A stretch of 64,000 bases of DNA from Myxococcota bacterium. Its GTDB lineage: Bacteria; Myxococcota_C; UBA6777. The notes beneath the pieces are model-generated. The model saw only the letters and a list, made by a program, of their open reading frames with translations. It ran no database searches and was not told where the DNA came from. Position 1 is the first letter of the stretch, and each line of letters opens with the position of its first letter. Shown here piece after piece: positions 1 through 64,000 of this stretch. The stretch lies in the NCBI GenBank assembly GCA_023150835.1, contig JAKLKB010000013.1, positions 1 through 64,000 of the forward strand. Reading direction: 5' to 3'. Both the position numbers and the translations under genes were made by a program.

Positions 1-88
1 GAAGTTCTGTTCTGTTTGTTCGGAAAGAACAGTAGCAAGTGAAGTTCGGAAAATTAGAGGGTTGGAAGTTCTGTTCTATTTGTTCGAT
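1..88. repeat. Direct repeat, two copies 64 bp apart
   Basis: A 22-bp sequence beginning GAAGTTCTGTTCTGTTTGTT lies at 1-22 and recurs at about 65-86 with one mismatch. A shorter related piece (GAAGTTCGG) lies between them near 41. The window edge cuts the left side, so more copies may exist outside. It could be an operator array or a decayed tandem repeat; nothing here decides between them. Confidence 0.5.
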
Positions 89-399
89 GAGATGACGTAG
101 AGAGACCGCCCCGAATCCTCCAATGATGTGCGGCGCCAACAATTCATTAAGCAGATAAAAAGCTGTCGGCTGTTATGCAGATGAGAAGATGAAGCGTTCA
201 CAAAAAAGCGCAAACAAAACGCTACTATCAACGAAGGAGTGTTCCACTTCGATGCTCTGTGGAGAAGAGGTGCGTCGGGCTTTTATTTTTGTTCTTCATA
301 CGTCCGAATCAAAATCGAACGGATGTTGGGCAAGAAGGCATCCAGAAAAGCAAAAGCATTTGGACGCATACGCGCACCGAAGCGACCCGTAGCCAAAAT

Positions 400-516
400 C
401 CCGTGTTCGTGCGAGTCCAAGCGACACAGCCGTTGGTTTGGAAAACGCCTGTTTGTCCCGCCGATACGGGGTCAAGGGGGCAAAGACCCCTTGCGGGGCG
501 TGGGGTGGAACCCCAA
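400..516 (+). repeat. Dispersed structured element, family A, copy 1
   Basis: One of four related ~118-bp copies (others at 3288-3405, 21958-22075 and 34222-34340). Shared landmarks in order are CCGTGTTCG, TTCAAGCGACA (here GTCCAAGCGACA), CGTTGGTTTG, CGGGGTCAAGGGG, CCCTTG and a final hairpin, here TGGGGT-GGA-ACCCCA. It ends 47 bp beyond the stop codon of the minus-strand gene at 564. Read on the minus strand it would form part of that gene's 3' untranslated region. Confidence 0.7.
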
Positions 517-563
517 AAACAACCCCCCCCACAAAAACCACCCCCACAAAAACGGAGTGGAGA

Positions 564-3227
564 TTAGGGGGCGGACTTCACAAGGAAGAGGTTGTTGGCG
601 TTGTTTTTGGATTGGAGGGTGGTTTTGTCGAAGGTGACGTTGCCGGAGAATGAGCCTGTGAGGTAGAGGTTGCCGACGGTATCGACGACCACGCGCTGCG
701 CCTCGATCGATTGGCTGGATTGGATCATGCGCAGCCATGTGACGCCGCCTGTGACATCAAAGCGCGCCCACCACATGGCGTCTTTGTCTGTCGGCCCGCT
801 CAGGCGTAGGCTTCCGACTTGCAGTTCGCCGCGAAACACCCCCACCGCCACCATCCCGCCCTGTACGGGGTTTGTGCCGAACAAACGCGAGGAGCCTTTT
901 CCTCCAAAGATCGCGGTCCATTGGGCGATGCCTTTGTTGTCCACGAGCAAGACGGCTGCGTGCTCTCCGCTTTGTTGGAAGGTGGTTTGGACGTTGACTT
1001 TGAGATCGTCCACAAACGACAAACCAAGGTACACAGATCCCAAACCTGTACTTAAAGAAGCTAGAGCATCGGGCTTTTCGCCACCAAAGACTTTAGCCCA
1101 CAAAAACCCGCCTGCTGCGCTTAGCTGCGCAACAAAGACATCACGGCCTTGTGCGCCTCCATAAGAATTGAGGTTGAATCCCTCGCTAAATCGGGCGACA
1201 TTGACGAATTCTCCTGTCAAGTACAGTTTGCTATCTTGATCCAAAGCCAACAAAGCGCCCGCTGCATCGCTGTCTCCGCTGACCGTGTTGATCCAATCGA
1301 TCTGACCTTGGCCAAAAAACCGCGCCACCCAGATATCTTCGCTGTTTTTGCCCGAGTTGAGCGTGCGGCCTCCAAGATCGGTTTGCCCTTGAAATACGCC
1401 CGCCACAAACAGCCCTGCCTTTTTGTCCCACACCACCGAAGTGGCTTCTTCGCGTTGCGCCGCACCGAGTGATTGGGCCCAATTCAGCTTGCCGCGATCA
1501 TTGAGGGAGACCAACAAGACATCTTTGTCGCCGCGTGCGGTCAAACGGGTTTGATCGATTTGGGTCTGTCCCGTAAACCAACCAACCAGATAGAGATTTC
1601 CGACGTCATCGATGGCCAAACTCCGCAACACGGTATCGCCGCCGCCTTGGGCCTTTGCCAACCCAAGCACGTTGATCCATTGCAGCGTGCCGTCTGTGGT
1701 GACTTTGATCACCGCCGTAGCGCGGCCTCCTGCGTTGGTTTGGGGGCGGCCCAAGAGTGTGGCCTTTTCTTGGAAGCTGACCAACCAGACCAGTTCGCCG
1801 TTTGAACGCAACTGGAGATCCTCGACGCGCAACGCGTCACCATCCGCCGCAAGCGCCCAACTGCATTGTTCGTCGATCTTGCCGTCGCAATTGTCGTCCA
1901 ACCCGTTGCATATCTCGGGTTGGGGTTTGTAGATCTGTTCGCACAAACGCTGGCCTTTTTCACAACGCAACCGCCCGAGCGCGCACAAGCCTTGGCGGTT
2001 AAAGACTTGGCAGACGTCGCCGCGCTGCGGGTCGTCTTCGTCGGTCAATCCGTTGCAATCGTCATCCACGCCATTGCAGATCTCGGTGGTGGGTTGTACG
2101 GCCTGTTGGCATGTCAAAGCGCCGCCCACACAAGCCCATTTTCCCTCTTGGCATCGGCCTTTTCGATCCGCCAAAAAGCAAGCCGTCCCAACCAACGGGT
2201 CGCTTTCGTCGATGCTTCCGTCGCAGTTGTTGTCAAAAGAATCGCAGCGTTCGGGTTGAGGGGTGACTTCGCCGATACAAGGCCCCCATCGCAAAGCGGT
2301 CTGATCGCAAACTTGGATACCGCGTTTGCAGACACCTTTTCCGATCTTGTCGGGGTCTCCGCCAAAACATTCGCGGCTTTGCCCTGCCGTACAAGAGCAA
2401 GAAGCGATCTCGTCGATCTGTCCGTTGCAATCGTCGTCAAGGCCGTTGCATTGCTCGACTTGGGGAGTGCGTTCGCCCAAACAAGGCCCCCAGACTCCGT
2501 TGGTGCAGATCTCGACGCCTGAGCGACAGATGCCTTTGTCTTTGGTGTCAGCAGGCCCCTGATAACACGGGCGAAAGACATCTTGATCGACCAATCCATC
2601 GCAGTCGTTGTCTTTGTTGTCGCAAACCTCTGCGCTGGCCACACCGGGCTTTGCATCGCATCGCAGATCTTGGCCATTGGCATCGCACACCAAACGTCCC
2701 GTTGCAAGGCAATCTCCACGCCCAACCTGACACAACGCTCCTTTTTGTTGAAAGCCTTCATCCACGTTGCCGTCGCAATCATCGTCGATATCGTTGCAGA
2801 CTTCTTTTTGCGGCAAGACCTCTCCCAAACATTCTCCCCAACGCCCGTTGGTTTCGCAGATCTGAACGCCTGCCTTGCAAGCCGCCACCGCCAACGTCCC
2901 CGATGGCCCTGTATAACATTCGCGCTGGATCCCGGGGCGACAGACTCCTTCGTTCCCCGATTCTTCGGGGATATCCTCGATCTGTTCAGACGAAACCGCA
3001 CGGCACAGATGAAGATCCCCCTCTTGACGACAAAATCCACCGACACAACGACCATTCGTGGGACATTCTGCATCCGCCAAACACCGCACACACGGATGCG
3101 GTGGGAGTCCGCACCTCCACAGCGCACCCACCAACAAGGCCACTGCTCCCACTCCCACCAACAACCTGATCAAAAGAGGTTGCCCGATCTGCCGCATACT
3201 TCGTTCGCTGCCTTGTGTCCGTACCAT
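564..3227 (-). CDS. MopE-motif envelope protein with propeller-like C-terminus
   Basis: An 887-residue protein, probably exported. Residues 14-38 form a hydrophobic signal or anchor segment, followed by a Cys-rich region. Six repeats of the CNGxDDDCDGxxDE type lie between about 143 and 455 (for example CNDIDDDCDGNVDE and CNGLDDNCDGKIDE). This is the putative metal-binding motif of the MopE family. From about 455 to the end there are seven or so repeats containing GNLYLTGSFSG-like strands, resembling SBBP-type beta-propeller repeats. The start is supported by AAGGTG five bases upstream. The next gene (3434-6067) is a full-length paralogue on the same strand, so the pair looks like a tandem duplication. 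The role is inferred to be cell surface; no enzyme motif is visible. Confidence 0.8.
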   Translation of the reverse strand: MVRTQGSERSMRQIGQPLLIRLLVGVGAVALLVGALWRCGLPPHPCVRCLADAECPTNGRCVGGFCRQEGDLHLCRAVSSEQIEDIPEESGNEGVCRPGIQRECYTGPSGTLAVAACKAGVQICETNGRWGECLGEVLPQKEVCNDIDDDCDGNVDEGFQQKGALCQVGRGDCLATGRLVCDANGQDLRCDAKPGVASAEVCDNKDNDCDGLVDQDVFRPCYQGPADTKDKGICRSGVEICTNGVWGPCLGERTPQVEQCNGLDDDCNGQIDEIASCSCTAGQSRECFGGDPDKIGKGVCKRGIQVCDQTALRWGPCIGEVTPQPERCDSFDNNCDGSIDESDPLVGTACFLADRKGRCQEGKWACVGGALTCQQAVQPTTEICNGVDDDCNGLTDEDDPQRGDVCQVFNRQGLCALGRLRCEKGQRLCEQIYKPQPEICNGLDDNCDGKIDEQCSWALAADGDALRVEDLQLRSNGELVWLVSFQEKATLLGRPQTNAGGRATAVIKVTTDGTLQWINVLGLAKAQGGGDTVLRSLAIDDVGNLYLVGWFTGQTQIDQTRLTARGDKDVLLVSLNDRGKLNWAQSLGAAQREEATSVVWDKKAGLFVAGVFQGQTDLGGRTLNSGKNSEDIWVARFFGQGQIDWINTVSGDSDAAGALLALDQDSKLYLTGEFVNVARFSEGFNLNSYGGAQGRDVFVAQLSAAGGFLWAKVFGGEKPDALASLSTGLGSVYLGLSFVDDLKVNVQTTFQQSGEHAAVLLVDNKGIAQWTAIFGGKGSSRLFGTNPVQGGMVAVGVFRGELQVGSLRLSGPTDKDAMWWARFDVTGGVTWLRMIQSSQSIEAQRVVVDTVGNLYLTGSFSGNVTFDKTTLQSKNNANNLFLVKSAP

Positions 3228-3287
3228 CGACTCACCTTCTTTTGTATTTTTCTCGCAAGGTAGGACCTACGCAGTCGCCAAAAAAAG

Positions 3288-3405
3288 CCGTGTTCGCGCT
3301 GTTTCAAGCGAGAGCGTCGCTGAGTTGAAAAAAACAGTGATCTGTCCGCCCCTTTCGGGGTCAAGGGAGCCGTGCTAAGGGCGCGGGGCGTGGTACCTCG
3401 CCCCA
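3288..3405 (+). repeat. Dispersed structured element, family A, copy 2
   Basis: The second and most divergent copy lies between the two MopE-motif genes. It keeps CCGTGTTCGCG, TTTCAAGCGA, TTTCGGGGTCAAGGG and the terminal GGGGCGTGG...CGCCCCA part. It ends 28 bp downstream of the stop codon of the minus-strand gene at 3434, the same placement as the other copies. Confidence 0.65.
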
Positions 3406-3433
3406 CAACACCAGATCAACTGCGTAAGTCCTT

Positions 3434-6067
3434 TCAGGGTCGCGAGATCTTCCAGACCAAAAGATCTTGCTGTTTTCCGATCATCTGGGCGGTGGCTGCG
3501 CCACATCGGGTTTCTGCACGCATCGAAGCACCCACATAAACATTTCCAGACGTGTCCGCCCACAACGCCGAGGGTTCGAGTGATTCTGCGCTTGGGCTGC
3601 TGGCGCTCGTCAACCAGCGAGCCTGCCCTTTCCCATCAAGGTACGCCACAAACAAACTTTTCGTTCCTTCGGGGTGTAGCGCTTGAACAGATTGCCCATC
3701 CAACGAAAAGCTGCGAGCAAAGCTACCCAACAAAAACCACCGCTGTGTGGCGCTTTGGGCGGCTTGGATCGCCACTTCGGGCTGTGTCGAGAGGATACGC
3801 GCCCAAACGAATTGTCCTTTGGCGTCCATTTGTGCGGCAAACAATGCTTCGGAGGGGCTTTGCAGACCTGCTAAGGGCGGTGTTTGCAGGTTTTGGACAA
3901 AGCGGCCCACCACCAAGATATCGCCAACATCCGAGACCGCAAGGCTTAACGGCGCGACCTCTCCGCCGCCTGTAAGACTTTGCGCCAGCAGCAGCTTTCC
4001 TGTCGTGTCAAACTGCGCGAAAAACGCGGTCCGACGGCCACTGACGCCTTGAAGCTGTGTGCCGTCCTCAAAGGTCAACTTTTCTGTATAAGCCCCCAAG
4101 ACAAACACGCTTCCTCGCAAGGCAGGAGACATCGCCTTGATCTGGACTTCTGCGGAAGTGGAAGCGATCTTTTGCGCCCATCGCAAAACGCCGCTGTGAT
4201 CGAAGTAAGCGATCCAGCCTTGCGCGGTGCCGGGCTGTGGGTTGGACAGCAAGCGGCTGGCGATCTGAAACCCTGTTCCGCGAAAGGTTCCAGCGGTCGC
4301 AACGCCTTGTGCATCGGCATGAACGCCGATCACGGTGTCGTTTTGATCGCTGTCCGCCGAAAGCGCCCAAGTCACCGCACCGCTTGGATTGATCCGCGCT
4401 ACAAAGACCGCTTGTTCTTGCGGTCCCGCAGTCGTGAAACTCTGCGTCCCAAGGCGAAGATCGCCACGGAAATGGCCCACCGCGTACAATCCTCCCATCG
4501 CATCGGCGACCAGCCCGATCCCTTCGCTCGCTTGGTTACTACGCGCTGCGACCACCCAAGAAAAAGCTCCTTGTGAAGCCACCCCCGCAAAAAACGCATT
4601 GCGCGCTCCCGAGGCCAACAACGGCGAAAGCGTACCAAAACGCGCTGTCTGCGCAAACGACCCCGCCAACATGACTTGACGTTGTGCATCGACTTTGACC
4701 GAAGATACGGTATCTTCGCCGTCGCCTCCACCAGAAAGCACCCACACACAGCCAAAATCAATGCTGCCATCGCAATCATCATCCAAGCCGTTGCAGACTT
4801 CGGGCTGTGGTTGGCGCAAAGGAACACAAGTCGCCCGTCCACCCACACACGCTTGTGTACCGTCTCGACACGCACCTTGCTGTTGGCTGACCACGCACGG
4901 CGCGCCCTGCAAAGGGAAACTTTCGTCGATCAGGCCGTTGCAGTCGTTGTCTTGGCCGTCGCAGATCTCTTGCGAAGCACTAAAGCGCGGAACGCACAAC
5001 AGCGCATTACCACGGCAAAGATAAGAACCTTGCGCGCATCGCCCCGTTCGTTGGGGGATTTGGCAGTCTCTGGACTTTTCGGGAAAACTCTCATCGATGT
5101 TTCCATCGCAATTGTTGTCGAGGCCATCGCAGATCTCCAATGCAGGGACGATCCCGTTGAGGCAAGGCCCCCACCGCTTGTCTTGCCCACAACGCTGCAG
5201 CCCTTCACGGCATAATCCCACGCCTTCGGTTCCCTTTGGCCCGCTGTAACAGACTTGTTGCGCCCCCGCCGTACACGGGCAATCTTCGTCGACTTGGCCG
5301 TCGCAATTGTTGTCGCGTTGATCGCAGACTTCTTGCGTGGGCAAGATCTCCCCCACACAAGCGCCCCATACGCCTTTTTCACAGGTCTGTTTGCCATCGC
5401 GGCACAAACCAAATCCCTTGCTTGACGCAGGCCCCGTATAACACGAGCGGATCAGATCTTCGTCCACCTTTCCATCGCAATCATCGTCGATCCCATTGCA
5501 GATCTCGGTCTTCGGTTCGCCCACTGTGGCCGCACAAACAGCACGCTTGCCATCAGATGCACACACCCATGTCCCGCTCGCCTCACAAGCGCCAACTCCC
5601 ACACGACACGGCTTCCCCAGATCCGAAAAGCCTTGATCGACGACCCCATCACAATCATTGTCCCGCCCGTCGCAGCGTTCTTGTTCGGGCAACACTTCGC
5701 CCAAGCATCCCCCCCACACGCCATCCCGCGAACAATAACGCAAACCGCTCTTGCATACGCCTTTTCCGTCCGTACCTCGCGGCCCCGAATAACAGGACTC
5801 GCTTTGCCCGGGCACACACACACGCTCAGGCAGGGACTCTTGAGGCCCCGCGTCGTCCAATGCCCCCTCTGGCAAAGACCCCATACACTGATACAACAAG
5901 TCGTTGGGCTCGCAGTAGCCGTGTACGCAACGCTCGCTCGCTCGACACGCACCGTCCTCCCGACAAGGCGCACACGGCTTGTACGCATCCAGCAAACACC
6001 CTGCCGCCACGCATCCAAACCACACCGCAACCACACAACTCCAACGAATCCATCCTCGCCATACCAT
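3434..6067 (-). CDS. MopE-motif lipoprotein with propeller-like C-terminus
   Basis: An 877-residue paralogue of the gene at 564-3227. The N-terminus is a short hydrophobic signal ending VAAGC, so Cys24 could be lipidated. Six CxGxDNxCDGxxDE motifs lie at about 129-440 (for example CDGRDNDCDGVVDQ and CNGIDDDCDGKVDE), separated by Cys-rich ~65-residue spacers containing SCYSGPRGT-type segments. The C-terminal ~430 residues are repeats with GDILVVGRF- and GNVYVGASM-like strands, consistent with a beta-propeller. GAGG lies seven bases before the ATG. Metal binding and a surface location are inferred from the family; partners are unknown. Confidence 0.82.
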   Translation of the reverse strand: MVWRGWIRWSCVVAVWFGCVAAGCLLDAYKPCAPCREDGACRASERCVHGYCEPNDLLYQCMGSLPEGALDDAGPQESLPERVCVPGQSESCYSGPRGTDGKGVCKSGLRYCSRDGVWGGCLGEVLPEQERCDGRDNDCDGVVDQGFSDLGKPCRVGVGACEASGTWVCASDGKRAVCAATVGEPKTEICNGIDDDCDGKVDEDLIRSCYTGPASSKGFGLCRDGKQTCEKGVWGACVGEILPTQEVCDQRDNNCDGQVDEDCPCTAGAQQVCYSGPKGTEGVGLCREGLQRCGQDKRWGPCLNGIVPALEICDGLDNNCDGNIDESFPEKSRDCQIPQRTGRCAQGSYLCRGNALLCVPRFSASQEICDGQDNDCNGLIDESFPLQGAPCVVSQQQGACRDGTQACVGGRATCVPLRQPQPEVCNGLDDDCDGSIDFGCVWVLSGGGDGEDTVSSVKVDAQRQVMLAGSFAQTARFGTLSPLLASGARNAFFAGVASQGAFSWVVAARSNQASEGIGLVADAMGGLYAVGHFRGDLRLGTQSFTTAGPQEQAVFVARINPSGAVTWALSADSDQNDTVIGVHADAQGVATAGTFRGTGFQIASRLLSNPQPGTAQGWIAYFDHSGVLRWAQKIASTSAEVQIKAMSPALRGSVFVLGAYTEKLTFEDGTQLQGVSGRRTAFFAQFDTTGKLLLAQSLTGGGEVAPLSLAVSDVGDILVVGRFVQNLQTPPLAGLQSPSEALFAAQMDAKGQFVWARILSTQPEVAIQAAQSATQRWFLLGSFARSFSLDGQSVQALHPEGTKSLFVAYLDGKGQARWLTSASSPSAESLEPSALWADTSGNVYVGASMRAETRCGAATAQMIGKQQDLLVWKISRP

Positions 6068-6204
6068 TGCCGAACCTCAACACACTCCACAACAACCGCG
6101 CTCCAACACAAACCCTGATCAGCACACTCGCATCCGCTCAACACACCTTATACGATATCCGAGTGATGCGTACACAAAGAACAGTACGTAGACGCCCTAT
6201 TATT

Positions 6205-6262
6205 GGGCAGCCACAGGGGGCTGCCCCTACCTCTTTACGATCACACAACGGGCGGATTTCGT
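6205..6262 (-). repeat. Dispersed repeat, family B, inverted copy
   Basis: The reverse complement of this 58-bp stretch matches 23500-23557 almost base for base. Shared parts are ACGAAATCCGCCCGTTG, GTGATCGTAAA and GTAGGGGCAGCCCCCTGTGG. It contains the hairpin GGGCAGCC...GGCTGCCC. It lies in the 250-bp gap upstream of the MopE-motif lipoprotein, whereas the other copy sits between convergent genes. Confidence 0.7.
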
Positions 6263-6318
6263 ATCAGCACATTCATCCACCCGTCCGTCTGCGGCTTGAG
6301 AGCACACCCAAGAAGCCC

Positions 6319-7395
6319 TCAACGCACCTTAGCACATCCATCCACAAACCCCACCACACAGATCCGAACTTGATGCTCCGTATGCCCCATGATTCTAGGC
6401 TCAAAGCGCCATGCCACCTCCTCCTCGGGCGGCAAGATCAGATGCCATGACAACATCCCGATCGCTGTTGCCGCTGCCACACCCGTCCCCACATAAAAAC
6501 TAACACTCGATAAGTAAAGCCCTTGCGCTTGATCAAAACTCTCCCGATACCCCGAACCCGCCAACAAACTGCGTGTACCTGCTTCTTCCCAACGGTTGCG
6601 CGCCAAAAGATGCGTCGTGACCGCCGCTGCCCCCAAACCCGCTGTCACCCCCAGCGCGATCCAAAAAGGCGTTAAGCCCGGCCCTTTGGGACGTGGACCC
6701 GTTGGCTTCTTCGGAGCGATCGCCACCTTCTTTTGCGCTTCGCTTGGTGGTTTGGGTTCAAGGCGGATCACATAATCGGATGTCGCACGTGGGCGCAGCT
6801 TAAACGAGACCTCGGCTGTTCTGTACAACGGATGCACCGCACGCAAACGATACGGCCCCGGCACCAACTCTTGAAACTGCGCAGGCGCGTAACCTTCCTC
6901 ACGAAAACGATACCCCGTCAAGATCAGCCGCGCACCCGCCACATTAGAGCGCACCGAAAGTTTGGCAAAACCACAAAACAACAAAAAGTTTTGTTGCTTG
7001 GCTTCGATGTCTTTGCGCGCTTCGAGCGTCAGGCTTTCGCCGCTTTGCTCTAAAAAATCCCGATACGAGCGCATCGCCAACCGCCAATAATAACGCGCCA
7101 ACCGCTTGTCCCCACGCCGCGAAGAAGCAAAACCCGCCCTTTCATAAAAAGACGCCAAACTCCGCAGGTTGTAAGCTGAACGCGCTTCTTTGTACTCTGC
7201 TTCCATACACGAGACCGCCTCGTCGTACTTTTCGCTACGCAATAGCCGCACACATACCGCCTCATCCGCGTACACCGAAGCCCACAGACCTCCCCACGCC
7301 GAAGCCCACAGACCCACCCACCCCCAAACCCACAGACCCACCCACCCCCAAACCCACAGCACCATCCGCATCCACACCACACGATATCGATCCAT
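6319..7395 (-). CDS. Exported PEGA-domain protein with two C-terminal membrane segments
   Basis: A 358-residue protein if started at the ATG at 7395, 17 bases after the upstream permease stop; an in-frame upstream start at 7473 would overlap that gene. The N-terminus is a Trp-rich hydrophobic signal containing a perfect eight-residue duplication (VWGWVGLW twice, a 24-bp DNA repeat), with likely cleavage after ASVYA. Residues ~45-130 look helical and TPR-like. A PEGA-type domain follows at about 145-210 (GARLILTGY, LVPGPYRLRAVHP), then hydrophobic segments near 243-264 and 297-318. The layout matches myxobacterial PEGA envelope proteins. It is last in the transport block but need not be functionally linked. 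Confidence 0.72.
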   Translation of the reverse strand: MDRYRVVWMRMVLWVWGWVGLWVWGWVGLWASAWGGLWASVYADEAVCVRLLRSEKYDEAVSCMEAEYKEARSAYNLRSLASFYERAGFASSRRGDKRLARYYWRLAMRSYRDFLEQSGESLTLEARKDIEAKQQNFLLFCGFAKLSVRSNVAGARLILTGYRFREEGYAPAQFQELVPGPYRLRAVHPLYRTAEVSFKLRPRATSDYVIRLEPKPPSEAQKKVAIAPKKPTGPRPKGPGLTPFWIALGVTAGLGAAAVTTHLLARNRWEEAGTRSLLAGSGYRESFDQAQGLYLSSVSFYVGTGVAAATAIGMLSWHLILPPEEEVAWRFEPRIMGHTEHQVRICVVGFVDGCAKVR

Positions 7396-7411
7396 CCGCC
7401 TACCCGCCGCA

Positions 7412-8326
7412 CTAGATATCCAAAGGCTTGCCCAAGGCCGCAGGGGGACGAGTCCGCCCCACCCAACCGACAAGCGCCAACAACGTCAGCGCATAAGGTA
7501 GCATGGAAAGAAACTCCGAAGGGATTTTATTGCTAGGCAAGGCTTGAAGCTGAAAGTTCAGGGCATACGCAAAGCCAAACAACAAGCAAGCCGCCAACAC
7601 ACGTCGCGGAAGCCAATTGCCAAAGACCAAAGCCGCCAGAGCGATGTATCCGCGCCCTGCGGTCATGTTCTTGCTAAAGTTCCCTGCACCATGCACCAAC
7701 GCTGCTCCCGCCAAACCCGCCAAAAATCCACTCGCCAACACCGCCACGATCTGCAATTTGTATGGCGATATCCCCGTACTATAGAGCGCTTGCGGATGCT
7801 CCCCACAAGCTCGCAGCCGCAACCCCCACACCGTCCGCCACAACAAGATCTCCAACACCAACCACACACACAACACCAACACAAAAAACCAAGAGATCCG
7901 CAACGACCCCAACGAGATCCCCGCCAACGTATCATCCAAAATCCCCGTACTGCCTTTGGTTCCATACAACCACAACGCCAAAAAGATCGTCATCTCGCTC
8001 GCAAAGATATTTAACGCTACGCCTGAGATGATCTGATCGGCTTTCCCCCACAGGCACAACAGCCCATGCAGCCCCGCCAACATCGCTCCTGCACAACCCG
8101 CCAACAACAGCCCCAACATCGCTCCCCAAACTCCCGAAGGACCGAACAAACCCACCCACGCCGTTGTAAAGGCACCCACCAACATCATCCCTTCGAGCCC
8201 GAGATTGACCACGCCACTGCGTTCCGATAACAAACCGCCCAACGCCGCCAACGCCAACGGCGCAGCCGCCGCCAACGTCACGCCCCACAACGTCACCCAA
8301 GACAACGAAAACAACGCCTCAAACAT
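7412..8326 (-). CDS. Nucleoside-type ABC transporter permease (YufQ/NupQ-like)
   Basis: A 304-residue integral membrane protein of the BPD_transp_2 family (nucleoside and simple-sugar ABC importers). The conserved N-terminal stretch RSGVVNLGLEGMMLVGAF is typical of the BmpA-associated permeases, and eight or more hydrophobic helices follow. It overlaps the preceding permease by 8 bp, so the two are translationally coupled and probably form a heterodimer. No BMP-type binding protein or double-domain ATPase gene is present in the window, so the rest of this transporter must be encoded elsewhere or be missing. Confidence 0.85.
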   Translation of the reverse strand: MFEALFSLSWVTLWGVTLAAAAPLALAALGGLLSERSGVVNLGLEGMMLVGAFTTAWVGLFGPSGVWGAMLGLLLAGCAGAMLAGLHGLLCLWGKADQIISGVALNIFASEMTIFLALWLYGTKGSTGILDDTLAGISLGSLRISWFFVLVLCVWLVLEILLWRTVWGLRLRACGEHPQALYSTGISPYKLQIVAVLASGFLAGLAGAALVHGAGNFSKNMTAGRGYIALAALVFGNWLPRRVLAACLLFGFAYALNFQLQALPSNKIPSEFLSMLPYALTLLALVGWVGRTRPPAALGKPLDI

Positions 8327-9359
8327 CGCTTCCCCCTGCTTTTCCTTGGAAAAATCGCGTGGACAAAAACAAGATCAGCGTCACTTGGAGCAGTTGGATC
8401 ATCTCACGCGGGATCCCCCGCGTCGTATCCAACACGCTTGCCCCCGTCTCCAAGATCCCAAACAACAACGCCGCAGGCACCACCGCCAACGGATGATTGC
8501 GCGCCAACAACGCCAACGCGATCCCCCAAAACCCCCACCCGGGCGAAAAATCAGGCTCAAAGTACGGATGCTGCGGAGACGCCACATACAACCCACCCGC
8601 CAATCCCGCCAACGCCCCCGATATCACAAAAGCCAAGATCAAACGCCGACCGATCGGGATACCCGAATGCCTCGCAGCTTCGGGCTGAAGCCCCACCACC
8701 CGCACCTCATACCCCAGCCGCGCATCCCGCAAAAAACGCCACAACCCCCACGCCAACACACCCCCCAACAACAACCCTACATCCAACCTCAACCCACCCA
8801 CCGAAAGCGGCGATAACTGCGCTGCCAACGCGATATCCGCCGTTCTCGGAATCGTCGGATCCACCCGAATCTGCGGCTGGCGCACCAACCACGCCCCCGC
8901 CGCAAAGATGATGTAATTCAACATGATCGTGCAGATCACTTCGTGGATCCCAAAGCGTACCTTCAACAACGCCGGGATCATCGCCCATAACGCCCCCGCC
9001 AACGCCGCGATCAACAACAACCACACAAACGAACCCGACCAAACCAGCGAACGCCCCCACAGCGCCGCCAAGATCGCCCCCGCAAACATCTGCCCTTCTG
9101 CGCCGATATTCAACAACCCCGCCCGAAAACCAAACGCCAACGCCAACCCACACAACAAATACGGCGTCGACGCACTCAACGTCGCGCTGATCTGCGCAAC
9201 CCCTCCGAGCGATCCTTGCAACAACAAGCCATACACATACGCAGGCGATTCACCCATGTACAACAGCACCAACCCCCCCAAGATCAGCACCCACAACAAC
9301 GCATGATGCGTCGCCCAAAGCCCTTCCCATCCCGCTTTCCACGCAACACTCCGCTCCAT
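8319..9359 (-). CDS. Nucleoside-type ABC transporter permease (YufP/NupP-like)
   Basis: A 346-residue membrane protein of the BPD_transp_2 family. It has a first helix, a periplasmic loop and the family signature FRAGLLNIGAEGQMFAGA, followed by multiple helices. GGAGG lies four bases before the ATG. It overlaps the start of the second permease. It follows the maltose-type malG gene across a 160-bp gap filled with a 35-bp tandem array, so co-transcription with the maltose genes is possible but unproven. Nucleoside specificity is taken from the family and not shown by sequence. Confidence 0.85.
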   Translation of the reverse strand: MERSVAWKAGWEGLWATHHALLWVLILGGLVLLYMGESPAYVYGLLLQGSLGGVAQISATLSASTPYLLCGLALAFGFRAGLLNIGAEGQMFAGAILAALWGRSLVWSGSFVWLLLIAALAGALWAMIPALLKVRFGIHEVICTIMLNYIIFAAGAWLVRQPQIRVDPTIPRTADIALAAQLSPLSVGGLRLDVGLLLGGVLAWGLWRFLRDARLGYEVRVVGLQPEAARHSGIPIGRRLILAFVISGALAGLAGGLYVASPQHPYFEPDFSPGWGFWGIALALLARNHPLAVVPAALLFGILETGASVLDTTRGIPREMIQLLQVTLILFLSTRFFQGKAGGSDV

Positions 9360-9391
9360 GCGCCCTCCAAACTCTGCCTCAAAATATCCAC

Positions 9392-9531
9392 ACTTCGGGC
9401 TGCCTCCGCCTCGATCAGCCCTTCATACTTCGGGCCGCATCCGCCTCGATCAGCCCTTCGCACTTCGATCTGCCTCCGCCTCGATCAACCCTTCATACTT
9501 CGGGCCGCCTCCGCCTCGATCAGCCCTTCAC
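9392..9531 (-). repeat. Tandem array, 35 bp x 4, covering the malG stop codon
   Basis: Four consecutive 35-bp units begin at 9392, 9427, 9462 and 9497 and differ at only a few positions. On the minus strand each unit reads AAGGGyTGA then TCGAGGCGG. The last unit includes the final 12 bases of the malG-like gene with its TGA, so the array copies the end of the gene downstream. There are no spacers, so it is not a CRISPR array. Confidence 0.85.
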
Positions 9532-11373
9532 GCTCCCCGCCGTCAGACCGCCCACAAGGTTCTTTTGTAACGCAAAAAACAACAACACGATCGGCACCGA
9601 AACCAAGATCGCTCCCGCTGCAAAATGCCCCCACTCCGTGTTGTACGAACCCACGAAGCTTTGCAGCATCACAGGCAGCGTGTAATGCTTTTCGTCATTC
9701 ATAAACGTCGCCGCAAGGATAAACTCGTTCCATGCTGTCATAAACGAAAACAACGCTGTCACCGCGATCGCAGGTCGCGCCAGCGGCAAGATGATCCGCA
9801 AAAAGATCACCGTCCGCGAAGCCCCATCCATCAAGGCCGCTTCTTCGATCTCTTTGGGGATGGTGTCGAAATAGCCCTTGAGCATCCACACACAAAATGG
9901 GATCGAAGTCGTCGAATACACCAACGTCAACCCCAACAAGCTATTCAACAAACCAAGCCGTGACATCAGGATATACAACGGGATCATCATCAACGTCCCG
10001 GGGAACATCTGCGATACCAAAAAGCTCATCAATCCCGCAGATCGGCCCGGAAAGCGAAAGCGGCTAAAAGCATACGCCGCCGTACACGCCAAAAACACCC
10101 CCAAGATCGTCGTCACCAACGCGATCAACACCGAGTTAAGTAGCTGCCGCCAAAACAGCGACCGCCGCTTGATCCGCTCGTCGTGCTGATCTTTGATCCG
10201 CACCAAGACCTTTTGCATCTCCGCTCGTTCGGGCGTCGAAGAGACCTTCGCCAACACCGCACCTTGCCACCCCTCCAAAGCCGCTTGGCGCTGCTCCTTC
10301 GGCGAAGACCACGCCTGCACAAACGGCGTACACAACGCCCGATAACTCACGACTTTTTCTTCGACCGCCAACCCCCGCTCGCTGCGATGACGCACCGCCT
10401 CGCACACCTGATCCAGACACGCACTCCCCAGTCCCGTCACCTCGCCAAAGTTCTGCAACAATGCACGCCGATAACAAGCCGCAACTTCGGCCTTTCCTTC
10501 GCGAGAGGCTTGCCACCACAGCGCAACAGGCCGAGGGATCGGGTTCAACCCCATGCTAAAGCCTTGTGTCGGTGTGACGGCCATCTTCACCACCCACAAG
10601 ACGGGATAAAGCGTCGCGATCGTAAACATGATCAAAAACGCATGGGTCGCCCCCATCCCTGCCCACGGGCGATAACGCTCCAACCAACCGTCCGAAGGTT
10701 CACCCCGATATGAAAATGCCCGTTTGACGGGCTGCTCTTGACTCCCAAGCTGCTGCAACAGCCAGATCACAAAAAGGCCACCCGCCAACGCACTCAAATA
10801 CAACAGCGGAGCCTGCGCAGGTGTGGGCGATCTGCTGCCCCACAAAGCCACCACGCCCCGCAACATCGTCAGCGAACCCACCCCCGCAACAGTCAAGACC
10901 CGAAACCACGGCTGCAAGGGCAAACGCAACTGGCCGACCGCAAAGATCGCGATCACCAACCCCAAAAGCTCGATCAATCCGAGCCGCCCCGCCTCCAGAC
11001 CCAAGGCATCCACCACCCAGCCACTTAACCCGCGCAACAGATCACCCATCCACAAGGCCGATCCCACGCAGATCAACACCACTTCTCCCACCCAACCCGA
11101 CCACAAGATCAACGGCGACAACACCACCCACAGCATCAAGGCCGACGCAAACAGCGCCAACCACCACCACGGCGATTCCATCGCAGCACCCGCCCCCACC
11201 ATCGCCACAGAACTCAGCCCCACCACCCCCAACCACAACGCCGAGCGCGGCGCATCCCGCCCCAACACCATCACCAACCAACCCAACACCAGCCACCAAC
11301 ACGCGACCGACCAACCGCTCGCACGCCAGACCCAAACCAACGGATCAATTGTATCCAAAAAGCTCGGTGCCAT
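9520..11373 (-). CDS. malG: Maltose-type ABC permease MalG with extra N-terminal membrane domain
   Basis: A 617-residue protein, about twice the length of ordinary MalG (~296). Residues ~245-617 form the MalG core: a first helix with TLYPVLWVVKMAVTP, an enlarged loop of roughly 140 residues, and the membrane core with the ATPase-contacting EAA motif EEAALMDGASRTVIFLRI. Residues 1-~205 form an unrelated bundle of about six hydrophobic segments with no recognised domain. The partner is the MalF-like protein upstream; the likely ATPase is the MalK-like protein at 15364. Malto-oligosaccharide specificity is inferred from the MalE/F/G set. The start has a weak ribosome binding site. Confidence 0.8.
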   Translation of the reverse strand: MAPSFLDTIDPLVWVWRASGWSVACWWLVLGWLVMVLGRDAPRSALWLGVVGLSSVAMVGAGAAMESPWWWLALFASALMLWVVLSPLILWSGWVGEVVLICVGSALWMGDLLRGLSGWVVDALGLEAGRLGLIELLGLVIAIFAVGQLRLPLQPWFRVLTVAGVGSLTMLRGVVALWGSRSPTPAQAPLLYLSALAGGLFVIWLLQQLGSQEQPVKRAFSYRGEPSDGWLERYRPWAGMGATHAFLIMFTIATLYPVLWVVKMAVTPTQGFSMGLNPIPRPVALWWQASREGKAEVAACYRRALLQNFGEVTGLGSACLDQVCEAVRHRSERGLAVEEKVVSYRALCTPFVQAWSSPKEQRQAALEGWQGAVLAKVSSTPERAEMQKVLVRIKDQHDERIKRRSLFWRQLLNSVLIALVTTILGVFLACTAAYAFSRFRFPGRSAGLMSFLVSQMFPGTLMMIPLYILMSRLGLLNSLLGLTLVYSTTSIPFCVWMLKGYFDTIPKEIEEAALMDGASRTVIFLRIILPLARPAIAVTALFSFMTAWNEFILAATFMNDEKHYTLPVMLQSFVGSYNTEWGHFAAGAILVSVPIVLLFFALQKNLVGGLTAGSVKG

Positions 11374-11446
11374 CGCCGCTTACTCTCTTTTCTTCTGCTT
11401 TTTACGCACCCACACTCCGCATCGTGCGCAAACCTTCCAAACTCGG

Positions 11447-13351
11447 CTAGTTGACCCCTTCCGTTGCGCGTGTCAAACGGTTCGTAGTCAACGAATAAAC
11501 CAACAAGATCAAAAAGATAATGGTCGAATAAGCCGCAGCGTATCCGTAGCGTTCCCCGCGCTGAAAGGCCCATCGATAGGCCTCTGTAATCAAGATATCC
11601 GTCGCCCCGCCCGGTTCCCCACCGCTCACAAGGTAGATGATGTTGAACATATTAAACGTCCAGATACAGCCCAAGATGATCGCAGGAAACAACGCAGGCT
11701 TCAACAAAGGCAGCGTGATATAACGAAACTTTTGCCAACGATTCGCCCCATCCACATCCGCTGCTTCGTAAAGATCCGATGGGATCGATTGCAACGCCCC
11801 CAACGAAACCACCATCATAAACGGAAAACCCAGCCATGTGTTGGTCACAAGATTGGCGGTAAAGGCCGTCGATGCGCTCGAAAACCAACTCACCCCTTCC
11901 AAACCAACACTCGTCAACAACGCATTGATCGCCCCAAACTGCTGGTGAAACATCCCTTTCCAGATCAAAGCGGTGATGTAGTTCGGGATCGCCCACGGCA
12001 AGATCAACAACACACGGTAAACTTCTTTCATCCGAAGCAACGGATTCTTGAGCAACAACGCCAGCGCCAGACCCAAGATCACATGCAAACCCACGTTGAG
12101 GACGGTCCACAAGATCGTCACCAACAAAGTGAAGTAAAAATTCAACGGATGTGGAAACGGATAAAGCTGCGAAAACAAGATATCGCGGAAGTTTTGCAGC
12201 CCCACAAACAGATAGTTCCCGCCCCCTGTGTGTCGAAAGAAACTCAGCAAGATCCCCACCGAAAACGGCGCAAACACCAGCAACAGCATCCCCGCCATCG
12301 CAGGCGTGACATACAGATACGCGCCCAAGTGATCGTGGATCGTCTGTGCCAAACGCCCCATCCATCCGACCATATAGATCGCATACAACAAGATCGCAAA
12401 CAACGCCGTCCAAAAAGACGGCAACCACGGAACCGTCACCAAAGGAAGAACCTTCGCGGCTTCCAAACGAGCCGACTGACCGGCTTGTAGTTTGAGTGTA
12501 TAGAATCCGCTCTTGGCTTGGGCGTTTGGCAATACTTTTGTCAACCACTCTTTCGGAACCGCCGAGGAGACCGACACCAAACAAGACAACAGGCGCGTAT
12601 CACGATCCATCCGCGCTTGTTGGGCCTTTTGCAAGGAGTCCACATGCCAAACATACGGATACATCGCGATCGCCACGATACCGACGAGCGGTACAAGATG
12701 GCCCCACGCACCCCGCACCAACCACAACACCAACCCCACCAACAACGCCGCCAAGCCCCACGACAACAACCACGGCATCTGCGGGCGTTGCGTATCTTGT
12801 TGCCATTGCGCAGAAAGTACGATGGTTCCGAGAAAACGCTCGCCCTCTCGTACCGCTGCCACGATACGCACTTGACGCTGCGCAGCATCCGTCTGAGACA
12901 CCCACCAGTCCGGCTTTTCTTGGCTCTTTTGCTCGGCCTCTGCGCTCAAATCAAACCATGCCTTGTCGACGGCGCTGTCTTTTTGAAGCTCTTGACCGAC
13001 CTTTTTGACGTCCGTATGGGCCACAAACACCTTCTTCTTTAAGAAGGCAAACATCCCCCCCGCTTGTTCGGCGATCACAAACGCATCGCGCAACAAAAAC
13101 TCCCGAGGCATCTGCTTTTTGAAGCGCAACAACCATCCTTGCACCGCTTCATTCTTAGCATCCGCAAGCACCGCCTGACGCCAAGCCCGCGCCGTCACTT
13201 TCAGTTGCCCAAGGACTTGGGCCGAAGGATCGGCCTCTGGCGCAAACGGAAACTGCGCCAACACCAGCGTCATCAAACCACCCAGCCAAAAAAACACCAC
13301 CCCACGATGCCCAAAAATCCTCGCCCAAGACAGCGTTGTGTTTGTTGCCAC
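11447..13351 (-). CDS. malF: Maltose-type ABC permease MalF with periplasmic sensor-like insert
   Basis: A 634-residue protein starting at GTG, with GGAGAGG upstream. Helix 1 is at 16-34. Residues ~40-185 form a periplasmic domain whose VFVAHTDVKKVGQEL (108-122) and FLGTIVLS segments recall Cache sensor domains. Helices at ~195-212 and ~216-232 follow, then a second loop at 235-305. From ~309 comes the MalF core with the EAA motif EAADVDGANRWQKFRYITLP. E. coli MalF also has a large periplasmic P2 loop, but here the insert precedes the core and has a different sequence. It works with MalG, MalE and probably the MalK-like ATPase. Confidence 0.8.
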   Translation of the reverse strand: MATNTTLSWARIFGHRGVVFFWLGGLMTLVLAQFPFAPEADPSAQVLGQLKVTARAWRQAVLADAKNEAVQGWLLRFKKQMPREFLLRDAFVIAEQAGGMFAFLKKKVFVAHTDVKKVGQELQKDSAVDKAWFDLSAEAEQKSQEKPDWWVSQTDAAQRQVRIVAAVREGERFLGTIVLSAQWQQDTQRPQMPWLLSWGLAALLVGLVLWLVRGAWGHLVPLVGIVAIAMYPYVWHVDSLQKAQQARMDRDTRLLSCLVSVSSAVPKEWLTKVLPNAQAKSGFYTLKLQAGQSARLEAAKVLPLVTVPWLPSFWTALFAILLYAIYMVGWMGRLAQTIHDHLGAYLYVTPAMAGMLLLVFAPFSVGILLSFFRHTGGGNYLFVGLQNFRDILFSQLYPFPHPLNFYFTLLVTILWTVLNVGLHVILGLALALLLKNPLLRMKEVYRVLLILPWAIPNYITALIWKGMFHQQFGAINALLTSVGLEGVSWFSSASTAFTANLVTNTWLGFPFMMVVSLGALQSIPSDLYEAADVDGANRWQKFRYITLPLLKPALFPAIILGCIWTFNMFNIIYLVSGGEPGGATDILITEAYRWAFQRGERYGYAAAYSTIIFLILLVYSLTTNRLTRATEGVN

Positions 13352-13442
13352 GATGCGCTTTCCCTCTCCGCTCGATCGTCCGAACCCAAATCCGCAAGAT
13401 CCGCCTTGTATCCGTCGCTTTCGCGTTGCATGGGCTAGACTC

Positions 13443-13470
13443 GCTGGAATTGAGCATCCTCAATTCCAGC
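13443..13470 (-). promoter_or_regulatory. Perfect 12-bp hairpin between malE and malF
   Basis: GCTGGAATTGAG, loop CATC, then CTCAATTCCAGC form a perfect 12-bp inverted repeat 31 bp downstream of the malE stop codon and ahead of malF. No T-run follows in the direction of transcription, so it is not a standard intrinsic terminator. In E. coli, palindromes between malE and malF stabilise the malE message and raise binding-protein levels; the same role is inferred here by position. Confidence 0.65.
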
Positions 13471-13500
13471 CCGACAGCACCCATCTGCTTTGTATGTGCT

Positions 13501-14718
13501 TTACTTCATGGAGCTGAGCAGGCTCATGACTTCGCGTGTGGCCTCATCAAGCGCCTCTTTGGGCGTACCCTGCCCTCGAAAGATCTTTCCCAACGCATTC
13601 AACATCGGAGCCCACACCACCCGCATCGCAGGCGTATTGTCCATCGGGACCGTGTGATCGAGCTGACGGCGAAACGCCAACAAGATCGGATCGGCCTTGG
13701 CTTCGGGCGTGGCATAGCATGCTTGGTTGGCAACAGGTTGTTTTCCAACCGTCATCCGCACCATCGCCGAAGCTTTGGATGTCAGATACTTCATCACTTC
13801 AAAGGCGAGGCGCTTGTGCTTGCTGCGACGGCTTAACAACACAGCTTCCGAGGTCAAGAACGGTGCAGCGGGCTTTCCCGTCTCGCTCACGATCGGCATC
13901 GGTGCGACGGCGTATTGCACGCCTGTTTCGATCTCGCCTCGAAACCACGGGCCATTCAGTACCATCGCCACCTTGCCAGCGTTGAATAGCGAAGAGATCA
14001 GCTGGCTCGTCGGTTCTGCGGGCAAAAGCTTGTGCTTGTCTTGTAGATCTCGCGCAAAGCCCAAGGCTTTGATCCCCGCCTCCGAGGCCAGCGTCACTTT
14101 TCCGCCCGAAAAGACCTGCCCACCGAACCCATGCAGCCATGCGGCATGATGATAAAAATTCGTCGCCTCGTAAGCGAGACCAAAATTCCCCTTGGAAGCG
14201 TCGGTCAGAGACTTTGCGAGCGAGATCATCTCGGCAGAGGTGCGGGGTGGCGTCTTGACCAACTTGGTGTTGTAAAAGACGGCAAGACTCTTGTACGCCA
14301 ACGGCAAGCCGTAGAGAGCGTTGCCATAAGCCAACATCTGCACCGTCTTTGGGAAAAAGCGCGAAAGCAACGGCCCATCGACCCAAAAGGTGATCGGTTC
14401 GAGGATCTGATTTTTGGCCCAATCTCCGATCCGATCGTGCGCAAAGATAAACAAGTCCGGGCCGTGACCACGCGGGATCGCTGCGGAGATCTTGTCGGCA
14501 TAAGCATCGTAAGGGATCGACAACAGCCGCACACGGATCGTTTGCTGCGTTTTGTGGTATTGCTCCACCACAGCCTCCAAGGCGCGCCGTTCTTCCGCAC
14601 GGTACGCATGCCACATGACAAGCTCCGTTGGTTTGGCCGACGCGATCCGCGCCGATCCACCGATCCATCCGAAACATAGGCCCACAAGCAACCACTTTGC
14701 ACAGATCCGCCTGATCAT
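13501..14718 (-). CDS. malE: Maltose/maltodextrin-type substrate-binding protein
   Basis: A 405-residue periplasmic solute-binding protein of family 1 (MalE/extracellular binding protein). A signal peptide spans about 1-28, cleaved near IASA. The mature chain starts with ELVMWHAYRAEER and contains GPDLFIFAHDRIGDWA, YGLPLAYKSLAVFYN and KVAMVLNGPWFRGEI, the usual landmarks of this family. GGAGGAG lies four bases before the ATG. It is transcribed with the malK-like ATPase upstream and malF and malG downstream. The exact sugar cannot be read from sequence. Confidence 0.88.
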   Translation of the reverse strand: MIRRICAKWLLVGLCFGWIGGSARIASAKPTELVMWHAYRAEERRALEAVVEQYHKTQQTIRVRLLSIPYDAYADKISAAIPRGHGPDLFIFAHDRIGDWAKNQILEPITFWVDGPLLSRFFPKTVQMLAYGNALYGLPLAYKSLAVFYNTKLVKTPPRTSAEMISLAKSLTDASKGNFGLAYEATNFYHHAAWLHGFGGQVFSGGKVTLASEAGIKALGFARDLQDKHKLLPAEPTSQLISSLFNAGKVAMVLNGPWFRGEIETGVQYAVAPMPIVSETGKPAAPFLTSEAVLLSRRSKHKRLAFEVMKYLTSKASAMVRMTVGKQPVANQACYATPEAKADPILLAFRRQLDHTVPMDNTPAMRVVWAPMLNALGKIFRGQGTPKEALDEATREVMSLLSSMK

Positions 14719-14767
14719 CGCACTCCTCCACCTTCCAAATCAAAAACCCACGACTCGCAAAACTCGA

Positions 14768-15331
14768 TCAGCCCTTTACCGATGTCGGCACTTCGCTCTC
14801 GTCTGTCACCATCCGCACAGACAAATAGATCCACAGACCCAGAAAAAAGCTCTTGAGGATCAAAGATTTGTGCAATGGAAGCACCAAAGCTCGCGCTTTC
14901 GTCCCAAAGTCCACCTGCGCCAGCAAAGGCACAAGGTGATACAACCCCACTCCCCCAAGCATCAAGCCGATCAGCCCGAGTGTCACGCGAACATCCATCC
15001 CCATCCCATGCGTCAAACCCGCCCACATCTTCTCCGAGCGCACAAACGTCGCTTCCACCCAACCCGAGCGTACCTCTTCAAGCGCAGCCTGCGCATACAG
15101 CTCGCTTTGCATCGCCTCTTCTTCCTCGGGTGTCAACGCAACTTCCGCATCCACCGCCCCAATCGATTCGACGACAACAGGTGATTCGATCGCGTTTTCT
15201 TCTGAATTCGCCACATCGGATGCTTCGGCAGCATTCGCCTCCAAAACCTCGATCGCATCGGCAGATGCAACAGCCATCTCTTGGGGGGCCACTTGTTTTG
15301 CAGCCACTTTTTTTTGTACTTTTTTCGCCAT
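14768..15331 (-). CDS. Small membrane protein inside the maltose operon, unknown function
   Basis: A 187-residue protein not recognised from any family. Residues 1-~85 are rich in Ala, Glu and Val and look intrinsically disordered after a Lys-rich start (MAKKVQKK). Two hydrophobic segments follow, near 117-140 and 155-172. AGAGGAG precedes the ATG. It sits between the ATPase and the binding-protein gene with gaps of 32 and 49 bp, so it is almost certainly co-transcribed. An accessory role in the transporter is an inference from position only. Confidence 0.7.
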   Translation of the reverse strand: MAKKVQKKVAAKQVAPQEMAVASADAIEVLEANAAEASDVANSEENAIESPVVVESIGAVDAEVALTPEEEEAMQSELYAQAALEEVRSGWVEATFVRSEKMWAGLTHGMGMDVRVTLGLIGLMLGGVGLYHLVPLLAQVDFGTKARALVLPLHKSLILKSFFLGLWIYLSVRMVTDESEVPTSVKG

Positions 15332-15363
15332 GATCGCTCTCCTCTATGGTTCGTTCTAAAAGC

Positions 15364-16464
15364 CTAACGTTCGCCAATTGCGCGTGTGCTTTGTTTGTCA
15401 AACAAGTGCAGCGCATCGGGCGCAAAACGCAAGTGAAAAGACTCGCCGACTTTGCGCGCCTCGTCTGCGCCTTCTTGGCGCACAACCAAAGTTCCTTGAT
15501 CGAGGGGGAAATACAAAAAGGTTTCGGAACCCAGCGGCTCGCAAACTTCAAGCGGCAAAGAAGCCAGATCCGCCGCTTCTTTTTTCCCCACCAGTTCGAT
15601 GTGTTGAGGACGAATCCCCAAGATCACCTCGCCGCCCTCTCGCGTCGTGAGTGCTTTTTGAAGAGGCGCAGGCAACGGCAAAGAAAAAGCCTTGTGTTGA
15701 AACAAGATCTGATCGCCTTTGCGTTGCAATTGGCCTTCCAAAAGATTCATCGCGGGACTACCGATAAAGGTCGCCACAAACAAGTTCACAGGGTGGTGAT
15801 ACAACTCCATCGGCGAGCCGACTTGTTGGACTTCGCCGTCCTTCATCACCACGATCCGATCCGCCAACGTCATCGCCTCGACTTGATCGTGTGTGACGTA
15901 AATGCTCGTACTCCCCAAACGCCGATGCAGCCGAGCGATCTCTGTGCGCATCTGCACGCGCAGCTTGGCGTCCAAGTTGCTCAACGGCTCATCAAATAAA
16001 AACACCGATGGCTGGCGCACGATCGCTCGCCCCATCGCCACACGCTGCCGCTGCCCCCCACTCAACGCGCTCGGCTTGCGCTGCAAGTACGGCGTCAGAT
16101 CCAAGATCTGCGCAGCTTCTTCCACACGCTTTTGCACTTCTTGTTGTGGCATCTTTCGCAAGCGCAAACCAAAGGCCATATTCTCAAACACCGACATATG
16201 CGGATACAGCGCATACGACTGAAACACCATCGCGATATCACGGTCCTTTGGAGCCAACTCGTTCATTCGACGCCCCCCGATCCGCAGCTCGCCATCGCTG
16301 ATCTCTTCTAGCCCCGCCACCATCCGCAACGTCGTCGACTTCCCGCACCCCGAAGGTCCAACCAATACCAAAAACTCACGATCCGCAATGGTCAGATCCA
16401 CTCGACGCACAACTGTCACTTCGCCAAAACGCTTGGTGATGCCTTCCAATTGAACGACCGCCAT
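15364..16464 (-). CDS. malK: Sugar ABC transporter ATP-binding protein (MalK/MsmX/UgpC type)
   Basis: A 366-residue ATPase. Walker A is GPSGCGKST (36-44), the Q-loop is at Gln82, the signature LSGGQ at 134-138 and Walker B at FLFDEP (Asp158, Glu159). The C-terminal ~130 residues form the TOBE/regulatory region of the CUT1 family. The ATG at 16464 is preferred over an in-frame start at 16548 because GAGGAG lies five bases upstream of it. It heads the minus-strand block with malE, malF and malG, so it probably energises that importer; MsmX-like proteins can also serve several transporters. Confidence 0.88.
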   Translation of the reverse strand: MAVVQLEGITKRFGEVTVVRRVDLTIADREFLVLVGPSGCGKSTTLRMVAGLEEISDGELRIGGRRMNELAPKDRDIAMVFQSYALYPHMSVFENMAFGLRLRKMPQQEVQKRVEEAAQILDLTPYLQRKPSALSGGQRQRVAMGRAIVRQPSVFLFDEPLSNLDAKLRVQMRTEIARLHRRLGSTSIYVTHDQVEAMTLADRIVVMKDGEVQQVGSPMELYHHPVNLFVATFIGSPAMNLLEGQLQRKGDQILFQHKAFSLPLPAPLQKALTTREGGEVILGIRPQHIELVGKKEAADLASLPLEVCEPLGSETFLYFPLDQGTLVVRQEGADEARKVGESFHLRFAPDALHLFDKQSTRAIGER

Positions 16465-17002
16465 CTTTGCTCCTCGATCTGCTCGCGGGTTGCTCATCAA
16501 CCCCGATGCTCCGAATTTACGGGCCTGCTTGAAACACCGCGACACCAAGACTTTATCGAGAAATCAAGCCTCTCGGGCTTTCTCTCAAACCCCACACTCT
16601 CGGGCCTCCTCGAAAAACCTCTCGCATGGCTTTCGCTGCACTCCACACCATCCTGTCGACTTCTTTGCATCCCATGCACGCATTGCGAATACGATATCTT
16701 TCCCGCATCGACAAGCCCCCGCCTTCTTTTCGTCAAAAAAGTGCTGTACTGCTCGAACGGATCATCCTCCCTCTTCCCAACAACCACCTCCTCTTGTCGC
16801 CCTGCCCTTCGGCGTTTCACCTACACCCTGCGACCACAACGATCTCCTCTATATTCGCCGCGCAACGACACAAGGACGCATCTCTCCTGTTGCATTTTGC
16901 TTCCCGATCGGTAAATAATCGCCGACGCTACACACGAAGCGCCCTGTTCACAAGGGACGGCGCACAAACCTCCCTTGCCATCGCTTCCTTTGCAATCGCT
17001 GT
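16465..17002. other. Divergent intergenic region, 538 bp
   Basis: This gap separates the minus-strand sugar operon from the plus-strand PEGA gene and must hold both promoters. No clear -35/-10 pair stands out. Between about 16555 and 16640 there are loosely repeated CTCTCGGGC-containing pieces, too degenerate to define a unit. No reading frame here has recognisable content. Confidence 0.4.
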
Positions 17003-18625
17003 ATGGATCATGCCGTGACAAAAAAAGATTTTGACAAGCAAAAACCTTCCTATCCCACGAATGGACAGCCTTACAGCCATTCATCCCCGCCTTCTTCGGA
17101 TCCTTTTCAAGCCCAAAGTGGCAGTCCCTTCAAACCGTCGGGTAGTCCTTTTCAGCCTACAGGCGGTCCTTTTGAACAAGGCAGCCCTTTTCAAACGGGT
17201 TCCAACGCCCGCTTTGAAGGCGAAGAATACGACTTTGCGGCTGCTCCCGAATCCGCGACAGCGCTCTTTAGTGCCGAACTATTCGGAGACCTCGACATCG
17301 CTCCTGCTGCCGAACCGCCCGCTCGCCATACGGCAACACCTTCGCTCGAACTTGAACTCGAACAAAAGCTCCCAGATCGCGCACGCACCGCTACCAAAGC
17401 CACACAAACCCAGTCTCTTTCCATTCCCCCTCCGATCGTCAAACAACCCTCCTCAAGCGGAAAGATCATCCTCATCTTGGGGTTGCTCGTTGTCTTGGGC
17501 GGAGGTGGAACTGCCGCAGCCTATTTCCTCGGCTTCTTTGATGCCCCACCCGCTCCCGTTGTTCGCCGCGCCATCGAGATATCCAGCATCCCCACGGGTG
17601 CAACTCTCTGGATCGACAACAAAAAAATGCCACAACCCACCCCTCTCGCCCTCAATCTCGTGGTCGGTCGCAAGTACAGCCTCCGCGTCGAAGCCCTCGG
17701 GCACAAACCCCAACGCGCTCTTCTTACGCTCTCGGATCGGGGCGAAAAAGTCACTCAAAAAGTCCAATACACCCTCCAAAAGCTCGATGCTCCGCCCACT
17801 TCACCGCAAACCCGGCAAGATCCGCTCCCACAAACCCGACAAGATCCCATCCCTCCCATCACACCACCATCCACCGAAAAGCTCGGTACGATCGAGATCT
17901 TGTGCAAAACCGAAGGCGCAAATCTCTCCATCCAAGCCGACCCTTCGGCCTCACCTTCTCCCACGATCCCCACACCGAACCTCGTCTGCAAACTTGCGCC
18001 GCAAAAGCTCCAACTTCCTCCCGGAAAATACATCCTCACCACCACCAAAGACGGCTTCGACAACGACGAACAAAAAATCGAGATCATCGCCGAACAAGCC
18101 CAAACCCTCAGCATCGAACTCCAAGAAACCCAAACCAAGCCGTCTCGCAAACGTCGCCGAAAATCCACACAAAGAGGCACCCCTCCCGCTCACCGAAACG
18201 GTGTGCGCCTTCGTGGTGCAGCCGAGATCACCATCTCCAGCAACTTCCCCGGAACCATCGTGCGTTGGCGCGGCAAAAAATTAGGCAAGACCCCGCTCAC
18301 TCACCGTTTCCCTGCGGGCCCACAAACCGTCACCGTCGAACACCCCTCGCTGTTTAGTCGACTCGACAAAACTTTTACGGTCACCCCCAAAACCAACCAA
18401 ACTGTCGCCGTCGAATTCAAAAAGGGCCGCATCAAGTTCATCATCCAACCGTGGGCAGACGTCACCATCAACGGCCAAAAGATCGGCCAAACCCCCATGC
18501 CACCTTATACCGCATGGCCGGGCGTCTACACCATCCAACTCCAAATGAAAGACAAATCCGCCCAAAAGATCATCAACCTCAAGTCGGGTGGCACCTCCAC
18601 CATCCGCCACTCTTTCAACGAGTAG
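17003..18625 (+). CDS. Single-pass membrane protein with several PEGA domains
   Basis: A 540-residue protein. Residues ~30-75 carry repeated GSPF/GPF motifs in a low-complexity cytoplasmic tail. One membrane helix lies near 153-174 (IILILGLLVVLGGGG...). The remainder should be outside the membrane and contains about four PEGA-like beta domains (for example ISSIPTGATLWIDNK, ITISSNFPGTIVRWRGK and IIQPWADVTINGQKIGQTP) separated by Pro/Thr-rich linkers. PEGA proteins are common surface or regulatory proteins in myxobacteria; the specific role is unknown. The ribosome binding site is weak, and a GTG at 17015 is an alternative start. Its 3' end is the source of the tandem array that follows. Confidence 0.78.
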   Translation: MDHAVTKKDFDKQKPSYPTNGQPYSHSSPPSSDPFQAQSGSPFKPSGSPFQPTGGPFEQGSPFQTGSNARFEGEEYDFAAAPESATALFSAELFGDLDIAPAAEPPARHTATPSLELELEQKLPDRARTATKATQTQSLSIPPPIVKQPSSSGKIILILGLLVVLGGGGTAAAYFLGFFDAPPAPVVRRAIEISSIPTGATLWIDNKKMPQPTPLALNLVVGRKYSLRVEALGHKPQRALLTLSDRGEKVTQKVQYTLQKLDAPPTSPQTRQDPLPQTRQDPIPPITPPSTEKLGTIEILCKTEGANLSIQADPSASPSPTIPTPNLVCKLAPQKLQLPPGKYILTTTKDGFDNDEQKIEIIAEQAQTLSIELQETQTKPSRKRRRKSTQRGTPPAHRNGVRLRGAAEITISSNFPGTIVRWRGKKLGKTPLTHRFPAGPQTVTVEHPSLFSRLDKTFTVTPKTNQTVAVEFKKGRIKFIIQPWADVTINGQKIGQTPMPPYTAWPGVYTIQLQMKDKSAQKIINLKSGGTSTIRHSFNE

Positions 18626-18775
18626 CCGCCCCCCCTCCACCCTCCACCTCTTCCATGTAGTTTTCCATCGCGCCTCGGCTTTCCTTTCAACGAGTAGCCC
18701 CCCCCTCCACCTCTTCCCATGTAGTTTTCCATCGCGCCTCGGCTTTCCTTTCAACGAGTAGCCCCACCCACCCTC
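18613..18775 (+). repeat. Tandem array at the 3' end of the PEGA gene
   Basis: TTTCAACGAGTAG, the last 13 bases of the gene including its TAG, recurs at 18685 and 18749. Between the copies are CTCCACCTCTTCC, ATGTAGTTTTCCATCG and CGCCTCGGCTTTCC. Unit lengths are 72 and 64 bp, with a partial third unit. It fills most of the gap before the convergent valS gene. Confidence 0.85.
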
Positions 18776-18786
18776 ACCCTCCACCA

Positions 18787-21700
18787 CTATTTCAACAAAG
18801 CGCGCATCTCAGCGATCTGCGTGTGGAGTCCATCGCGTTTTTGCTCTTCGAGGACGAGCCGTTCGCGGGTTTGGGCGACCACCTCGGCAGGAGCGCGCTC
18901 CACAAACTTCGCGTTTCCGAGCTGCTTGTGGATGCGTTCGATCGAAGCGATGTGTTGCTCAAGCTGCTTTTCCAAACGAGCGATCTCCGCATGAAGATCG
19001 ATCACCCCTTCGAGCGGGCAACACAGATGGATATCGCCCACGATCCCGCGCACACTCAACACAGGGGGTTCGTAGCTCTCGCACTCTTCGATCTTTTCGA
19101 TACGCAAAAACCGCGAAAGCCCCGTCGAAGCCGCCGTCAGTTTCGCACGAACGCTTGCGTTTCCACCAAACAACACCATCGACGGCAAGACCATCTGATC
19201 CGTCACAGCGGGCTGTTGCGCACGCATCTGATTCACTTGACCTGCGATCTCACGCAGCATCTGCGTAAGCTGCGCGGCCTCTTCGTCGCGTGGAATCTCC
19301 GCAGCGATCGGCCACGGCGCACGAATCAACGCCACAGGAAGATCGGACTCTCCTGCTTTGATGCGGATCTTGCGCAAGGCTTGCCACAACTCTTCCGACA
19401 AAAACGGCATCACAGGATGCAAAAGACGCAACGTCGCATCCAACACCCGAACGAGGTGGGTTTGGGCTTGCGCTTTGCTTGCATCGCCAAGCGCCCCCCA
19501 CAATCGCGGCTTCACGATCTCCAGATACCACGAGCAAAAGTCATCCCAAAAGAACGAATAGATCTCTTCGCAGACTTGGCCCAAATGAAAGCGCTCGATA
19601 TGCCCGTGTATCCGCGCTGAAGTCTCATGCAAGCGATGATACAGCCAGCGATCCTCGATCGTCTCAATGCGCGCATCCACCGTGAAACCTTCGCATTGAC
19701 GGAACACCACACCACGCGCAGCTTGCCAGATCTTGTTTCCAAAACGCCGCCCTTCTTCAAAGCGGGGGATCTCCACATCGAAAACGTCCAGCCCATCTTC
19801 TTTTTCGGAGCGTTTGCTGCGCAAGATCTGCATCTTGATATCTTGGGACTGCCCTGCTGTCATGCTCAACATCCCGTATCGTAGGGAGTCTGCGCCATAA
19901 GGCTTGTAATATTCTTTGCGGTGGGCAGGGACATCGCGCAACGCCACTTTTCCTTTGATCTCGTCGCCGCCGCCTTCGATGGCCCGAACGGGATCAAAGC
20001 CGTTGCCTCGGGACTTGGACATGATATCGCCGTGTTCGTCTTGAATCGTTCCATGCAAGACGACATCTCGATAAGGCGTTTTCCCCAAGAACTTCATCCC
20101 CATCATGATCATCCGCGCCACCCAAAGCGCCAAGATATCGCGTCCTGTGACCAGTGTGCTCGTGGGATAAAAGTATTCGAGATCCTTGGTTTGTTCGGGC
20201 CATCCGAGCGTTCCCATCGGCCAAAGCTGCGAGCTAAACCATGTATCCAACACGTCGGGATCTTGAACCAGATGATCGCCCCCACAGGTCGGGCAGGTTG
20301 CGGGCTTGGCATCTCGCGCACGGCTTTCTGGCACGATCGGCTGAGCCTCTTCGGGGATGCTCAAGCCGATCGGATCGCCTTCTTGGTCGATCTGGATCGA
20401 AGGGTGACAATCGCGGCAATACCAGATCGGGATACGATGCCCCCACCACACTTGGCGCGAGATGCACCAGTCCGGCGTCGAATCCAACCAACGCATATAA
20501 TCTTTCCCCCGATGTTCGGGGTGAAAGAACACTTCGCCATCTTCGTACGTATGGCGTGCCATCTCCACCAGCGGCTGCATCTTCACAAACCATTGGCTCA
20601 ACAGATACGGCTCGATCACCGTATCTGTCCGATAACAATGCGCCACTTCGTGTTCCAAGTCCTCGATCTTCGCAAGATAACCGAGCGCCCGCATGGCCTC
20701 GACCACTTTTGCCCGTCCTTCGGCCATCGTCAGCCCTTGCATCGCGGCGGGCGCTTGTTCATTCAGCCGACCATCGGGCGTCATCATATTGATCATCGGG
20801 AGGGCGTTGCGTTGTGCGCAGGCGTAATCGTTCGGATCATGCGCAGGCGTCACCTTGAGCGCGCCTGTGCCTTTTTCGGGATCAGCCAACAGCGCATCCG
20901 CGATGATCGGGATCGGGCGCTCCACCAACGGCAACATCACTTGTTTGCCCACCAGCGCCGCATACCCCTCAAGACGCGGTAGCTCCTCCGCGATGCGCTT
21001 GCGCAAAAGCTCCACGCGCTCCTCTTGCCCCGCTGCGATGGCCGCTTCCAGACGACGGTGCAGTTCTCCCGCAGGATCAGGATGCACCGCCACCGCCGTG
21101 TCACCCAACATCGTCTCAGGCCGCGTTGTGGCGATCTCGATAAATCGGCCCTGTTCGCCGATCACAGGGTAGCGAAAAAACCAAAAGTGAGTTTTCACAT
21201 TCTTGTACACAAGTTCATCGTTGGACAGCGCCGATTGAATCCCCACAGACCAGTTGATCAGACGCTTTCCGCGATACACCAAGCCGTCACGAAACAGTTC
21301 AGAAAAAGCGTACTGAACGGCATGTGTAAATTCGGGCGACATCGTAAATTGCGTGCGTTCCCAATCCAACGAGGCTCCGATCCGCCGAAGCTGCGACAAG
21401 ATCCGCCCACCATAATGCTCTTTCCATTCCCAGATCCGCTCTAACATCTTGCGGCGACCGAGATCATGGCGCGTCACACGCTCATCTTCCCACAACCGGC
21501 GCTCGACCACCGCTTGCGTCGCAACCCCCGCATGATCCGTCCCCGGCATCCACAACGCCTCATACCCTTGCATCCGCGCATGGCGGATCAAAAAATCCTG
21601 AATGCTGTTATTGAGCGCATGGCCCAAGTGCAACGCCCCCGTCACGTTCGGTAGCGGGATCATGATCGTGTACGGCTTGCGCTGCTCGTTGACTTCGGCA

Positions 21701-21825
21701 TGAAAAAAACCATTTTCTTCCCACCACTTGTACCATCCTTCTTCGATCATCGTTGGATCGAACGCTGGACTCTCACAAGGCGGCGGACACGCGGTGATCT
21801 CCCTCGCTGCGGGCTTCTCGAACAT
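18787..21825 (-). CDS. valS: Valyl-tRNA synthetase
   Basis: A 1012-residue class I aminoacyl-tRNA synthetase that charges tRNA-Val. The HIGH motif is HLGH (66-69) in PNVTGALHLGHALN. The editing domain is marked by TTRPETMLGDTAVAVHP (233-249). The second signature reads IMSKS (601-605), where KMSKS is usual. The catalytic-site WVARMIMMG segment precedes it. The anticodon-binding domain and a C-terminal Glu/Lys-rich coiled coil (from ~945) are present, as expected for ValRS. AAGGAG lies 11 bases before the ATG. It is convergent with the PEGA gene. Confidence 0.95.
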   Translation of the reverse strand: MFEKPAAREITACPPPCESPAFDPTMIEEGWYKWWEENGFFHAEVNEQRKPYTIMIPLPNVTGALHLGHALNNSIQDFLIRHARMQGYEALWMPGTDHAGVATQAVVERRLWEDERVTRHDLGRRKMLERIWEWKEHYGGRILSQLRRIGASLDWERTQFTMSPEFTHAVQYAFSELFRDGLVYRGKRLINWSVGIQSALSNDELVYKNVKTHFWFFRYPVIGEQGRFIEIATTRPETMLGDTAVAVHPDPAGELHRRLEAAIAAGQEERVELLRKRIAEELPRLEGYAALVGKQVMLPLVERPIPIIADALLADPEKGTGALKVTPAHDPNDYACAQRNALPMINMMTPDGRLNEQAPAAMQGLTMAEGRAKVVEAMRALGYLAKIEDLEHEVAHCYRTDTVIEPYLLSQWFVKMQPLVEMARHTYEDGEVFFHPEHRGKDYMRWLDSTPDWCISRQVWWGHRIPIWYCRDCHPSIQIDQEGDPIGLSIPEEAQPIVPESRARDAKPATCPTCGGDHLVQDPDVLDTWFSSQLWPMGTLGWPEQTKDLEYFYPTSTLVTGRDILALWVARMIMMGMKFLGKTPYRDVVLHGTIQDEHGDIMSKSRGNGFDPVRAIEGGGDEIKGKVALRDVPAHRKEYYKPYGADSLRYGMLSMTAGQSQDIKMQILRSKRSEKEDGLDVFDVEIPRFEEGRRFGNKIWQAARGVVFRQCEGFTVDARIETIEDRWLYHRLHETSARIHGHIERFHLGQVCEEIYSFFWDDFCSWYLEIVKPRLWGALGDASKAQAQTHLVRVLDATLRLLHPVMPFLSEELWQALRKIRIKAGESDLPVALIRAPWPIAAEIPRDEEAAQLTQMLREIAGQVNQMRAQQPAVTDQMVLPSMVLFGGNASVRAKLTAASTGLSRFLRIEKIEECESYEPPVLSVRGIVGDIHLCCPLEGVIDLHAEIARLEKQLEQHIASIERIHKQLGNAKFVERAPAEVVAQTRERLVLEEQKRDGLHTQIAEMRALLK

Positions 21826-21957
21826 CGGCTTACTTACTCCTTGCGCTTTTCTCGCGCTTTTCCCATCTCGGCCAAAAAAACAAGGCGCGTACTATACCCA
21901 AACCAACCCACCCAAGCAAAAGGTCTTTCAAAGAGGACTTATACAGTTCTTCATAAA

Positions 21958-22075
21958 CCCCCGTGTTCGCGCCACTTCAAGCGACAGCGCCGTTGGTTTG
22001 AAAAGCAGTGCTCGTTTCGCCAAACACGGGGTCAAGGGGCGAACGTCCCTTGTGGGGTGTGGGGCAAAGCCCCAC
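21958..22075 (+). repeat. Dispersed structured element, family A, copy 3 (best preserved)
   Basis: The clearest copy. CCCCGTGTT at its left is complementary to AACACGGGG near 22024. CAAGGG pairs with CCCTTG across GCGAACGT, and the right end is the hairpin TGGGGC-AAA-GCCCCA. The middle holds TTCAAGCGACAGCGCCG and TTGGTTTG. It ends 33 bp beyond the stop codon of the minus-strand gene at 22109. In the direction of transcription the GC-rich hairpin comes first, as in a 3' untranslated region. Confidence 0.75.
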
Positions 22076-22108
22076 CCAATCAAAACAAACCCCGCTGCGT
22101 TCTCCCTA

Positions 22109-22834
22109 TCAAAGAGAAGTGTCTTTGTCCGCTGTCGCGCTGTGGCTTTGCTTGCGATAGGGGCGACGAGCCCCGTAAAACAAGCAACGACGGTGAAACC
22201 AACGGCGGCTTTTCATCCAGCCTTTGCGAAAGGTGGCGAGTACATCGACCACAAGGTACGCAGGCGGCGTCTTGCTGTCATTCTGACGACCGAGTGCAGC
22301 GTTGGGGTCGTTGTCCATGATCCCTTTGGCGCGATCTAGCAAACCTGTCCCTGTACCCGACCCTGTCGCAAGACTGCGCAGCGTCAACTCGGGCGGAACG
22401 GCATCTTGCACACTACACCCCGGCACTCGCTCGATTCCCACCTTGTAAGCGTTGTCATGCCCTTGCCAAGACGTTCCTTGTGTATAACTCGATGGCAGCG
22501 CAACTTCCTCGGTCGTTCCGACCCCCACGTACACCGCAACCTCTCGCGGAGCGTCCTTGATCTTGGCGATCTCGCGGCGGATCCGCGTCCGCACCGCCTC
22601 TGCCTCCAATGCCGCGTACTGTTGGCTGTCCATCGCTTCCGCGATCGCCCGATCCACCGCTGGCACCCAAAAACTCCGCTCCATCATCAAGTATCCCTGA
22701 AATGCCCCCACCCCCATCCCCAACACTACCAGCAACAAGACGATCTTTCCCATCCCACCGCCTTGACCACTGTTATCCGCCATCGCTGCGGAACGCCCTT
22801 GTGCTGCCCGCTGACTTGACATCCCATACGCCAT
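22109..22834 (-). CDS. Small membrane-anchored protein, unknown function
   Basis: A 241-residue protein starting at the ATG at 22834, where AAGGAG lies eight bases upstream. The longer in-frame extension to 23242 is rejected because it overlaps the divergent gene. A short Gln/Ser/Gly-rich tail is followed by one helix at about 27-45 (IVLLLVVLGMGVGAFQGY). A predicted extracytoplasmic domain then includes VAVYVGVGTTEEVALPSS. The last ~25 residues are Arg-rich and may be a decayed read-through end. The family is not recognised. Confidence 0.6.
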   Translation of the reverse strand: MAYGMSSQRAAQGRSAAMADNSGQGGGMGKIVLLLVVLGMGVGAFQGYLMMERSFWVPAVDRAIAEAMDSQQYAALEAEAVRTRIRREIAKIKDAPREVAVYVGVGTTEEVALPSSYTQGTSWQGHDNAYKVGIERVPGCSVQDAVPPELTLRSLATGSGTGTGLLDRAKGIMDNDPNAALGRQNDSKTPPAYLVVDVLATFRKGWMKSRRWFHRRCLFYGARRPYRKQSHSATADKDTSL

Positions 22835-22848
22835 CGTTCTTGCTCCTT

Positions 22849-22895
22849 CGCAAACATACAGAGTTGACACACACGCAAACATACAGAGTTGACAC
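22849..22895. repeat. Two 22-bp direct repeats, 25-bp period, in a divergent promoter region
   Basis: CGCAAACATACAGAGTTGACAC occurs at 22849-22870 and again at 22874-22895 with no mismatch. The pair lies 14 bp upstream of the minus-strand ATG at 22834 and about 110 bp upstream of the plus-strand start at 23006. Each copy contains TTGACA on the plus strand, which could serve as a -35 box. A repeated operator or a recent tandem duplication are both possible. Confidence 0.65.
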
Positions 22896-23005
22896 GCGAC
22901 CCCGAAACAAGCAAACACTATACACCACATTTCCCCCCACAGCGCGATCCCCACGCCCACACAAAGGATCGGATCGCTCTCCCTCCCAGAAAGGATCCCA
23001 AGCTC

Positions 23006-23461
23006 TTGACCAAAACCCTTCATGAACACATCGCTGATCCCAACATCCGAAAAGCCGTCATCCGCGACTGCGTTGTCGTCCTCGAAGAAGAAGTCAACAA
23101 AAAAGGCGGGCTCAGCGGGCTTGTCGTCAAAGGCGGCTTCAAAGTCATCAAAGGTGTCGGTAGTGGCACGCTTGAACGCTTGATCGATTGGCTGCTCGAC
23201 GAGTTTGTCGACGCCATGGAACCCTTTTACCAACAATTCCAACAGATCGACGAAGCCGCCCGCCCCACCTTTGCTCGCTTTGTCGAAGACCGCACAGACG
23301 CCGTCGCCAACGCCTTAATCGGCGTCACCGATCAACGGCGACAGCGCGCCAAAAACAAACTTCTGATCGGTGCCTACGACAAACTCCGCCCCCAAGCCCT
23401 CCAACACGTCCGCGAAGGCGTCCCCTCCGTCGGTCGGCTCCTTCACAAATACATCGTTTAA
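23006..23461 (+). CDS. Small soluble helical protein, DUF6918-like
   Basis: A 151-residue protein with likely TTG start at 23006, ten bases after AAGGA; an in-frame TTG at 22889 would add 39 unconvincing residues. The conserved part reads NIRKAVIRDCVVVLEEEV then KKGGLSGLVVKGGFKVIKGV. From memory this resembles the small uncharacterised family DUF6918 of Actinobacteria. No catalytic motif is seen. The mostly helical prediction, the lack of a signal and the lack of membrane segments suggest a cytoplasmic protein. It is divergent from the gene at 22109. Confidence 0.65.
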   Translation: MTKTLHEHIADPNIRKAVIRDCVVVLEEEVNKKGGLSGLVVKGGFKVIKGVGSGTLERLIDWLLDEFVDAMEPFYQQFQQIDEAARPTFARFVEDRTDAVANALIGVTDQRRQRAKNKLLIGAYDKLRPQALQHVREGVPSVGRLLHKYIV

Positions 23462-23499
23462 CCCGCTGCTTCTCGCTTTTCACAAAAGCTAGGACTCAG

Positions 23500-23701
23500 A
23501 CGAAATCCGCCCGTTGCGTGATCGTAAAACGTAGGGGCAGCCCCCTGTGGCTGCCCAACCACAGGGCAGTTCCAGCGGATCGCAAAACGTAGGGGCAGCC
23601 CCCTGTGGGCCCAACCACAGGGCAGTTCCAGCGGATCGCAAAACGTAGGGGCAGCTCCCTGTGGATGCCCAACCACAGGGCAGATCCAGCGGATCGCCCC
23701 T
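23500..23701 (+). repeat. Dispersed repeat, family B, three-unit array
   Basis: Units start at 23530, 23588 and 23644 (58, 56 and 58 bp). Each contains GTAGGGGCAGCCCCCTGTGG, CCCAACCACAGGGCAG and CCAGCGGATCGC. Alternative hairpins are possible: GGGCAGCC with GGCTGCCC, or CCCTGTGG with CCACAGGG. The left flank (23500-23529) matches the single inverted copy at 6205-6262. The array lies between two convergent genes. Confidence 0.8.
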
Positions 23702-23762
23702 ACCCTTCGATCACACTTCTCTTGGATATCGTATGACGCAGCAAAGCATCACCAGACCGCCA

Positions 23763-24248
23763 TCAATCGGCAGATTCGGAGTCTCTTCGTCGATTTCTGG
23801 CTTCTTCGTTGGCTTTTTGTGCGGCTTCGATCAGTTCGCGGGTCGGCATCAAGATCACCAAGCAAAAGATCCCCGCCCCCATAAAGCTGTAAGAGACCTG
23901 CAAAGAAGCCCCCATCATCGACAAGATGAAGCCATAAACACAGATCGACTCACACAACGCCAGACGGAGGATGAACACCATAAACGGATGGGCGGACTTC
24001 ATCAGCACCGGCAACGCAAACAAAGCCAACACACCCACCGCCACGCTCGCCGCAGCAAATGTCATGGTGAGCAGACTCACCATCGCTGCGCTTTCTGTGG
24101 CGCGCTTTGCGATCTGTTCGGCAGTCATCTGTGCGCGCAGGATGTAAGCGATCAGCGCATACAAAAATCCCGATCCGACCATCGCCCCCCACAACACATA
24201 AAAAATCAACCCGGGATTTCCGCCTTGTGGTTGTGTCTGTCTTGTCAT
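23763..24248 (-). CDS. Four-helix membrane protein, unknown function
   Basis: A 161-residue protein with four hydrophobic segments at roughly 15-37, 52-80, 88-108 and 115-135, followed by a charged cytoplasmic tail rich in Arg and Glu (EEARNRRRDSESAD). AAAGGAT lies eight bases before the ATG. The second and third segments are small-residue rich, recalling proteolipid-like folds, but no diagnostic motif is visible. It lies 25 bp downstream of the DUF4476 gene on the same strand and may share its transcript. Confidence 0.65.
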   Translation of the reverse strand: MTRQTQPQGGNPGLIFYVLWGAMVGSGFLYALIAYILRAQMTAEQIAKRATESAAMVSLLTMTFAAASVAVGVLALFALPVLMKSAHPFMVFILRLALCESICVYGFILSMMGASLQVSYSFMGAGIFCLVILMPTRELIEAAQKANEEARNRRRDSESAD

Positions 24249-24273
24249 GGTTCTTTATCCTTTTGGAAACGGG

Positions 24274-25278
24274 CTAGTTGCAGATCTGCATCACGCGATC
24301 TTTGCTGCCTTGAAAGCTGAATTCGTTGGCGATGATGTAGGTGTTTCCGCGATCCACGAGGCCTTGGCAAAAGTAGCCAACCACTTGCAGTTTGCTGCTA
24401 TCGAAGCTAAACACCCGAACGATCGCACCCACTTGGGCTGCACGCATCGGTCGCAGCGCATAACGCGAAAGATTGCGGGCGGCGTCGATCTTGCTCTTGT
24501 CAAAGGAAAACACCCGAATAAAGCGGCGGATCGAACGCCACGTCAGCACTTCATTTCGAGAGCGAAGCCCCGCAAGCCAACTCCCCAACATCCGCATCCG
24601 CGCATCATCGAAGCTTTGGTTGCTCAACGCTGCCGCAAAACTGCGGGCTTGGGATTCGGGTACAACCGAGATCTGCGGCACAGGCGGCGGTTGCACAACC
24701 ACCACAGGAGGAGGAAGTTCTTGACCCGAAGGAGGAGGTTCTTGACCGGAGGGAGGAGGAACGGGGGATCCGCTCGGTGCGGGCATATCGTCATCGGATG
24801 TGTTTGCGCCTGCGGGCGGGCTACCGGGCGGAAAATCGATCGGCATGGACCCGCAACGCAAGGTGGTGATGTCTTGTTGCAGCGCGATAAAGGCTTGTTG
24901 CGGTGTGCGTGTGAAGCGGTTGAACCACAAACCATCACGGATTCCACCCACTTGCACCGCAAGGCGCTTTTTGCCGTACTCACCGGGATTACAGAAGCGT
25001 GCGAGTGGGATGCTGCGTGCGAATTTGCGTCGCATCATCGGAAAGATCCGGCGTTGTTGCCAACCCGTAGGGGTCCGAATCCACACGCGCACCATAAAGC
25101 GGCCACCGCGCATACTCATCCGACGCCATACACGCCTTTTCACACGGATATTCATCATCACTTGCCCATCCATCGGCGTCAACACCACGTTGATCGCCTG
25201 AGCTTGCGCGCTGTGTTCGACGCCAAGCATCGCCATCCACAACGCACCGCACAGCACCAGTCCTTTGAATAAACGCAT
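24274..25278 (-). CDS. Secreted DUF4476-domain protein
   Basis: A 334-residue protein with signal peptide 1-27 (cleavage after AQA). An Arg-rich N-terminal domain (~28-150) contains VWIRTPTGWQQRR. A Pro-rich linker spans ~150-205. A C-terminal domain at ~210-334 has two FSFDxSK repeats (VFSFDKSKIDAARNL and VFSFDSSKLQVVGYF) and a third related ending, the hallmark of DUF4476. That family is found in secreted proteins of Bacteroidota and Myxococcota, and its function is unknown. AAGGAG lies nine bases before the ATG. Confidence 0.82.
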   Translation of the reverse strand: MRLFKGLVLCGALWMAMLGVEHSAQAQAINVVLTPMDGQVMMNIRVKRRVWRRMSMRGGRFMVRVWIRTPTGWQQRRIFPMMRRKFARSIPLARFCNPGEYGKKRLAVQVGGIRDGLWFNRFTRTPQQAFIALQQDITTLRCGSMPIDFPPGSPPAGANTSDDDMPAPSGSPVPPPSGQEPPPSGQELPPPVVVVQPPPVPQISVVPESQARSFAAALSNQSFDDARMRMLGSWLAGLRSRNEVLTWRSIRRFIRVFSFDKSKIDAARNLSRYALRPMRAAQVGAIVRVFSFDSSKLQVVGYFCQGLVDRGNTYIIANEFSFQGSKDRVMQICN

Positions 25279-25384
25279 CGAATCTTTCTCCTTTGTCTGT
25301 TTTTTGAAGGCTGTTTTTCTGAAAAACTGCGGGCTTCTCTGAGAGCAGGTTCGGCGGTCGTAGACGAACGACTACCCGCTCTAT

Positions 25385-27052
25385 TCAATCTTTGCGCTCA
25401 AGCCAAAGACTCCAAAGAACCAAAAAACCCAAGAGGCTGCCCAACGCATAACCACCAAACGAGAACCACGACAAACCCAACAAGGCAGGCGTGCCAGAGT
25501 CCGCATTCATCGTCGCGATCAGCAAAAACACAAAGGACATCGCAACCATCAACTTGCGCCCATTTTGCCTGCGGTACTCGCGCAAAAAAGCCTCGAACTG
25601 GACGTTATCGATCCCGAACTTGATCCGCCCATTTTCCACGCCCATCAAGATCTGTTGAGCGGTAACGGGGAATTGTTTAAGCAGACGAAGAAGCTGTGTA
25701 GACTGCCGAAAAAGCTGGTTGGTGATCGATTCAAAGCTGTATCGTTCTTTGACAACCGCCCGAACATAGGGCTCGATCGCAGCGATCAGATCCATGTCGG
25801 GGTCCATCTGTTTGCCCACTCCTTCGACCGTGATCAGCGCCTTGAACATCATCGTATAATCGGGGGGAACCGCCATGCGATGCCGCATCGCACCTTCCAA
25901 GATATCCTGCAACAACCCGCCAAACTCGATATCGGACATCCGCGCCCCCACAAGGTGCTTGTCCATCACCAACATCACATCCGAAACAAATCGATCATAA
26001 TCCACAGGCGCACGTTTTCGACCGATCTCGTACAGCACTTCGGCCACCCCTTCGTAATCGCGCCTGATCACCGCCAACAACAGATCGATGATGTAATCTT
26101 TCATCCGAGGCGTCAGCCGCCCAACCAAACCAAAGTCGATCAACGCCACAGACAGATCTTCTTCGATCAAGATGTTCCCGGGATGTAGATCCCCATGAAA
26201 AAATCCATACACAAAGATCATCTCACACACCACACGAAGTGTATTCTTGACGATCTGTACCCGATCTCCTAGAGACTCCGTGATCTTCGAACCTTTGATC
26301 CGCTCCATCACAAGGATGCTTTTGTTCGACAAGGCGGGATAAGGGCGTGGGATATGCACCCCTTCGGCGTCTGCAAAGTTTTGGCGAAAGCGGTTGATGT
26401 TGCGTAGCTCGTGTGTAAAGTCGATCTCTTTTAAGATCTCTTTCTCGAACTCTTCGATCATCCCCACAGGATCGAACAATTCGATGTCTGCAAAGATCTG
26501 TGTGGCTTGCTTTGCCAAGAACTTCATCAGCGAAAGATCGCTGGTCATCGACTCCCGCGCCCCCGGGCGAGCCACTTTGACCACCACTTCGGTATCATCG
26601 GGCAGATACGCGATATGCACTTGTGCGATCGAAGCCGAAGCAAGGGGCTTTTCCTCAAAACGCAAAAACACTTCTTGGATCGGCTTTCCCAAAGACTCCT
26701 CGACTTGGATCTTGATCACCTCGAACGGAAGGGGCGCTGCGCTTGCTTGCAGGCGCTTAAACTCCACGATGTACTCTTCGGGGACGATATCTGCCCGTGT
26801 ACTCAGGATCTGCCCCAACTTGATAAACGTCGGCCCCAACTCTTGGATCGCCATGCACAGACGTTGGGGCGTCGACATCCCTTGATCGGGCTTGGCTTCT
26901 CCCACCAAGATCCGCCCGACGATATTTTCTTGCAGGTTCATCCGCGTCACCAGTTCGCCAAAACCATGACGCACCAGCACCGTGATGATCTGTCGCAAAC
27001 GGCCAACATCTTGCCACGCTTGCCCGATATTCGCATACCGCAATGGGTTCAT
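25385..27052 (-). CDS. ABC1/UbiB-family atypical kinase (AarF-like)
   Basis: A 555-residue protein. The family-specific KxGQ motif is present as KLGQILSTRAD, the Ala-rich loop as LASASIAQVHIA, and the nucleotide-binding lysine in VVVKVARPG. The catalytic loop is HGDLHPGNIL and the metal-binding motif DFGLVGRL. Two hydrophobic helices at the extreme C-terminus (VMVAMSFVFLLIATM, LLGLSWFSFGG...) anchor it to the membrane, as in UbiB. The start is the ATG at 27052, with GGGAGG seven bases upstream. In other bacteria this family supports ubiquinone or other isoprenoid-lipid metabolism; the substrate is not evident here. Confidence 0.9.
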   Translation of the reverse strand: MNPLRYANIGQAWQDVGRLRQIITVLVRHGFGELVTRMNLQENIVGRILVGEAKPDQGMSTPQRLCMAIQELGPTFIKLGQILSTRADIVPEEYIVEFKRLQASAAPLPFEVIKIQVEESLGKPIQEVFLRFEEKPLASASIAQVHIAYLPDDTEVVVKVARPGARESMTSDLSLMKFLAKQATQIFADIELFDPVGMIEEFEKEILKEIDFTHELRNINRFRQNFADAEGVHIPRPYPALSNKSILVMERIKGSKITESLGDRVQIVKNTLRVVCEMIFVYGFFHGDLHPGNILIEEDLSVALIDFGLVGRLTPRMKDYIIDLLLAVIRRDYEGVAEVLYEIGRKRAPVDYDRFVSDVMLVMDKHLVGARMSDIEFGGLLQDILEGAMRHRMAVPPDYTMMFKALITVEGVGKQMDPDMDLIAAIEPYVRAVVKERYSFESITNQLFRQSTQLLRLLKQFPVTAQQILMGVENGRIKFGIDNVQFEAFLREYRRQNGRKLMVAMSFVFLLIATMNADSGTPALLGLSWFSFGGYALGSLLGFLVLWSLWLERKD

Positions 27053-27212
27053 CAAAAAGCCTCCCTCGGCTCAAATAGACAGGTCACGACTCGCTTTTTT
27101 ATCGTCCAGCTCGAAAAAGACGGTGACTTGCGAAAGAGTTGTTGCACAAGCAACCGCATCATACAAACATCCGACAATCACCACAAACCTTTCCTTCACA
27201 AAAGGAACCTTT

Positions 27213-27788
27213 ATGCCCTTATACCGCTCGCTTTGCAACGCGCCCATTCCGCTCGGGCGTTTTTTTTGTTGGTTCGGAGTGTCGGCGCTGATCGTGATGG
27301 CAGGAGTGCAAGCCACACACGCGCAAAGTACCCGTCCCACCGCACAAAAAGAACGAGATTCCATGCTTTTGCGCCATCGCATCGAGATGGGCGCACAAGT
27401 CGACTTTTCTCGCGACGCACGCGCCCCTTTTGGGGCGGGACTGCGCGTGGGTTATCAATATCGGATGCTTGCGCAGATCCACCTTGGCGCGTGGGTGCAT
27501 TGGGCGTATCACGGCGTTGCGCAAGAGGCGCGGGCTGCGCTTGGTCTACATCTGCTCCTTGATCTGTTGCCGATCATGCCCTTTCTTCAACTCAGCTTTG
27601 GCTTGCAAACCCGCCTCACGCCGATCGGCCTATTCTTTACACCGGACGTTCATGCGGCTCTCGGTGTCGAGATCCCGATCAGTACGCGCTGGCGTCTTGG
27701 TGCAGCCTTCCACTTTTACCTCCCCACTTCCCCCGAATCTTTCCCCACAACACAAAGCTTGCTTCTCCATGCGGCATGGGTATGGTAG
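27213..27788 (+). CDS. Probable outer-membrane beta-barrel protein
   Basis: A 191-residue protein with start at 27213 after AAAGGA. Residues 1-~37 form a signal peptide ending THAQ. The mature part shows alternating hydrophobic strands with aromatic girdles (GLRVGYQYRMLAQIHLGAWV, AALGLHLLLDLLP) and ends in an aromatic residue (LLLHAAWVW), typical of outer-membrane barrels. Its small size suggests eight strands. It lies 59 bp before a second barrel-like gene. The specific function is unknown. Confidence 0.7.
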   Translation: MPLYRSLCNAPIPLGRFFCWFGVSALIVMAGVQATHAQSTRPTAQKERDSMLLRHRIEMGAQVDFSRDARAPFGAGLRVGYQYRMLAQIHLGAWVHWAYHGVAQEARAALGLHLLLDLLPIMPFLQLSFGLQTRLTPIGLFFTPDVHAALGVEIPISTRWRLGAAFHFYLPTSPESFPTTQSLLLHAAWVW

Positions 27789-27847
27789 ACTCCAATCGTT
27801 TTGTATCCCTGAGGCCGCAACCTCACTTGTAGAGAAAGGAGCTTGGG

Positions 27848-28492
27848 ATGATCCACATCCTTCGCTGTATCCGTCAAATTGCTTTGTTTGGTTTGCTTCT
27901 TTCGGGCGCTTCCCTTGCCTTGCCTTCCCAAGCCCACGCACAATTCAAACACCACGGGTTGGGCATCATCGCAGGAACGCGCTACACCTTTAACGTCGAA
28001 GGCGATCCCAACTCTCCAAACGCGCTCGCCAAGCGTGGCTACGGCGTCAGCATCGCCTACTTCAATTTCGGCCTCGAATACCAATACCGCTTCCTCAACA
28101 ACTGGCTCGTGGGTGTCGATGCCCATATCTCTTTCCATAGCTGCAACGCTGGAAATCCCCCTGTCTCCAAAGGCGGCTCTGCGGTCTGCGAACGCGCCGT
28201 CTCGACGCCGATTATGTTCGCCGCCATGACCGAGATCCGCTATCTTTTCCTGACCGACGAGTTCCGTCCCTACGTCGGTTTGGGGATCGGCGTCTGGCAA
28301 TCGCTGGCTTTTGTCGAAGAAGGTCTGACTTCTTTTGGCGGCGTTGTGACGGTCGGATTTGAATACTTTGTCAAAGAAGAGATCTCGATCGGTTTGCGCA
28401 TCCGAAACGGACTCCAACTGCTCATCGGAGCCCAAAATATCACGCCCTTTTATACCCTGTCTGGCGGCTTTGTTTTTAACGCCTACTTCTAG
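27848..28492 (+). CDS. Outer-membrane beta-barrel protein
   Basis: A 214-residue protein. Signal peptide 1-31 ends AHAQ. AAAGGAG lies six bases before the ATG. The mature chain has strands such as YGVSIAYFNFGLEYQYRF and FRPYVGLGIGVWQSLAF and ends in aromatic Tyr-Phe (FNAYF), consistent with an OmpW/OmpA-like eight-stranded barrel. Two cysteines in CNAGNPPVSKGGSAVCE could form a disulfide in an outer loop. It probably shares a transcript with the barrel gene upstream. Confidence 0.75.
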   Translation: MIHILRCIRQIALFGLLLSGASLALPSQAHAQFKHHGLGIIAGTRYTFNVEGDPNSPNALAKRGYGVSIAYFNFGLEYQYRFLNNWLVGVDAHISFHSCNAGNPPVSKGGSAVCERAVSTPIMFAAMTEIRYLFLTDEFRPYVGLGIGVWQSLAFVEEGLTSFGGVVTVGFEYFVKEEISIGLRIRNGLQLLIGAQNITPFYTLSGGFVFNAYF

Positions 28493-28668
28493 CACCACAC
28501 CTCAATGCCTACCTCTCACGTCACCCTGCGCTGACTCCCCTGCTTTCTCCTGTCTGATCCGCCTTTTCCTTCGTTTCTCTTGCTCACGAAAATCCTTTGA
28601 CGGCGGGTGACTCTTCTGTTAAGAAGCGGGCCACACGCCCCAAGGCCCCCGCACAAGGAGATATCATC

Positions 28669-29217
28669 GTGTCGATCTTCAAAGACTCTCCCTTCGAGAT
28701 CCTGCTCACCCAAGAACAAATCCATACCCGCATCCAAGAACTCGGTGCGCAGATCACCCAAGACTACCAAGACAAAGATCTCGTCTTGGTCGGCGTCTTG
28801 CGTGGAAGTTACCTCTTCCTCGCCGATCTCTCCCGTCACATCGATCTGCCTTTGATCGTCGACTTTCTTGCGGTCTCTTCGTACGGCACACGCACCCAAA
28901 GCTCGGGGGTCGTTCGCCTGACCAGCGACCTCTCGACCTCCATCGTCGACAAAGATGTCCTCATCGTCGAAGATATCATCGACACAGGCTTGACCATGAA
29001 CTACTTGGTCGAAAATCTCCAAACACGAAAACCCCGTTCTATCCGCGTCTGCTCGCTCCTCGATAAACCTGCCCGCAACATCCAGCCCGTCACAGTTCAC
29101 TACCTCGGCTTCGAGATCCCCGACAAATTTGTCGTCGGATACGGACTCGATTATATGGGACGTTATCGAAACCTCCCTTACATCGGCTTTCTTAGTCACC
29201 CTCCCGTCGAAGACTAA
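28669..29217 (+). CDS. hpt: Hypoxanthine phosphoribosyltransferase
   Basis: A 182-residue purine-salvage enzyme that converts hypoxanthine or guanine plus PRPP to IMP or GMP. The PRPP-binding loop is DVLIVEDIIDTGLTM, the first loop is VLRGSYLFLADL, and FVVGYGLDYMGRYRNLPYIG is the conserved Hpt C-terminus. GTG at 28669 is preferred because AAGGAG lies eight bases upstream and the length then matches the family; a TTG at 28597 gives an unconvincing 24-residue extension. It is convergent with the large gene that follows. Confidence 0.92.
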   Translation: MSIFKDSPFEILLTQEQIHTRIQELGAQITQDYQDKDLVLVGVLRGSYLFLADLSRHIDLPLIVDFLAVSSYGTRTQSSGVVRLTSDLSTSIVDKDVLIVEDIIDTGLTMNYLVENLQTRKPRSIRVCSLLDKPARNIQPVTVHYLGFEIPDKFVVGYGLDYMGRYRNLPYIGFLSHPPVED

Positions 29218-29285
29218 TCCCTCCCTCCCGCGAACTTCTTCCTAGACATACTCTCTCGATCGGGCGCAGCCCGCCCCTTGCTGCT

Positions 29286-32200
29286 TTATCTTCGGGGTGA
29301 TCGGCGTTTGAAGGATCGCTTGCGTGTGGGTGGTTTGCTCACCTGCGCAGGCCCTCTTGTGTTTGCAGGCTCGCTCAGGGTGTGGAGGCTGGTATCGCGA
29401 AGTGCCGCGATCACCGCAGCATGCGAAAACTGACCCTGAGGGCGCAGGCTGACATGGTGAAGTCCTCGCCCTGCTGTCAACGCAAAGGGCGGTGCTTGCT
29501 GGAGCCTTGCCATCAGAGGCAGCGCTTCGCGTCCTGCCACCAACGCGCAAAGCTCGATCAGACGGCGCAAACGAGATAGCTTCTTGAAGAGATCGCTCGC
29601 TCGTTCTCGAACATCTGCAGCACTTCGTGGGCGCTCTCCCTGTTTGCGTGTTGTGGTGTAGACCAGTAGTTCTCGTTCTAGCAAAGCGAGCAAAGCAGGC
29701 GCGATCGCCGCGTTTCTTTGTGCGCGCAACGCGAAAAACACGGTGCTTTCGTCAGCCCCTGCCTTTTCCAAAAGCTCCAACAGCACATACGCGGCCTCGG
29801 GCCGCTCAAAACGGCCCAACGCATAGATCGCTGCATTCCGAACATAAGAATGCTCGCCCGAACGCGCCCATCGTGCAAACCTCGGAAGATCGACGGGATT
29901 TTGAAATATTTGAAGCGCCCGAACAAACCCTGACAACGAAGCACGCGCACGTAAACTTTTGTGCATCTCAGCGTGCGGCTTCTTTTTACAGAACTTTTCG
30001 TACAAGCTTGGGTTGTCGATACCTCGGTAGATATTCAAGACCTGCAAGAAATGTTGGCGAGAAGACGTCGTGTTGATGCGCGCCAGCGCGTTGAGAAAAG
30101 AAGCATAAGGGACATACTGCTTGTTCGGGGTACACAACAGCTTTTCCATGCTGTGGACCTCGATCTCTGTGGATTGAAAACGCCCAACATACCAAGTGAG
30201 TTGGCGCTCCAGATCTTCGGACCACACAGGCGTCGAAAGCAAGCGCGCAAGGGTCCGATAGGCTTCTTGCGAGCTAAACGCCCCCAAAGCTTGGCAGACA
30301 TAGCGCGCAAACATTACCCGCAGCCCTTTCGGCCAACCTGCGAACGGCTCGTTTGGCGAACCCATCGCTTTTTGCAAAGCTTCCCAAACCAAAGAAAAAT
30401 ACTTGTTGTCGTGTGTGTAAGAGAGCGCCAACGCTGCAAACAGCCTTGTATCAACGGAAGACGTCGGATCGCGCAAAACCCCTTTGATCAAGGGGATGCT
30501 TCTATCCGCATCAAAACGCGCAAGCGTGCGGGCCAGTCGATCTTTTTGAGAGAACTCCCGCAAACCTTTGTAGTATGCAGGCCGCAAAGCATGAAGCTTT
30601 TTGGAGTACTCTTTGTCTTTTCTTCGCTCACTGTAGCGCATCTCTTGCATCGCATAATAGGGCTTAATCTTGTCCAAATGGATGGGTTTGCGCAAGAACT
30701 CCAGCAAAAGCTGGGCAGCTTCTTTGGTATTGATCAAGTTAAAATAAGACAGCAACGGTTGCCAATATTCGCTATCCTTGCCCAAAAGTAGCGTCTTGTA
30801 GATCGGCAAAGCCCGTTCTGCATGACCGCGTGTCAACAGGATATACATCGCACGATAGCGCAACATCTGCCAATCTGTGCCCAAAAAGCGCGGATCGTTT
30901 TCTTGTAGGGCGGCTTGCACAAGAACCTCGACCGCCTCTGGTGTGCCCACCTGACTGAGCGCGTAATACGCCCAAACCACCGACCTTCTCAATCGATAGG
31001 GTACGCGGCGAGGCGAGGAGATTTTTTCAAGGCGATGCGGTTCTGTTTTTGCGCGCAAACCGCCTTGCGGAGGCTGTGCGGGGCTGTCTGTTGCGCGGGT
31101 GTCTGCGACAGGAACGGCCTTGGGAAAAGCATGACGGCTGGCTTGCTTGTCGGCGGGAGTGCGCAAACGCCGCAGCCATCGTTGGATCGCGGAGACATAG
31201 ATATCACTTGGCGCGTAGCGCGCAAGCACCAAAAGCCGATCGTCGTCCTCGGCGTCTTCGTCGAGTCCTTGGAGAACCCACGCTTGAACACCCGGTGTCG
31301 AGAGGCTGCGTAAGGCGTATTCAACGGTAGAACGGAACAATGCGATGCGTTTGTGCTTCATCAAAGCAAACAGGATCGATTCGAGGCGCTTGATATGCCC
31401 CTGCTGCACCTCGCCATTGTTCACAGCAAGCGCAGCATAGGGCAACAAGTACAGATAGGGATGCACCCAATCCTCGTTTTTCTGACGCTGTGCAAGCACC
31501 TTTTCGATGGCGTCATAGTCTTCTAACCAAGCCCCCACAAGACGCGACATCTCAGACTGGATCCCCGCAAAAAAGCTGATCATCTTGCGTTCTTGCTGCA
31601 CCAACAGCCGCTTTTGCTCGGCAAAAGGCAAGCGTGCGATCTGATAAGAAGCCCCTAACAACCGAAAGCTTTGATCCACAAACCCCACATCTCCGACCGA
31701 CAGCACACGCAAGACGCCGTTGTCCACCATCTCACGCAACAGCTTGCTTGACTGTTGCAGATCAAGCCGAGCCAACAGCGCGATCTGTTCGAGTGCATCA
31801 TCTCGCCGCACAGTCGGCGTTCTCTGGCGCAAGCTCAAAAAAGCCAATGCAGACAAAACCTTCATTTTCAGCGTCATCTCAAAGGCCCCATGATCCAGCA
31901 TATTACGAACCAGTCGATCGTAGATCACGCCGAGATTACGGGGAGCATGCCCCACCAACAAATAATACTGAACGCACAAAGACAAGATCAAAGGGTGGCT
32001 GATATTTTGGCTCAAATAACCATTGTTCATCAGTTCCCGAAAAAAGCGCGCAGAGGTTTGTTTGTACAAAAACTCCCTTGCGACGCGGCTTTCATACGAT
32101 TGTTGCTTGAGGCGCACAAAACGCGGTGCAAGCGACTCGATCACGGCGAGGCTGCGTTCTTTGTATACGGCTAAAATCGTACGACTTTTTCCATAACGCT

Positions 32201-34109
32201 CTGCGAACTCTACAACCTTCGGCAGGAGATTGGCGGGACTGCCGGCCTGTTCGATCTGCGTAAAGTAGAAGGTGGCGGCTCCTTGTTGGAAAAGCTTCTC
32301 CAGTCCCTCAAACCGAAACAACGGCTCACGTTCGCCATTGTATCCCGTGATGTCGCGTGCGGCCTCTTGGATCGTTTGCTCGATCGATTCATTTTTGAGC
32401 TTTGAAAGATCGATGGCGATCGCCAAGCGCCCGGCTTGGGTGTCTTTGAGCATCTCTCGGGCAACAAGCACCTGCAACAAAGTCGAACTGCTTACAAGCA
32501 AGGCGATCTGCGACTTCTGCTTGTGTTCTGCCAACGGGCGCAACTGACGTGAGGACTCCAGCTCGTCTTTGGTCTTTGGGCTTGTAGCTCCGCTGCTTCC
32601 TCCCGATGCAGCGGCACTTCCGCCACCTGTGGATGCCGTCGCGTCCGCCTTCTTACCGCTGCCTTCGCTCTTTTTGCCTGCCGAAGCATCCGTCTCTTGG
32701 TTGGCTTGTTCCTCACTTTGTTCTAATGAAACGTAGATATCAGGAAACCTGCCCATGCTATCGAGCAGAGGATGGGCCTCCAACCGTGCGCGCAAGCGCT
32801 GGCGATAGAGCCTTGGGATCACCTGTTCGGCGCGCAGTGTTTGGACTTGATCTTCGGTGCCTTTGCGCAGATGCGCGAGATACGTTCCGATGTACGGAAA
32901 AGAAAGCCTTCCTTCTTTCGGGACTTCGGCCTTTTTGATCTCTGCCATCCCCTTATCGAGAGCAGCTTCCGCGTTGAGGACCGCTTTGGGAGAGGGATTT
33001 GGTGGACTCAAGGCCAAGCGAGCCACGACCACCTTTCTTCGTACAGTATCGAGCTTGTCGTTGTATTGATCGTAGTCTCGATAGTTTAGAAAGCTGATGA
33101 TCAAAAAGATCAAAAACACCACCCCGAGGATGCTGCGCAAAGAAACTTGCGGCAGCTTTTCGAGCAGCCCCGAAAACAGGTTGGCTCCCGGGACAAAGAC
33201 CAAGATCGGCTTGAGATCGATCGACCGGTTAAGGATCGCATTCAATCCGCCCGGCAGTCCGACGATTTCGGCATCATGGAGCGAAGTCGGCTCGATACCG
33301 CGCTGTTGGGCGATGGCATCCAAAACATCACCGACATCATCCGCGACGATCCGCACAAATGTCTGATGGTGCTGCGTCAGCCATTGCAGCGATGTTTGTG
33401 CGGTCGGTAGTTCTTCGATGACTTCGTCGTAATGGCGATCTTCGATCCAAACCACCGGCATCTCGGGCTTTGTGACCACAAGCTTCATCAAGCCATTCAT
33501 CATATCACTTGGATACGGGTGTTGGCCCGCCACGATTACCCCGTCCGTGGTGTCAAGCATGGCTTGGAGACGCTGCTTGACAAACATGGCTTCTCGGTTT
33601 CGCCGATCTTCTCGATCTTGAAAGATCAGGTCGTCCCACTCTTTGACAAGCTGTAGTCCATTTCCCGACCATGCGGGCTTTTCAAGCGAAACGACTTCGT
33701 AGGCGACGTGTTGTTGATCGAAGGCTTGTTCAAGCAGATCATCGGGCGCGCTGCTGACCACCCCCGCAAACATCCCGCTGCGCGCCAGATCCGCAAGCCG
33801 GATGATGCTTCGTTGTGGACGCAGGTTGTTTGTGTAATTGCGAAACCACTTGATCTGCTCTTGAAGTTGATCGGCCACAAACCCCAACGGCGCTTTGCCC
33901 GAACGCAAGGCTTGTTCCACACTGTCGGCGACTTCGCGACTTTGCGTCCGAAAGATATGGTAGCGCACCAGATCCGCGACACTCGGCGACCAAGAAGTCC
34001 GTTGAAAAGGCAACGGTACACCGCTCGTTGCACCAAGATGAGAGCCTGCGATCAACAACCACCGCTTTTTTGCATCCTCGAAAACAGACAACGATCCCTG
34101 CCAAGACAT
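29286..34109 (-). CDS. Giant membrane protein: degenerate SIR2-like, TM, degenerate NACHT/STAND, HEAT-like repeats
   Basis: A 1607-residue protein; start at 34109 with GGGAGG seven bases upstream. Residues 1-~290 read like a SIR2-like fold that lost its NAD-binding residues: LLIAGSHLGATSGVP (18-32) stands in the glycine-rich position and GVVSSAPDDLLEQAF (116-130) where TTNYDxLLE is expected. One helix lies at ~326-343, followed by a Ser/Gly/Lys linker at ~465-515. Residues ~530-820 follow a NACHT/STAND order, but Walker A is replaced by LLVSSSTLLQVLVARE (537-552) and Walker B by FYFTQIEQ (614-621). The winged-helix part (ISHPLILSLCVQYYLLVGHA and after) is better kept. The C-terminal ~700 residues are HEAT-like helical repeats. 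Domain calls are by eye. It would be a non-catalytic scaffold or sensor. Confidence 0.7.
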   Translation of the reverse strand: MSWQGSLSVFEDAKKRWLLIAGSHLGATSGVPLPFQRTSWSPSVADLVRYHIFRTQSREVADSVEQALRSGKAPLGFVADQLQEQIKWFRNYTNNLRPQRSIIRLADLARSGMFAGVVSSAPDDLLEQAFDQQHVAYEVVSLEKPAWSGNGLQLVKEWDDLIFQDREDRRNREAMFVKQRLQAMLDTTDGVIVAGQHPYPSDMMNGLMKLVVTKPEMPVVWIEDRHYDEVIEELPTAQTSLQWLTQHHQTFVRIVADDVGDVLDAIAQQRGIEPTSLHDAEIVGLPGGLNAILNRSIDLKPILVFVPGANLFSGLLEKLPQVSLRSILGVVFLIFLIISFLNYRDYDQYNDKLDTVRRKVVVARLALSPPNPSPKAVLNAEAALDKGMAEIKKAEVPKEGRLSFPYIGTYLAHLRKGTEDQVQTLRAEQVIPRLYRQRLRARLEAHPLLDSMGRFPDIYVSLEQSEEQANQETDASAGKKSEGSGKKADATASTGGGSAAASGGSSGATSPKTKDELESSRQLRPLAEHKQKSQIALLVSSSTLLQVLVAREMLKDTQAGRLAIAIDLSKLKNESIEQTIQEAARDITGYNGEREPLFRFEGLEKLFQQGAATFYFTQIEQAGSPANLLPKVVEFAERYGKSRTILAVYKERSLAVIESLAPRFVRLKQQSYESRVAREFLYKQTSARFFRELMNNGYLSQNISHPLILSLCVQYYLLVGHAPRNLGVIYDRLVRNMLDHGAFEMTLKMKVLSALAFLSLRQRTPTVRRDDALEQIALLARLDLQQSSKLLREMVDNGVLRVLSVGDVGFVDQSFRLLGASYQIARLPFAEQKRLLVQQERKMISFFAGIQSEMSRLVGAWLEDYDAIEKVLAQRQKNEDWVHPYLYLLPYAALAVNNGEVQQGHIKRLESILFALMKHKRIALFRSTVEYALRSLSTPGVQAWVLQGLDEDAEDDDRLLVLARYAPSDIYVSAIQRWLRRLRTPADKQASRHAFPKAVPVADTRATDSPAQPPQGGLRAKTEPHRLEKISSPRRVPYRLRRSVVWAYYALSQVGTPEAVEVLVQAALQENDPRFLGTDWQMLRYRAMYILLTRGHAERALPIYKTLLLGKDSEYWQPLLSYFNLINTKEAAQLLLEFLRKPIHLDKIKPYYAMQEMRYSERRKDKEYSKKLHALRPAYYKGLREFSQKDRLARTLARFDADRSIPLIKGVLRDPTSSVDTRLFAALALSYTHDNKYFSLVWEALQKAMGSPNEPFAGWPKGLRVMFARYVCQALGAFSSQEAYRTLARLLSTPVWSEDLERQLTWYVGRFQSTEIEVHSMEKLLCTPNKQYVPYASFLNALARINTTSSRQHFLQVLNIYRGIDNPSLYEKFCKKKPHAEMHKSLRARASLSGFVRALQIFQNPVDLPRFARWARSGEHSYVRNAAIYALGRFERPEAAYVLLELLEKAGADESTVFFALRAQRNAAIAPALLALLERELLVYTTTRKQGERPRSAADVRERASDLFKKLSRLRRLIELCALVAGREALPLMARLQQAPPFALTAGRGLHHVSLRPQGQFSHAAVIAALRDTSLHTLSEPANTRGPAQVSKPPTRKRSFKRRSPRR

Positions 34110-34221
34110 ACGACAACCTCCCTCTTGATGGCCTATTTGGCCTTGTTGCCTTCTTTTGGGACTCTTGCTCCCTTTGGACGACCGGGGCGACTTGGATCGA
34201 AGTAACGCGGTGAACAAAAAA

Positions 34222-34340
34222 CCCTGTGTTCGCGGACGTTCAAGCGACGGTTCCGTTGGATTGGAATCTCTCTGCTCTCTTCGCCCCTCACGGGATCAAG
34301 GGGCGAAATTCCCTTGTGGGGCGTGGAGCAAAGCCCCAAA
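34222..34340 (+). repeat. Dispersed structured element, family A, copy 4
   Basis: This copy keeps TGTGTTCGCG, TTCAAGCGACGG, CCGTTGGATTGGAA, CACGGGATCAAGGGGCGAA, CCCTTGTGGGGCGTGG and AGCAAAGCCCC. It ends 38 bp downstream of the stop codon of the minus-strand acyl-CoA dehydrogenase-like gene, matching the position and orientation of the other three copies. Confidence 0.75.
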
Positions 34341-34377
34341 CCATCCAACCGTATCGATCCGAGGGCATCCGAAAAGT

Positions 34378-35526
34378 TTAACTTCTCTCGGGTGCGTTTT
34401 TCCACCATGCTTCGGCGAGGGCGTATTGTTGGGCGCTTGCGCCGCCCCACCGTGTGCGCAACGTTTGAGCATCCCGATAATGGCGTTCGACAGGAAACTC
34501 ACGAATAAAGCCGTATCCTCCGTGTATCTGGATCGCTTCTTGGCCGATCCAAACGGCAGCTTCGCCCGCAAAAAGCCGTGCGGCTCGCCCAAGCACCGAG
34601 ACTTCTTCCCATGCGCCGCGTTGCCACGCCTCGGCGGCCTGATCAACCAAAAGCTGCGCAGCGTCCGCCTTCATCGCCATATCCGCCAGTTTCCACTGGA
34701 TCGCTTGAAACCCACTGATCGCCTGTCCAAACTGATGGCGTTGTTGCGCATATCGGATCGATTGGGCCAGTGCTGCTTGGGCGACACCGACTTGCAAAGC
34801 GGCGATCGCGATCCGACCGCTTGCCCACGGATCAAACGAAGCCAAGTCGCCCGTGAGTCGGGCAGTTTCAGGAATCATGCTCTCTGGAACAACAAGGTGC
34901 GCGACCTCCGCCCCCCGCAAACCCAGTTTCCCCTCGATCACACGGGCTTCGACCCGCTCGCGCAACGCTCCCTCTAGCACAAAGTATTGCGGCTTCCCTG
35001 CCCTATCCACCGCGCTTAACAACAACAGCGATGCGGACTTGCCCAAAGTGACAAACCGCGCTTCTCCTTGCAGTTGCCACGCCTCTCCCACGCGCTCAGC
35101 GCGCAACAAGCCACCCCATCGGCCCGCAGGATCGGCTTCTTTCGCAAAGACTTCTCCGCCACACGCCATCCACGCACCGTTTGCCAAAGCGCCCAACCAC
35201 CGGTCTTTTTGCGTCTCGTCTGCCGCAGCGCATAGCAGCGGAACGCACCAAGCATTCTGTAACGCCGCAACCACCGCCAAAGAAGCATCGACCGCAGCCA
35301 CCTCCATCAAGACCCGACAGCACGTCACAGCGTCCATCTCCGAACCACCGTAAGCTTCGGGGATACGCATCGCAAGCAAGCCATACGAACCCAACGCCTC
35401 GATCCCTTTGGAAGCAAGACCTTCTGCGTGTTCTGCAACAGCCGCCAACGGAGCCATCTCTTTTTTTGCAAAATCCCGTACTTGTTCAATAATTAAGCTT
35501 GCGTCTGCATTCAAATCGAATCGCAA
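34378..35526 (-). CDS. Acyl-CoA dehydrogenase-family protein lacking the usual catalytic glutamate
   Basis: A 382-residue flavoprotein-family member, with likely TTG start at 35526 six bases after GGAGG; an in-frame ATG at 35589 is an alternative. The three-domain layout is visible: the helical N-domain (SYGLLAMRIPEAYGGSEMDA), the beta domain (ARFVTLGKSASLLLLSAV) and the C-domain with FGQAISGFQAIQWKLADMA and QIHGGYGFIREFPVERHYRDA. Where family members continue IYEGTxEI with the catalytic Glu, this protein has RTRWGGASAQQY. The alternative helix position used by isovaleryl-CoA dehydrogenase is also not Glu. It may act on an unusual substrate or have lost dehydrogenase activity. It stands alone with no electron-transfer genes nearby. 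Confidence 0.85.
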   Translation of the reverse strand: MRFDLNADASLIIEQVRDFAKKEMAPLAAVAEHAEGLASKGIEALGSYGLLAMRIPEAYGGSEMDAVTCCRVLMEVAAVDASLAVVAALQNAWCVPLLCAAADETQKDRWLGALANGAWMACGGEVFAKEADPAGRWGGLLRAERVGEAWQLQGEARFVTLGKSASLLLLSAVDRAGKPQYFVLEGALRERVEARVIEGKLGLRGAEVAHLVVPESMIPETARLTGDLASFDPWASGRIAIAALQVGVAQAALAQSIRYAQQRHQFGQAISGFQAIQWKLADMAMKADAAQLLVDQAAEAWQRGAWEEVSVLGRAARLFAGEAAVWIGQEAIQIHGGYGFIREFPVERHYRDAQTLRTRWGGASAQQYALAEAWWKNAPERS

Positions 35527-35651
35527 AAAACACCTCCTCAGCCCAACAACGGGCCTCCCATCGGCTTTTTCAGCACAACAGCAACGCAAAGACGGCGTGA
35601 GAAACAGCGAACGCCGATCGAGCGCCGCGATCTGGGGTCACATCGGTTCGA

Positions 35652-37856
35652 TTAGCGACGGACACTGATGCGTGCGACGGGTTGGATATTCATATCAGGG
35701 TTGAGTTCTTGGAAAGAAAGAACGGCAAGATAGGGGAATTCGAGTTTGACCAGCTGGCGGAAGTAACGGCGGATCTCGACGTTGGTCAAGATGACGGGCT
35801 GTTGGGCAGTTGCAGGGAGGTCACCGATCTCAACGCGCACAGCGTCGAGGATATCTTGTGCGATCTCGGGTTCAAGGGCGAGATAGTTCCCCGACGAGGT
35901 GATCTGGATCGAGTCCTTGATGGCTTGTTCGATTTGTGGATCAAGCAGATACACGACGAGGGTATTGCCGCCTTTGGAGTATTTGTAGGTGATGTAGCGT
36001 TTCATCGACATCCGAACATACTCGGTCAACATGACGGGATCTTTTTCGACCTGCGCCCATTCGGCGAGGGCTTCCATGATCGCCTTGAGGTTGACGATCG
36101 AGATCTCTTCTTCGACAAGTCGTCGGCAAACATCCGTAAACTGTTGCAAGGACAAGACTTTGGGGACGACTTCTTTGATCAACGCGGGGAAGGCTTGTTC
36201 GAGTTTGTCGAGCGAAGATTGGACTTCTTGGATACCGACGAACTCGTAAGCAAAGCGGCGCAGGACGCTAGAAAGATGCAGGATCATGTATCCCGGGGTG
36301 TCCCACGTGGTGTAGCCCGATTGTTCGACCAGTTCCTTTTTCTCGGCAGGGATCCAACAAGCATCCATCCCGTTGGCGGGGTTGACGGTGGGTTCTCCTG
36401 CGACGTTCATAATCGCCAAACGGTCGGCACTTTCGTTGACAAGAACTTTTCCAAGCGGGACTTGGCCGACAGCGACGGGGACTTCGTTGAGTTTGAGGAT
36501 GTAGGTGTCATCGGGTAGATGAGAGCAAAAGCCGCGAACACGGACCCCGGGGAAAGTGACCCCAAGCTCGTAAAAGAGGCCCTCTTTCATCAAGGGGAGC
36601 ATATCGTTGAGGAAGCGATCGCCCGATTCGGTGGCGGAGTCGACGTAAGGTGTGAGCGCGTTGGAGACTTCCATTGCGATCGGTGTGACGATCGGGACAA
36701 GCTCTTGGGGTTCGCGCTCTTTTTTCTTTTTCTTTTTGTCGGCGCTTGGGGCAGGACGAGCTTCGGGGGGAAGCTCTGCGGAGGGGGTTTCTTCGGCCTC
36801 GGCTCCACCGCCTCCGACGGACTTGACTTCGCGGACTTTTTTCAAGCTGTACGCCAAGAAGCCAACACCTGCGGCCAAGATAATAAAGGGTAATTTTGGC
36901 AGACCGGGAACCAGAGCAAGCAAGACCAGCAAGATGCTGATGATAAAGTAGGGTTTGTGGTTGGCGAGAAGCTGTTGGCCGATATCCGAACCAAGGTTCG
37001 ATCCTTCCGTTTCAGGAGCGACCCGCGTGACGATGATCCCCGCAGAAACGGAGATCAAGATCGAAGGGATCGAAGACACCAGACCGTCTCCGATCGTCAA
37101 CATCGCAAACTTTGAAGCAGCCTCTCCAGCGGTCAGACCCATCATCATTACGCCGATGACGATCCCTGCGAGGACGTTGATCGCGGTGATGATGATCCCT
37201 GCGATGGCATCGCCTTTGACGAACTTCATCGCACCGTCCATTGCGCCAAAGAGTTGAGACTCACGCTCAAGATCACGACGACGGCGACGGCCTTCGTCCA
37301 TATCGATCGCTCCTGCCCGCATATCCGCATCGATCGACATCTGCTTTCCCGGCATCGCGTCGAGCGTAAAACGTGCCGCGACCTCGGATACCCGCTCGGA
37401 ACCTTTGGCGATAACGATAAAGTTAATCAACATCAAGATCAAAAAGACGATCGCTCCAACGACCATATTCCCGGCCACAACGAAGTTTCCAAAGGAAGTG
37501 ATCACCTCGCCCGCGTCTGCATACAGCAAGATCAAGCGCGTTGAAGACACGTTGAGTCCGAGGCGAAACAACGTTGTGACTAACAAGATCGACGGATACG
37601 CCGACAGATGCAGCGCTGACGGCATATAGATCGCGATCAGCACCAAGGTCAGCGAGATCGCAAAGTTGACGGTCAACAAGATATCCATAATGAACGTCGG
37701 GAGGGGGATGATCATCAACGCCACAACCAACACGATGATGCTCGCAAGACCGATATCTGCGTAACGCGTCAAGGTGTTGGTCCAAGTCCCCTCCATCAGT
37801 TGGGTCTTAAAGTCTTTCGCCACGTCGATCCTCGTTTGCTTGGGTGTCTTGCGCAT
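35652..37856 (-). CDS. sctV: Type III secretion export-gate protein (SctV/FlhA family)
   Basis: A 734-residue protein of the FHIPEP family, which forms the nonameric export gate of type III secretion systems and flagella. Residues ~30-330 hold about eight helices with the conserved cytoplasmic loop VARFTLDAMPGKQMSIDADM and GDGLVSSIPSILISVSAGI. A Lys-rich linker (KKKKKKEREPQ) spans ~360-390, and the C-terminal substrate-docking domain runs from ~390 to the end. The adjacent LcrH/SycD-like gene supports secretion rather than flagellar assignment. No other type III components are in the window. Start is uncertain: GTG at 37823 has GAGGA upstream. Confidence 0.85.
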   Translation of the reverse strand: MRKTPKQTRIDVAKDFKTQLMEGTWTNTLTRYADIGLASIIVLVVALMIIPLPTFIMDILLTVNFAISLTLVLIAIYMPSALHLSAYPSILLVTTLFRLGLNVSSTRLILLYADAGEVITSFGNFVVAGNMVVGAIVFLILMLINFIVIAKGSERVSEVAARFTLDAMPGKQMSIDADMRAGAIDMDEGRRRRRDLERESQLFGAMDGAMKFVKGDAIAGIIITAINVLAGIVIGVMMMGLTAGEAASKFAMLTIGDGLVSSIPSILISVSAGIIVTRVAPETEGSNLGSDIGQQLLANHKPYFIISILLVLLALVPGLPKLPFIILAAGVGFLAYSLKKVREVKSVGGGGAEAEETPSAELPPEARPAPSADKKKKKKEREPQELVPIVTPIAMEVSNALTPYVDSATESGDRFLNDMLPLMKEGLFYELGVTFPGVRVRGFCSHLPDDTYILKLNEVPVAVGQVPLGKVLVNESADRLAIMNVAGEPTVNPANGMDACWIPAEKKELVEQSGYTTWDTPGYMILHLSSVLRRFAYEFVGIQEVQSSLDKLEQAFPALIKEVVPKVLSLQQFTDVCRRLVEEEISIVNLKAIMEALAEWAQVEKDPVMLTEYVRMSMKRYITYKYSKGGNTLVVYLLDPQIEQAIKDSIQITSSGNYLALEPEIAQDILDAVRVEIGDLPATAQQPVILTNVEIRRYFRQLVKLEFPYLAVLSFQELNPDMNIQPVARISVRR

Positions 37857-38260
37857 CTGTCAGCACGACAAACACGCCCATATCGACACGGTTATCCGAA
37901 TAGAGTGAGGTGGTTTTGTGTTGGGTATCGGCTCTCTCAACGCGCACGCCTTGCCAGATATCCGCGCACGAAGCAAAACGTTTTGCGCCAAACGACGGGC
38001 GTTTTGACCACGCCCAACACAAAGAAACCGATTCGCGCACCACTATACACCAACTTCTCCCAAACGAAAATAGCTTCTTTTTGGGGAAAGAATGGGTGTG
38101 TTGAAGAAAGCAGAAAAGGAAGAAAAAAAGCAGAGCGAACAAGGCGAGAAAAGAGCGGAGGATGATCCGATGATCTCGCCGAAAGGCAAGAAGAAAAAAG
38201 AAAGCGGAGGATGATCCGATGATCTCACCGGAAGGCAAGAAGAGGAAAGAGAGCGGAGGA
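37857..38260. other. 404-bp gap with purine-rich tandem array, no gene
   Basis: The left half holds the region upstream of sctV without a clear promoter. The right half is dominated by the 49-bp tandem array at 38154-38280 and A/G-rich sequence before it. A 143-residue minus-strand frame spans the gap, but its protein is Phe/Leu low complexity made by the repeats and is not believed. Confidence 0.5.
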
Positions 38261-38280
38261 TTATTCGATGATCTCGCCGC
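38154..38280 (-). repeat. Tandem array, 49-bp unit, overlapping the 3' end of the TPR gene
   Basis: AGCGGAGGAT begins units at 38154, 38203 and 38252. Each continues with CGATGATCTC, CCG and then, in the first two units, GGCAAGAAG with an A/G-rich tail. The third unit runs into the last codons of the gene that ends at 38261. Its stop triplet is TTA on the plus strand, replaced by TGA in the other units. The array therefore looks like a copied gene end. Confidence 0.85.
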
Positions 38281-38875
38281 GAGCTTGGGCTTCGCGAACT
38301 TTGGCTTCGATTTCTTTAAGGACTTCGAAGGTGACCATCGAGAGGGCGCGGGCGCGTTGTGCAGCGGGATCGGGGGTGGGTTTTTCGCCCTTGGCTTTTT
38401 GGGCGTTCATTTTTTCTTCGTCGTGGGTGATGGCGGTGCGGAAGTCTTCGGCAGCTTCGAGGACTTGGCCTTTGCGCAAGCGGATCTCGCCACGGTTGAC
38501 CATCGCGCAGATATCTTTCGCGTCCGTTTTCAGGGCGGTGTTGAACTCTTCGAGAGCTTCGTCATACTTTTCTTGGGCTTCAAGGATCGAACCCAAGGCG
38601 GTGTGGTAGTAGGCGACGTTGGGGTTCAAGGCGACAAGACCTTCGAAGATGGTCGCGGCTTCGGTGTACTTCCCTTGGTTGTAGAAGAAGTAGCCTTGGT
38701 TGGCCCATGCCAAGAGGACATCATCGGAAAGGTTGAAGAAATCTTGGAACGTCACATCACCGTTGATGAGTGCCTCCAGCTGTTCCTCGGAGATGGAAGA
38801 TTCTCCGCCGGATTTGCTGGATGCGGTGGGTGGAGCGGGGATTTCCTCGGGTAAACCTTTTTTCTTTTGGGTCAA
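38261..38875 (-). CDS. TPR protein resembling type III secretion chaperones (LcrH/SycD)
   Basis: A 204-residue protein starting at TTG at 38875, six bases after GGAGG. After a Pro/Ser-rich N-terminus, residues ~32-135 read ISEEQLEALINGD, DDVLLAWANQGYFFYNQGKY, FEGLVALNPNVAYYHTALGS and EKYDEALEEFNTALKTD. This is three TPRs in the arrangement of the LcrH/SycD class II chaperones, which bind translocators. The C-terminal ~60 residues are charged and helical. It is upstream of sctV on the same strand with a ~400-bp gap. A generic TPR scaffold is the alternative. Confidence 0.75.
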   Translation of the reverse strand: MTQKKKGLPEEIPAPPTASSKSGGESSISEEQLEALINGDVTFQDFFNLSDDVLLAWANQGYFFYNQGKYTEAATIFEGLVALNPNVAYYHTALGSILEAQEKYDEALEEFNTALKTDAKDICAMVNRGEIRLRKGQVLEAAEDFRTAITHDEEKMNAQKAKGEKPTPDPAAQRARALSMVTFEVLKEIEAKVREAQARGEIIE

Positions 38876-39383
38876 GAGACACCTCCGTAGGGATTGAATT
38901 GCCTTTTCTCTAACACGGGCGACATGTTGTGCGCGAAAGCAACCGACGAAACAATCGGAACCAACAGAAACCCACAAGCGAACATCCCGCAAGGTGCGGG
39001 CCTTCCTGTCGTGGGTTTGTCACAGGCTTCGTATTGGCTTCGTATCGACAACCTCTTCTTTCATACCTTTCTGAAAAAAGAAGTCAAGCACGTTGTGTAT
39101 GCGTATGTGTGCGTTTGTTGTGGGTTCGTACCTGTTTGGATCTTGTGGATTATCCGCAAGGATCAAGGCAGCGGTGGGCTTGGCAAAAAACAACAGCGAT
39201 CCGTCCAAAACCGTTTGTGTCTCGGCGTGGGCATAGCGAAACGCACGCACCCATCCGCCTTGTCCACGAAGAGAAGAACCACCACAGCGAAAACATCCTA
39301 CTCACTTTTCTTTGTGCGCGTCAAGCGAAGATTTTCATCAACCCCCCCCGTCCTATCAAAGCAAGATCGAGGGGTATCGCACT
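38876..39383. other. 508-bp gap without a recognisable gene
   Basis: Long frames cross this stretch on the plus strand and continue antisense through the lipoprotein gene that follows, but their products have no domain and no good ribosome binding site. No repeat, hairpin or RNA gene was recognised. The promoter of the TPR gene presumably lies at its left end. Confidence 0.4.
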
Positions 39384-39764
39384 TCAAGAAGATATCTTTG
39401 GGAAGCATCCTCGGCGCTGTGAAATGGGCGGTTTGGGTTTTTCATCGTCGGGGAGGATGCACTTGTATCCTTCGCGGCAATCGTCTTCGGCCCAACACCG
39501 GGCCAAACAGCGCTGCAACAAGATCGGCGCAACGGGCCCATCCGGGATGCTTTCGATCCGCACGCAAAAGCTGCGTGTTGGGCAAGGCAAGGCCGCCGAG
39601 CAAGCCATCGTGCAGTATCCTTCGGGCGCTCCGAGATCGCAGAACATCCCCGCTTGGCAGACGGTGTTTTCCGTACAAGACGCACCGATATCTCTGATCT
39701 CGGCCAAACATCCGCCCAAGATCACACACAGCACACCGATCCAACACACAACGCGCAACCACAT
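39384..39764 (-). CDS. Small Cys-rich lipoprotein
   Basis: A 126-residue protein. Residues 1-18 form a hydrophobic signal ending ILGG before Cys19, a good lipobox. The mature part has about twelve cysteines in patterns such as CTENTVCQAGMFCDLGAPEG and CLARCWAEDDCREGYKC, typical of the small disulfide-rich lipoproteins of myxobacteria. GGGA precedes the ATG. It is divergent from the TPR lipoprotein at 40062. Function unknown. Confidence 0.68.
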   Translation of the reverse strand: MWLRVVCWIGVLCVILGGCLAEIRDIGASCTENTVCQAGMFCDLGAPEGYCTMACSAALPCPTRSFCVRIESIPDGPVAPILLQRCLARCWAEDDCREGYKCILPDDEKPKPPISQRRGCFPKISS

Positions 39765-40061
39765 CTTCCCATCCCGCTATTTCGCTTTCATTCCTCGACC
39801 CACGAGAACACACGCAACCGATCGGCCCCATGATCATCCGCAGTGTGTACAACAGACCCAACCACAAAGGAATAGACTCTTGGGTGGCGGCGTCACTCAT
39901 CCAAAAAACGAAAGGGCGTTCATTTGACTGCACAACCCCCAACGTCCGCTGTGTCGCTGAAAAAACCCTTGTTCTCTTGCTCGATGTTCGTTAGATTGAG
40001 GCCGCACACAGCCGTCCGTTCTCGCCCAAACGTCCTATACGGACAGGAGGCCCCTATCACT

Positions 40062-41543
40062 ATGTTGCAAAAAAGAATTCTTGTGCTGTTCGCCTTTTGC
40101 TCGCTGATTGTGACTGGTCTTGCTTGCGAAACCACCGATAAAAACACGAAAGACAACAAAGAAGCCCAAAACAACGAAACTGCGATCGTAGAGGGCCGCA
40201 AACAGATCCAAAAACAGATCAACGATGGCAAACGCTACGACGCGATCAAACTGTTTCAAGATCAATCGACGCGCTCCCCCGACTCCGAAGTTGCGCATTA
40301 TCTTCATGGCTACGCGCTCAAAGATCCGCAAAAAAAATGGAAAGCCTTTGATCGCTGTTTGCGTGTCAATCCCAACCAATTTTGGTGCATGATCGGACGC
40401 GGCGAGATCTACGCCTTTTGGCGTGTTGCGGACCGCGCCACCGAAGACTTTGAAAATGCCCGAAAACTCCGCCCTCAACACCCCGACCCCTTGGTTGGGC
40501 TTGCCAACCTCGCAGAGTACCAACGCAAAGATGCCGAAGCCATCGCGCTTTATCAACAGGTTCTGGCAAAATCTCCCAACCACCCCGAAGCGCTGCTCGG
40601 CTTGGCACGCATCCATTACCGCAGCGGACAGTGGGCCGAAGCGATATCGTGGTTTAACAAGCGTCTTGATATCGAACCCAAACACTTCGAATCCCTCGAA
40701 CTGCTCGCCGATATCTATTACAACAAAACCAAACAATACGCCGCAGCTGTTCCGATCCTCGAAAAAGCCCTTGATATCCGCCCTCAACATCAAAAAATGC
40801 ATATGTTTCTCGCCGACGCCTACGAACGCACCAACGAAGAAGACAAAGCCCTCGAAGTCTACGAGCGTGCAAGCAAACTCCCGCAAGTCTTTTTTCTCAC
40901 CTTTTATCGGCTGGGTGTCTTGCGAGCCAAAAAGAACAAACGCGAAGGAGGCATCGAAGCTCTCGAAGTGGCCGTCAAACAACGCTCCGATCACGAACCC
41001 AGTTTGACGCTCCTTGCGCAGCTTTATATGCAAACCCAAAAACCTGAAAAAGCGCTCCCGCTGCTTCGGCGTCTCACTCGGATTAATGGGCAAAATCCAA
41101 CCTACCGAGCCGAACTTGCCCAAGCCTACGCGCAAAAAGAAGACTACGCCAACGCCCTCAAAGAGTACCAAGAGCTGATGCAGCTCAGCCCCGAAAACAC
41201 CCAGTACCGCTCCTCTTTGCGCAACCTCCTTGAAAAGCTCGGACTGAACGACGCCACCTACACCGCAAAAACCACCTCGGCGGTGATGGACAAAGGCAAG
41301 CGCACCATCCTTCGATGTTACCGAAACCGCCTGAAAGCCAACAAAAACCTTCGCGGCGATATCGAGGCTCTCTTGATCGTCTCTGCCAACGGGAAAGTCG
41401 AAAAAGTCACCCTCGGCGAAGTCAGCAAGCCCCTCGAAGACAAGATCGTCCAAGCCTGCGTACAGTGGACCTTTCTACTCGCTCGCTTCCCCCAGATCAC
41501 CCGCCGCGTTCGCCTCCGCTACCCCATCTCTTTCCGCCCCTGA
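40062..41543 (+). CDS. TPR lipoprotein with AgmX/TonB-like C-terminal domain
   Basis: A 493-residue protein; the ATG at 40062 follows AGGAGG. The signal ends VTGLAC, so Cys22 is the probable lipidation site. About ten TPRs fill ~35-385 (for example PEALLGLARIHYRSGQWAEA and FESLELLADIYYNKTKQYAA). The last ~95 residues contain GDIEALLIVSANGKVEKVTL and IVQACVQWTFLLARFPQ, which fit the C-terminal domain shared by myxobacterial AgmX/PglI-type proteins and resemble TonB ends. Such proteins take part in envelope complexes; partners are unknown here. Confidence 0.78.
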   Translation: MLQKRILVLFAFCSLIVTGLACETTDKNTKDNKEAQNNETAIVEGRKQIQKQINDGKRYDAIKLFQDQSTRSPDSEVAHYLHGYALKDPQKKWKAFDRCLRVNPNQFWCMIGRGEIYAFWRVADRATEDFENARKLRPQHPDPLVGLANLAEYQRKDAEAIALYQQVLAKSPNHPEALLGLARIHYRSGQWAEAISWFNKRLDIEPKHFESLELLADIYYNKTKQYAAAVPILEKALDIRPQHQKMHMFLADAYERTNEEDKALEVYERASKLPQVFFLTFYRLGVLRAKKNKREGGIEALEVAVKQRSDHEPSLTLLAQLYMQTQKPEKALPLLRRLTRINGQNPTYRAELAQAYAQKEDYANALKEYQELMQLSPENTQYRSSLRNLLEKLGLNDATYTAKTTSAVMDKGKRTILRCYRNRLKANKNLRGDIEALLIVSANGKVEKVTLGEVSKPLEDKIVQACVQWTFLLARFPQITRRVRLRYPISFRP

Positions 41544-41578
41544 TCTCCCCCGACTCACCGCACAAAACACCGATAAGC

Positions 41579-43642
41579 TTATTTTTTCCAAGTACGGATA
41601 TCGATATTGTTGTCGTTGGCGCGGAGGTTCACTTTGTAGTTGGAGATGTAAGAGATATCGTTGTCGATGACTTGATCGGCAAAGAAGCCAAAGGCCCCAC
41701 GATAGGGCGTATCCTCACCTGCGAGCTTTTCCTTTTTCCACTGATTGTCGCCTTCACGGATGGCGATCTTGAGGGCTTGGGTGGTGGCGTCTTGGTAGAC
41801 GATGCGGGGTTCGCCTTGGCTATCGACGGCCAACGAACAATCCGCAAGCATCCGCTTGTCTCCGCCGTTGGGATCGAGCAAACCGTCGTCGACGAGTTCT
41901 TCTTTTTCGACTTTGAGATCTTTGCCGAGGCGCATGTAATGGACTTCGGTGTCGGTGGCGTTGATGTAAGCGATGTGGATGCGCCCCGTTGTATCGACCA
42001 TGACGGAGGGGAATTGCCCTTCGTTGCGCTTGCCTTTGGAAAGAACGGTGGGTGTAAAGGGTACGCTGGCGGATTCTTGTTTGGCGAGTTTGAGCAGGCC
42101 CTTGAGGTTGTCGTAGTAAGCGACGATCACACCGCCCCCTTCGATGGACGCGATGGAGGGGAAGAGACCAACGCCCGGAGGCAAGGGCGGATTGGGATCA
42201 GCATCGATCGTTTTGAGGCAGATATCATTCCAGCAGATCTCGCCTTTGGCCGCGCAAGGCGTTTTGCATTTGCTGGCATCGGCGGTGGGAGCGCGACAAA
42301 CAGCTTGGCCGCCGTCGTTCACACAGACTTCTTTTTTTGCAGCGTCACATTTTCCAGAACAAGAGGGCAGTTTGGCGCTGTCAGCATCGGCGATCAACCA
42401 GTCGGCATCGGCCTTGGGAGCGGGGACTTTTCCACGCGCCACGCGGAGGACGCTATCGCCCGCAGTATCGGTCTTTACGAAGTAAGCGATGGCAGGGACA
42501 CCGTTGGAGTCAAGCGTAATCGACGTAAAGCGACCCACCCCTTTTCCGTTGTTGTCCACGACGTGGAGGGACCACGTGCCATTTTCTTTGCGTGCGTATT
42601 TGAGTGTCCCGTTGGTCTCGTCGTAGTACGAGATGTGAAGCGTACCGCCCGTTCCAACGGCCAACGAGGTATGTTTGCCGACATCATCGCCCGGATCGCC
42701 GATCCCGCCACGAGGACCATCGACGGCACCTTTGACGGTGCCGTTGGCAGGCACTCCGTCGACAAACTCCCAAGTAAACGAACCATCGGCTTTTCGAGTG
42801 CCAACAACCAGATCTCCGTAAGTCTTGTTGTAGCCGCTGATCACCACCTGACCGCTCACCAGACCGATCTCCGAGAAAAGGCCGTTTTCGCCCAATTCAA
42901 GGGCTGGTTTTTTCACGCACCGACAATCGGGTCCCGTGATCTTGCAGCTTGATGGATCGACTTTAAACTGCGTAGGATCGGGCTTATCGAAGCCCTTTTC
43001 ACAGGTCAGCGTTTCGCAAGGCGCGGGGTTGTTGACGCACTGATCTTGCTGCGCGTTGCAGCACTTCCCTTCGCCACAATCGGCACCACCGCAAGGTAGC
43101 TGGCACTTACATTGACCGCTCACGCAGCTTGGTTGGATGCCTTCGTTACAGGTGATGGGCTGGATACAAGTGTTTTTGCCACCTGCACGGCAGTCTTCGT
43201 CGACGACACAACGGCGGAAGTTGCACTTTTTGCCGGTGCCGTTGCCAAAGTCACAGCAGATCTTTTCGCCTGTGCAATCCTTGTCTGCGGTGCATCCGTC
43301 CGAGGGTTTGGGGACGCAAGTTCCCAAGATCACGTCGCAGATCTCGTTGGGTCCGCACTCTGAATCTTTTGTGCAACGAGAGGGCTTGCATTGACCGCCT
43401 TTACAAACAAGGCCGGTCGGACAATCTTTGTCTTCTTTACAGATATCGGTGGTTGGTTTACAGACGCCTTGGCCGCTAGACTTGTCGCAATAACAACGGT
43501 TTGCGTTGCACTTTTCGCCAACGCACTCCGCATCATCAACGCAAGAGAAGACGCCCACATCCCCGCAATTGCATCCTTCGGTATAAAAAGCAAAAGGCAA
43601 AAAAAGGAACAACAAAAACACTCTCGACGAGCGTCTCAACAT
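41579..43642 (-). CDS. Large Cys-rich lipoprotein with propeller-like domain
   Basis: A 687-residue protein. The ATG at 43642 is chosen because AAGGAGG lies six bases upstream. The N-terminal hydrophobic stretch ends at Cys24 (YTEGC). Residues ~25-260 contain repeated Cys-rich modules (CVDDAECVGEKCNANRCYC, CTKDSECGPNEICDVILGTC). From ~265 come repeats with SLAVGTGGTLHISYYDETNG, SITLDSNGVPAIAYF and SVMVDTTGRIHIAYIN, which look like blades of a beta-propeller, interrupted by a further Cys-rich insert near 440-490. No catalytic motif is visible. It is probably displayed on the cell surface. Confidence 0.75.
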   Translation of the reverse strand: MLRRSSRVFLLFLFLPFAFYTEGCNCGDVGVFSCVDDAECVGEKCNANRCYCDKSSGQGVCKPTTDICKEDKDCPTGLVCKGGQCKPSRCTKDSECGPNEICDVILGTCVPKPSDGCTADKDCTGEKICCDFGNGTGKKCNFRRCVVDEDCRAGGKNTCIQPITCNEGIQPSCVSGQCKCQLPCGGADCGEGKCCNAQQDQCVNNPAPCETLTCEKGFDKPDPTQFKVDPSSCKITGPDCRCVKKPALELGENGLFSEIGLVSGQVVISGYNKTYGDLVVGTRKADGSFTWEFVDGVPANGTVKGAVDGPRGGIGDPGDDVGKHTSLAVGTGGTLHISYYDETNGTLKYARKENGTWSLHVVDNNGKGVGRFTSITLDSNGVPAIAYFVKTDTAGDSVLRVARGKVPAPKADADWLIADADSAKLPSCSGKCDAAKKEVCVNDGGQAVCRAPTADASKCKTPCAAKGEICWNDICLKTIDADPNPPLPPGVGLFPSIASIEGGGVIVAYYDNLKGLLKLAKQESASVPFTPTVLSKGKRNEGQFPSVMVDTTGRIHIAYINATDTEVHYMRLGKDLKVEKEELVDDGLLDPNGGDKRMLADCSLAVDSQGEPRIVYQDATTQALKIAIREGDNQWKKEKLAGEDTPYRGAFGFFADQVIDNDISYISNYKVNLRANDNNIDIRTWKK

Positions 43643-43916
43643 GGACATCCTCCTTGGGTCGATCCCATCCAAACAAGCGAAGTGTTTTGTGATGCCGAGG
43701 TGAGGCCCCAAATAACAGTATCGGATCAGCCCGATTCATCGAAACCACCACACGCCACCGCGCAGGCAACATACATCTGTTTGGTGGTAGCAGATGACCA
43801 CCCTCCTGTCAACTACAGCTATCGGCAAGACAAACGATGTAATGTCAACGATATCGCGCTTTTCTTCACACTCCACAGACACGCCGCCCACCTTGTACCC
43901 CTCACGCGGCAGAAGT

Positions 43917-45029
43917 TCACACCATCGGACTTGCGGGGCGCGCATCCCTCACCCACGCCTCCCATCGCTGCGAAGGCATCCGCCAAAAGATCCACAACCC
44001 CAAAGCCCCTGTGACGATCGCAAGAAATTGTCCCGGCGTATAACCCGCATAACGGGCCTCATCGACACGCAGGACGTCCATCGCAAAACGAACCGGGGCA
44101 TACGCCACCATCCAAAACCCCAGAGACGCCCCGATCCTTCGGTGTAGATCGCGACTGCTTCGAAAGTTGATCCACACCAACACCCCCAACAAGAGGGCTT
44201 CTAAGACGCCCAAATCGTATCTCGGATGCGTCCGAAATTGCGCATTTTCCGCCCAAAAGACATGGATTTGCTCGATCTGGGCGTGGGTGGCGTCTTCCCA
44301 AAATCGCACCGGCCAATGCAGCGTCAAGCCCTTGAGCAACCACCCCAAAAATGGATGCGCAACAAACGCCATCATCCCCGCACCAACGACCACAAAAAAA
44401 CTTGAAACGCTCCAAAAAGGTTGTTCTTCCCATCGGCTCCACAAAAAAGCCAGCCACACCCCCACAAACAACACGGCCAACCAAAACCTCCACGAATCCA
44501 ACGGCAAGATCTCGACCAACACCGCCGTCTGATCGGTGGGATAGAAGATCCCAACATCGCCCAGATGTTGTGGCTTTCCCGGGAACCAAACCCCCGGATG
44601 ATCATGCGCGATCGCACACCCCAACCGCCCTAAAAAAAAGGCCGGCAAAAATCCGTAAGACATCACCTCCAAATACGGAAACAACGGAGCCCCCCGCCAA
44701 CGCAAGTACACAACGATCACCAACAGCCCCCCCAAAAATCCCCCAAACGAAGAGATCCCCATCCAAGGCGCAAACAAACGCAGCGGATTTTCCAAGACTT
44801 TCTCAGGAAAGTACAACAGATCCGAAAACACATGCGACAGAAAAAAGCCACCCACCACCGCCCAAAAGATCGTATCGATCGTCAAGTTGGCGTCCAACCC
44901 CACCGCTTCCGCACGCTGGCGCGCCAAACGCGCCCCCCACACCACCCCCAACGCGATCAAGATCCCAAACACTTGCACCGAAAAAAAGTTCCCAAACTTG
45001 TAGACGGGAACATGAAGATAAGGCAACAT
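43917..45029 (-). CDS. Variant prolipoprotein diacylglyceryl transferase (Lgt-like)
   Basis: A 371-residue polytopic membrane protein; the ATG at 45029 has GGAG five bases upstream. The N-terminal MLPYLHVPVYKFGNFFSVQ and ISSFGGFLGGLL stretches match Lgt. The signature region reads GRLGCAIAHDHPG, with Cys where most Lgt proteins have Asn. The later RFAMDVLRVDEARY and GYTPGQ replace the usual RFxxExxR and QxLS region. This pattern fits a deltaproteobacterial Lgt-like branch. Lgt adds diacylglycerol to the lipobox cysteine of prolipoproteins, and the nearby lipoprotein genes are plausible substrates. Activity of the variant is not certain. Confidence 0.78.
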   Translation of the reverse strand: MLPYLHVPVYKFGNFFSVQVFGILIALGVVWGARLARQRAEAVGLDANLTIDTIFWAVVGGFFLSHVFSDLLYFPEKVLENPLRLFAPWMGISSFGGFLGGLLVIVVYLRWRGAPLFPYLEVMSYGFLPAFFLGRLGCAIAHDHPGVWFPGKPQHLGDVGIFYPTDQTAVLVEILPLDSWRFWLAVLFVGVWLAFLWSRWEEQPFWSVSSFFVVVGAGMMAFVAHPFLGWLLKGLTLHWPVRFWEDATHAQIEQIHVFWAENAQFRTHPRYDLGVLEALLLGVLVWINFRSSRDLHRRIGASLGFWMVAYAPVRFAMDVLRVDEARYAGYTPGQFLAIVTGALGLWIFWRMPSQRWEAWVRDARPASPMV

Positions 45030-45092
45030 AACCACTCCAGACGTAAATCGCCGAACCATCGGCCAAAAGGACGAAAAGAAAGTTTTCCTGCG

Positions 45093-46592
45093 ATGCAACG
45101 GTACTATTACATGATCCAGCGCGACGGGCGCTATGCCCTCGGCCAAACGCACCGAATTCACGCCTTGATCACCGACCCCCACACCCCAGAAGACCACCCC
45201 GAACGCCTGTGGCTGATGGCCGATAAAGCCCTTTCTTCCTCCGAGCAGGCCTACCTCGAACGCCTGTTGGAGATGGCCGAAGATACGCCTTTTGGCCCCA
45301 CGCTCGCTGTGTCTGAAACAGAAGCCAAGCGCATCTTGGATGCCTTACAAAAAAAATCCCTTCAAGACAAAGCCGACACGCCCGACGCTCCCGATCATAC
45401 GGTCCCTCCCACCACACCACCCAAAACAGCGAGGCATCCGTCCCATCCCATCGAGCAGTCCACAAAACACACCCATTCGCACCATCCCATCGAGCAATCC
45501 GCAAAACACACCCATTCGCACCATCCCATCGAGCAATCCGCAAAACACACCCATTCGCACCATCCCATCGAGCAATCCGCAAAACACACCCACTCGCACC
45601 ATCCCATCGAGCAATCCGCCGAAACGACCGCGCCACGTCAGATATCCTTCCTTGATGCCAAAGCACAGATCACCCTTCCAACAGCCCCCTCAGGAGGATC
45701 ACGCCGTCATCCGCGCATCGACGCTTGGCCCGATCCTGCTCAATCGGCCCTTCGTCCAACGCATCCGACGTTATCTTCTTCCGACGAACCTCTGACAGGA
45801 GGGCAAGAGATCGCCTCGAACCGTCCCCTTGCTCAGCGGCAAGGGCTTCTTCAACAAAGTCTGTTTGGTCGATGGCAACAGGGAGATATCCTGTCTTTGC
45901 ACACAGAAACAAATGGGGATCTGCTTCTTCGCTTGATGGATGTCGACGCCCTCCAACGCCTGTTGCGGCTCCGAGATGCGTTTCATCAACAAGAATCGAC
46001 CGTCTCCGCGCTTTTCTCTCCCGTTGACTTGCTGCTTGCGGCGGTGCAAAACAAGCCACCGTACCCGATGCAGCCGAACCAAGCCTACTTTGTGTATCAG
46101 CCGATCCACCTGTATCGTCGGCTCTTTGGCTCGTGGCTCCCCGACGACAGCGCGCACGAAGTCCACGCCTTTTTCAACGAACAGATCGACGCAGAAGAAT
46201 GCTTTCTCTGTCTCGGTCGCCCCTTTCAAAGCCGAAGAACCCACGCGCAGCGCGGCGAGATGGGAACGTATCGAGGTGAAGTCGTGCGATCTTGGGTGAT
46301 CCCACTCCTCCAAGATCCGTCCACAGACCTCTTTGAAAAACTCTTGCGCGACGCCCAAATCCGCTGCCCAATTTATGACCAAAACCTCGGCCATTTGGGA
46401 GAGATGGAATTTTACTTTCGATTGCTCCAACAACTTGGCCTCCATCCCGACCACATCCTCGAAGAGATCGAAGATATCATCCCGATTGATAGCCTTTGCC
46501 GGCTACTGGAGGTGGATCGCCCTCCGCTCACCCCTGACCGCGAGTCAGATGATCTGCCACCCTTCGCCCGTGATCAAGACGACGACTTCTGA
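45093..46592 (+). CDS. Unknown cytoplasmic protein with His-rich tandem repeats
   Basis: A 499-residue protein not recognised from any family. The N-terminal ~75 residues form a small domain (MIQRDGRYALGQTHRIHAL...). Residues ~118-175 contain four and a half copies of the 13-residue repeat HPIEQSAKHTHSH. The C-terminal ~270 residues look globular: DLLLRLMDVDALQRLLRLRD, YFVYQPIHLYRRLFG and EMEFYFRLLQQLGLHPD. No signal peptide or helix is seen. The start is uncertain because the ribosome binding site is weak; ATG at 45111 is an alternative. The His cluster could bind metal. Confidence 0.65.
   Translation: MQRYYYMIQRDGRYALGQTHRIHALITDPHTPEDHPERLWLMADKALSSSEQAYLERLLEMAEDTPFGPTLAVSETEAKRILDALQKKSLQDKADTPDAPDHTVPPTTPPKTARHPSHPIEQSTKHTHSHHPIEQSAKHTHSHHPIEQSAKHTHSHHPIEQSAKHTHSHHPIEQSAETTAPRQISFLDAKAQITLPTAPSGGSRRHPRIDAWPDPAQSALRPTHPTLSSSDEPLTGGQEIASNRPLAQRQGLLQQSLFGRWQQGDILSLHTETNGDLLLRLMDVDALQRLLRLRDAFHQQESTVSALFSPVDLLLAAVQNKPPYPMQPNQAYFVYQPIHLYRRLFGSWLPDDSAHEVHAFFNEQIDAEECFLCLGRPFQSRRTHAQRGEMGTYRGEVVRSWVIPLLQDPSTDLFEKLLRDAQIRCPIYDQNLGHLGEMEFYFRLLQQLGLHPDHILEEIEDIIPIDSLCRLLEVDRPPLTPDRESDDLPPFARDQDDDF
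45444..45617 (+). repeat. In-frame tandem array, 39-bp unit, 4.5 copies
   Basis: Units begin at 45444, 45483, 45522, 45561 and 45600 (partial). The unit starts CATCCCATCGAGCA and ends CACACCCATTCGCAC. Copies are almost identical at the DNA level, including third codon positions, which points to recent expansion. The unit length is divisible by three, so every frame stays open, explaining the long antisense frames here. Confidence 0.9.
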
Positions 46593-46685
46593 TGCGGCTG
46601 TTTTTTCTTCACGAAAACGTAAGAGCCTTCTATCTATTTATTCTATAATATGTTTTTTTGCTTCGATTCGTGCGCGCATGATTTC

Positions 46686-46713
46686 TTGACAAGGGGAGGG
46701 TGGTGGTTATGTT
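46686..46713 (+). promoter_or_regulatory. Candidate sigma-70-type promoter of dnaK
   Basis: TTGACA (46686-46691) and TATGTT (46708-46713) are separated by 16 bases and lie 118 bp before the dnaK ATG. A second TATAAT occurs at 46643-46648 without a good -35 box. No CIRCE operator was found, so HrcA control is not suggested. Confidence 0.5.
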
Positions 46714-46830
46714 CTGTCTCGCATTAGGACATGAAACCTGCCAAATAAGGCGATCTACCCGCATTATCTGGACTGATTGCACCGCGAAAACCTCTCGACA
46801 GGCACACTTGCGGCTAGAGGAGATTTTTTT

Positions 46831-48711
46831 ATGGGTAAAGTGATTGGTATCGATCTAGGAACCACCAACTCCGTTGTAGCGGTCATGGAAGGCAGCGAGC
46901 CCAAAGTGATCGTCAACCAAGAAGGCTCACGCACCACCCCCTCTGTGGTGGCCTTTACAGATACAGGAGAACGCCTCGTTGGCCAAGTCGCCAAGCGCCA
47001 GGCGATTACCAACCCCGAACGCACCATCTACTCGATCAAACGCTTCATGGGCAACCGCTTCAACGAAGTGACCGACGAGATCAAACGCGTCCCCTACAAA
47101 GTGGTCCGAGGCAACAACGAAGACGCCCGCGTCAACATCGACGGAAAACAACACTCGCCGCCCGAGATCAGCGCAGTCATCCTCCAAAAACTCAAACAAG
47201 CCGCCGAAGATTACCTCAGTGAAGCCGTCACCAAGGCCGTGATCACCGTCCCTGCTTACTTCAACGACTCACAACGCCAAGCCACCAAAGATGCCGGCCA
47301 GATCGCAGGACTCGAAGTCCTACGGATCGTCAACGAACCCACCGCCGCCGCGATGGCTTACAGCCTTCAAGAGAAAAAAGAACACAAGATCGCCGTGTAT
47401 GACTTTGGCGGTGGTACCTTCGATATCTCTATCCTCGAGGTCGGCGATAGCGTGATCCAAGTCCTCTCCACCAACGGCGACACACACCTCGGTGGCGATA
47501 GCATCGACGAAGAGATCATTGAGTATCTGATCAAAGAATTCAAACGCGACAGTGGTATCGATGTCACAGGCGACAAGATGGTGTTGCAGCGCCTCAAAGA
47601 AGCCGCTGAAAAGGCCAAGATTGAACTCTCCAGCGCCATGGAAACGGAGATCAATCTGCCCTTTTTGACCGCCGATCAAAAAGGCCCCAAGCACCTCCAG
47701 ATGAAGCTCACCCGCCCCAAACTTGAGCAACTGATGGACGACCTGATCACCAAAACCAAAGCCCCCTGCATCCAAGCTCTCAAAGACGCCAAGCTTTCGG
47801 CCTCGGAAGTCGACGAAGTAATCCTCGTCGGTGGATCGACCCGTATCCCCGCCGTTCAAGCACTCGTCAAACAAATCTTCGGAAAAGATCCCCACAAAGG
47901 CGTCAACCCCGACGAAGTCGTCGCCCTCGGTGCTGCCGTCCAAGCCGGTATCCTCGCAGGCGACGTCAAAGACCTACTCCTGCTCGATGTCACCCCCCTC
48001 TCGCTCGGGATCGAAACCCTTGGCGGCGTCTTTACCAAGCTGATCGAACGCAACACCACGATACCCACCCGCAAGTCCGACACCTTCTCCACCGCAGCAG
48101 ACGGCCAAACCTCCGTCGAGATCCACGTCCTCCAAGGCGAACGCGAACTCGCCAAACACAACCGCACCCTCGCTCGCTTCCACCTCGAAGGCATCCCGCC
48201 AGCCCCTCGCGGCATTCCCCAGATCGAAGTGACCTTTGATATCGACGCCAACGGTATCCTCCATGTCTCCGCTGTCGACAAAGCCACCAGCAAAAAACAA
48301 AACGTCCGTGTCGAATCGTCTTCGACGCTTTCCGATGACGACATCAAACGCATGGTCAATGAGTCTGAACGCTTCGCCGAAGAAGACAAAAAACGCCGCG
48401 AAGTGATCGAAGTCAAAAACGCGGCAGACACCATGCTCTACCGCACCGAAAAAATGCTCAAAGAAAGCAGCGACAAGATCGCCGCCCCCAAAAAAGTGGC
48501 TCTCGAATCCAAGCTCGAAAAACTCCGTCAACTCAAAGATTCGAGCGAAGATCTACAAGAGATCAAATCCTTGATGGAAGAGATCGAAAAAGAAACCTAC
48601 GCCATCGCCGAAGATCTGTACAAAAATGCCAGCGACAACGGCGCAGCATCGGGCGGTTCAGCAGGTGGCGATGACGATGTCATCGACGCCGAATACGAAG
48701 ACAAGAAATAA
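46831..48711 (+). CDS. dnaK: Molecular chaperone DnaK (Hsp70)
   Basis: A 626-residue Hsp70. The ATPase domain starts [20 protein letters not shown] and contains [34 protein letters not shown] and [12 protein letters not shown]. The linker [19 protein letters not shown] is followed by the substrate-binding beta domain (QVEI-like [20 protein letters not shown]) and the helical lid. It ends with an acidic [13 protein letters not shown] tail. AGAGGAG precedes the ATG at 46831. It refolds proteins with DnaJ and GrpE, whose genes are not in the window. Confidence 0.98.
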
Positions 48712-49117
48712 ACCTACCTCCCCGCCTACTCCCTCTCGCGCTCTCTCATCTCTCCCCCTCTCATCTCTCCCCCTGCACAACACTCCCTTCAAAACAACAC
48801 GATGACGCAACGAAAAAGGGTTGCTTCTAAGATCGTCCTTTGCTATAAGTGTTCTGCCCTTTCGAGATAGAGCGCCTTTTGAACCCAAATCGCCCGATTC
48901 TTGGTCTTCAAAGGCCCCCGCTGAGGGCATCCAACGCAGCGCAGGTGTTTGGGAAAAGTGGGTCTTGTTGCCCGCTTTTTTGTTTATGGGGCCTTCCGAT
49001 CGTCTTTGTTCAAACCTGCGACACCCCTCCGCGTACAAGGAAACTCCCGACCCAAAGCGCAGACACCCCCCTCCAGACCCATGTCTCCGCTTGTCATCAC
49101 AAAAGGCAGGATTCGAT
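48712..49117 (+). other. 406-bp leader region upstream of rimP
   Basis: The gap between dnaK and rimP holds a short pyrimidine repeat (CTCTCATCTCTCCCC twice, near 48744-48773), a weak -10-like TATAAG near 48843 and the rimP-leader-like hairpin at 48954. Nothing coding is believed here. Confidence 0.45.
48954..48985 (+). ncRNA. rimP-leader-like terminator hairpin
   Basis: AAAAGTGGG, an eight-base loop (TCTTGTTG) and CCCGCTTTT form a 9-bp stem (one G-T pair) followed directly by T-rich TTGTTT. A hairpin of this form, AAAGTGGG...CCCxCTTTT, before rimP-nusA is the conserved rimP leader described in other bacteria. It lies about 130 bp upstream of the rimP start and probably acts as an attenuator for the operon. 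Confidence 0.65.
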
Positions 49118-49702
49118 ATGTGTGCAGCAACCCGTAACAGCGTCATCGAAGCCCTTTGGGCGCTTCTTGACCCTCTCATCGAAGGGGCGGGTTTTGAATT
49201 GTTGGAGATCGAATACGTCCGCGAAGGACAATGGATCCTCCGACTCTACGTCGACAAACCCGATCTCCCGATCCTCGAAGGTCTTGGCGTTGCTCCCGGG
49301 CAGGGCATCTCACTAGACGACTGCGCCAGCCTCAGCCGCCAAGTCTCCGCATTCTTGGATGTCGAAGAAGTCATCCCCCACGCCTACAACCTCGAAGTCT
49401 CTTCGCCCGGCATCCAACGCCCCCTGCGCAAAAAATCGGAATTTCAACGTTTCGCCAGTTGCCGAATCCGCCTCAAAAGCCTCGATCCGATACGCTCCGA
49501 AGATCCGAACTTTCCAACGCCCAGCCGCAACATGTACGGAGCCATCGTCGAGATCCATGACGATTATCTCGGCCTCGATATGGACGGACACCTCTTCCAC
49601 ATCCCTTGGCACCTGATCGCCAAAGCTCACCTCGATCCCGATATGGACGCGTGGCTTGCGCTGTCTTCCAAGACGCACATCGAAATTGAAACAGGAGAAT
49701 AG
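49118..49702 (+). CDS. rimP: Ribosome maturation factor RimP
   Basis: A 194-residue protein needed for 30S subunit maturation. The N-terminal alpha/beta domain contains LDPLIEGAGFELLEIEYV and LRLYVDKPD, and the family stretch SLDDCASLSRQVSAFLD and AYNLEVSSPGIQRPLRK is clear. The C-terminal SH3-like domain (GLDMDGHLFHIPWHLIAKAHL) ends the chain. Its position directly before nusA is the standard gene order. The start at 49118 has a modest AGG-type ribosome binding site. Confidence 0.92.
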   Translation: MCAATRNSVIEALWALLDPLIEGAGFELLEIEYVREGQWILRLYVDKPDLPILEGLGVAPGQGISLDDCASLSRQVSAFLDVEEVIPHAYNLEVSSPGIQRPLRKKSEFQRFASCRIRLKSLDPIRSEDPNFPTPSRNMYGAIVEIHDDYLGLDMDGHLFHIPWHLIAKAHLDPDMDAWLALSSKTHIEIETGE

Positions 49703-49707
49703 AACGT

Positions 49708-51213
49708 ATGGCCGCAGATGACTTGCAGCTCAAAAAAGTGTTGGAAGCGATCGAACGCGAGAAAGGCATCGATCGCTCTGTCCTTATCGATACCATCGAG
49801 TCCGCCGTCTTGAAGGCTGCCCGCAAAAAACTTGGGATGAATCTCGATCTAGAAGCCCGCTACAACGAAGAAAAAGGCGAAGTCGAGGTCTTCCGTTGGT
49901 TGCGCGTCGTCTCCACCATCGAAGATCCCGACCGCGAGATCGAACTCGAAGAAGCTCGGCAAAAACTCGACCAAAACTGCGATGTGGACGATGAACTCGG
50001 CGAAAAGATCGATACATCGGACTTTGGGCGCATCGCCGCACAAACCGCCAAACAAGAGATCATCCGCCGCGTTCGTGATGCCGAACGCGAGCTGGTCTAC
50101 AACGAATACAAAGACCGCCGTGGAGAGATCGTCACAGGCGTACTCCGTCGCCACGAACGGCAAAACTGGATCATCGACCTTGGCCGCGCAGAAGCCCTGC
50201 TCACCAAAGAAGATCAGATCCCCAAAGAGACCAACGTCCGCATCGGCGACCGTATCCAAGCCTACATCAAAGACGTCAGAAACGAAGACAACAAACCCAT
50301 CGTCACCCTCAGCCGCACAGACGAAGGTTTCTTGATCAAACTCTTTGAGATGGAAGTTCCCGAGATCTACGAAGGGATCGTCAAGATCGTCAGCGCTGCC
50401 CGCGATCCGGGCGTACGCGCCAAGATCGCTGTCACCTCACGCGACAACGACGTCGATCCTGTCGGTGCGTGCGTCGGCGTCAAAGGCGCTCGCGTTCAGT
50501 CTGTCGTCCAAGAACTGCGCGGCGAAAAGATCGATATCGTCCTCTACAGCGAAGATCCCGCCCGCTTTGTTTGCAACGCCATCGCCCCCGCACAAGTCAG
50601 CCGCGTCATCATCGACGAAGATGTCCGATCGATGGAGTTGATCGTCCCCGACGATCAACTCTCCCTCGCTATCGGTCGAAAAGGCCAAAACGTTCGGCTC
50701 GCTTCAAAACTCACCAACTGGCGCATCGATATCCTTTCGGATCAAGACGTCCTCGCCGAGCAAGAACGCACCGTTAGCCTCATGCAAGAATGCGCCGGCG
50801 TCACCCGCGAGATGCTCTTGCCCTTGTTTAAACTCGGATACCGCTCCGCCCACGATATCGTCAAAGCCGATCAACAAGACCTCGCGATCATCCCCGGCAT
50901 CGGAACAGAAAACGCAACCTTACTCCAAGAAACCGCAACCAAAGTGGTACGCGAGATCGAAGCGCAACGCCGTACGATCCGAAAGCCTTTGCGACCCACA
51001 CCCAACACCGCCGCTGTCGAAGGCACCCCAGAAGCTCGCACAACGCCCTCATCCACCGATGAAAACCAAACCGAACAGCCTTCGTCTGCATCCGTCGACG
51101 AAAACCACATCGAACAGCCTTCGTCTGCATCCGCCGACGACTCCTCAAACAAACCAAACCACCCCCCAGAACAAAGCGAAAACGCCCCTTCTGTGGACAA
51201 AGACAACTCCTAA
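49708..51213 (+). CDS. nusA: Transcription termination/antitermination factor NusA
   Basis: A 501-residue RNA polymerase-binding factor. The N-terminal domain (KKVLEAIEREKGIDRSVLID) is followed by an S1 domain (GEIVTGVLRRHERQNWIIDL), two KH domains (DPVGACVGVKGARVQSVVQE and LSLAIGRKGQNVRLASKLT) and a helix-hairpin-helix end (DLAIIPGIGTENATLL). The acidic tail carries a duplicated 13-residue unit, DENxxEQPSSAS, encoded by a 39-bp direct repeat at 51058-51135. GGAG precedes the ATG, five bases after rimP ends. Confidence 0.96.
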   Translation: MAADDLQLKKVLEAIEREKGIDRSVLIDTIESAVLKAARKKLGMNLDLEARYNEEKGEVEVFRWLRVVSTIEDPDREIELEEARQKLDQNCDVDDELGEKIDTSDFGRIAAQTAKQEIIRRVRDAERELVYNEYKDRRGEIVTGVLRRHERQNWIIDLGRAEALLTKEDQIPKETNVRIGDRIQAYIKDVRNEDNKPIVTLSRTDEGFLIKLFEMEVPEIYEGIVKIVSAARDPGVRAKIAVTSRDNDVDPVGACVGVKGARVQSVVQELRGEKIDIVLYSEDPARFVCNAIAPAQVSRVIIDEDVRSMELIVPDDQLSLAIGRKGQNVRLASKLTNWRIDILSDQDVLAEQERTVSLMQECAGVTREMLLPLFKLGYRSAHDIVKADQQDLAIIPGIGTENATLLQETATKVVREIEAQRRTIRKPLRPTPNTAAVEGTPEARTTPSSTDENQTEQPSSASVDENHIEQPSSASADDSSNKPNHPPEQSENAPSVDKDNS

Positions 51214-51374
51214 CAAGAAAACGAAACAACACAAATCAACGAACGTTTCGAGGCCCAACAGCCCCGAAACACCCGATGACTCCACAAACAGAGCCTTCTC
51301 ACGCATACCCCCGTGGTGCTTGTTCTCACACAACCCACCGCCGAAAGAGGACTCCACTCTCAAAGGAGAAGAGA

Positions 51375-52094
51375 TTGACGGAAACGGCAAACCAAGAACC
51401 CGAAGAAACAGGCCCCCTACGCACTTGCGTAGCAACGCGGAAACGCCTTGCCCCCGAACAGATGTTGCGCCTTGTCCTTGATCCAAGCGGACAACGCGTC
51501 TATCTCGATTACCTGCACAAGCTCCCCGGACGCGGCGCTTATGTCTGCGCCGACCGTGACAGCTTGCGCAAAGCTGTCGAAAAAGGTGGCATCAAAAAAG
51601 CCTTCCGTGCGCCCGTTATCGCTGACGCAGACACCCTTCTCCGAGAAGCTGCCGAAGCTGCCAACCGTCACCTCTCTTCTTTGCTTGCTTTGGGGCTGCG
51701 CGCAGGAGCGATCGCTGCCGGCAACAGCCGCGTCGAACACACCCTGCGCCAAGGCTCCGCACTTCTCATGTTGATCGCGATGGACGCTGCACCAAGCATC
51801 CTCACCAAGTTTTCTCGCTGGGCCGCACGCCTCTCCATCCCTTGCCTTCAAACCTTTCCCAAAGACGTTCTTGGCTCCCCTCTGCGACTCCCCTCCTGCT
51901 CCCTGTTGACCGTCACAGAGGCGGGCTTTGCAGAAATATTGCAACGCGAAGCCATACGCGCCCAAGGGTTCCTTCCCCCCATGCCACCTCCCGCAAAGGA
52001 CCACACACAAAAGGAACACACCCAAGATCAAGATGCGGATGCGGATGCGTCACCCCTCCCCGACTCTCCGCCCCCAAACGATCACAAACCTTAG
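51375..52094 (+). CDS. YlxR RNA-binding protein fused to an L7Ae-like domain
   Basis: A 239-residue protein with likely TTG start at 51375, six bases after GGAG; an in-frame ATG at 51276 is an alternative. Residues ~12-90 are YlxR/DUF448: RTCVATRKRLAPEQMLRL and LPGRGAYVCADRDSL. Residues ~100-200 resemble the L7Ae-family YlxQ partner (LLALGLRAGAIAAGNSRVEH, GSALLMLIAMDAAP). In Bacillus these two are separate neighbouring genes. The tail is Pro/Asp-rich. It sits between nusA and infB as usual. Confidence 0.85.
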   Translation: MTETANQEPEETGPLRTCVATRKRLAPEQMLRLVLDPSGQRVYLDYLHKLPGRGAYVCADRDSLRKAVEKGGIKKAFRAPVIADADTLLREAAEAANRHLSSLLALGLRAGAIAAGNSRVEHTLRQGSALLMLIAMDAAPSILTKFSRWAARLSIPCLQTFPKDVLGSPLRLPSCSLLTVTEAGFAEILQREAIRAQGFLPPMPPPAKDHTQKEHTQDQDADADASPLPDSPPPNDHKP

Positions 52095-52181
52095 CCGACC
52101 GTTCAAAACAAATGCGTTTGTTACTTACCGCTGCACTTTTGCTGTTGTGGATTAGATAAACTTTTCCGAGGAGCTTACTAG

Positions 52182-55100
52182 ATGGCCAAGATTCGCGTTC
52201 ACCAAGTCGCCAAAGAACTGGGGATACCAAGCAAAGAGTTCATCGAGAAAGCCCAACAGTTGGGCTTTTCACACATTAACTCTCACGCCAATACGTTGGA
52301 AAACAACGAGATCAAAGAACTCAAACTCAAACTCGGGCAAGGCAAAACTTCTGAACCTGTTGTTCGCCCCACCGTCTTGCGCAGACGTGCCCAAACCGCA
52401 GACCCCGAACAGGCCACCCCCAATATCCAAACCATCGTCACCCGACGAGAAGGCGAACAAGAGATCGTGATACAGCGCACGCGTTGGGAAATGCCCCAAA
52501 CCATCGCCTCCCTCCCCACACAACTCTTGTCCCTCGATCTTGGCATCCGGCCTGATGCTCCGCCTCCCTTCGTCCCTCCCAATCTATCTTCAACACCACC
52601 CGAGATCGCAAATCCCGCCCCGATCTCCACGCACACTCTCCCCACCGAACATCCCCCACAAAAAGAAACCCCTATAGCAGAAAAACCTACCAACGATCCT
52701 CCCCATGTATCCGATAAATCCAAAAAAGCGGAAACAATTTCTTCGCCCGCTCCTGTACAACACAAAACCGATCCTGTACTACTCGAACATCCTTCGCCAG
52801 AGCAGCCCAAACCGCGTGACCTTGCCAAGGCCCCCACCACCGCGACGACCGCAGATTCACCGGCCCACACCGAAGGAAAGATCCAAACCATAACCCTCGC
52901 GCAGGAACCTGTTGGTCCATCTGGAGAAGATGTGACTCGTCCCTCAAAAACGACTACACCGTCAACCTCTACCGAGGAGCCTACGCCTTCCCGTCAGATC
53001 GACGCCCCGAAGACTTCGTCTCCGCCTCACCAACCTGAGGAGCTCAAGATACCCCACATGGCCGAACCATCGTCCCAAACCACCCCCACCCCCACCCCGC
53101 CCCACCGCGTCGAAAAGGCTGGACCTCCCAAATCCCAATCCTCTGCGCACACGCCCCCCTCGCAAACACCCCCACCTGCGGATCCACAAGCCCCACAACC
53201 TCCACCGTCTCGGCCACAACAGCCGTCACCTTCCTCCCGCTCCTCCCAACCCAACACACAGTCCAACTCTCGTTCGGCTCCTTCAACTCCGCACTCCGCG
53301 CAACACTCTCCCCAAAACCCGCGATCCAACCCACAACAAACCTCTCCCTCCACCCAAAGCTCCTCCGCCGCCAACTCGCCCTATCCACAAAGTCGCAATG
53401 AGCGCCACTCACAAAGCCAAGGTGAGCGCCCTCAACAAAGCCAAGGTGAGCGCCACTCACAAAGCCAAGGTGAGCGCCACTCACAAAGCCAAGGTGAGCG
53501 CCACTCACAAGGCCAAGGTGAGCGCCCTCAACAAAGCCAAGGTGAGCGCCACTCACAAGGCCAAGGTGAGCGCCCTCAACAAAGCCAAGGTGAGCGCCAC
53601 TCACAAAGCCAAGGTGAGCGCCCTCAACAAAGCCGACCCTACTCACAAGGCCCTTCGCAAGGTCAAGGTGAGCGCCCTCAACAAAGCCGACCCTACCCAC
53701 AAGGCCCTTCACAAGGCCAAGGTGAGCGCCCTCAACAAAGCCGAACCTACTCGCAAGGCCCTTCACAAGGACAAGGTGAGCGCCCCCAACAAAGCCGGCC
53801 CTACTCACAAGGCCCTTCACAAGGCCAAGGTGAGCGCCCCCAACAGAGCCGACCCTACTCACAAGGCCCTTCACAAGGCCAAGGCGAGCGCCCTCAACAG
53901 AGCCGACCCTACTCACAAGGCCAAGATGATCGCCCTCAACAAGGGTACGACGCTTATCCCAGACGACCTCGCGCCCCTGAGATCCCCATCCTCGATCCGA
54001 TCCCCACGGACGCCTTTGGCTTTGGCGAAGACCTTCGCGGTTCTCGCAAACAAAGCAAACGCCACAACCGCAGCACACCCAACAGCAGCCCGACCAACGA
54101 CGAGTTTGGTCGCGGAAAACGACCGACCAAAAACGCCCCTGCTCCTTCGCAACTTCTCAAGCCCAAAAAGGCCAAAGACCGCAAGCTCGCCAAACAGCGA
54201 GGCCCACAACAGCCCATCACCGCACCCATGTCCGAACGAAAGCGCGTGATCAAAGTCGACGAAGCGATCTCCGTGAGCGAACTGGCCCATCGCATGGGTG
54301 TCAAAGCAACTGAGTTGATCATGAAGCTCCTCAAACAAGGACTCATGGCCACCATCAACCAAGCCTTGACCATCGAAGAAGCCACCCGCCTCGCAAAAGA
54401 CTTTGACTACGACGTCCAAGACGTTGGCTTTGAAGAAGAAGCCATCCTACACCAACGCGAAGAAACCGATAGCTCCGACGAACTTTTCCCTCGTTCTCCT
54501 GTCGTCACTGTCATGGGACACGTCGACCACGGAAAAACTTCGCTGCTCGATAGCATCCGCAAGGCTCGCGTTGTCGATCAAGAAGCCGGTGGGATCACCC
54601 AACACATCGGGGCCTACGCCGTAGAACGCAACGGACACAAGATCGTCTTCCTCGATACGCCCGGACACGAGGCATTTACCGCGATGCGAGCGCGTGGCGC
54701 GCAAATCACCGATATCGTCATCCTCGTCGTCGCTGCCGATGACGGGATCATGCCGCAAACGGTCGAAGCTATCCGACACGCCCAATCTGCGGGCGTCCCC
54801 ATCGTCGTCGCGATCAACAAGATCGACAAACCAAGCGCCGATCCCAAACGTGTTCGCTACGAACTCACTCAGTACGACCTCTTGGATGAAACCTTCGGTG
54901 GAAGCGTCCAAATGGCTGAAGTCAGCGCGATGACAGGCGCAGGCATCGACGAACTCCTTGAGCGCGTCCTACTCGAAGCCGAGATCCTCGAACTCCGCGC
55001 CAACCCAAACAAACGCGCCAAAGGAACCGTGTTGGAGTCCCGCATCGAAAAAGGACGCGGACCCGTCTCGACTTTCCTCGTCCAAGAAGGAACCTTGCGC

Positions 55101-55991
55101 AGCGGCGATGCCGTCGTTGTCGGCCCGCACTACGGTCGCGTCCGTGCGATGTTCGACGACAGCAACCGCCCCCTTAAAGAAGCCGGCCCCGCCATGCCCG
55201 TCCGTGTACTCGGACTCTCCGGCCTCCCCGACCCCGGCGAATCCTTCGATTGCGTAGCGGACGAAAAAGCCGCCAAACAAGTCGCAGAACACCGCCAAGA
55301 ACAAACCCGACGCATCGAACAAGCAGGCGCTGTTCGACGCACTTCTTTTGGCGATCTCTTTGGCGAAGAGAAAAAAGAACTCAACATCATCCTCAAAGCC
55401 GATATGCAAGGCTCCCTTGAAGCCTTGCGCGAAAGTCTGCTCAAGATCCAACACGTCGAGATCGAACTCGCGATCCCCCTCGCTGCTGTCGGTGGTATCA
55501 CCGAAAACGACGTCAACTTGGCAGCCACCACCAACGCTGTGATCATCGGCTTCCAAGTCCGGCCCGACGCCAAAGCACAAAAGCTCGCAGAAACCGAAGG
55601 CGTCGAGATCCGTATCTACCGCGTGATCTACGACCTGCTCAACGATGTCAAAGCCGCGATGGAAAAACAACTCGCCCCCACCATCCAAGAAAAACCCATC
55701 GGACAAGCCGAGATCCGCAACGTCTTTGCTATCTCCAAAGTCGGAAAGATCGCAGGTTGCTACGTCACCGAAGGCAAACTCACCCGCAACGGCTTGATCC
55801 GACTCTACCGCAACGATATCCAGATCTACGAAGGCAAGATCAGCGGACTCAAGCGCTTCAAAAACGATGCGCGTGATGTCGCCCAAGGCTACGAGTGTGG
55901 TGTCCAGATCGACGGCTACCAAGATATCCGCGAAGGCGACACCATCGAGTGCTACGAACTGGAAGAGATCGAGACCAAACTGGAGAGCTAA
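52182..55991 (+). CDS. infB: Translation initiation factor IF-2 with very long repeat-rich N-terminus
   Basis: A 1269-residue GTPase that positions initiator tRNA. An IF2_N domain is at 1-~50 ([20 protein letters not shown]) and a second at ~690-755. Residues ~85-400 are Pro/Ser/Thr-rich. Residues ~405-590 are tandem repeats of GERxxQSQ and [12 protein letters not shown]. The G domain starts with GHVDHGKT (779-786), followed by DTPGHEAF and NKID, then domains II-IV. E. coli IF-2 is 890 residues; the excess is all N-terminal. GAGGAG lies upstream of the ATG. Confidence 0.96.
53398..53945 (+). repeat. In-frame tandem repeats in infB (24-bp and 54-bp units)
   Basis: About ten 24-bp units alternate between AGGTGAGCGCCACTCACAA and AGGTGAGCGCCCTCAACAA forms, encoding GERHSQSQ or GERPQQSQ. 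Then five to six 54-bp units add a CCGACCCTACTCACAAGGCC segment, encoding [12 protein letters not shown] plus GERPQQ. Third positions are nearly invariant, suggesting recent expansion. All frames stay open across the array. Confidence 0.9.
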
Positions 55992-55993
55992 TC

Positions 55994-56545
55994 GTGGTTG
56001 TCGGGGTCTGTCGCCTCAGTCTCTACCTCCAAGGTGTCCGCTCGCTCAAAGGCAAACGACAGATCGTGCGGCGCATCGTCGAACGCGTCCGAAATCGCTT
56101 TCAGATCGCGATCGCCGAAGTCGCCGACCAAGATATGCACCAGCGCGCAACCCTTGGCATCGCCCTTGTTGGGAATCAACACACCCACATCCAAATACGC
56201 CTATCTTCCGTCCTCCAAGCCATCGAGTCCCTCCAACTCGGGATCCTTCTTCAACCCCAAATCGAGATCGCCCACTACGGCGAAGACTTCGGCCACTCCG
56301 AAAACTACGCCTCCATCCTCTCCCTTTCTTCCTCCTCGTCACACGACGAAAATCACAAGGAGTACGGGCAGCAGGGCGCTCTCGATGACAGCGGGGATCT
56401 CGAAGAAGATCCCCTGTGGGATATCGAGGCCGAAGAAGCCGCGCTCCAACGCGGTGAAGATGAAGACGAAGACGAAAACGAAGAAGACGACGCCATCCCG
56501 CCCGCTTGGCGGGACTTCGTCAAAGAAAGAGATCACAAACCATGA
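55994..56545 (+). CDS. YlxP-like DUF503 protein with acidic tail
   Basis: A 183-residue protein. Start is the GTG at 55994, two bases after the infB stop and eight bases after GGAG. Residues 1-~92 are DUF503/YlxP (VVGVCRLSLYLQGVRSLKGK, RIVERVRNRFQIAIAEVADQ), a small protein usually encoded beside infB and rbfA. Residues ~100-183 are an added Asp/Glu-rich, probably disordered tail. YlxP has been linked to ribosome assembly in Bacillus. It overlaps rbfA by four bases (ATGA). Confidence 0.85.
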   Translation: MVVGVCRLSLYLQGVRSLKGKRQIVRRIVERVRNRFQIAIAEVADQDMHQRATLGIALVGNQHTHIQIRLSSVLQAIESLQLGILLQPQIEIAHYGEDFGHSENYASILSLSSSSSHDENHKEYGQQGALDDSGDLEEDPLWDIEAEEAALQRGEDEDEDENEEDDAIPPAWRDFVKERDHKP

Positions 56546-56937
56546 GTGCCCACCGCACCGACCGCCTCGCCCAACAATTCCGCCAAGAGATCAGCGACAT
56601 GCTCCAACGCAACGAGATCAAAGATCACCGTCTTGGCTTTGTCACCGTCTCAGGTGTGCGCGTGAGCAAAGACATCAGCCAAGCCCTTGTCTTTGTCAGC
56701 GTCTTTGGTAGCCCCCAAGAAGCCAAAGACAGCATCGCCGCTCTCCAACACGCCCAAGGTTTCATCCGACACGAACTCGCGCAACGCCTCCGCATCCGAC
56801 GCACGCCTGCGATCCTCTTTCAACTCGACCACTCCATCGAAGAAGGGCATCGCATCAATCAACTGATCCAACAACTCCCCGAGTTCCAGTCCCCCACACA
56901 AACCGATGCTCCACCCGATGAGGACGGCAGCGTATGA
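56542..56937 (+). CDS. rbfA: Ribosome-binding factor A
   Basis: A 131-residue protein needed for 16S rRNA 5'-end processing and 30S maturation. The start at 56542 overlaps the previous stop in an ATGA. The KH-like fold is marked by RLAQQFRQEISDMLQR, LGFVTVSGVRVSKDISQA and FVSVFGSPQEAKDSI, with RRTPAILFQLDHSIEEG near the end. It overlaps nrnA by another ATGA, so translation is coupled. Confidence 0.93.
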   Translation: MSAHRTDRLAQQFRQEISDMLQRNEIKDHRLGFVTVSGVRVSKDISQALVFVSVFGSPQEAKDSIAALQHAQGFIRHELAQRLRIRRTPAILFQLDHSIEEGHRINQLIQQLPEFQSPTQTDAPPDEDGSV

Positions 56938-57929
56938 GCCTAGACAACACCCTTCACCTCGATCACCTCTGGTCCCAGATCACCACAACCATCCACGCCG
57001 CCCAACGCCTCTTGATCGCAGCACATCGTGGGCCGGATGGCGATGCGGTCGGCTCCGCCCTCGGCCTTTATGCGACCCTCCAAGCTCTCGGAAAAGACGT
57101 CACCCTCTACGATAGCGCCCCCTACCCCGAGCGTTTCGACTTTCTCCCCAACCTCCACGCCCTCACCACTTCGCTTGATCCTCACGCCCATTTTGATGCC
57201 ACCATCCTTTGCGATTGCGGCGAACTTGCCCGCGCACCCGAAGGTTTCCCTTCCCGCGAACGCCTCGGAACCTTCATCGTTCTCGATCACCACATCACCT
57301 CCGGACTCGAAGGCGATATCAACCTCAACAACCCCAATTCTCCTGCAACGGGGCTGTTGATCCTCGAACTCGCCCAGCGCCTCCATGTCCCCCTTCTTCC
57401 CGCCATCGCCAAATCCGTATACTGCGCTCTGCTCTCCGATACGGGCGGCTTTCGCTACCAAAAAACCAGCCCCGCCGCACTCCGCGCAGCAGCCGAACTC
57501 CTCGAAGCCGGCGTCGATCCTTGGGAGGTCTCTTCTGGACTCTTCGAGTCGAATCCGATCGAACGCCAGCGTCTGCTCGCTCTCTGCCTCCATACCCTCG
57601 ATCTCCGAAACAACGGCCTGATCGCGTTCCTCCACGTCACCGAAGAGATGTTCCACCAAACCAACAGCGACGCAAGCATGACCGACGGTTTTGTCAACTT
57701 TGGCCGAGGCATCAAAGGGGTCGAAGTCGCCGCCTTCTTGCGCCCCCAACCACAAGGCTGGAAAGTCAGCTTGCGCTCGCGTGGCCGTGTCAACGTCTCA
57801 GGTGTCGCAAGTCACTTCGGCGGTGGAGGGCATCAACAAGCCGCTGGCACCGTCATCCAAGGCGATCTCGAACAAGTCAAACAAGCGATCCTTCTCTCGC
57901 TCCTCCCACAACTGCAAGCCCTCACTTGA
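56934..57929 (+). CDS. nrnA: DHH-family oligoribonuclease/pAp phosphatase NrnA
   Basis: A 331-residue phosphoesterase. The N-terminal DHH domain contains AAHRGPDGDAVGSALGLY, CDCGELAR and VLDHHITSG, which supply the metal ligands. The C-terminal DHHA1 domain carries the substrate-binding GGGGHQQAAGTVI. NrnA degrades short oligoribonucleotides and removes the 3' phosphate of pAp. The ATG lies inside the rbfA stop overlap. Placement between rbfA and truB is common. Confidence 0.92.
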   Translation: MSLDNTLHLDHLWSQITTTIHAAQRLLIAAHRGPDGDAVGSALGLYATLQALGKDVTLYDSAPYPERFDFLPNLHALTTSLDPHAHFDATILCDCGELARAPEGFPSRERLGTFIVLDHHITSGLEGDINLNNPNSPATGLLILELAQRLHVPLLPAIAKSVYCALLSDTGGFRYQKTSPAALRAAAELLEAGVDPWEVSSGLFESNPIERQRLLALCLHTLDLRNNGLIAFLHVTEEMFHQTNSDASMTDGFVNFGRGIKGVEVAAFLRPQPQGWKVSLRSRGRVNVSGVASHFGGGGHQQAAGTVIQGDLEQVKQAILLSLLPQLQALT

Positions 57930-57967
57930 TCTCCACACAAAAACTCCACCTCTCGACAACGCCCACC

Positions 57968-58028
57968 CCACCGCAAAAATCATCACAACACAAACCCTCA
58001 TCCCGCCGCGAAAATCATCACCACAACC
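57968..58028 (+). repeat. Two imperfect direct repeats between nrnA and truB
   Basis: CACCGCAAAAATCATCACAA near 57969 is followed 36 bp later by CGCCGCGAAAATCATCACCA. Only two copies are seen in the 123-bp gap. It may be a small decayed tandem duplication. Confidence 0.4.
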
Positions 58029-58052
58029 CCTCACCCCAACACGGAACATCTC

Positions 58053-58967
58053 ATGGACGGCCTACTTCTTCTTGACAAACCCCAAGGTCTCACTTCCATG
58101 CAAGCGCTCGCTCGCATCAAAAAGCTTCTTCGCGCAAAAAAAGCCGGACACACGGGAACCTTGGACCCTCTCGCCACGGGGATTTTGCCGATCTGCCTTG
58201 GTCAAGCAACACGCCTCGCCCAATTCTTACTCGCAAGTGACAAACGCTATGAGGCCGAGATACTCCTTGGGATCGAGACGGATACGCTCGACAGCGAAGG
58301 GGCGATCACCCACCAATCGCCCCTTCCCACCGACCTCTCCGAAGAAAAGATCCAACACGCTCTCCAAGGCTTTTGTGGCCCCCAAGAACAAGCTCCTCCC
58401 GCCTACTCCGCGCTCAAGATCCAAGGGCAACGCGCTTACGATCTCGCTCGTGCAGGCCAAGACATCGAACTTTCCCCCCGCCCCATCGAGATCTTCTCGA
58501 TCCAGCTTCTCTCCATCGATCTCCCGCACGTCCGCTTTTCTTGCCACGTCTCCAAAGGCACCTATATCCGATCGATGGCACGCGATATCGGGCAATCTCT
58601 CGGGTGTGGCGCTCATCTAACCGCTCTGCGCCGCACGCAAACAGGCCGATTCTCCGTCGAACAAGCGCTCACCCTCCCCGCCATCCAACAAGATCCGCTC
58701 GCCGCGATCGCATCGATCCTCCCCATCGACGCGATGCTGATCGAGCTTCCAGCCCTCCAACTTTTTGACGAAGAAGCCAAACGCCTACGCCAAGGACTCT
58801 TAACTCGCGCCTTCCAAGAGCGCGTCCCTCCGCCTTCTCACAACGAGCCTCTCCCTTACCGTGCGCTCGACCCACAACAACACACCCTTGCTTTGCTCCA
58901 ACCCACCCCCTGCGGATGGACGATCTTGCGCGTTCTTGATCCATCCTCGACCACAAACACCCCCTAA
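58053..58967 (+). CDS. truB: tRNA pseudouridine-55 synthase TruB
   Basis: A 304-residue enzyme that makes pseudouridine 55 in the T-loop of tRNAs. The N-terminus MDGLLLLDKPQGLTSMQAL and the catalytic motif GHTGTLDPLATGILPIC with its Asp are diagnostic. KRYEAEILLGIETDTLDSEG and CSKGTYIRS-like HVSKGTYIRSMARDIGQSLG follow. The C-terminal ~60 residues are a short PUA-like extension. It ends the translation cluster and is convergent with the kinase gene. Confidence 0.94.
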   Translation: MDGLLLLDKPQGLTSMQALARIKKLLRAKKAGHTGTLDPLATGILPICLGQATRLAQFLLASDKRYEAEILLGIETDTLDSEGAITHQSPLPTDLSEEKIQHALQGFCGPQEQAPPAYSALKIQGQRAYDLARAGQDIELSPRPIEIFSIQLLSIDLPHVRFSCHVSKGTYIRSMARDIGQSLGCGAHLTALRRTQTGRFSVEQALTLPAIQQDPLAAIASILPIDAMLIELPALQLFDEEAKRLRQGLLTRAFQERVPPPSHNEPLPYRALDPQQHTLALLQPTPCGWTILRVLDPSSTTNTP

Positions 58968-58995
58968 CCACCCTCCCATCGACTTCTTCGAAAGT

Positions 58996-61791
58996 TCACT
59001 CAGACGCCCGTTCGCGTTGGCGCGAAGCCAAGGATTGCGCCTGCAAAAACGCTCGGGTCGCCTCGTCATTCTTCTTTTGCGCTTTAAGGATGTAGGCCAA
59101 TTGATGAAACAACGACGGATCTTGAGGCGCAAGCGCGATCGCTTCTTTGAGCACTTTTTCGGCGCGGATGTAGTTCCCCTGCTGCCCGAGGGCTGTACCC
59201 AAATTGAAGTACGGAGAAACATCCAACGGATCGAGCTGGATCGCTTTCAAAAAAGCCTCCTCAGCTTCTCGATAACGTCGTTGCCGACCCAAGATGATCC
59301 CGAGTTCGTTGTGATACACCGACTTGTTTGGGGAAAGCTGGATCGCCTTTAAGAAAGCCTCTTCGGTTTCGAGCAAGCGATCCTGTTTGCCAAGCGCAAG
59401 ACCAAGGTTGTAATACGATCCCGCTCGCTGAGGTTGAAGCCGGATGCTCTCTCGAAACACTTCTTCGGCCTCTCGATAGCGGGCCTGCTTGCCGAGAATG
59501 ATGCCTAAATGAAAGTAGGGGGCCGGATCGCTTGGGTTTTTGCGAACAGCTTCGCGAAAAACAGCCTCCGCTTCGGGCAGTTTCCCAGAAGCCACCAACC
59601 CCATCCCACGCTCTTTAAAACGTTGCGTCTCGATCGACAACGGTTCCTCGGGCCTTTCGACCTCCTGTGAAAGTACTGCGATCGCGGTAGAAGAGGCGCT
59701 GCGTCGGCCATTTTGGACGGAAGGTAGCCCGCCGCCCGTCCCTCCCGACGTCGGCGAAAAACTGGGCAATGGATGAGCGCTCGAAGATGCCCGATTACCC
59801 GTATTTTGCGCAGTTCCTGAAGACGCCCGACTGCCCGAATTCGTAGCATCCGACGAAAGCGCCCGACTGCCCGAATTCGTAGCATCCGACGACGGCACCC
59901 GACCACCCGTATTCGGAGCAGCCCCCGCAGACGCCCGATGATTCGAATTCAACGCCCCCCCCGCAGAAGGTGGATGGGCCGGCGCTTGTCCAGAGGCCGA
60001 AAGAACGGGCAACACGGACGAAGAAGCGGCTGCAGCTTGTTGACCTTCGGGCGTTGGCAAAAAATGAAACGGGATCTCATCCGAATTATCGTGCTCGTTG
60101 GATGCCCTCGCAGAGGCGGGGGCGTCCGAGGGAGCATGCTCTGGCGCAAGAGGCTTTGCGTCATCAAAAACAGGCGGCGAAGGCCGAAAGATCGTCTCAT
60201 CGTCGTCTTGCGGCTCGTTGCGCAACATCGCCGCCAACGGATGACCCGCAAAGGGGTCCATCTGCAAACGCAAAGACGCCAGCAAATCCTCTTCTTCGAC
60301 GACTTGCGTTTCCTCCGAGCGAGAGGCAGACAATCGCCGCTGAAGCCCTCGACGCTCCGCCGAAGTATCCTCTTGGGGAACCATCCGAACGGCTGTCTCT
60401 TCGGTGGTTTGGAGGGGAATCGACTGATAGCGCACCCTTGTCTTGTCTTCGTTTTCGTCTGCGTCATCAAGCGCCAACGCCGCTTCGACAGGATCTCCCT
60501 CTGCCTGCCACGGATCGAGATCCAAGTTCGTTTGCAAAGGTTGACTCAAGCGCCGCTGCCACGAAGATGTCACCGCATAATCGCGCACCACCGTCTGATC
60601 TTCGGCTCCCGCATCCATAAACAGCACAGCGGTATCCTCTTCGTCTTCGGGCTGCAAGGCGATCTCAGGAACCACCCAAGGCAAGGCACGCCCCGCCTCC
60701 CCAAACACCGAATCTTCCGCGTGTCTTGGCCGAAGCCGCGACGACACCGCTTCGCCGATCTCTGCCGACGAAATCGCCCGCGCCTCTTGTCCGCCTGAAA
60801 CATCGACCGCAACAGAACGATTTCCCTGCTCCATCAAGGCCGAGGCATCGACATGAATCAAAGAGGCTTCATCCGAATCCTGCGAAACTTGCGAAAGCGC
60901 CGAAAGATCCGGCACAGATCCAAGCTGCTGCTCGATCGGCATATCTCGCAACGCCACGCACTCCAAAAAAGCGGCCTTGAGATCTTCCCACACCTCAAGA
61001 GCGCTTGCATAACGCGCTGCGGGTTCTTTCGCCAACAAGCGACTGACGCATGCTTGCAGACTTGGACTACAACGACGATCCGGGATATCGGGCGGGGGTT
61101 GGTGCAGGTGCATCTCCATCAACGCAAATCGCGAGGGTGCATGAAACGGTGGGCGCCCCGCCAACATCTCAAACAAGATAATCCCAAACGAGTAAAGGTC
61201 CGTCCGATGGTCCAGATCGGGATCTCCCTTGATCTGCTCGGGGGACATATAGTACGGCGTCCCCAACGAAAACCCCGGTCGTGTCAAGTTCATCAACGAA
61301 GAATCGTTTTCCATGTGATTTTTGGCGATCCCAAAATCAAACAGCTTGACCTGCGGGTTTTTGTCGCTGTCTTTGGTCACCATTACGTTGGACGGCTTGA
61401 GATCGCGGTGGATAAAGTGCCGTGTGTGGATAAAGTCCAGCGCAGAACACAACTGCTCGCAAACATCGCGGATATACCCCAGCGATAGCGGAAAATCTTG
61501 CTCGATGGCTTGCTTGAGCGTACGCCCCTCGACGTACTCCATCACGCAGTACGACAACCCATGCTCGTCCTGCCCAAAATCCAAAACGTGTACAATGTTG
61601 GGATGCTGTAAACGCGCAAGACTCCGTGCTTCCGAACGTAAGCGCGCAGACTCCCCTCCCCGCGTCAAGATCTTGATCGCGACCGTCTTGCCCAACGTCG
61701 CGTGTTCGGCTTCATACACTTGGCTGAATCCGCCCTCTCCCACTTTTCGTTTCAGCAGATAACGATTGTCTAACAACGACTGCTTTTTCAT
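58996..61791 (-). CDS. Ser/Thr protein kinase with C-terminal TPRs
   Basis: A 931-residue eukaryotic-type kinase if started at the ATG at 61791; an in-frame GTG at 61836 is an alternative. The glycine loop is GEGGFSQV (18-25), the catalytic lysine Lys40, the catalytic loop HRDLKPSN (128-135) and the metal motif DFG (152-154), followed by GTPYYMSPEQ, so it should be active. Residues ~300-700 are acidic, Ser/Ala-rich and disordered, with a 12-residue NSGSRASS-type repeat (DNA ~59785-59950). The last ~220 residues are about five TPRs (PYFHLGIILGKQARYREAEE). No membrane helix is seen. It is a typical myxobacterial signalling protein. Confidence 0.9.
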   Translation of the reverse strand: MKKQSLLDNRYLLKRKVGEGGFSQVYEAEHATLGKTVAIKILTRGGESARLRSEARSLARLQHPNIVHVLDFGQDEHGLSYCVMEYVEGRTLKQAIEQDFPLSLGYIRDVCEQLCSALDFIHTRHFIHRDLKPSNVMVTKDSDKNPQVKLFDFGIAKNHMENDSSLMNLTRPGFSLGTPYYMSPEQIKGDPDLDHRTDLYSFGIILFEMLAGRPPFHAPSRFALMEMHLHQPPPDIPDRRCSPSLQACVSRLLAKEPAARYASALEVWEDLKAAFLECVALRDMPIEQQLGSVPDLSALSQVSQDSDEASLIHVDASALMEQGNRSVAVDVSGGQEARAISSAEIGEAVSSRLRPRHAEDSVFGEAGRALPWVVPEIALQPEDEEDTAVLFMDAGAEDQTVVRDYAVTSSWQRRLSQPLQTNLDLDPWQAEGDPVEAALALDDADENEDKTRVRYQSIPLQTTEETAVRMVPQEDTSAERRGLQRRLSASRSEETQVVEEEDLLASLRLQMDPFAGHPLAAMLRNEPQDDDETIFRPSPPVFDDAKPLAPEHAPSDAPASARASNEHDNSDEIPFHFLPTPEGQQAAAASSSVLPVLSASGQAPAHPPSAGGALNSNHRASAGAAPNTGGRVPSSDATNSGSRALSSDATNSGSRASSGTAQNTGNRASSSAHPLPSFSPTSGGTGGGLPSVQNGRRSASSTAIAVLSQEVERPEEPLSIETQRFKERGMGLVASGKLPEAEAVFREAVRKNPSDPAPYFHLGIILGKQARYREAEEVFRESIRLQPQRAGSYYNLGLALGKQDRLLETEEAFLKAIQLSPNKSVYHNELGIILGRQRRYREAEEAFLKAIQLDPLDVSPYFNLGTALGQQGNYIRAEKVLKEAIALAPQDPSLFHQLAYILKAQKKNDEATRAFLQAQSLASRQRERASE

Positions 61792-61991
61792 CCAAAAAAA
61801 AACCTTGCTCCAAAAAAACGACCTCTTGCGCTTCACAAGCGGCGTCTACATTAGCAAGAGAACGATCATTGCGTCAACACAAGACAGCGCGTTTCACTCG
61901 GACACGACACACGCCCCTACGCCCTTCCTACCGAAAACACGGGCCGGATTGCCATCGACGATCCCCACCTCCCCATCCCTCACCGAAACCT

Positions 61992-62145
61992 CTTCAACCT
62001 GTCGGCGTAGATATCCTTCATGCTTCTGAGCAGCCGATGTCGATATCCTTCCACGCTCCGCGTTGCCAACGCCAAAACAACGCATACCTTCGATCAACCG
62101 ATGTGGATATCCTTCCACGCTCCGCGTTGCCAACGCCAAAACAAC
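61992..62145 (-). repeat. Duplicated 3' end of the MATE gene
   Basis: The 48 bases at 62098-62145, within the last codons of the MATE gene, recur at 62034-62081 with one mismatch (both contain CGATATCC or GGATATCC, then TTCCACGCTCCGCGTTGCC). The period is 64 bp. A weaker partial copy (TAGATATCCTTCATGCT) lies near 62007. Confidence 0.8.
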
Positions 62146-63680
62146 AACACCCCCACCAACAAGATATACAACACCGCCCCCCACCAAGCCCCGATTACTC
62201 CCCCCCCCATCCATCGCCCCAACAAGTAGACCAGCGGTACAAAAAAGCCCCAACTGGCCGCGATCATCAGCCACATCGGATACGTTGTATCTCCCGCGCC
62301 GCGCAATGCACCCGTTGCAGCCATGCCCAAAGCATCGAAGATCTGAAACAACCCTGCCATCAAAAACAGCGTCGTTCCAAGCTCTACAACACTTGGCTCT
62401 CGGTTAAACAACAACATCACCTCCCGACCAAACACCGCAAAGATCAACGCCATCACGCCCATATACAACATCGCCAGTTTGATCGCCGAAAATCCGCTGC
62501 GTTCTGCATCTTCTTTTCTTCTTGCGCCGATGTATTGGCCCACAAGCGTTGTCGCAGCAATAGAGATCGCAACACCCGGCATAAACGAAAGGTGCAGCAT
62601 CTGAAGCACGATGTGATGCGCCGCCAAAGCCTTCTCTCCAAAATGCGCAACAAACGCCGTAAACACCGTCCACGAACCCGTTTCCAACACCCACTGCACA
62701 CCAATCGGCAGACCCACCGCACTCAAACGGCCCAGCTCTCGCCCTTGAAAAGACCACGCACGAGTCCGATAACGCCTATGTACCCGAGGACTCCAATAAA
62801 CCCACAAGTACAACATCAACCCCAACATCTGCGCGAGGTTGGTTGCGTGCGCCGCACCTGCCGCACCCATCGCAGGGATCGCTCCCCATCCAAAGATGAA
62901 GACGTAGTTAAAAGGCACGTTCAAAAATACGATCAAAAAAGAAACGTACATCGGTGTGCGCGTGTCGCCTGTACCGCGCAAAAACGACACCACCGAAAAA
63001 CTCGCGCAAGCCAAGATCCCGCCCCACAAACGCACCGAACTGTACGCCATCGCGGGCTCCGCAAGCGACGCCTTGGTCCCTGCCATCGAAAGCATCCACG
63101 GTAGCAAGGGCTGGAATGTCAACAGCAAAAGACCCGATCCCACCGCGATCATCAGACCGTAGTTGGCGTAACGCCCTGCTTCATGAAAGGACCGCTCGCT
63201 GTCTTTTGGATCAGCGCCTTCTTGTTGGGCGGATTCTTTGCCCTCACCTTCTTTTTGCGAAACAAACGTCGACACGCCGTTGATCACGCCAAAGAAAAAC
63301 GAAAACAACACCCACACCAACATATTACCTAAACCGACCGCTCCTTGCGCCGCCGTAGAGACATACCCCATAAACCACGTGTCGACGATCCCCAACAAAG
63401 ATTGCGCCATCATTGAAAGCACCACAGGATACGCCAACACAACGATCTCTCGAAACCCTCCAGCTTCCGCACTCTCCATCGAGGCGGAGGACGCTTTTTT
63501 GGGCGAACTTCCGCCGCCGCTTGGTGGAGCGCCGCCTTGTCTGCCTTCAGACGAGGACTCTACGATGCTTGTCTCGACGGGCAAAGAAGATGATCTTGGA
63601 AGCTCGTCGTGCGGAACAGGCGGATGTTCCTGAAAAAAACGCTTTGAATTACGCCGTTCACGCGGCGATGATGTAAGCAC
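62094..63680 (-). CDS. MATE-family multidrug/sodium efflux transporter
   Basis: A 528-residue membrane protein with likely GTG start at 63680, five bases after GGGAGG. Residues 1-~70 are a Ser/Pro-rich cytoplasmic extension. Twelve helices follow in two six-helix halves, with family landmarks VLSMMAQSLLGIVDTWFMG, FLRGTGDTRTPMYVSF and GALRGAGDTTYPMWLM. MATE proteins export cationic drugs or metabolites using Na+ or H+ gradients; the substrate is unknown. Its end is duplicated downstream. Confidence 0.9.
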   Translation of the reverse strand: MLTSSPRERRNSKRFFQEHPPVPHDELPRSSSLPVETSIVESSSEGRQGGAPPSGGGSSPKKASSASMESAEAGGFREIVVLAYPVVLSMMAQSLLGIVDTWFMGYVSTAAQGAVGLGNMLVWVLFSFFFGVINGVSTFVSQKEGEGKESAQQEGADPKDSERSFHEAGRYANYGLMIAVGSGLLLLTFQPLLPWMLSMAGTKASLAEPAMAYSSVRLWGGILACASFSVVSFLRGTGDTRTPMYVSFLIVFLNVPFNYVFIFGWGAIPAMGAAGAAHATNLAQMLGLMLYLWVYWSPRVHRRYRTRAWSFQGRELGRLSAVGLPIGVQWVLETGSWTVFTAFVAHFGEKALAAHHIVLQMLHLSFMPGVAISIAATTLVGQYIGARRKEDAERSGFSAIKLAMLYMGVMALIFAVFGREVMLLFNREPSVVELGTTLFLMAGLFQIFDALGMAATGALRGAGDTTYPMWLMIAASWGFFVPLVYLLGRWMGGGVIGAWWGAVLYILLVGVLLFWRWQRGAWKDIHIG

Positions 63681-63888
63681 GACAACCTCCCATACGATCT
63701 GCCGCACGCCCAAGCCCACACCAACGTATGCGCCCGTCCTACGGCAACCAACAAAAAACAACCCTGCAAATCTTGAAGATATCCGATGCGTTCATGCTCC
63801 CCCAAACACCCGACCTCTCCTCCTCAGAAACCTGCTTCGCCCCAACGCGGCGGCCTACGAGAAACGGCTCTCCAATAAAAATAGTTCT

Positions 63889-64000
63889 TTAGTGCGTGCT
63901 TCGGTATTCTTGGATCGCCTCACCCAAAAGGCGCATCGCTCGCTGCAACGCTTCTTCTTTTAATACATAAGCGATGCGGATCTCGTTGCGCCCCAAACCC
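63889..64000 (-). CDS. C-terminal end of a class I/II aminotransferase (partial)
   Basis: The last 36 codons of a minus-strand gene enter from the right edge, ending GLGRNEIRIAYVLKEEA, LQRAMRLLGEAIQEY and RSTH before TAA. NEIRIAYV followed by a helix of the LxxAMxxLxEAL type is the usual C-terminus of fold-type I pyridoxal-phosphate aminotransferases of the aspartate/alanine group. The catalytic lysine lies outside the window, so substrate and exact family cannot be judged. Confidence 0.75.
   Translation of the reverse strand, partial: GLGRNEIRIAYVLKEEALQRAMRLLGEAIQEYRSTH

Follow-up and report, generated by a model that had tools for sequence, protein, structure and literature searches.

Avs5 (AVAST type 5) proteins are SIR2-STAND immune proteins in which a SIR2 domain, a STAND NTPase and a helical repeat sensor follow one another in that order. 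Immunity by PaAvs5 is lost when the SIR2 asparagine (N110A) or the Walker A glycine or lysine is mutated, and variation at related positions includes NG in place of the catalytic HG in about half of Avs5 homologs and a Walker B motif with one acid in PaAvs5 itself (PMC12931631). Dead STANDs are already known: the inactive STANDs iSTAND, iSTAND2 and BrxB have been proposed as invader sensors, and by published accounts iSTANDs evolve rapidly and their helical bundle is reduced (PMC7159879, PMC8195603, PMC12839542). In the literature searched, no protein was found that combines a dead SIR2, a dead but complete NACHT, a membrane anchor and HEAT repeats.

Here, we analyze a protein with this combination of folds, encoded in a 64,000-nucleotide stretch of DNA (the window) taken from contig C131 of a 7.6-Mb draft genome. 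The original prediction, made from the window's sequence, had described a membrane-anchored pseudo-SIR2/pseudo-NACHT/HEAT protein with an Avs5-like order of domains.

Gene, protein architecture and family

The gene is a single open frame on the minus strand, from an ATG at 34109 to a stop at 29286, and encodes 1607 residues (Table 1). A SIR2 fold (residues 1-285) is followed by a predicted membrane helix (322-341), a NACHT-type STAND core with a winged helix (about 530-830) and a HEAT solenoid. The three motifs quoted in the original prediction, GVVSSAPDDLLEQ, LLVSSSTLLQVLVARE and FYFTQIEQ, all occur in this translation. A chance reading frame is excluded by a sister-species ortholog with 91% identity and an overall dN/dS of 0.11, as well as by two more homologs at 39% and 28% identity, so that the 4.8-kb frame is indeed intact and selected.

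Table 1 Positions of the gene and its features in the window
Feature	Residues	Position	Strand	Basis
Shine-Dalgarno/ribosome-binding site, GGAGG		34117..34121	minus	7-base spacer to ATG; read directly
CDS, pseudo-SIR2/membrane helix/pseudo-NACHT/HEAT protein	1607 aa	29286..34109	minus	Single open frame; homologs; dN/dS
SIR2-fold domain	4-285	33255..34100	minus	AF2 model (four sequences), PDB matches, hhalign
NAD-binding GAGxS position, here GSHLG (family GS[HD][LW][GA])		34032..34046	minus	hhalign register; family comparison
TTN[YF]D position, here SSAPD (catalytic Asn to Ala, Thr in L009; Asp kept)		33741..33755	minus	hhalign register; family comparison
Catalytic-His K-x-H-G position, here invariant K-E-W-D (His to Trp)		33633..33644	minus	hhalign register; 4/4 members
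Weaker hydrophobic stretch, conserved PI..[FY]VPG	301-317	33159..33209	minus	Hydropathy 0.85-1.55 in four members
Predicted membrane helix	322-341	33087..33146	minus	Best hydropathy window in each member
Helical region past the membrane helix	345-460	32730..33077	minus	AF2 secondary structure
Low-complexity Ser/Gly/Lys linker	466-517	32559..32714	minus	Sequence; poorly conserved, mostly gapped in paralogs
NACHT-like NTPase core without catalytic residues	about 530-735	31905..32522	minus	AF2 pLDDT 72, NLR matches, hhalign
Walker A position, LVSSSTLL (Gly-Lys absent in every member)		32475..32498	minus	hhalign register; family comparison
Walker B position, FYFTQIEQ (acid pair absent in every member)		32247..32270	minus	hhalign register; family comparison
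Helical/winged-helix tail of the NACHT module	736-830	31620..31904	minus	AF2; NACHT alignment continues through tail
Helical and HEAT-repeat solenoid	about 831-1500	29610..31619	minus	Pfam HEAT_2, HEAT_PBS; alphaRep profile matches

The family comprises four members from two genera, at 28-91% identity: the window protein, its ortholog L011 (91%; Myxococcota bacterium KLAP109), and the paralogs L010 (39%) and L009 (28%), both from a third genome (G003). Two further genomes of the same taxonomic family, both incomplete drafts, gave no match. Relatives beyond this protein family were absent from a 386-genome sample spread mostly over the domain, the single match in the genome_contigs collection was the sister species, and no copy was found among plasmids, phages and viral contigs. 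Within the data searched, the family looks confined to this lineage. Between the window gene and L011, dN/dS is 0.08 for the SIR2 block, 0.05 for the NACHT core, 0.12 for the HEAT part and 0.25 for the C-terminal tail, compared with 0.02-0.07 for the neighboring genes. The gene thus evolves faster than its housekeeping neighbors yet is clearly kept by purifying selection, and its two dead domains are the best-kept large parts.

The HEAT-like repeats of the original prediction are confirmed by Pfam HEAT_2, which matches four stretches (E 2.5e-15; 57 bits against a curated cut-off of 27.7) and is matched in every family member, placing the protein among HEAT-repeat proteins. The solenoid also gives profile matches to alphaRep (HEAT-like) chains, with a best E of 8e-11. 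Structure models reach residue 990, and the description past that point comes from sequence and profile evidence. Residues 345-460 have no Pfam match; a likeness to IcmF/TssM seen by eye in the region past the membrane helix was rejected (hhalign score 17).

The N-terminal SIR2-fold domain

The AF2 model of the N-terminal block, built from four sequences, has a mean pLDDT of 61, with the core strands and helices scoring better, and places six strands in a Rossmann-like order. Every Foldseek match of residues 1-285 at E<=0.001 (22 of 22, best E 4e-5) is a SIR2 protein or a SIR2-containing complex, ranging from Sir2Tm to SPARSA, with SIR2-HerA, ThsA and DSR2 further down the list. VIA agrees, its best 50 rows all being SIR2 (Z 14.7-15.8, the highest corresponding to an rmsd of 4.5 over 189 residues). 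Independently of structure, hhalign of the family against 19 SIR2_2 proteins from other genomes gave a moderate score of 34.3 over 181 columns (P 4e-4), above all 40 column shuffles (maximum 26.6, mean 14.0) and above a cross-comparison with NACHT (20.8), and its register holds across the GAGxS, TTNxD, HG and GYS strand positions. A SIR2-like fold at the N-terminus, as originally proposed, is therefore supported.

The residues of a SIR2 enzyme, namely GAGxS, the TTNxD asparagine and the HG histidine, are missing from this fold. At the GAGxS position the window protein, L011 and L010 all read GSHLG and L009 reads GSDWA; at the TTN[YF]D position the first three read SSAPD and L009 reads SSTPD. 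The original prediction that this motif had been lost holds for the TTN and the aromatic residue, replaced by SSAP, and fails for the following aspartate, which is retained as D123. In addition, K156, E157, W158, D159, D160, P122, D123 and D124 are invariant in the family, and because these positions do not vary, the aligned sequences indicate that the old active site has taken on a new form that is conserved rather than decaying.

The NACHT-like core

In the AF2 model of residues 518-990 (pLDDT 72), a core of five strands is accompanied by a helical part and a winged helix. The model's best Foldseek matches are NLRP7, NLRP14, NLRP3 and NLRC4 (E 1e-7 to 1e-5), with Avs4 at 7e-4, while VIA pairs it with NLRP3 (Z 12.4, 381 residues), at an rmsd of 10.7 that points to a different arrangement of the domains within the block, and with AVAST5 (Z 9.9). 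A first hhalign control set, made up mostly of other P-loop ATPases, gave no match. Against a new comparison set of 17 strong NACHT matches, hhalign reached a score of 116.9 (E 2.8e-16, 281 of 313 columns, with a maximum of 20.8 among 40 shuffles), the strongest single result of the analysis. The winged-helix tail is retained as predicted, both in the alignment, which spans it, and in the model (H252-263, H267-279, E283-287 and E290-293 in model numbering). Thus, structure prediction recovered SIR2 and NACHT/STAND folds for the two blocks rather than unrelated ones, and the homologs in the family likewise did not speak against a relation to SIR2/STAND proteins.

The complete STAND fold lacks the GxxxxGK[ST] and Walker B acids of an NTPase. 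At Walker A the window protein and L011 carry LVSSSTLL, L010 FSKSSMLL and L009 YYRSGSFL; at Walker B the first two carry FYFTQIEQ, L010 FYFLNLDT and L009 VYIPTFDA. The P-loop Gly/Lys and the Walker B acid pair, reported missing in the original prediction, are absent from all four members, and the NACHT helical part keeps its PL motif (HPLIL, P706). Catalytic positions of both the SIR2 and the NACHT site are replaced in 4/4 members, so that the loss is family-wide. Since the SIR2 positions are invariant in a new form and the Walker positions drift among these four sequences, it seems that the SIR2 pocket was remade and that the NTP pocket was given up.

Searches of the protein with Pfam, NCBIfam, PADLOC, and phmmer and hmmsearch against PDB found no SIR2 or NACHT domain, and in particular neither SIR2_2 nor NACHT of Pfam. 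The profile test suggested earlier was therefore negative with Pfam and positive with hhalign, which supports both domains and puts the lost motifs at the catalytic positions. Because profile-profile and fold comparisons detect both domains, the misses of sequence HMMs reflect a limit of sensitivity and not the absence of the domains. Such proteins can escape sequence HMMs entirely, and immune-protein surveys that rely on HMMs probably underestimate the number of pseudo-STANDs.

Membrane segment and topology

The central membrane helix of the original prediction is likewise predicted in all four members, at about residues 322-341. The SIR2 block shows no apparent signal peptide, so a single crossing at this helix would leave the NACHT and HEAT parts outside the cytoplasm. 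Counts of Lys+Arg in the 25 residues flanking the helix on either side (N/C 2/6, 2/6, 3/3 and 3/5 in the four members) argue against that placement and give no clear topology from charge balance. Residues 301-317 could form the first arm of a membrane hairpin, and a hairpin that leaves the SIR2 and NACHT/HEAT parts all cytoplasmic is weakly favored on these sequence features. It seems improbable that the protein is instead an extracytoplasmic STAND scaffold with one helix, a cytosolic N-terminus and a periplasmic NACHT-like core and HEAT solenoid, in which case loss of the P-loop would reflect adaptation to a compartment without ATP.

Genomic context and related families

The window gene lies among genes for ValRS (by sequence), a DUF4476 protein, an ABC1 kinase, an outer-membrane barrel, a phosphoribosyltransferase, an acyl-CoA dehydrogenase, FHIPEP and TPR proteins, and gene order is unchanged in the sister species. 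Of the paralogs, L009 sits by sensor histidine kinases and L010 by another ABC1 kinase. Pfam searches of the main window neighbors and of the genes around both G003 paralogs found no MoxR, vWA or BREX genes, and PADLOC revealed no clear defense gene in the flanking genes scanned; ABC1 matches to PD-T4-6 are read as kinase-fold cross-matches. The neighboring defense genes that a survey of homologs might have turned up were thus not seen among these flanking genes, and the locus is not a defense island.

ABC1 (UbiB-type) kinase genes (window 25385-27055; L041:16165-18000; L010:6050-7438) lie within 10 kb of the window gene, of a gene of a second NACHT-like family in G004, and of the L010 paralog, which may be chance. 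The kinases of the window and of G004 look orthologous, and that near L010 looks like another subfamily. Elsewhere in the window, an ORF at 44832-46592 encodes tandem HSHHPIEQSAKHT repeats followed by a longer C-terminal part.

This second NACHT-like family is unrelated to the window protein, with members of about 1900-2170 aa (L038:5818-11475, on contig C16 of the window's own genome; L040; L041:5866-11994; L116) and matches in 5/5 genomes of the phylum, which as assigned in our genome set comprises five genomes. Its proteins have hydrophobic segments near the N-terminus, and in the four readable genomes, from three genera, Walker A reads G..G.GHT (Lys to His) and Walker B DGFHE. Adjoining the L038 gene is one for an FtsH-like AAA + M41 peptidase protein (723 aa, L038:3370-5541). 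A second membrane NACHT family with an altered P-loop in the same phylum hints at a wider habit of the lineage. SIR2_2 (PF13289) was detected at E 0.001 in none of these five genomes (G000-G004) and in 57 of 290 sampled genomes.

Possible functions

The best explanation, to which we give a probability of roughly 0.55, is that the protein is a non-enzymatic membrane scaffold or adaptor, a double pseudoenzyme of the STAND type. The SIR2-fold domain would have lost the usual binding and cleavage of NAD and could serve as an interaction module near the inner membrane. The NACHT and winged-helix core, its ATP switch function presumably lost, would offer a fixed platform for docking or assembly, perhaps by self-assembly, and the HEAT solenoid would bind a partner. 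By analogy, the loss of immunity in the PaAvs5 N110A and Walker A Gly/Lys mutants supports inactivity of both sites; we infer it rather than assert it, since single atypical residues still work in Avs5 (NG and the one-acid Walker B; PMC12931631).

Such atypical yet working sites, together with the invariant polar clusters at the old SIR2 site (K156, E157, W158, D159, D160, D123 and D124), would also suit a protein with an unusual ligand or activity, whose remodeled pocket (KEWDD, SSxPDD) binds another metabolite and whose NACHT pocket binds nucleotide atypically. This is unlikely, as the substitutions affect all three NAD motifs and both Walker motifs at once and the Walker positions vary among members, unlike a site in use. 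Far less probable still is that the protein is a decoy, or acts dominant-negatively on active SIR2 or NACHT proteins of the same cell as their partner, even though such a role has been suggested for inactive copies of active enzymes in other conflict systems (PMC7159879) and FAM118A and FAM118B function only as a pair (PMC12700824). We rate it low because the phylum genomes contain no SIR2_2 domain, the sirtuin family searched there, and the other NACHT-like proteins found in them are not closely related to the window protein.

An immune role is possible, and of the alternatives to a scaffold or adaptor we regard an immune sensor of the inactive-STAND kind as the least doubtful. In such a sensor an invader component would be recognized by the HEAT solenoid or by the dead STAND core, which would signal via a partner encoded elsewhere. 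The domain order is that of SIR2-STAND immune proteins, Avs4 and AVAST5 are among the structural matches, a sensor function has been proposed for inactive STANDs of MoxR-vWA and BREX systems (PMC7159879, PMC8195603, PMC12839542), and a weak PADLOC match to PDC-S65 (E 6e-4, residues 105-143) adds a faint hint. Against this stand the flanking genes scanned, among which there is no MoxR, vWA, BREX or other defense gene, the conserved gene order in the sister species, the lack of plasmid, phage or viral copies, and the slow evolution of the STAND block, compared with the fast evolution described for published iSTANDs. Gene context and slow evolution lean toward a housekeeping role.

Comparison with known systems

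Typical bNACHT proteins and animal NLRs share the NACHT core, winged helix and repeats with the window protein, whose top structural matches are NLRPs and NLRC4. Their P-loop is intact, whereas here it is gone and the N-terminus is a dead SIR2 domain with a membrane segment. BrxB and other BREX iSTANDs have lost their Walker motifs, as has the window protein, but BrxB is compact, without a helical bundle, and is found in BREX loci, none of which is present at the window gene. The iSTAND and iSTAND2 proteins of MoxR-vWA ternary systems likewise have a STAND domain with eroded NTP-binding motifs, and some of these systems are thought to be membrane-near, as the window protein is predicted to be. 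Judged by the descriptions of iSTANDs, the window protein perhaps works like one; it differs in its complete NACHT module with helical part and winged helix, its slow evolution, its SIR2 fusion and its surroundings, in which no adjacent MoxR and vWA genes were found.

With Avs5, the window protein shares the order of SIR2, STAND NTPase and helical repeat domains, and the structural matches of its NACHT block include the AVAST5 filament. The description of the protein as Avs5-like stands for this domain order and not beyond it: the SIR2 asparagine of TTNxD and the Walker A Gly/Lys on which PaAvs5 depends (PMC12931631) are absent, and the repeat sensor, described as TPR in that protein, is replaced by HEAT repeats, with an inserted membrane helix. 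Relative to a SIR2-STAND protein, both the effector and the switch would have been lost while the 1600-residue architecture was kept, which makes it testable what SIR2 and STAND folds do when free of their chemistry: hold shape, assemble or bind.
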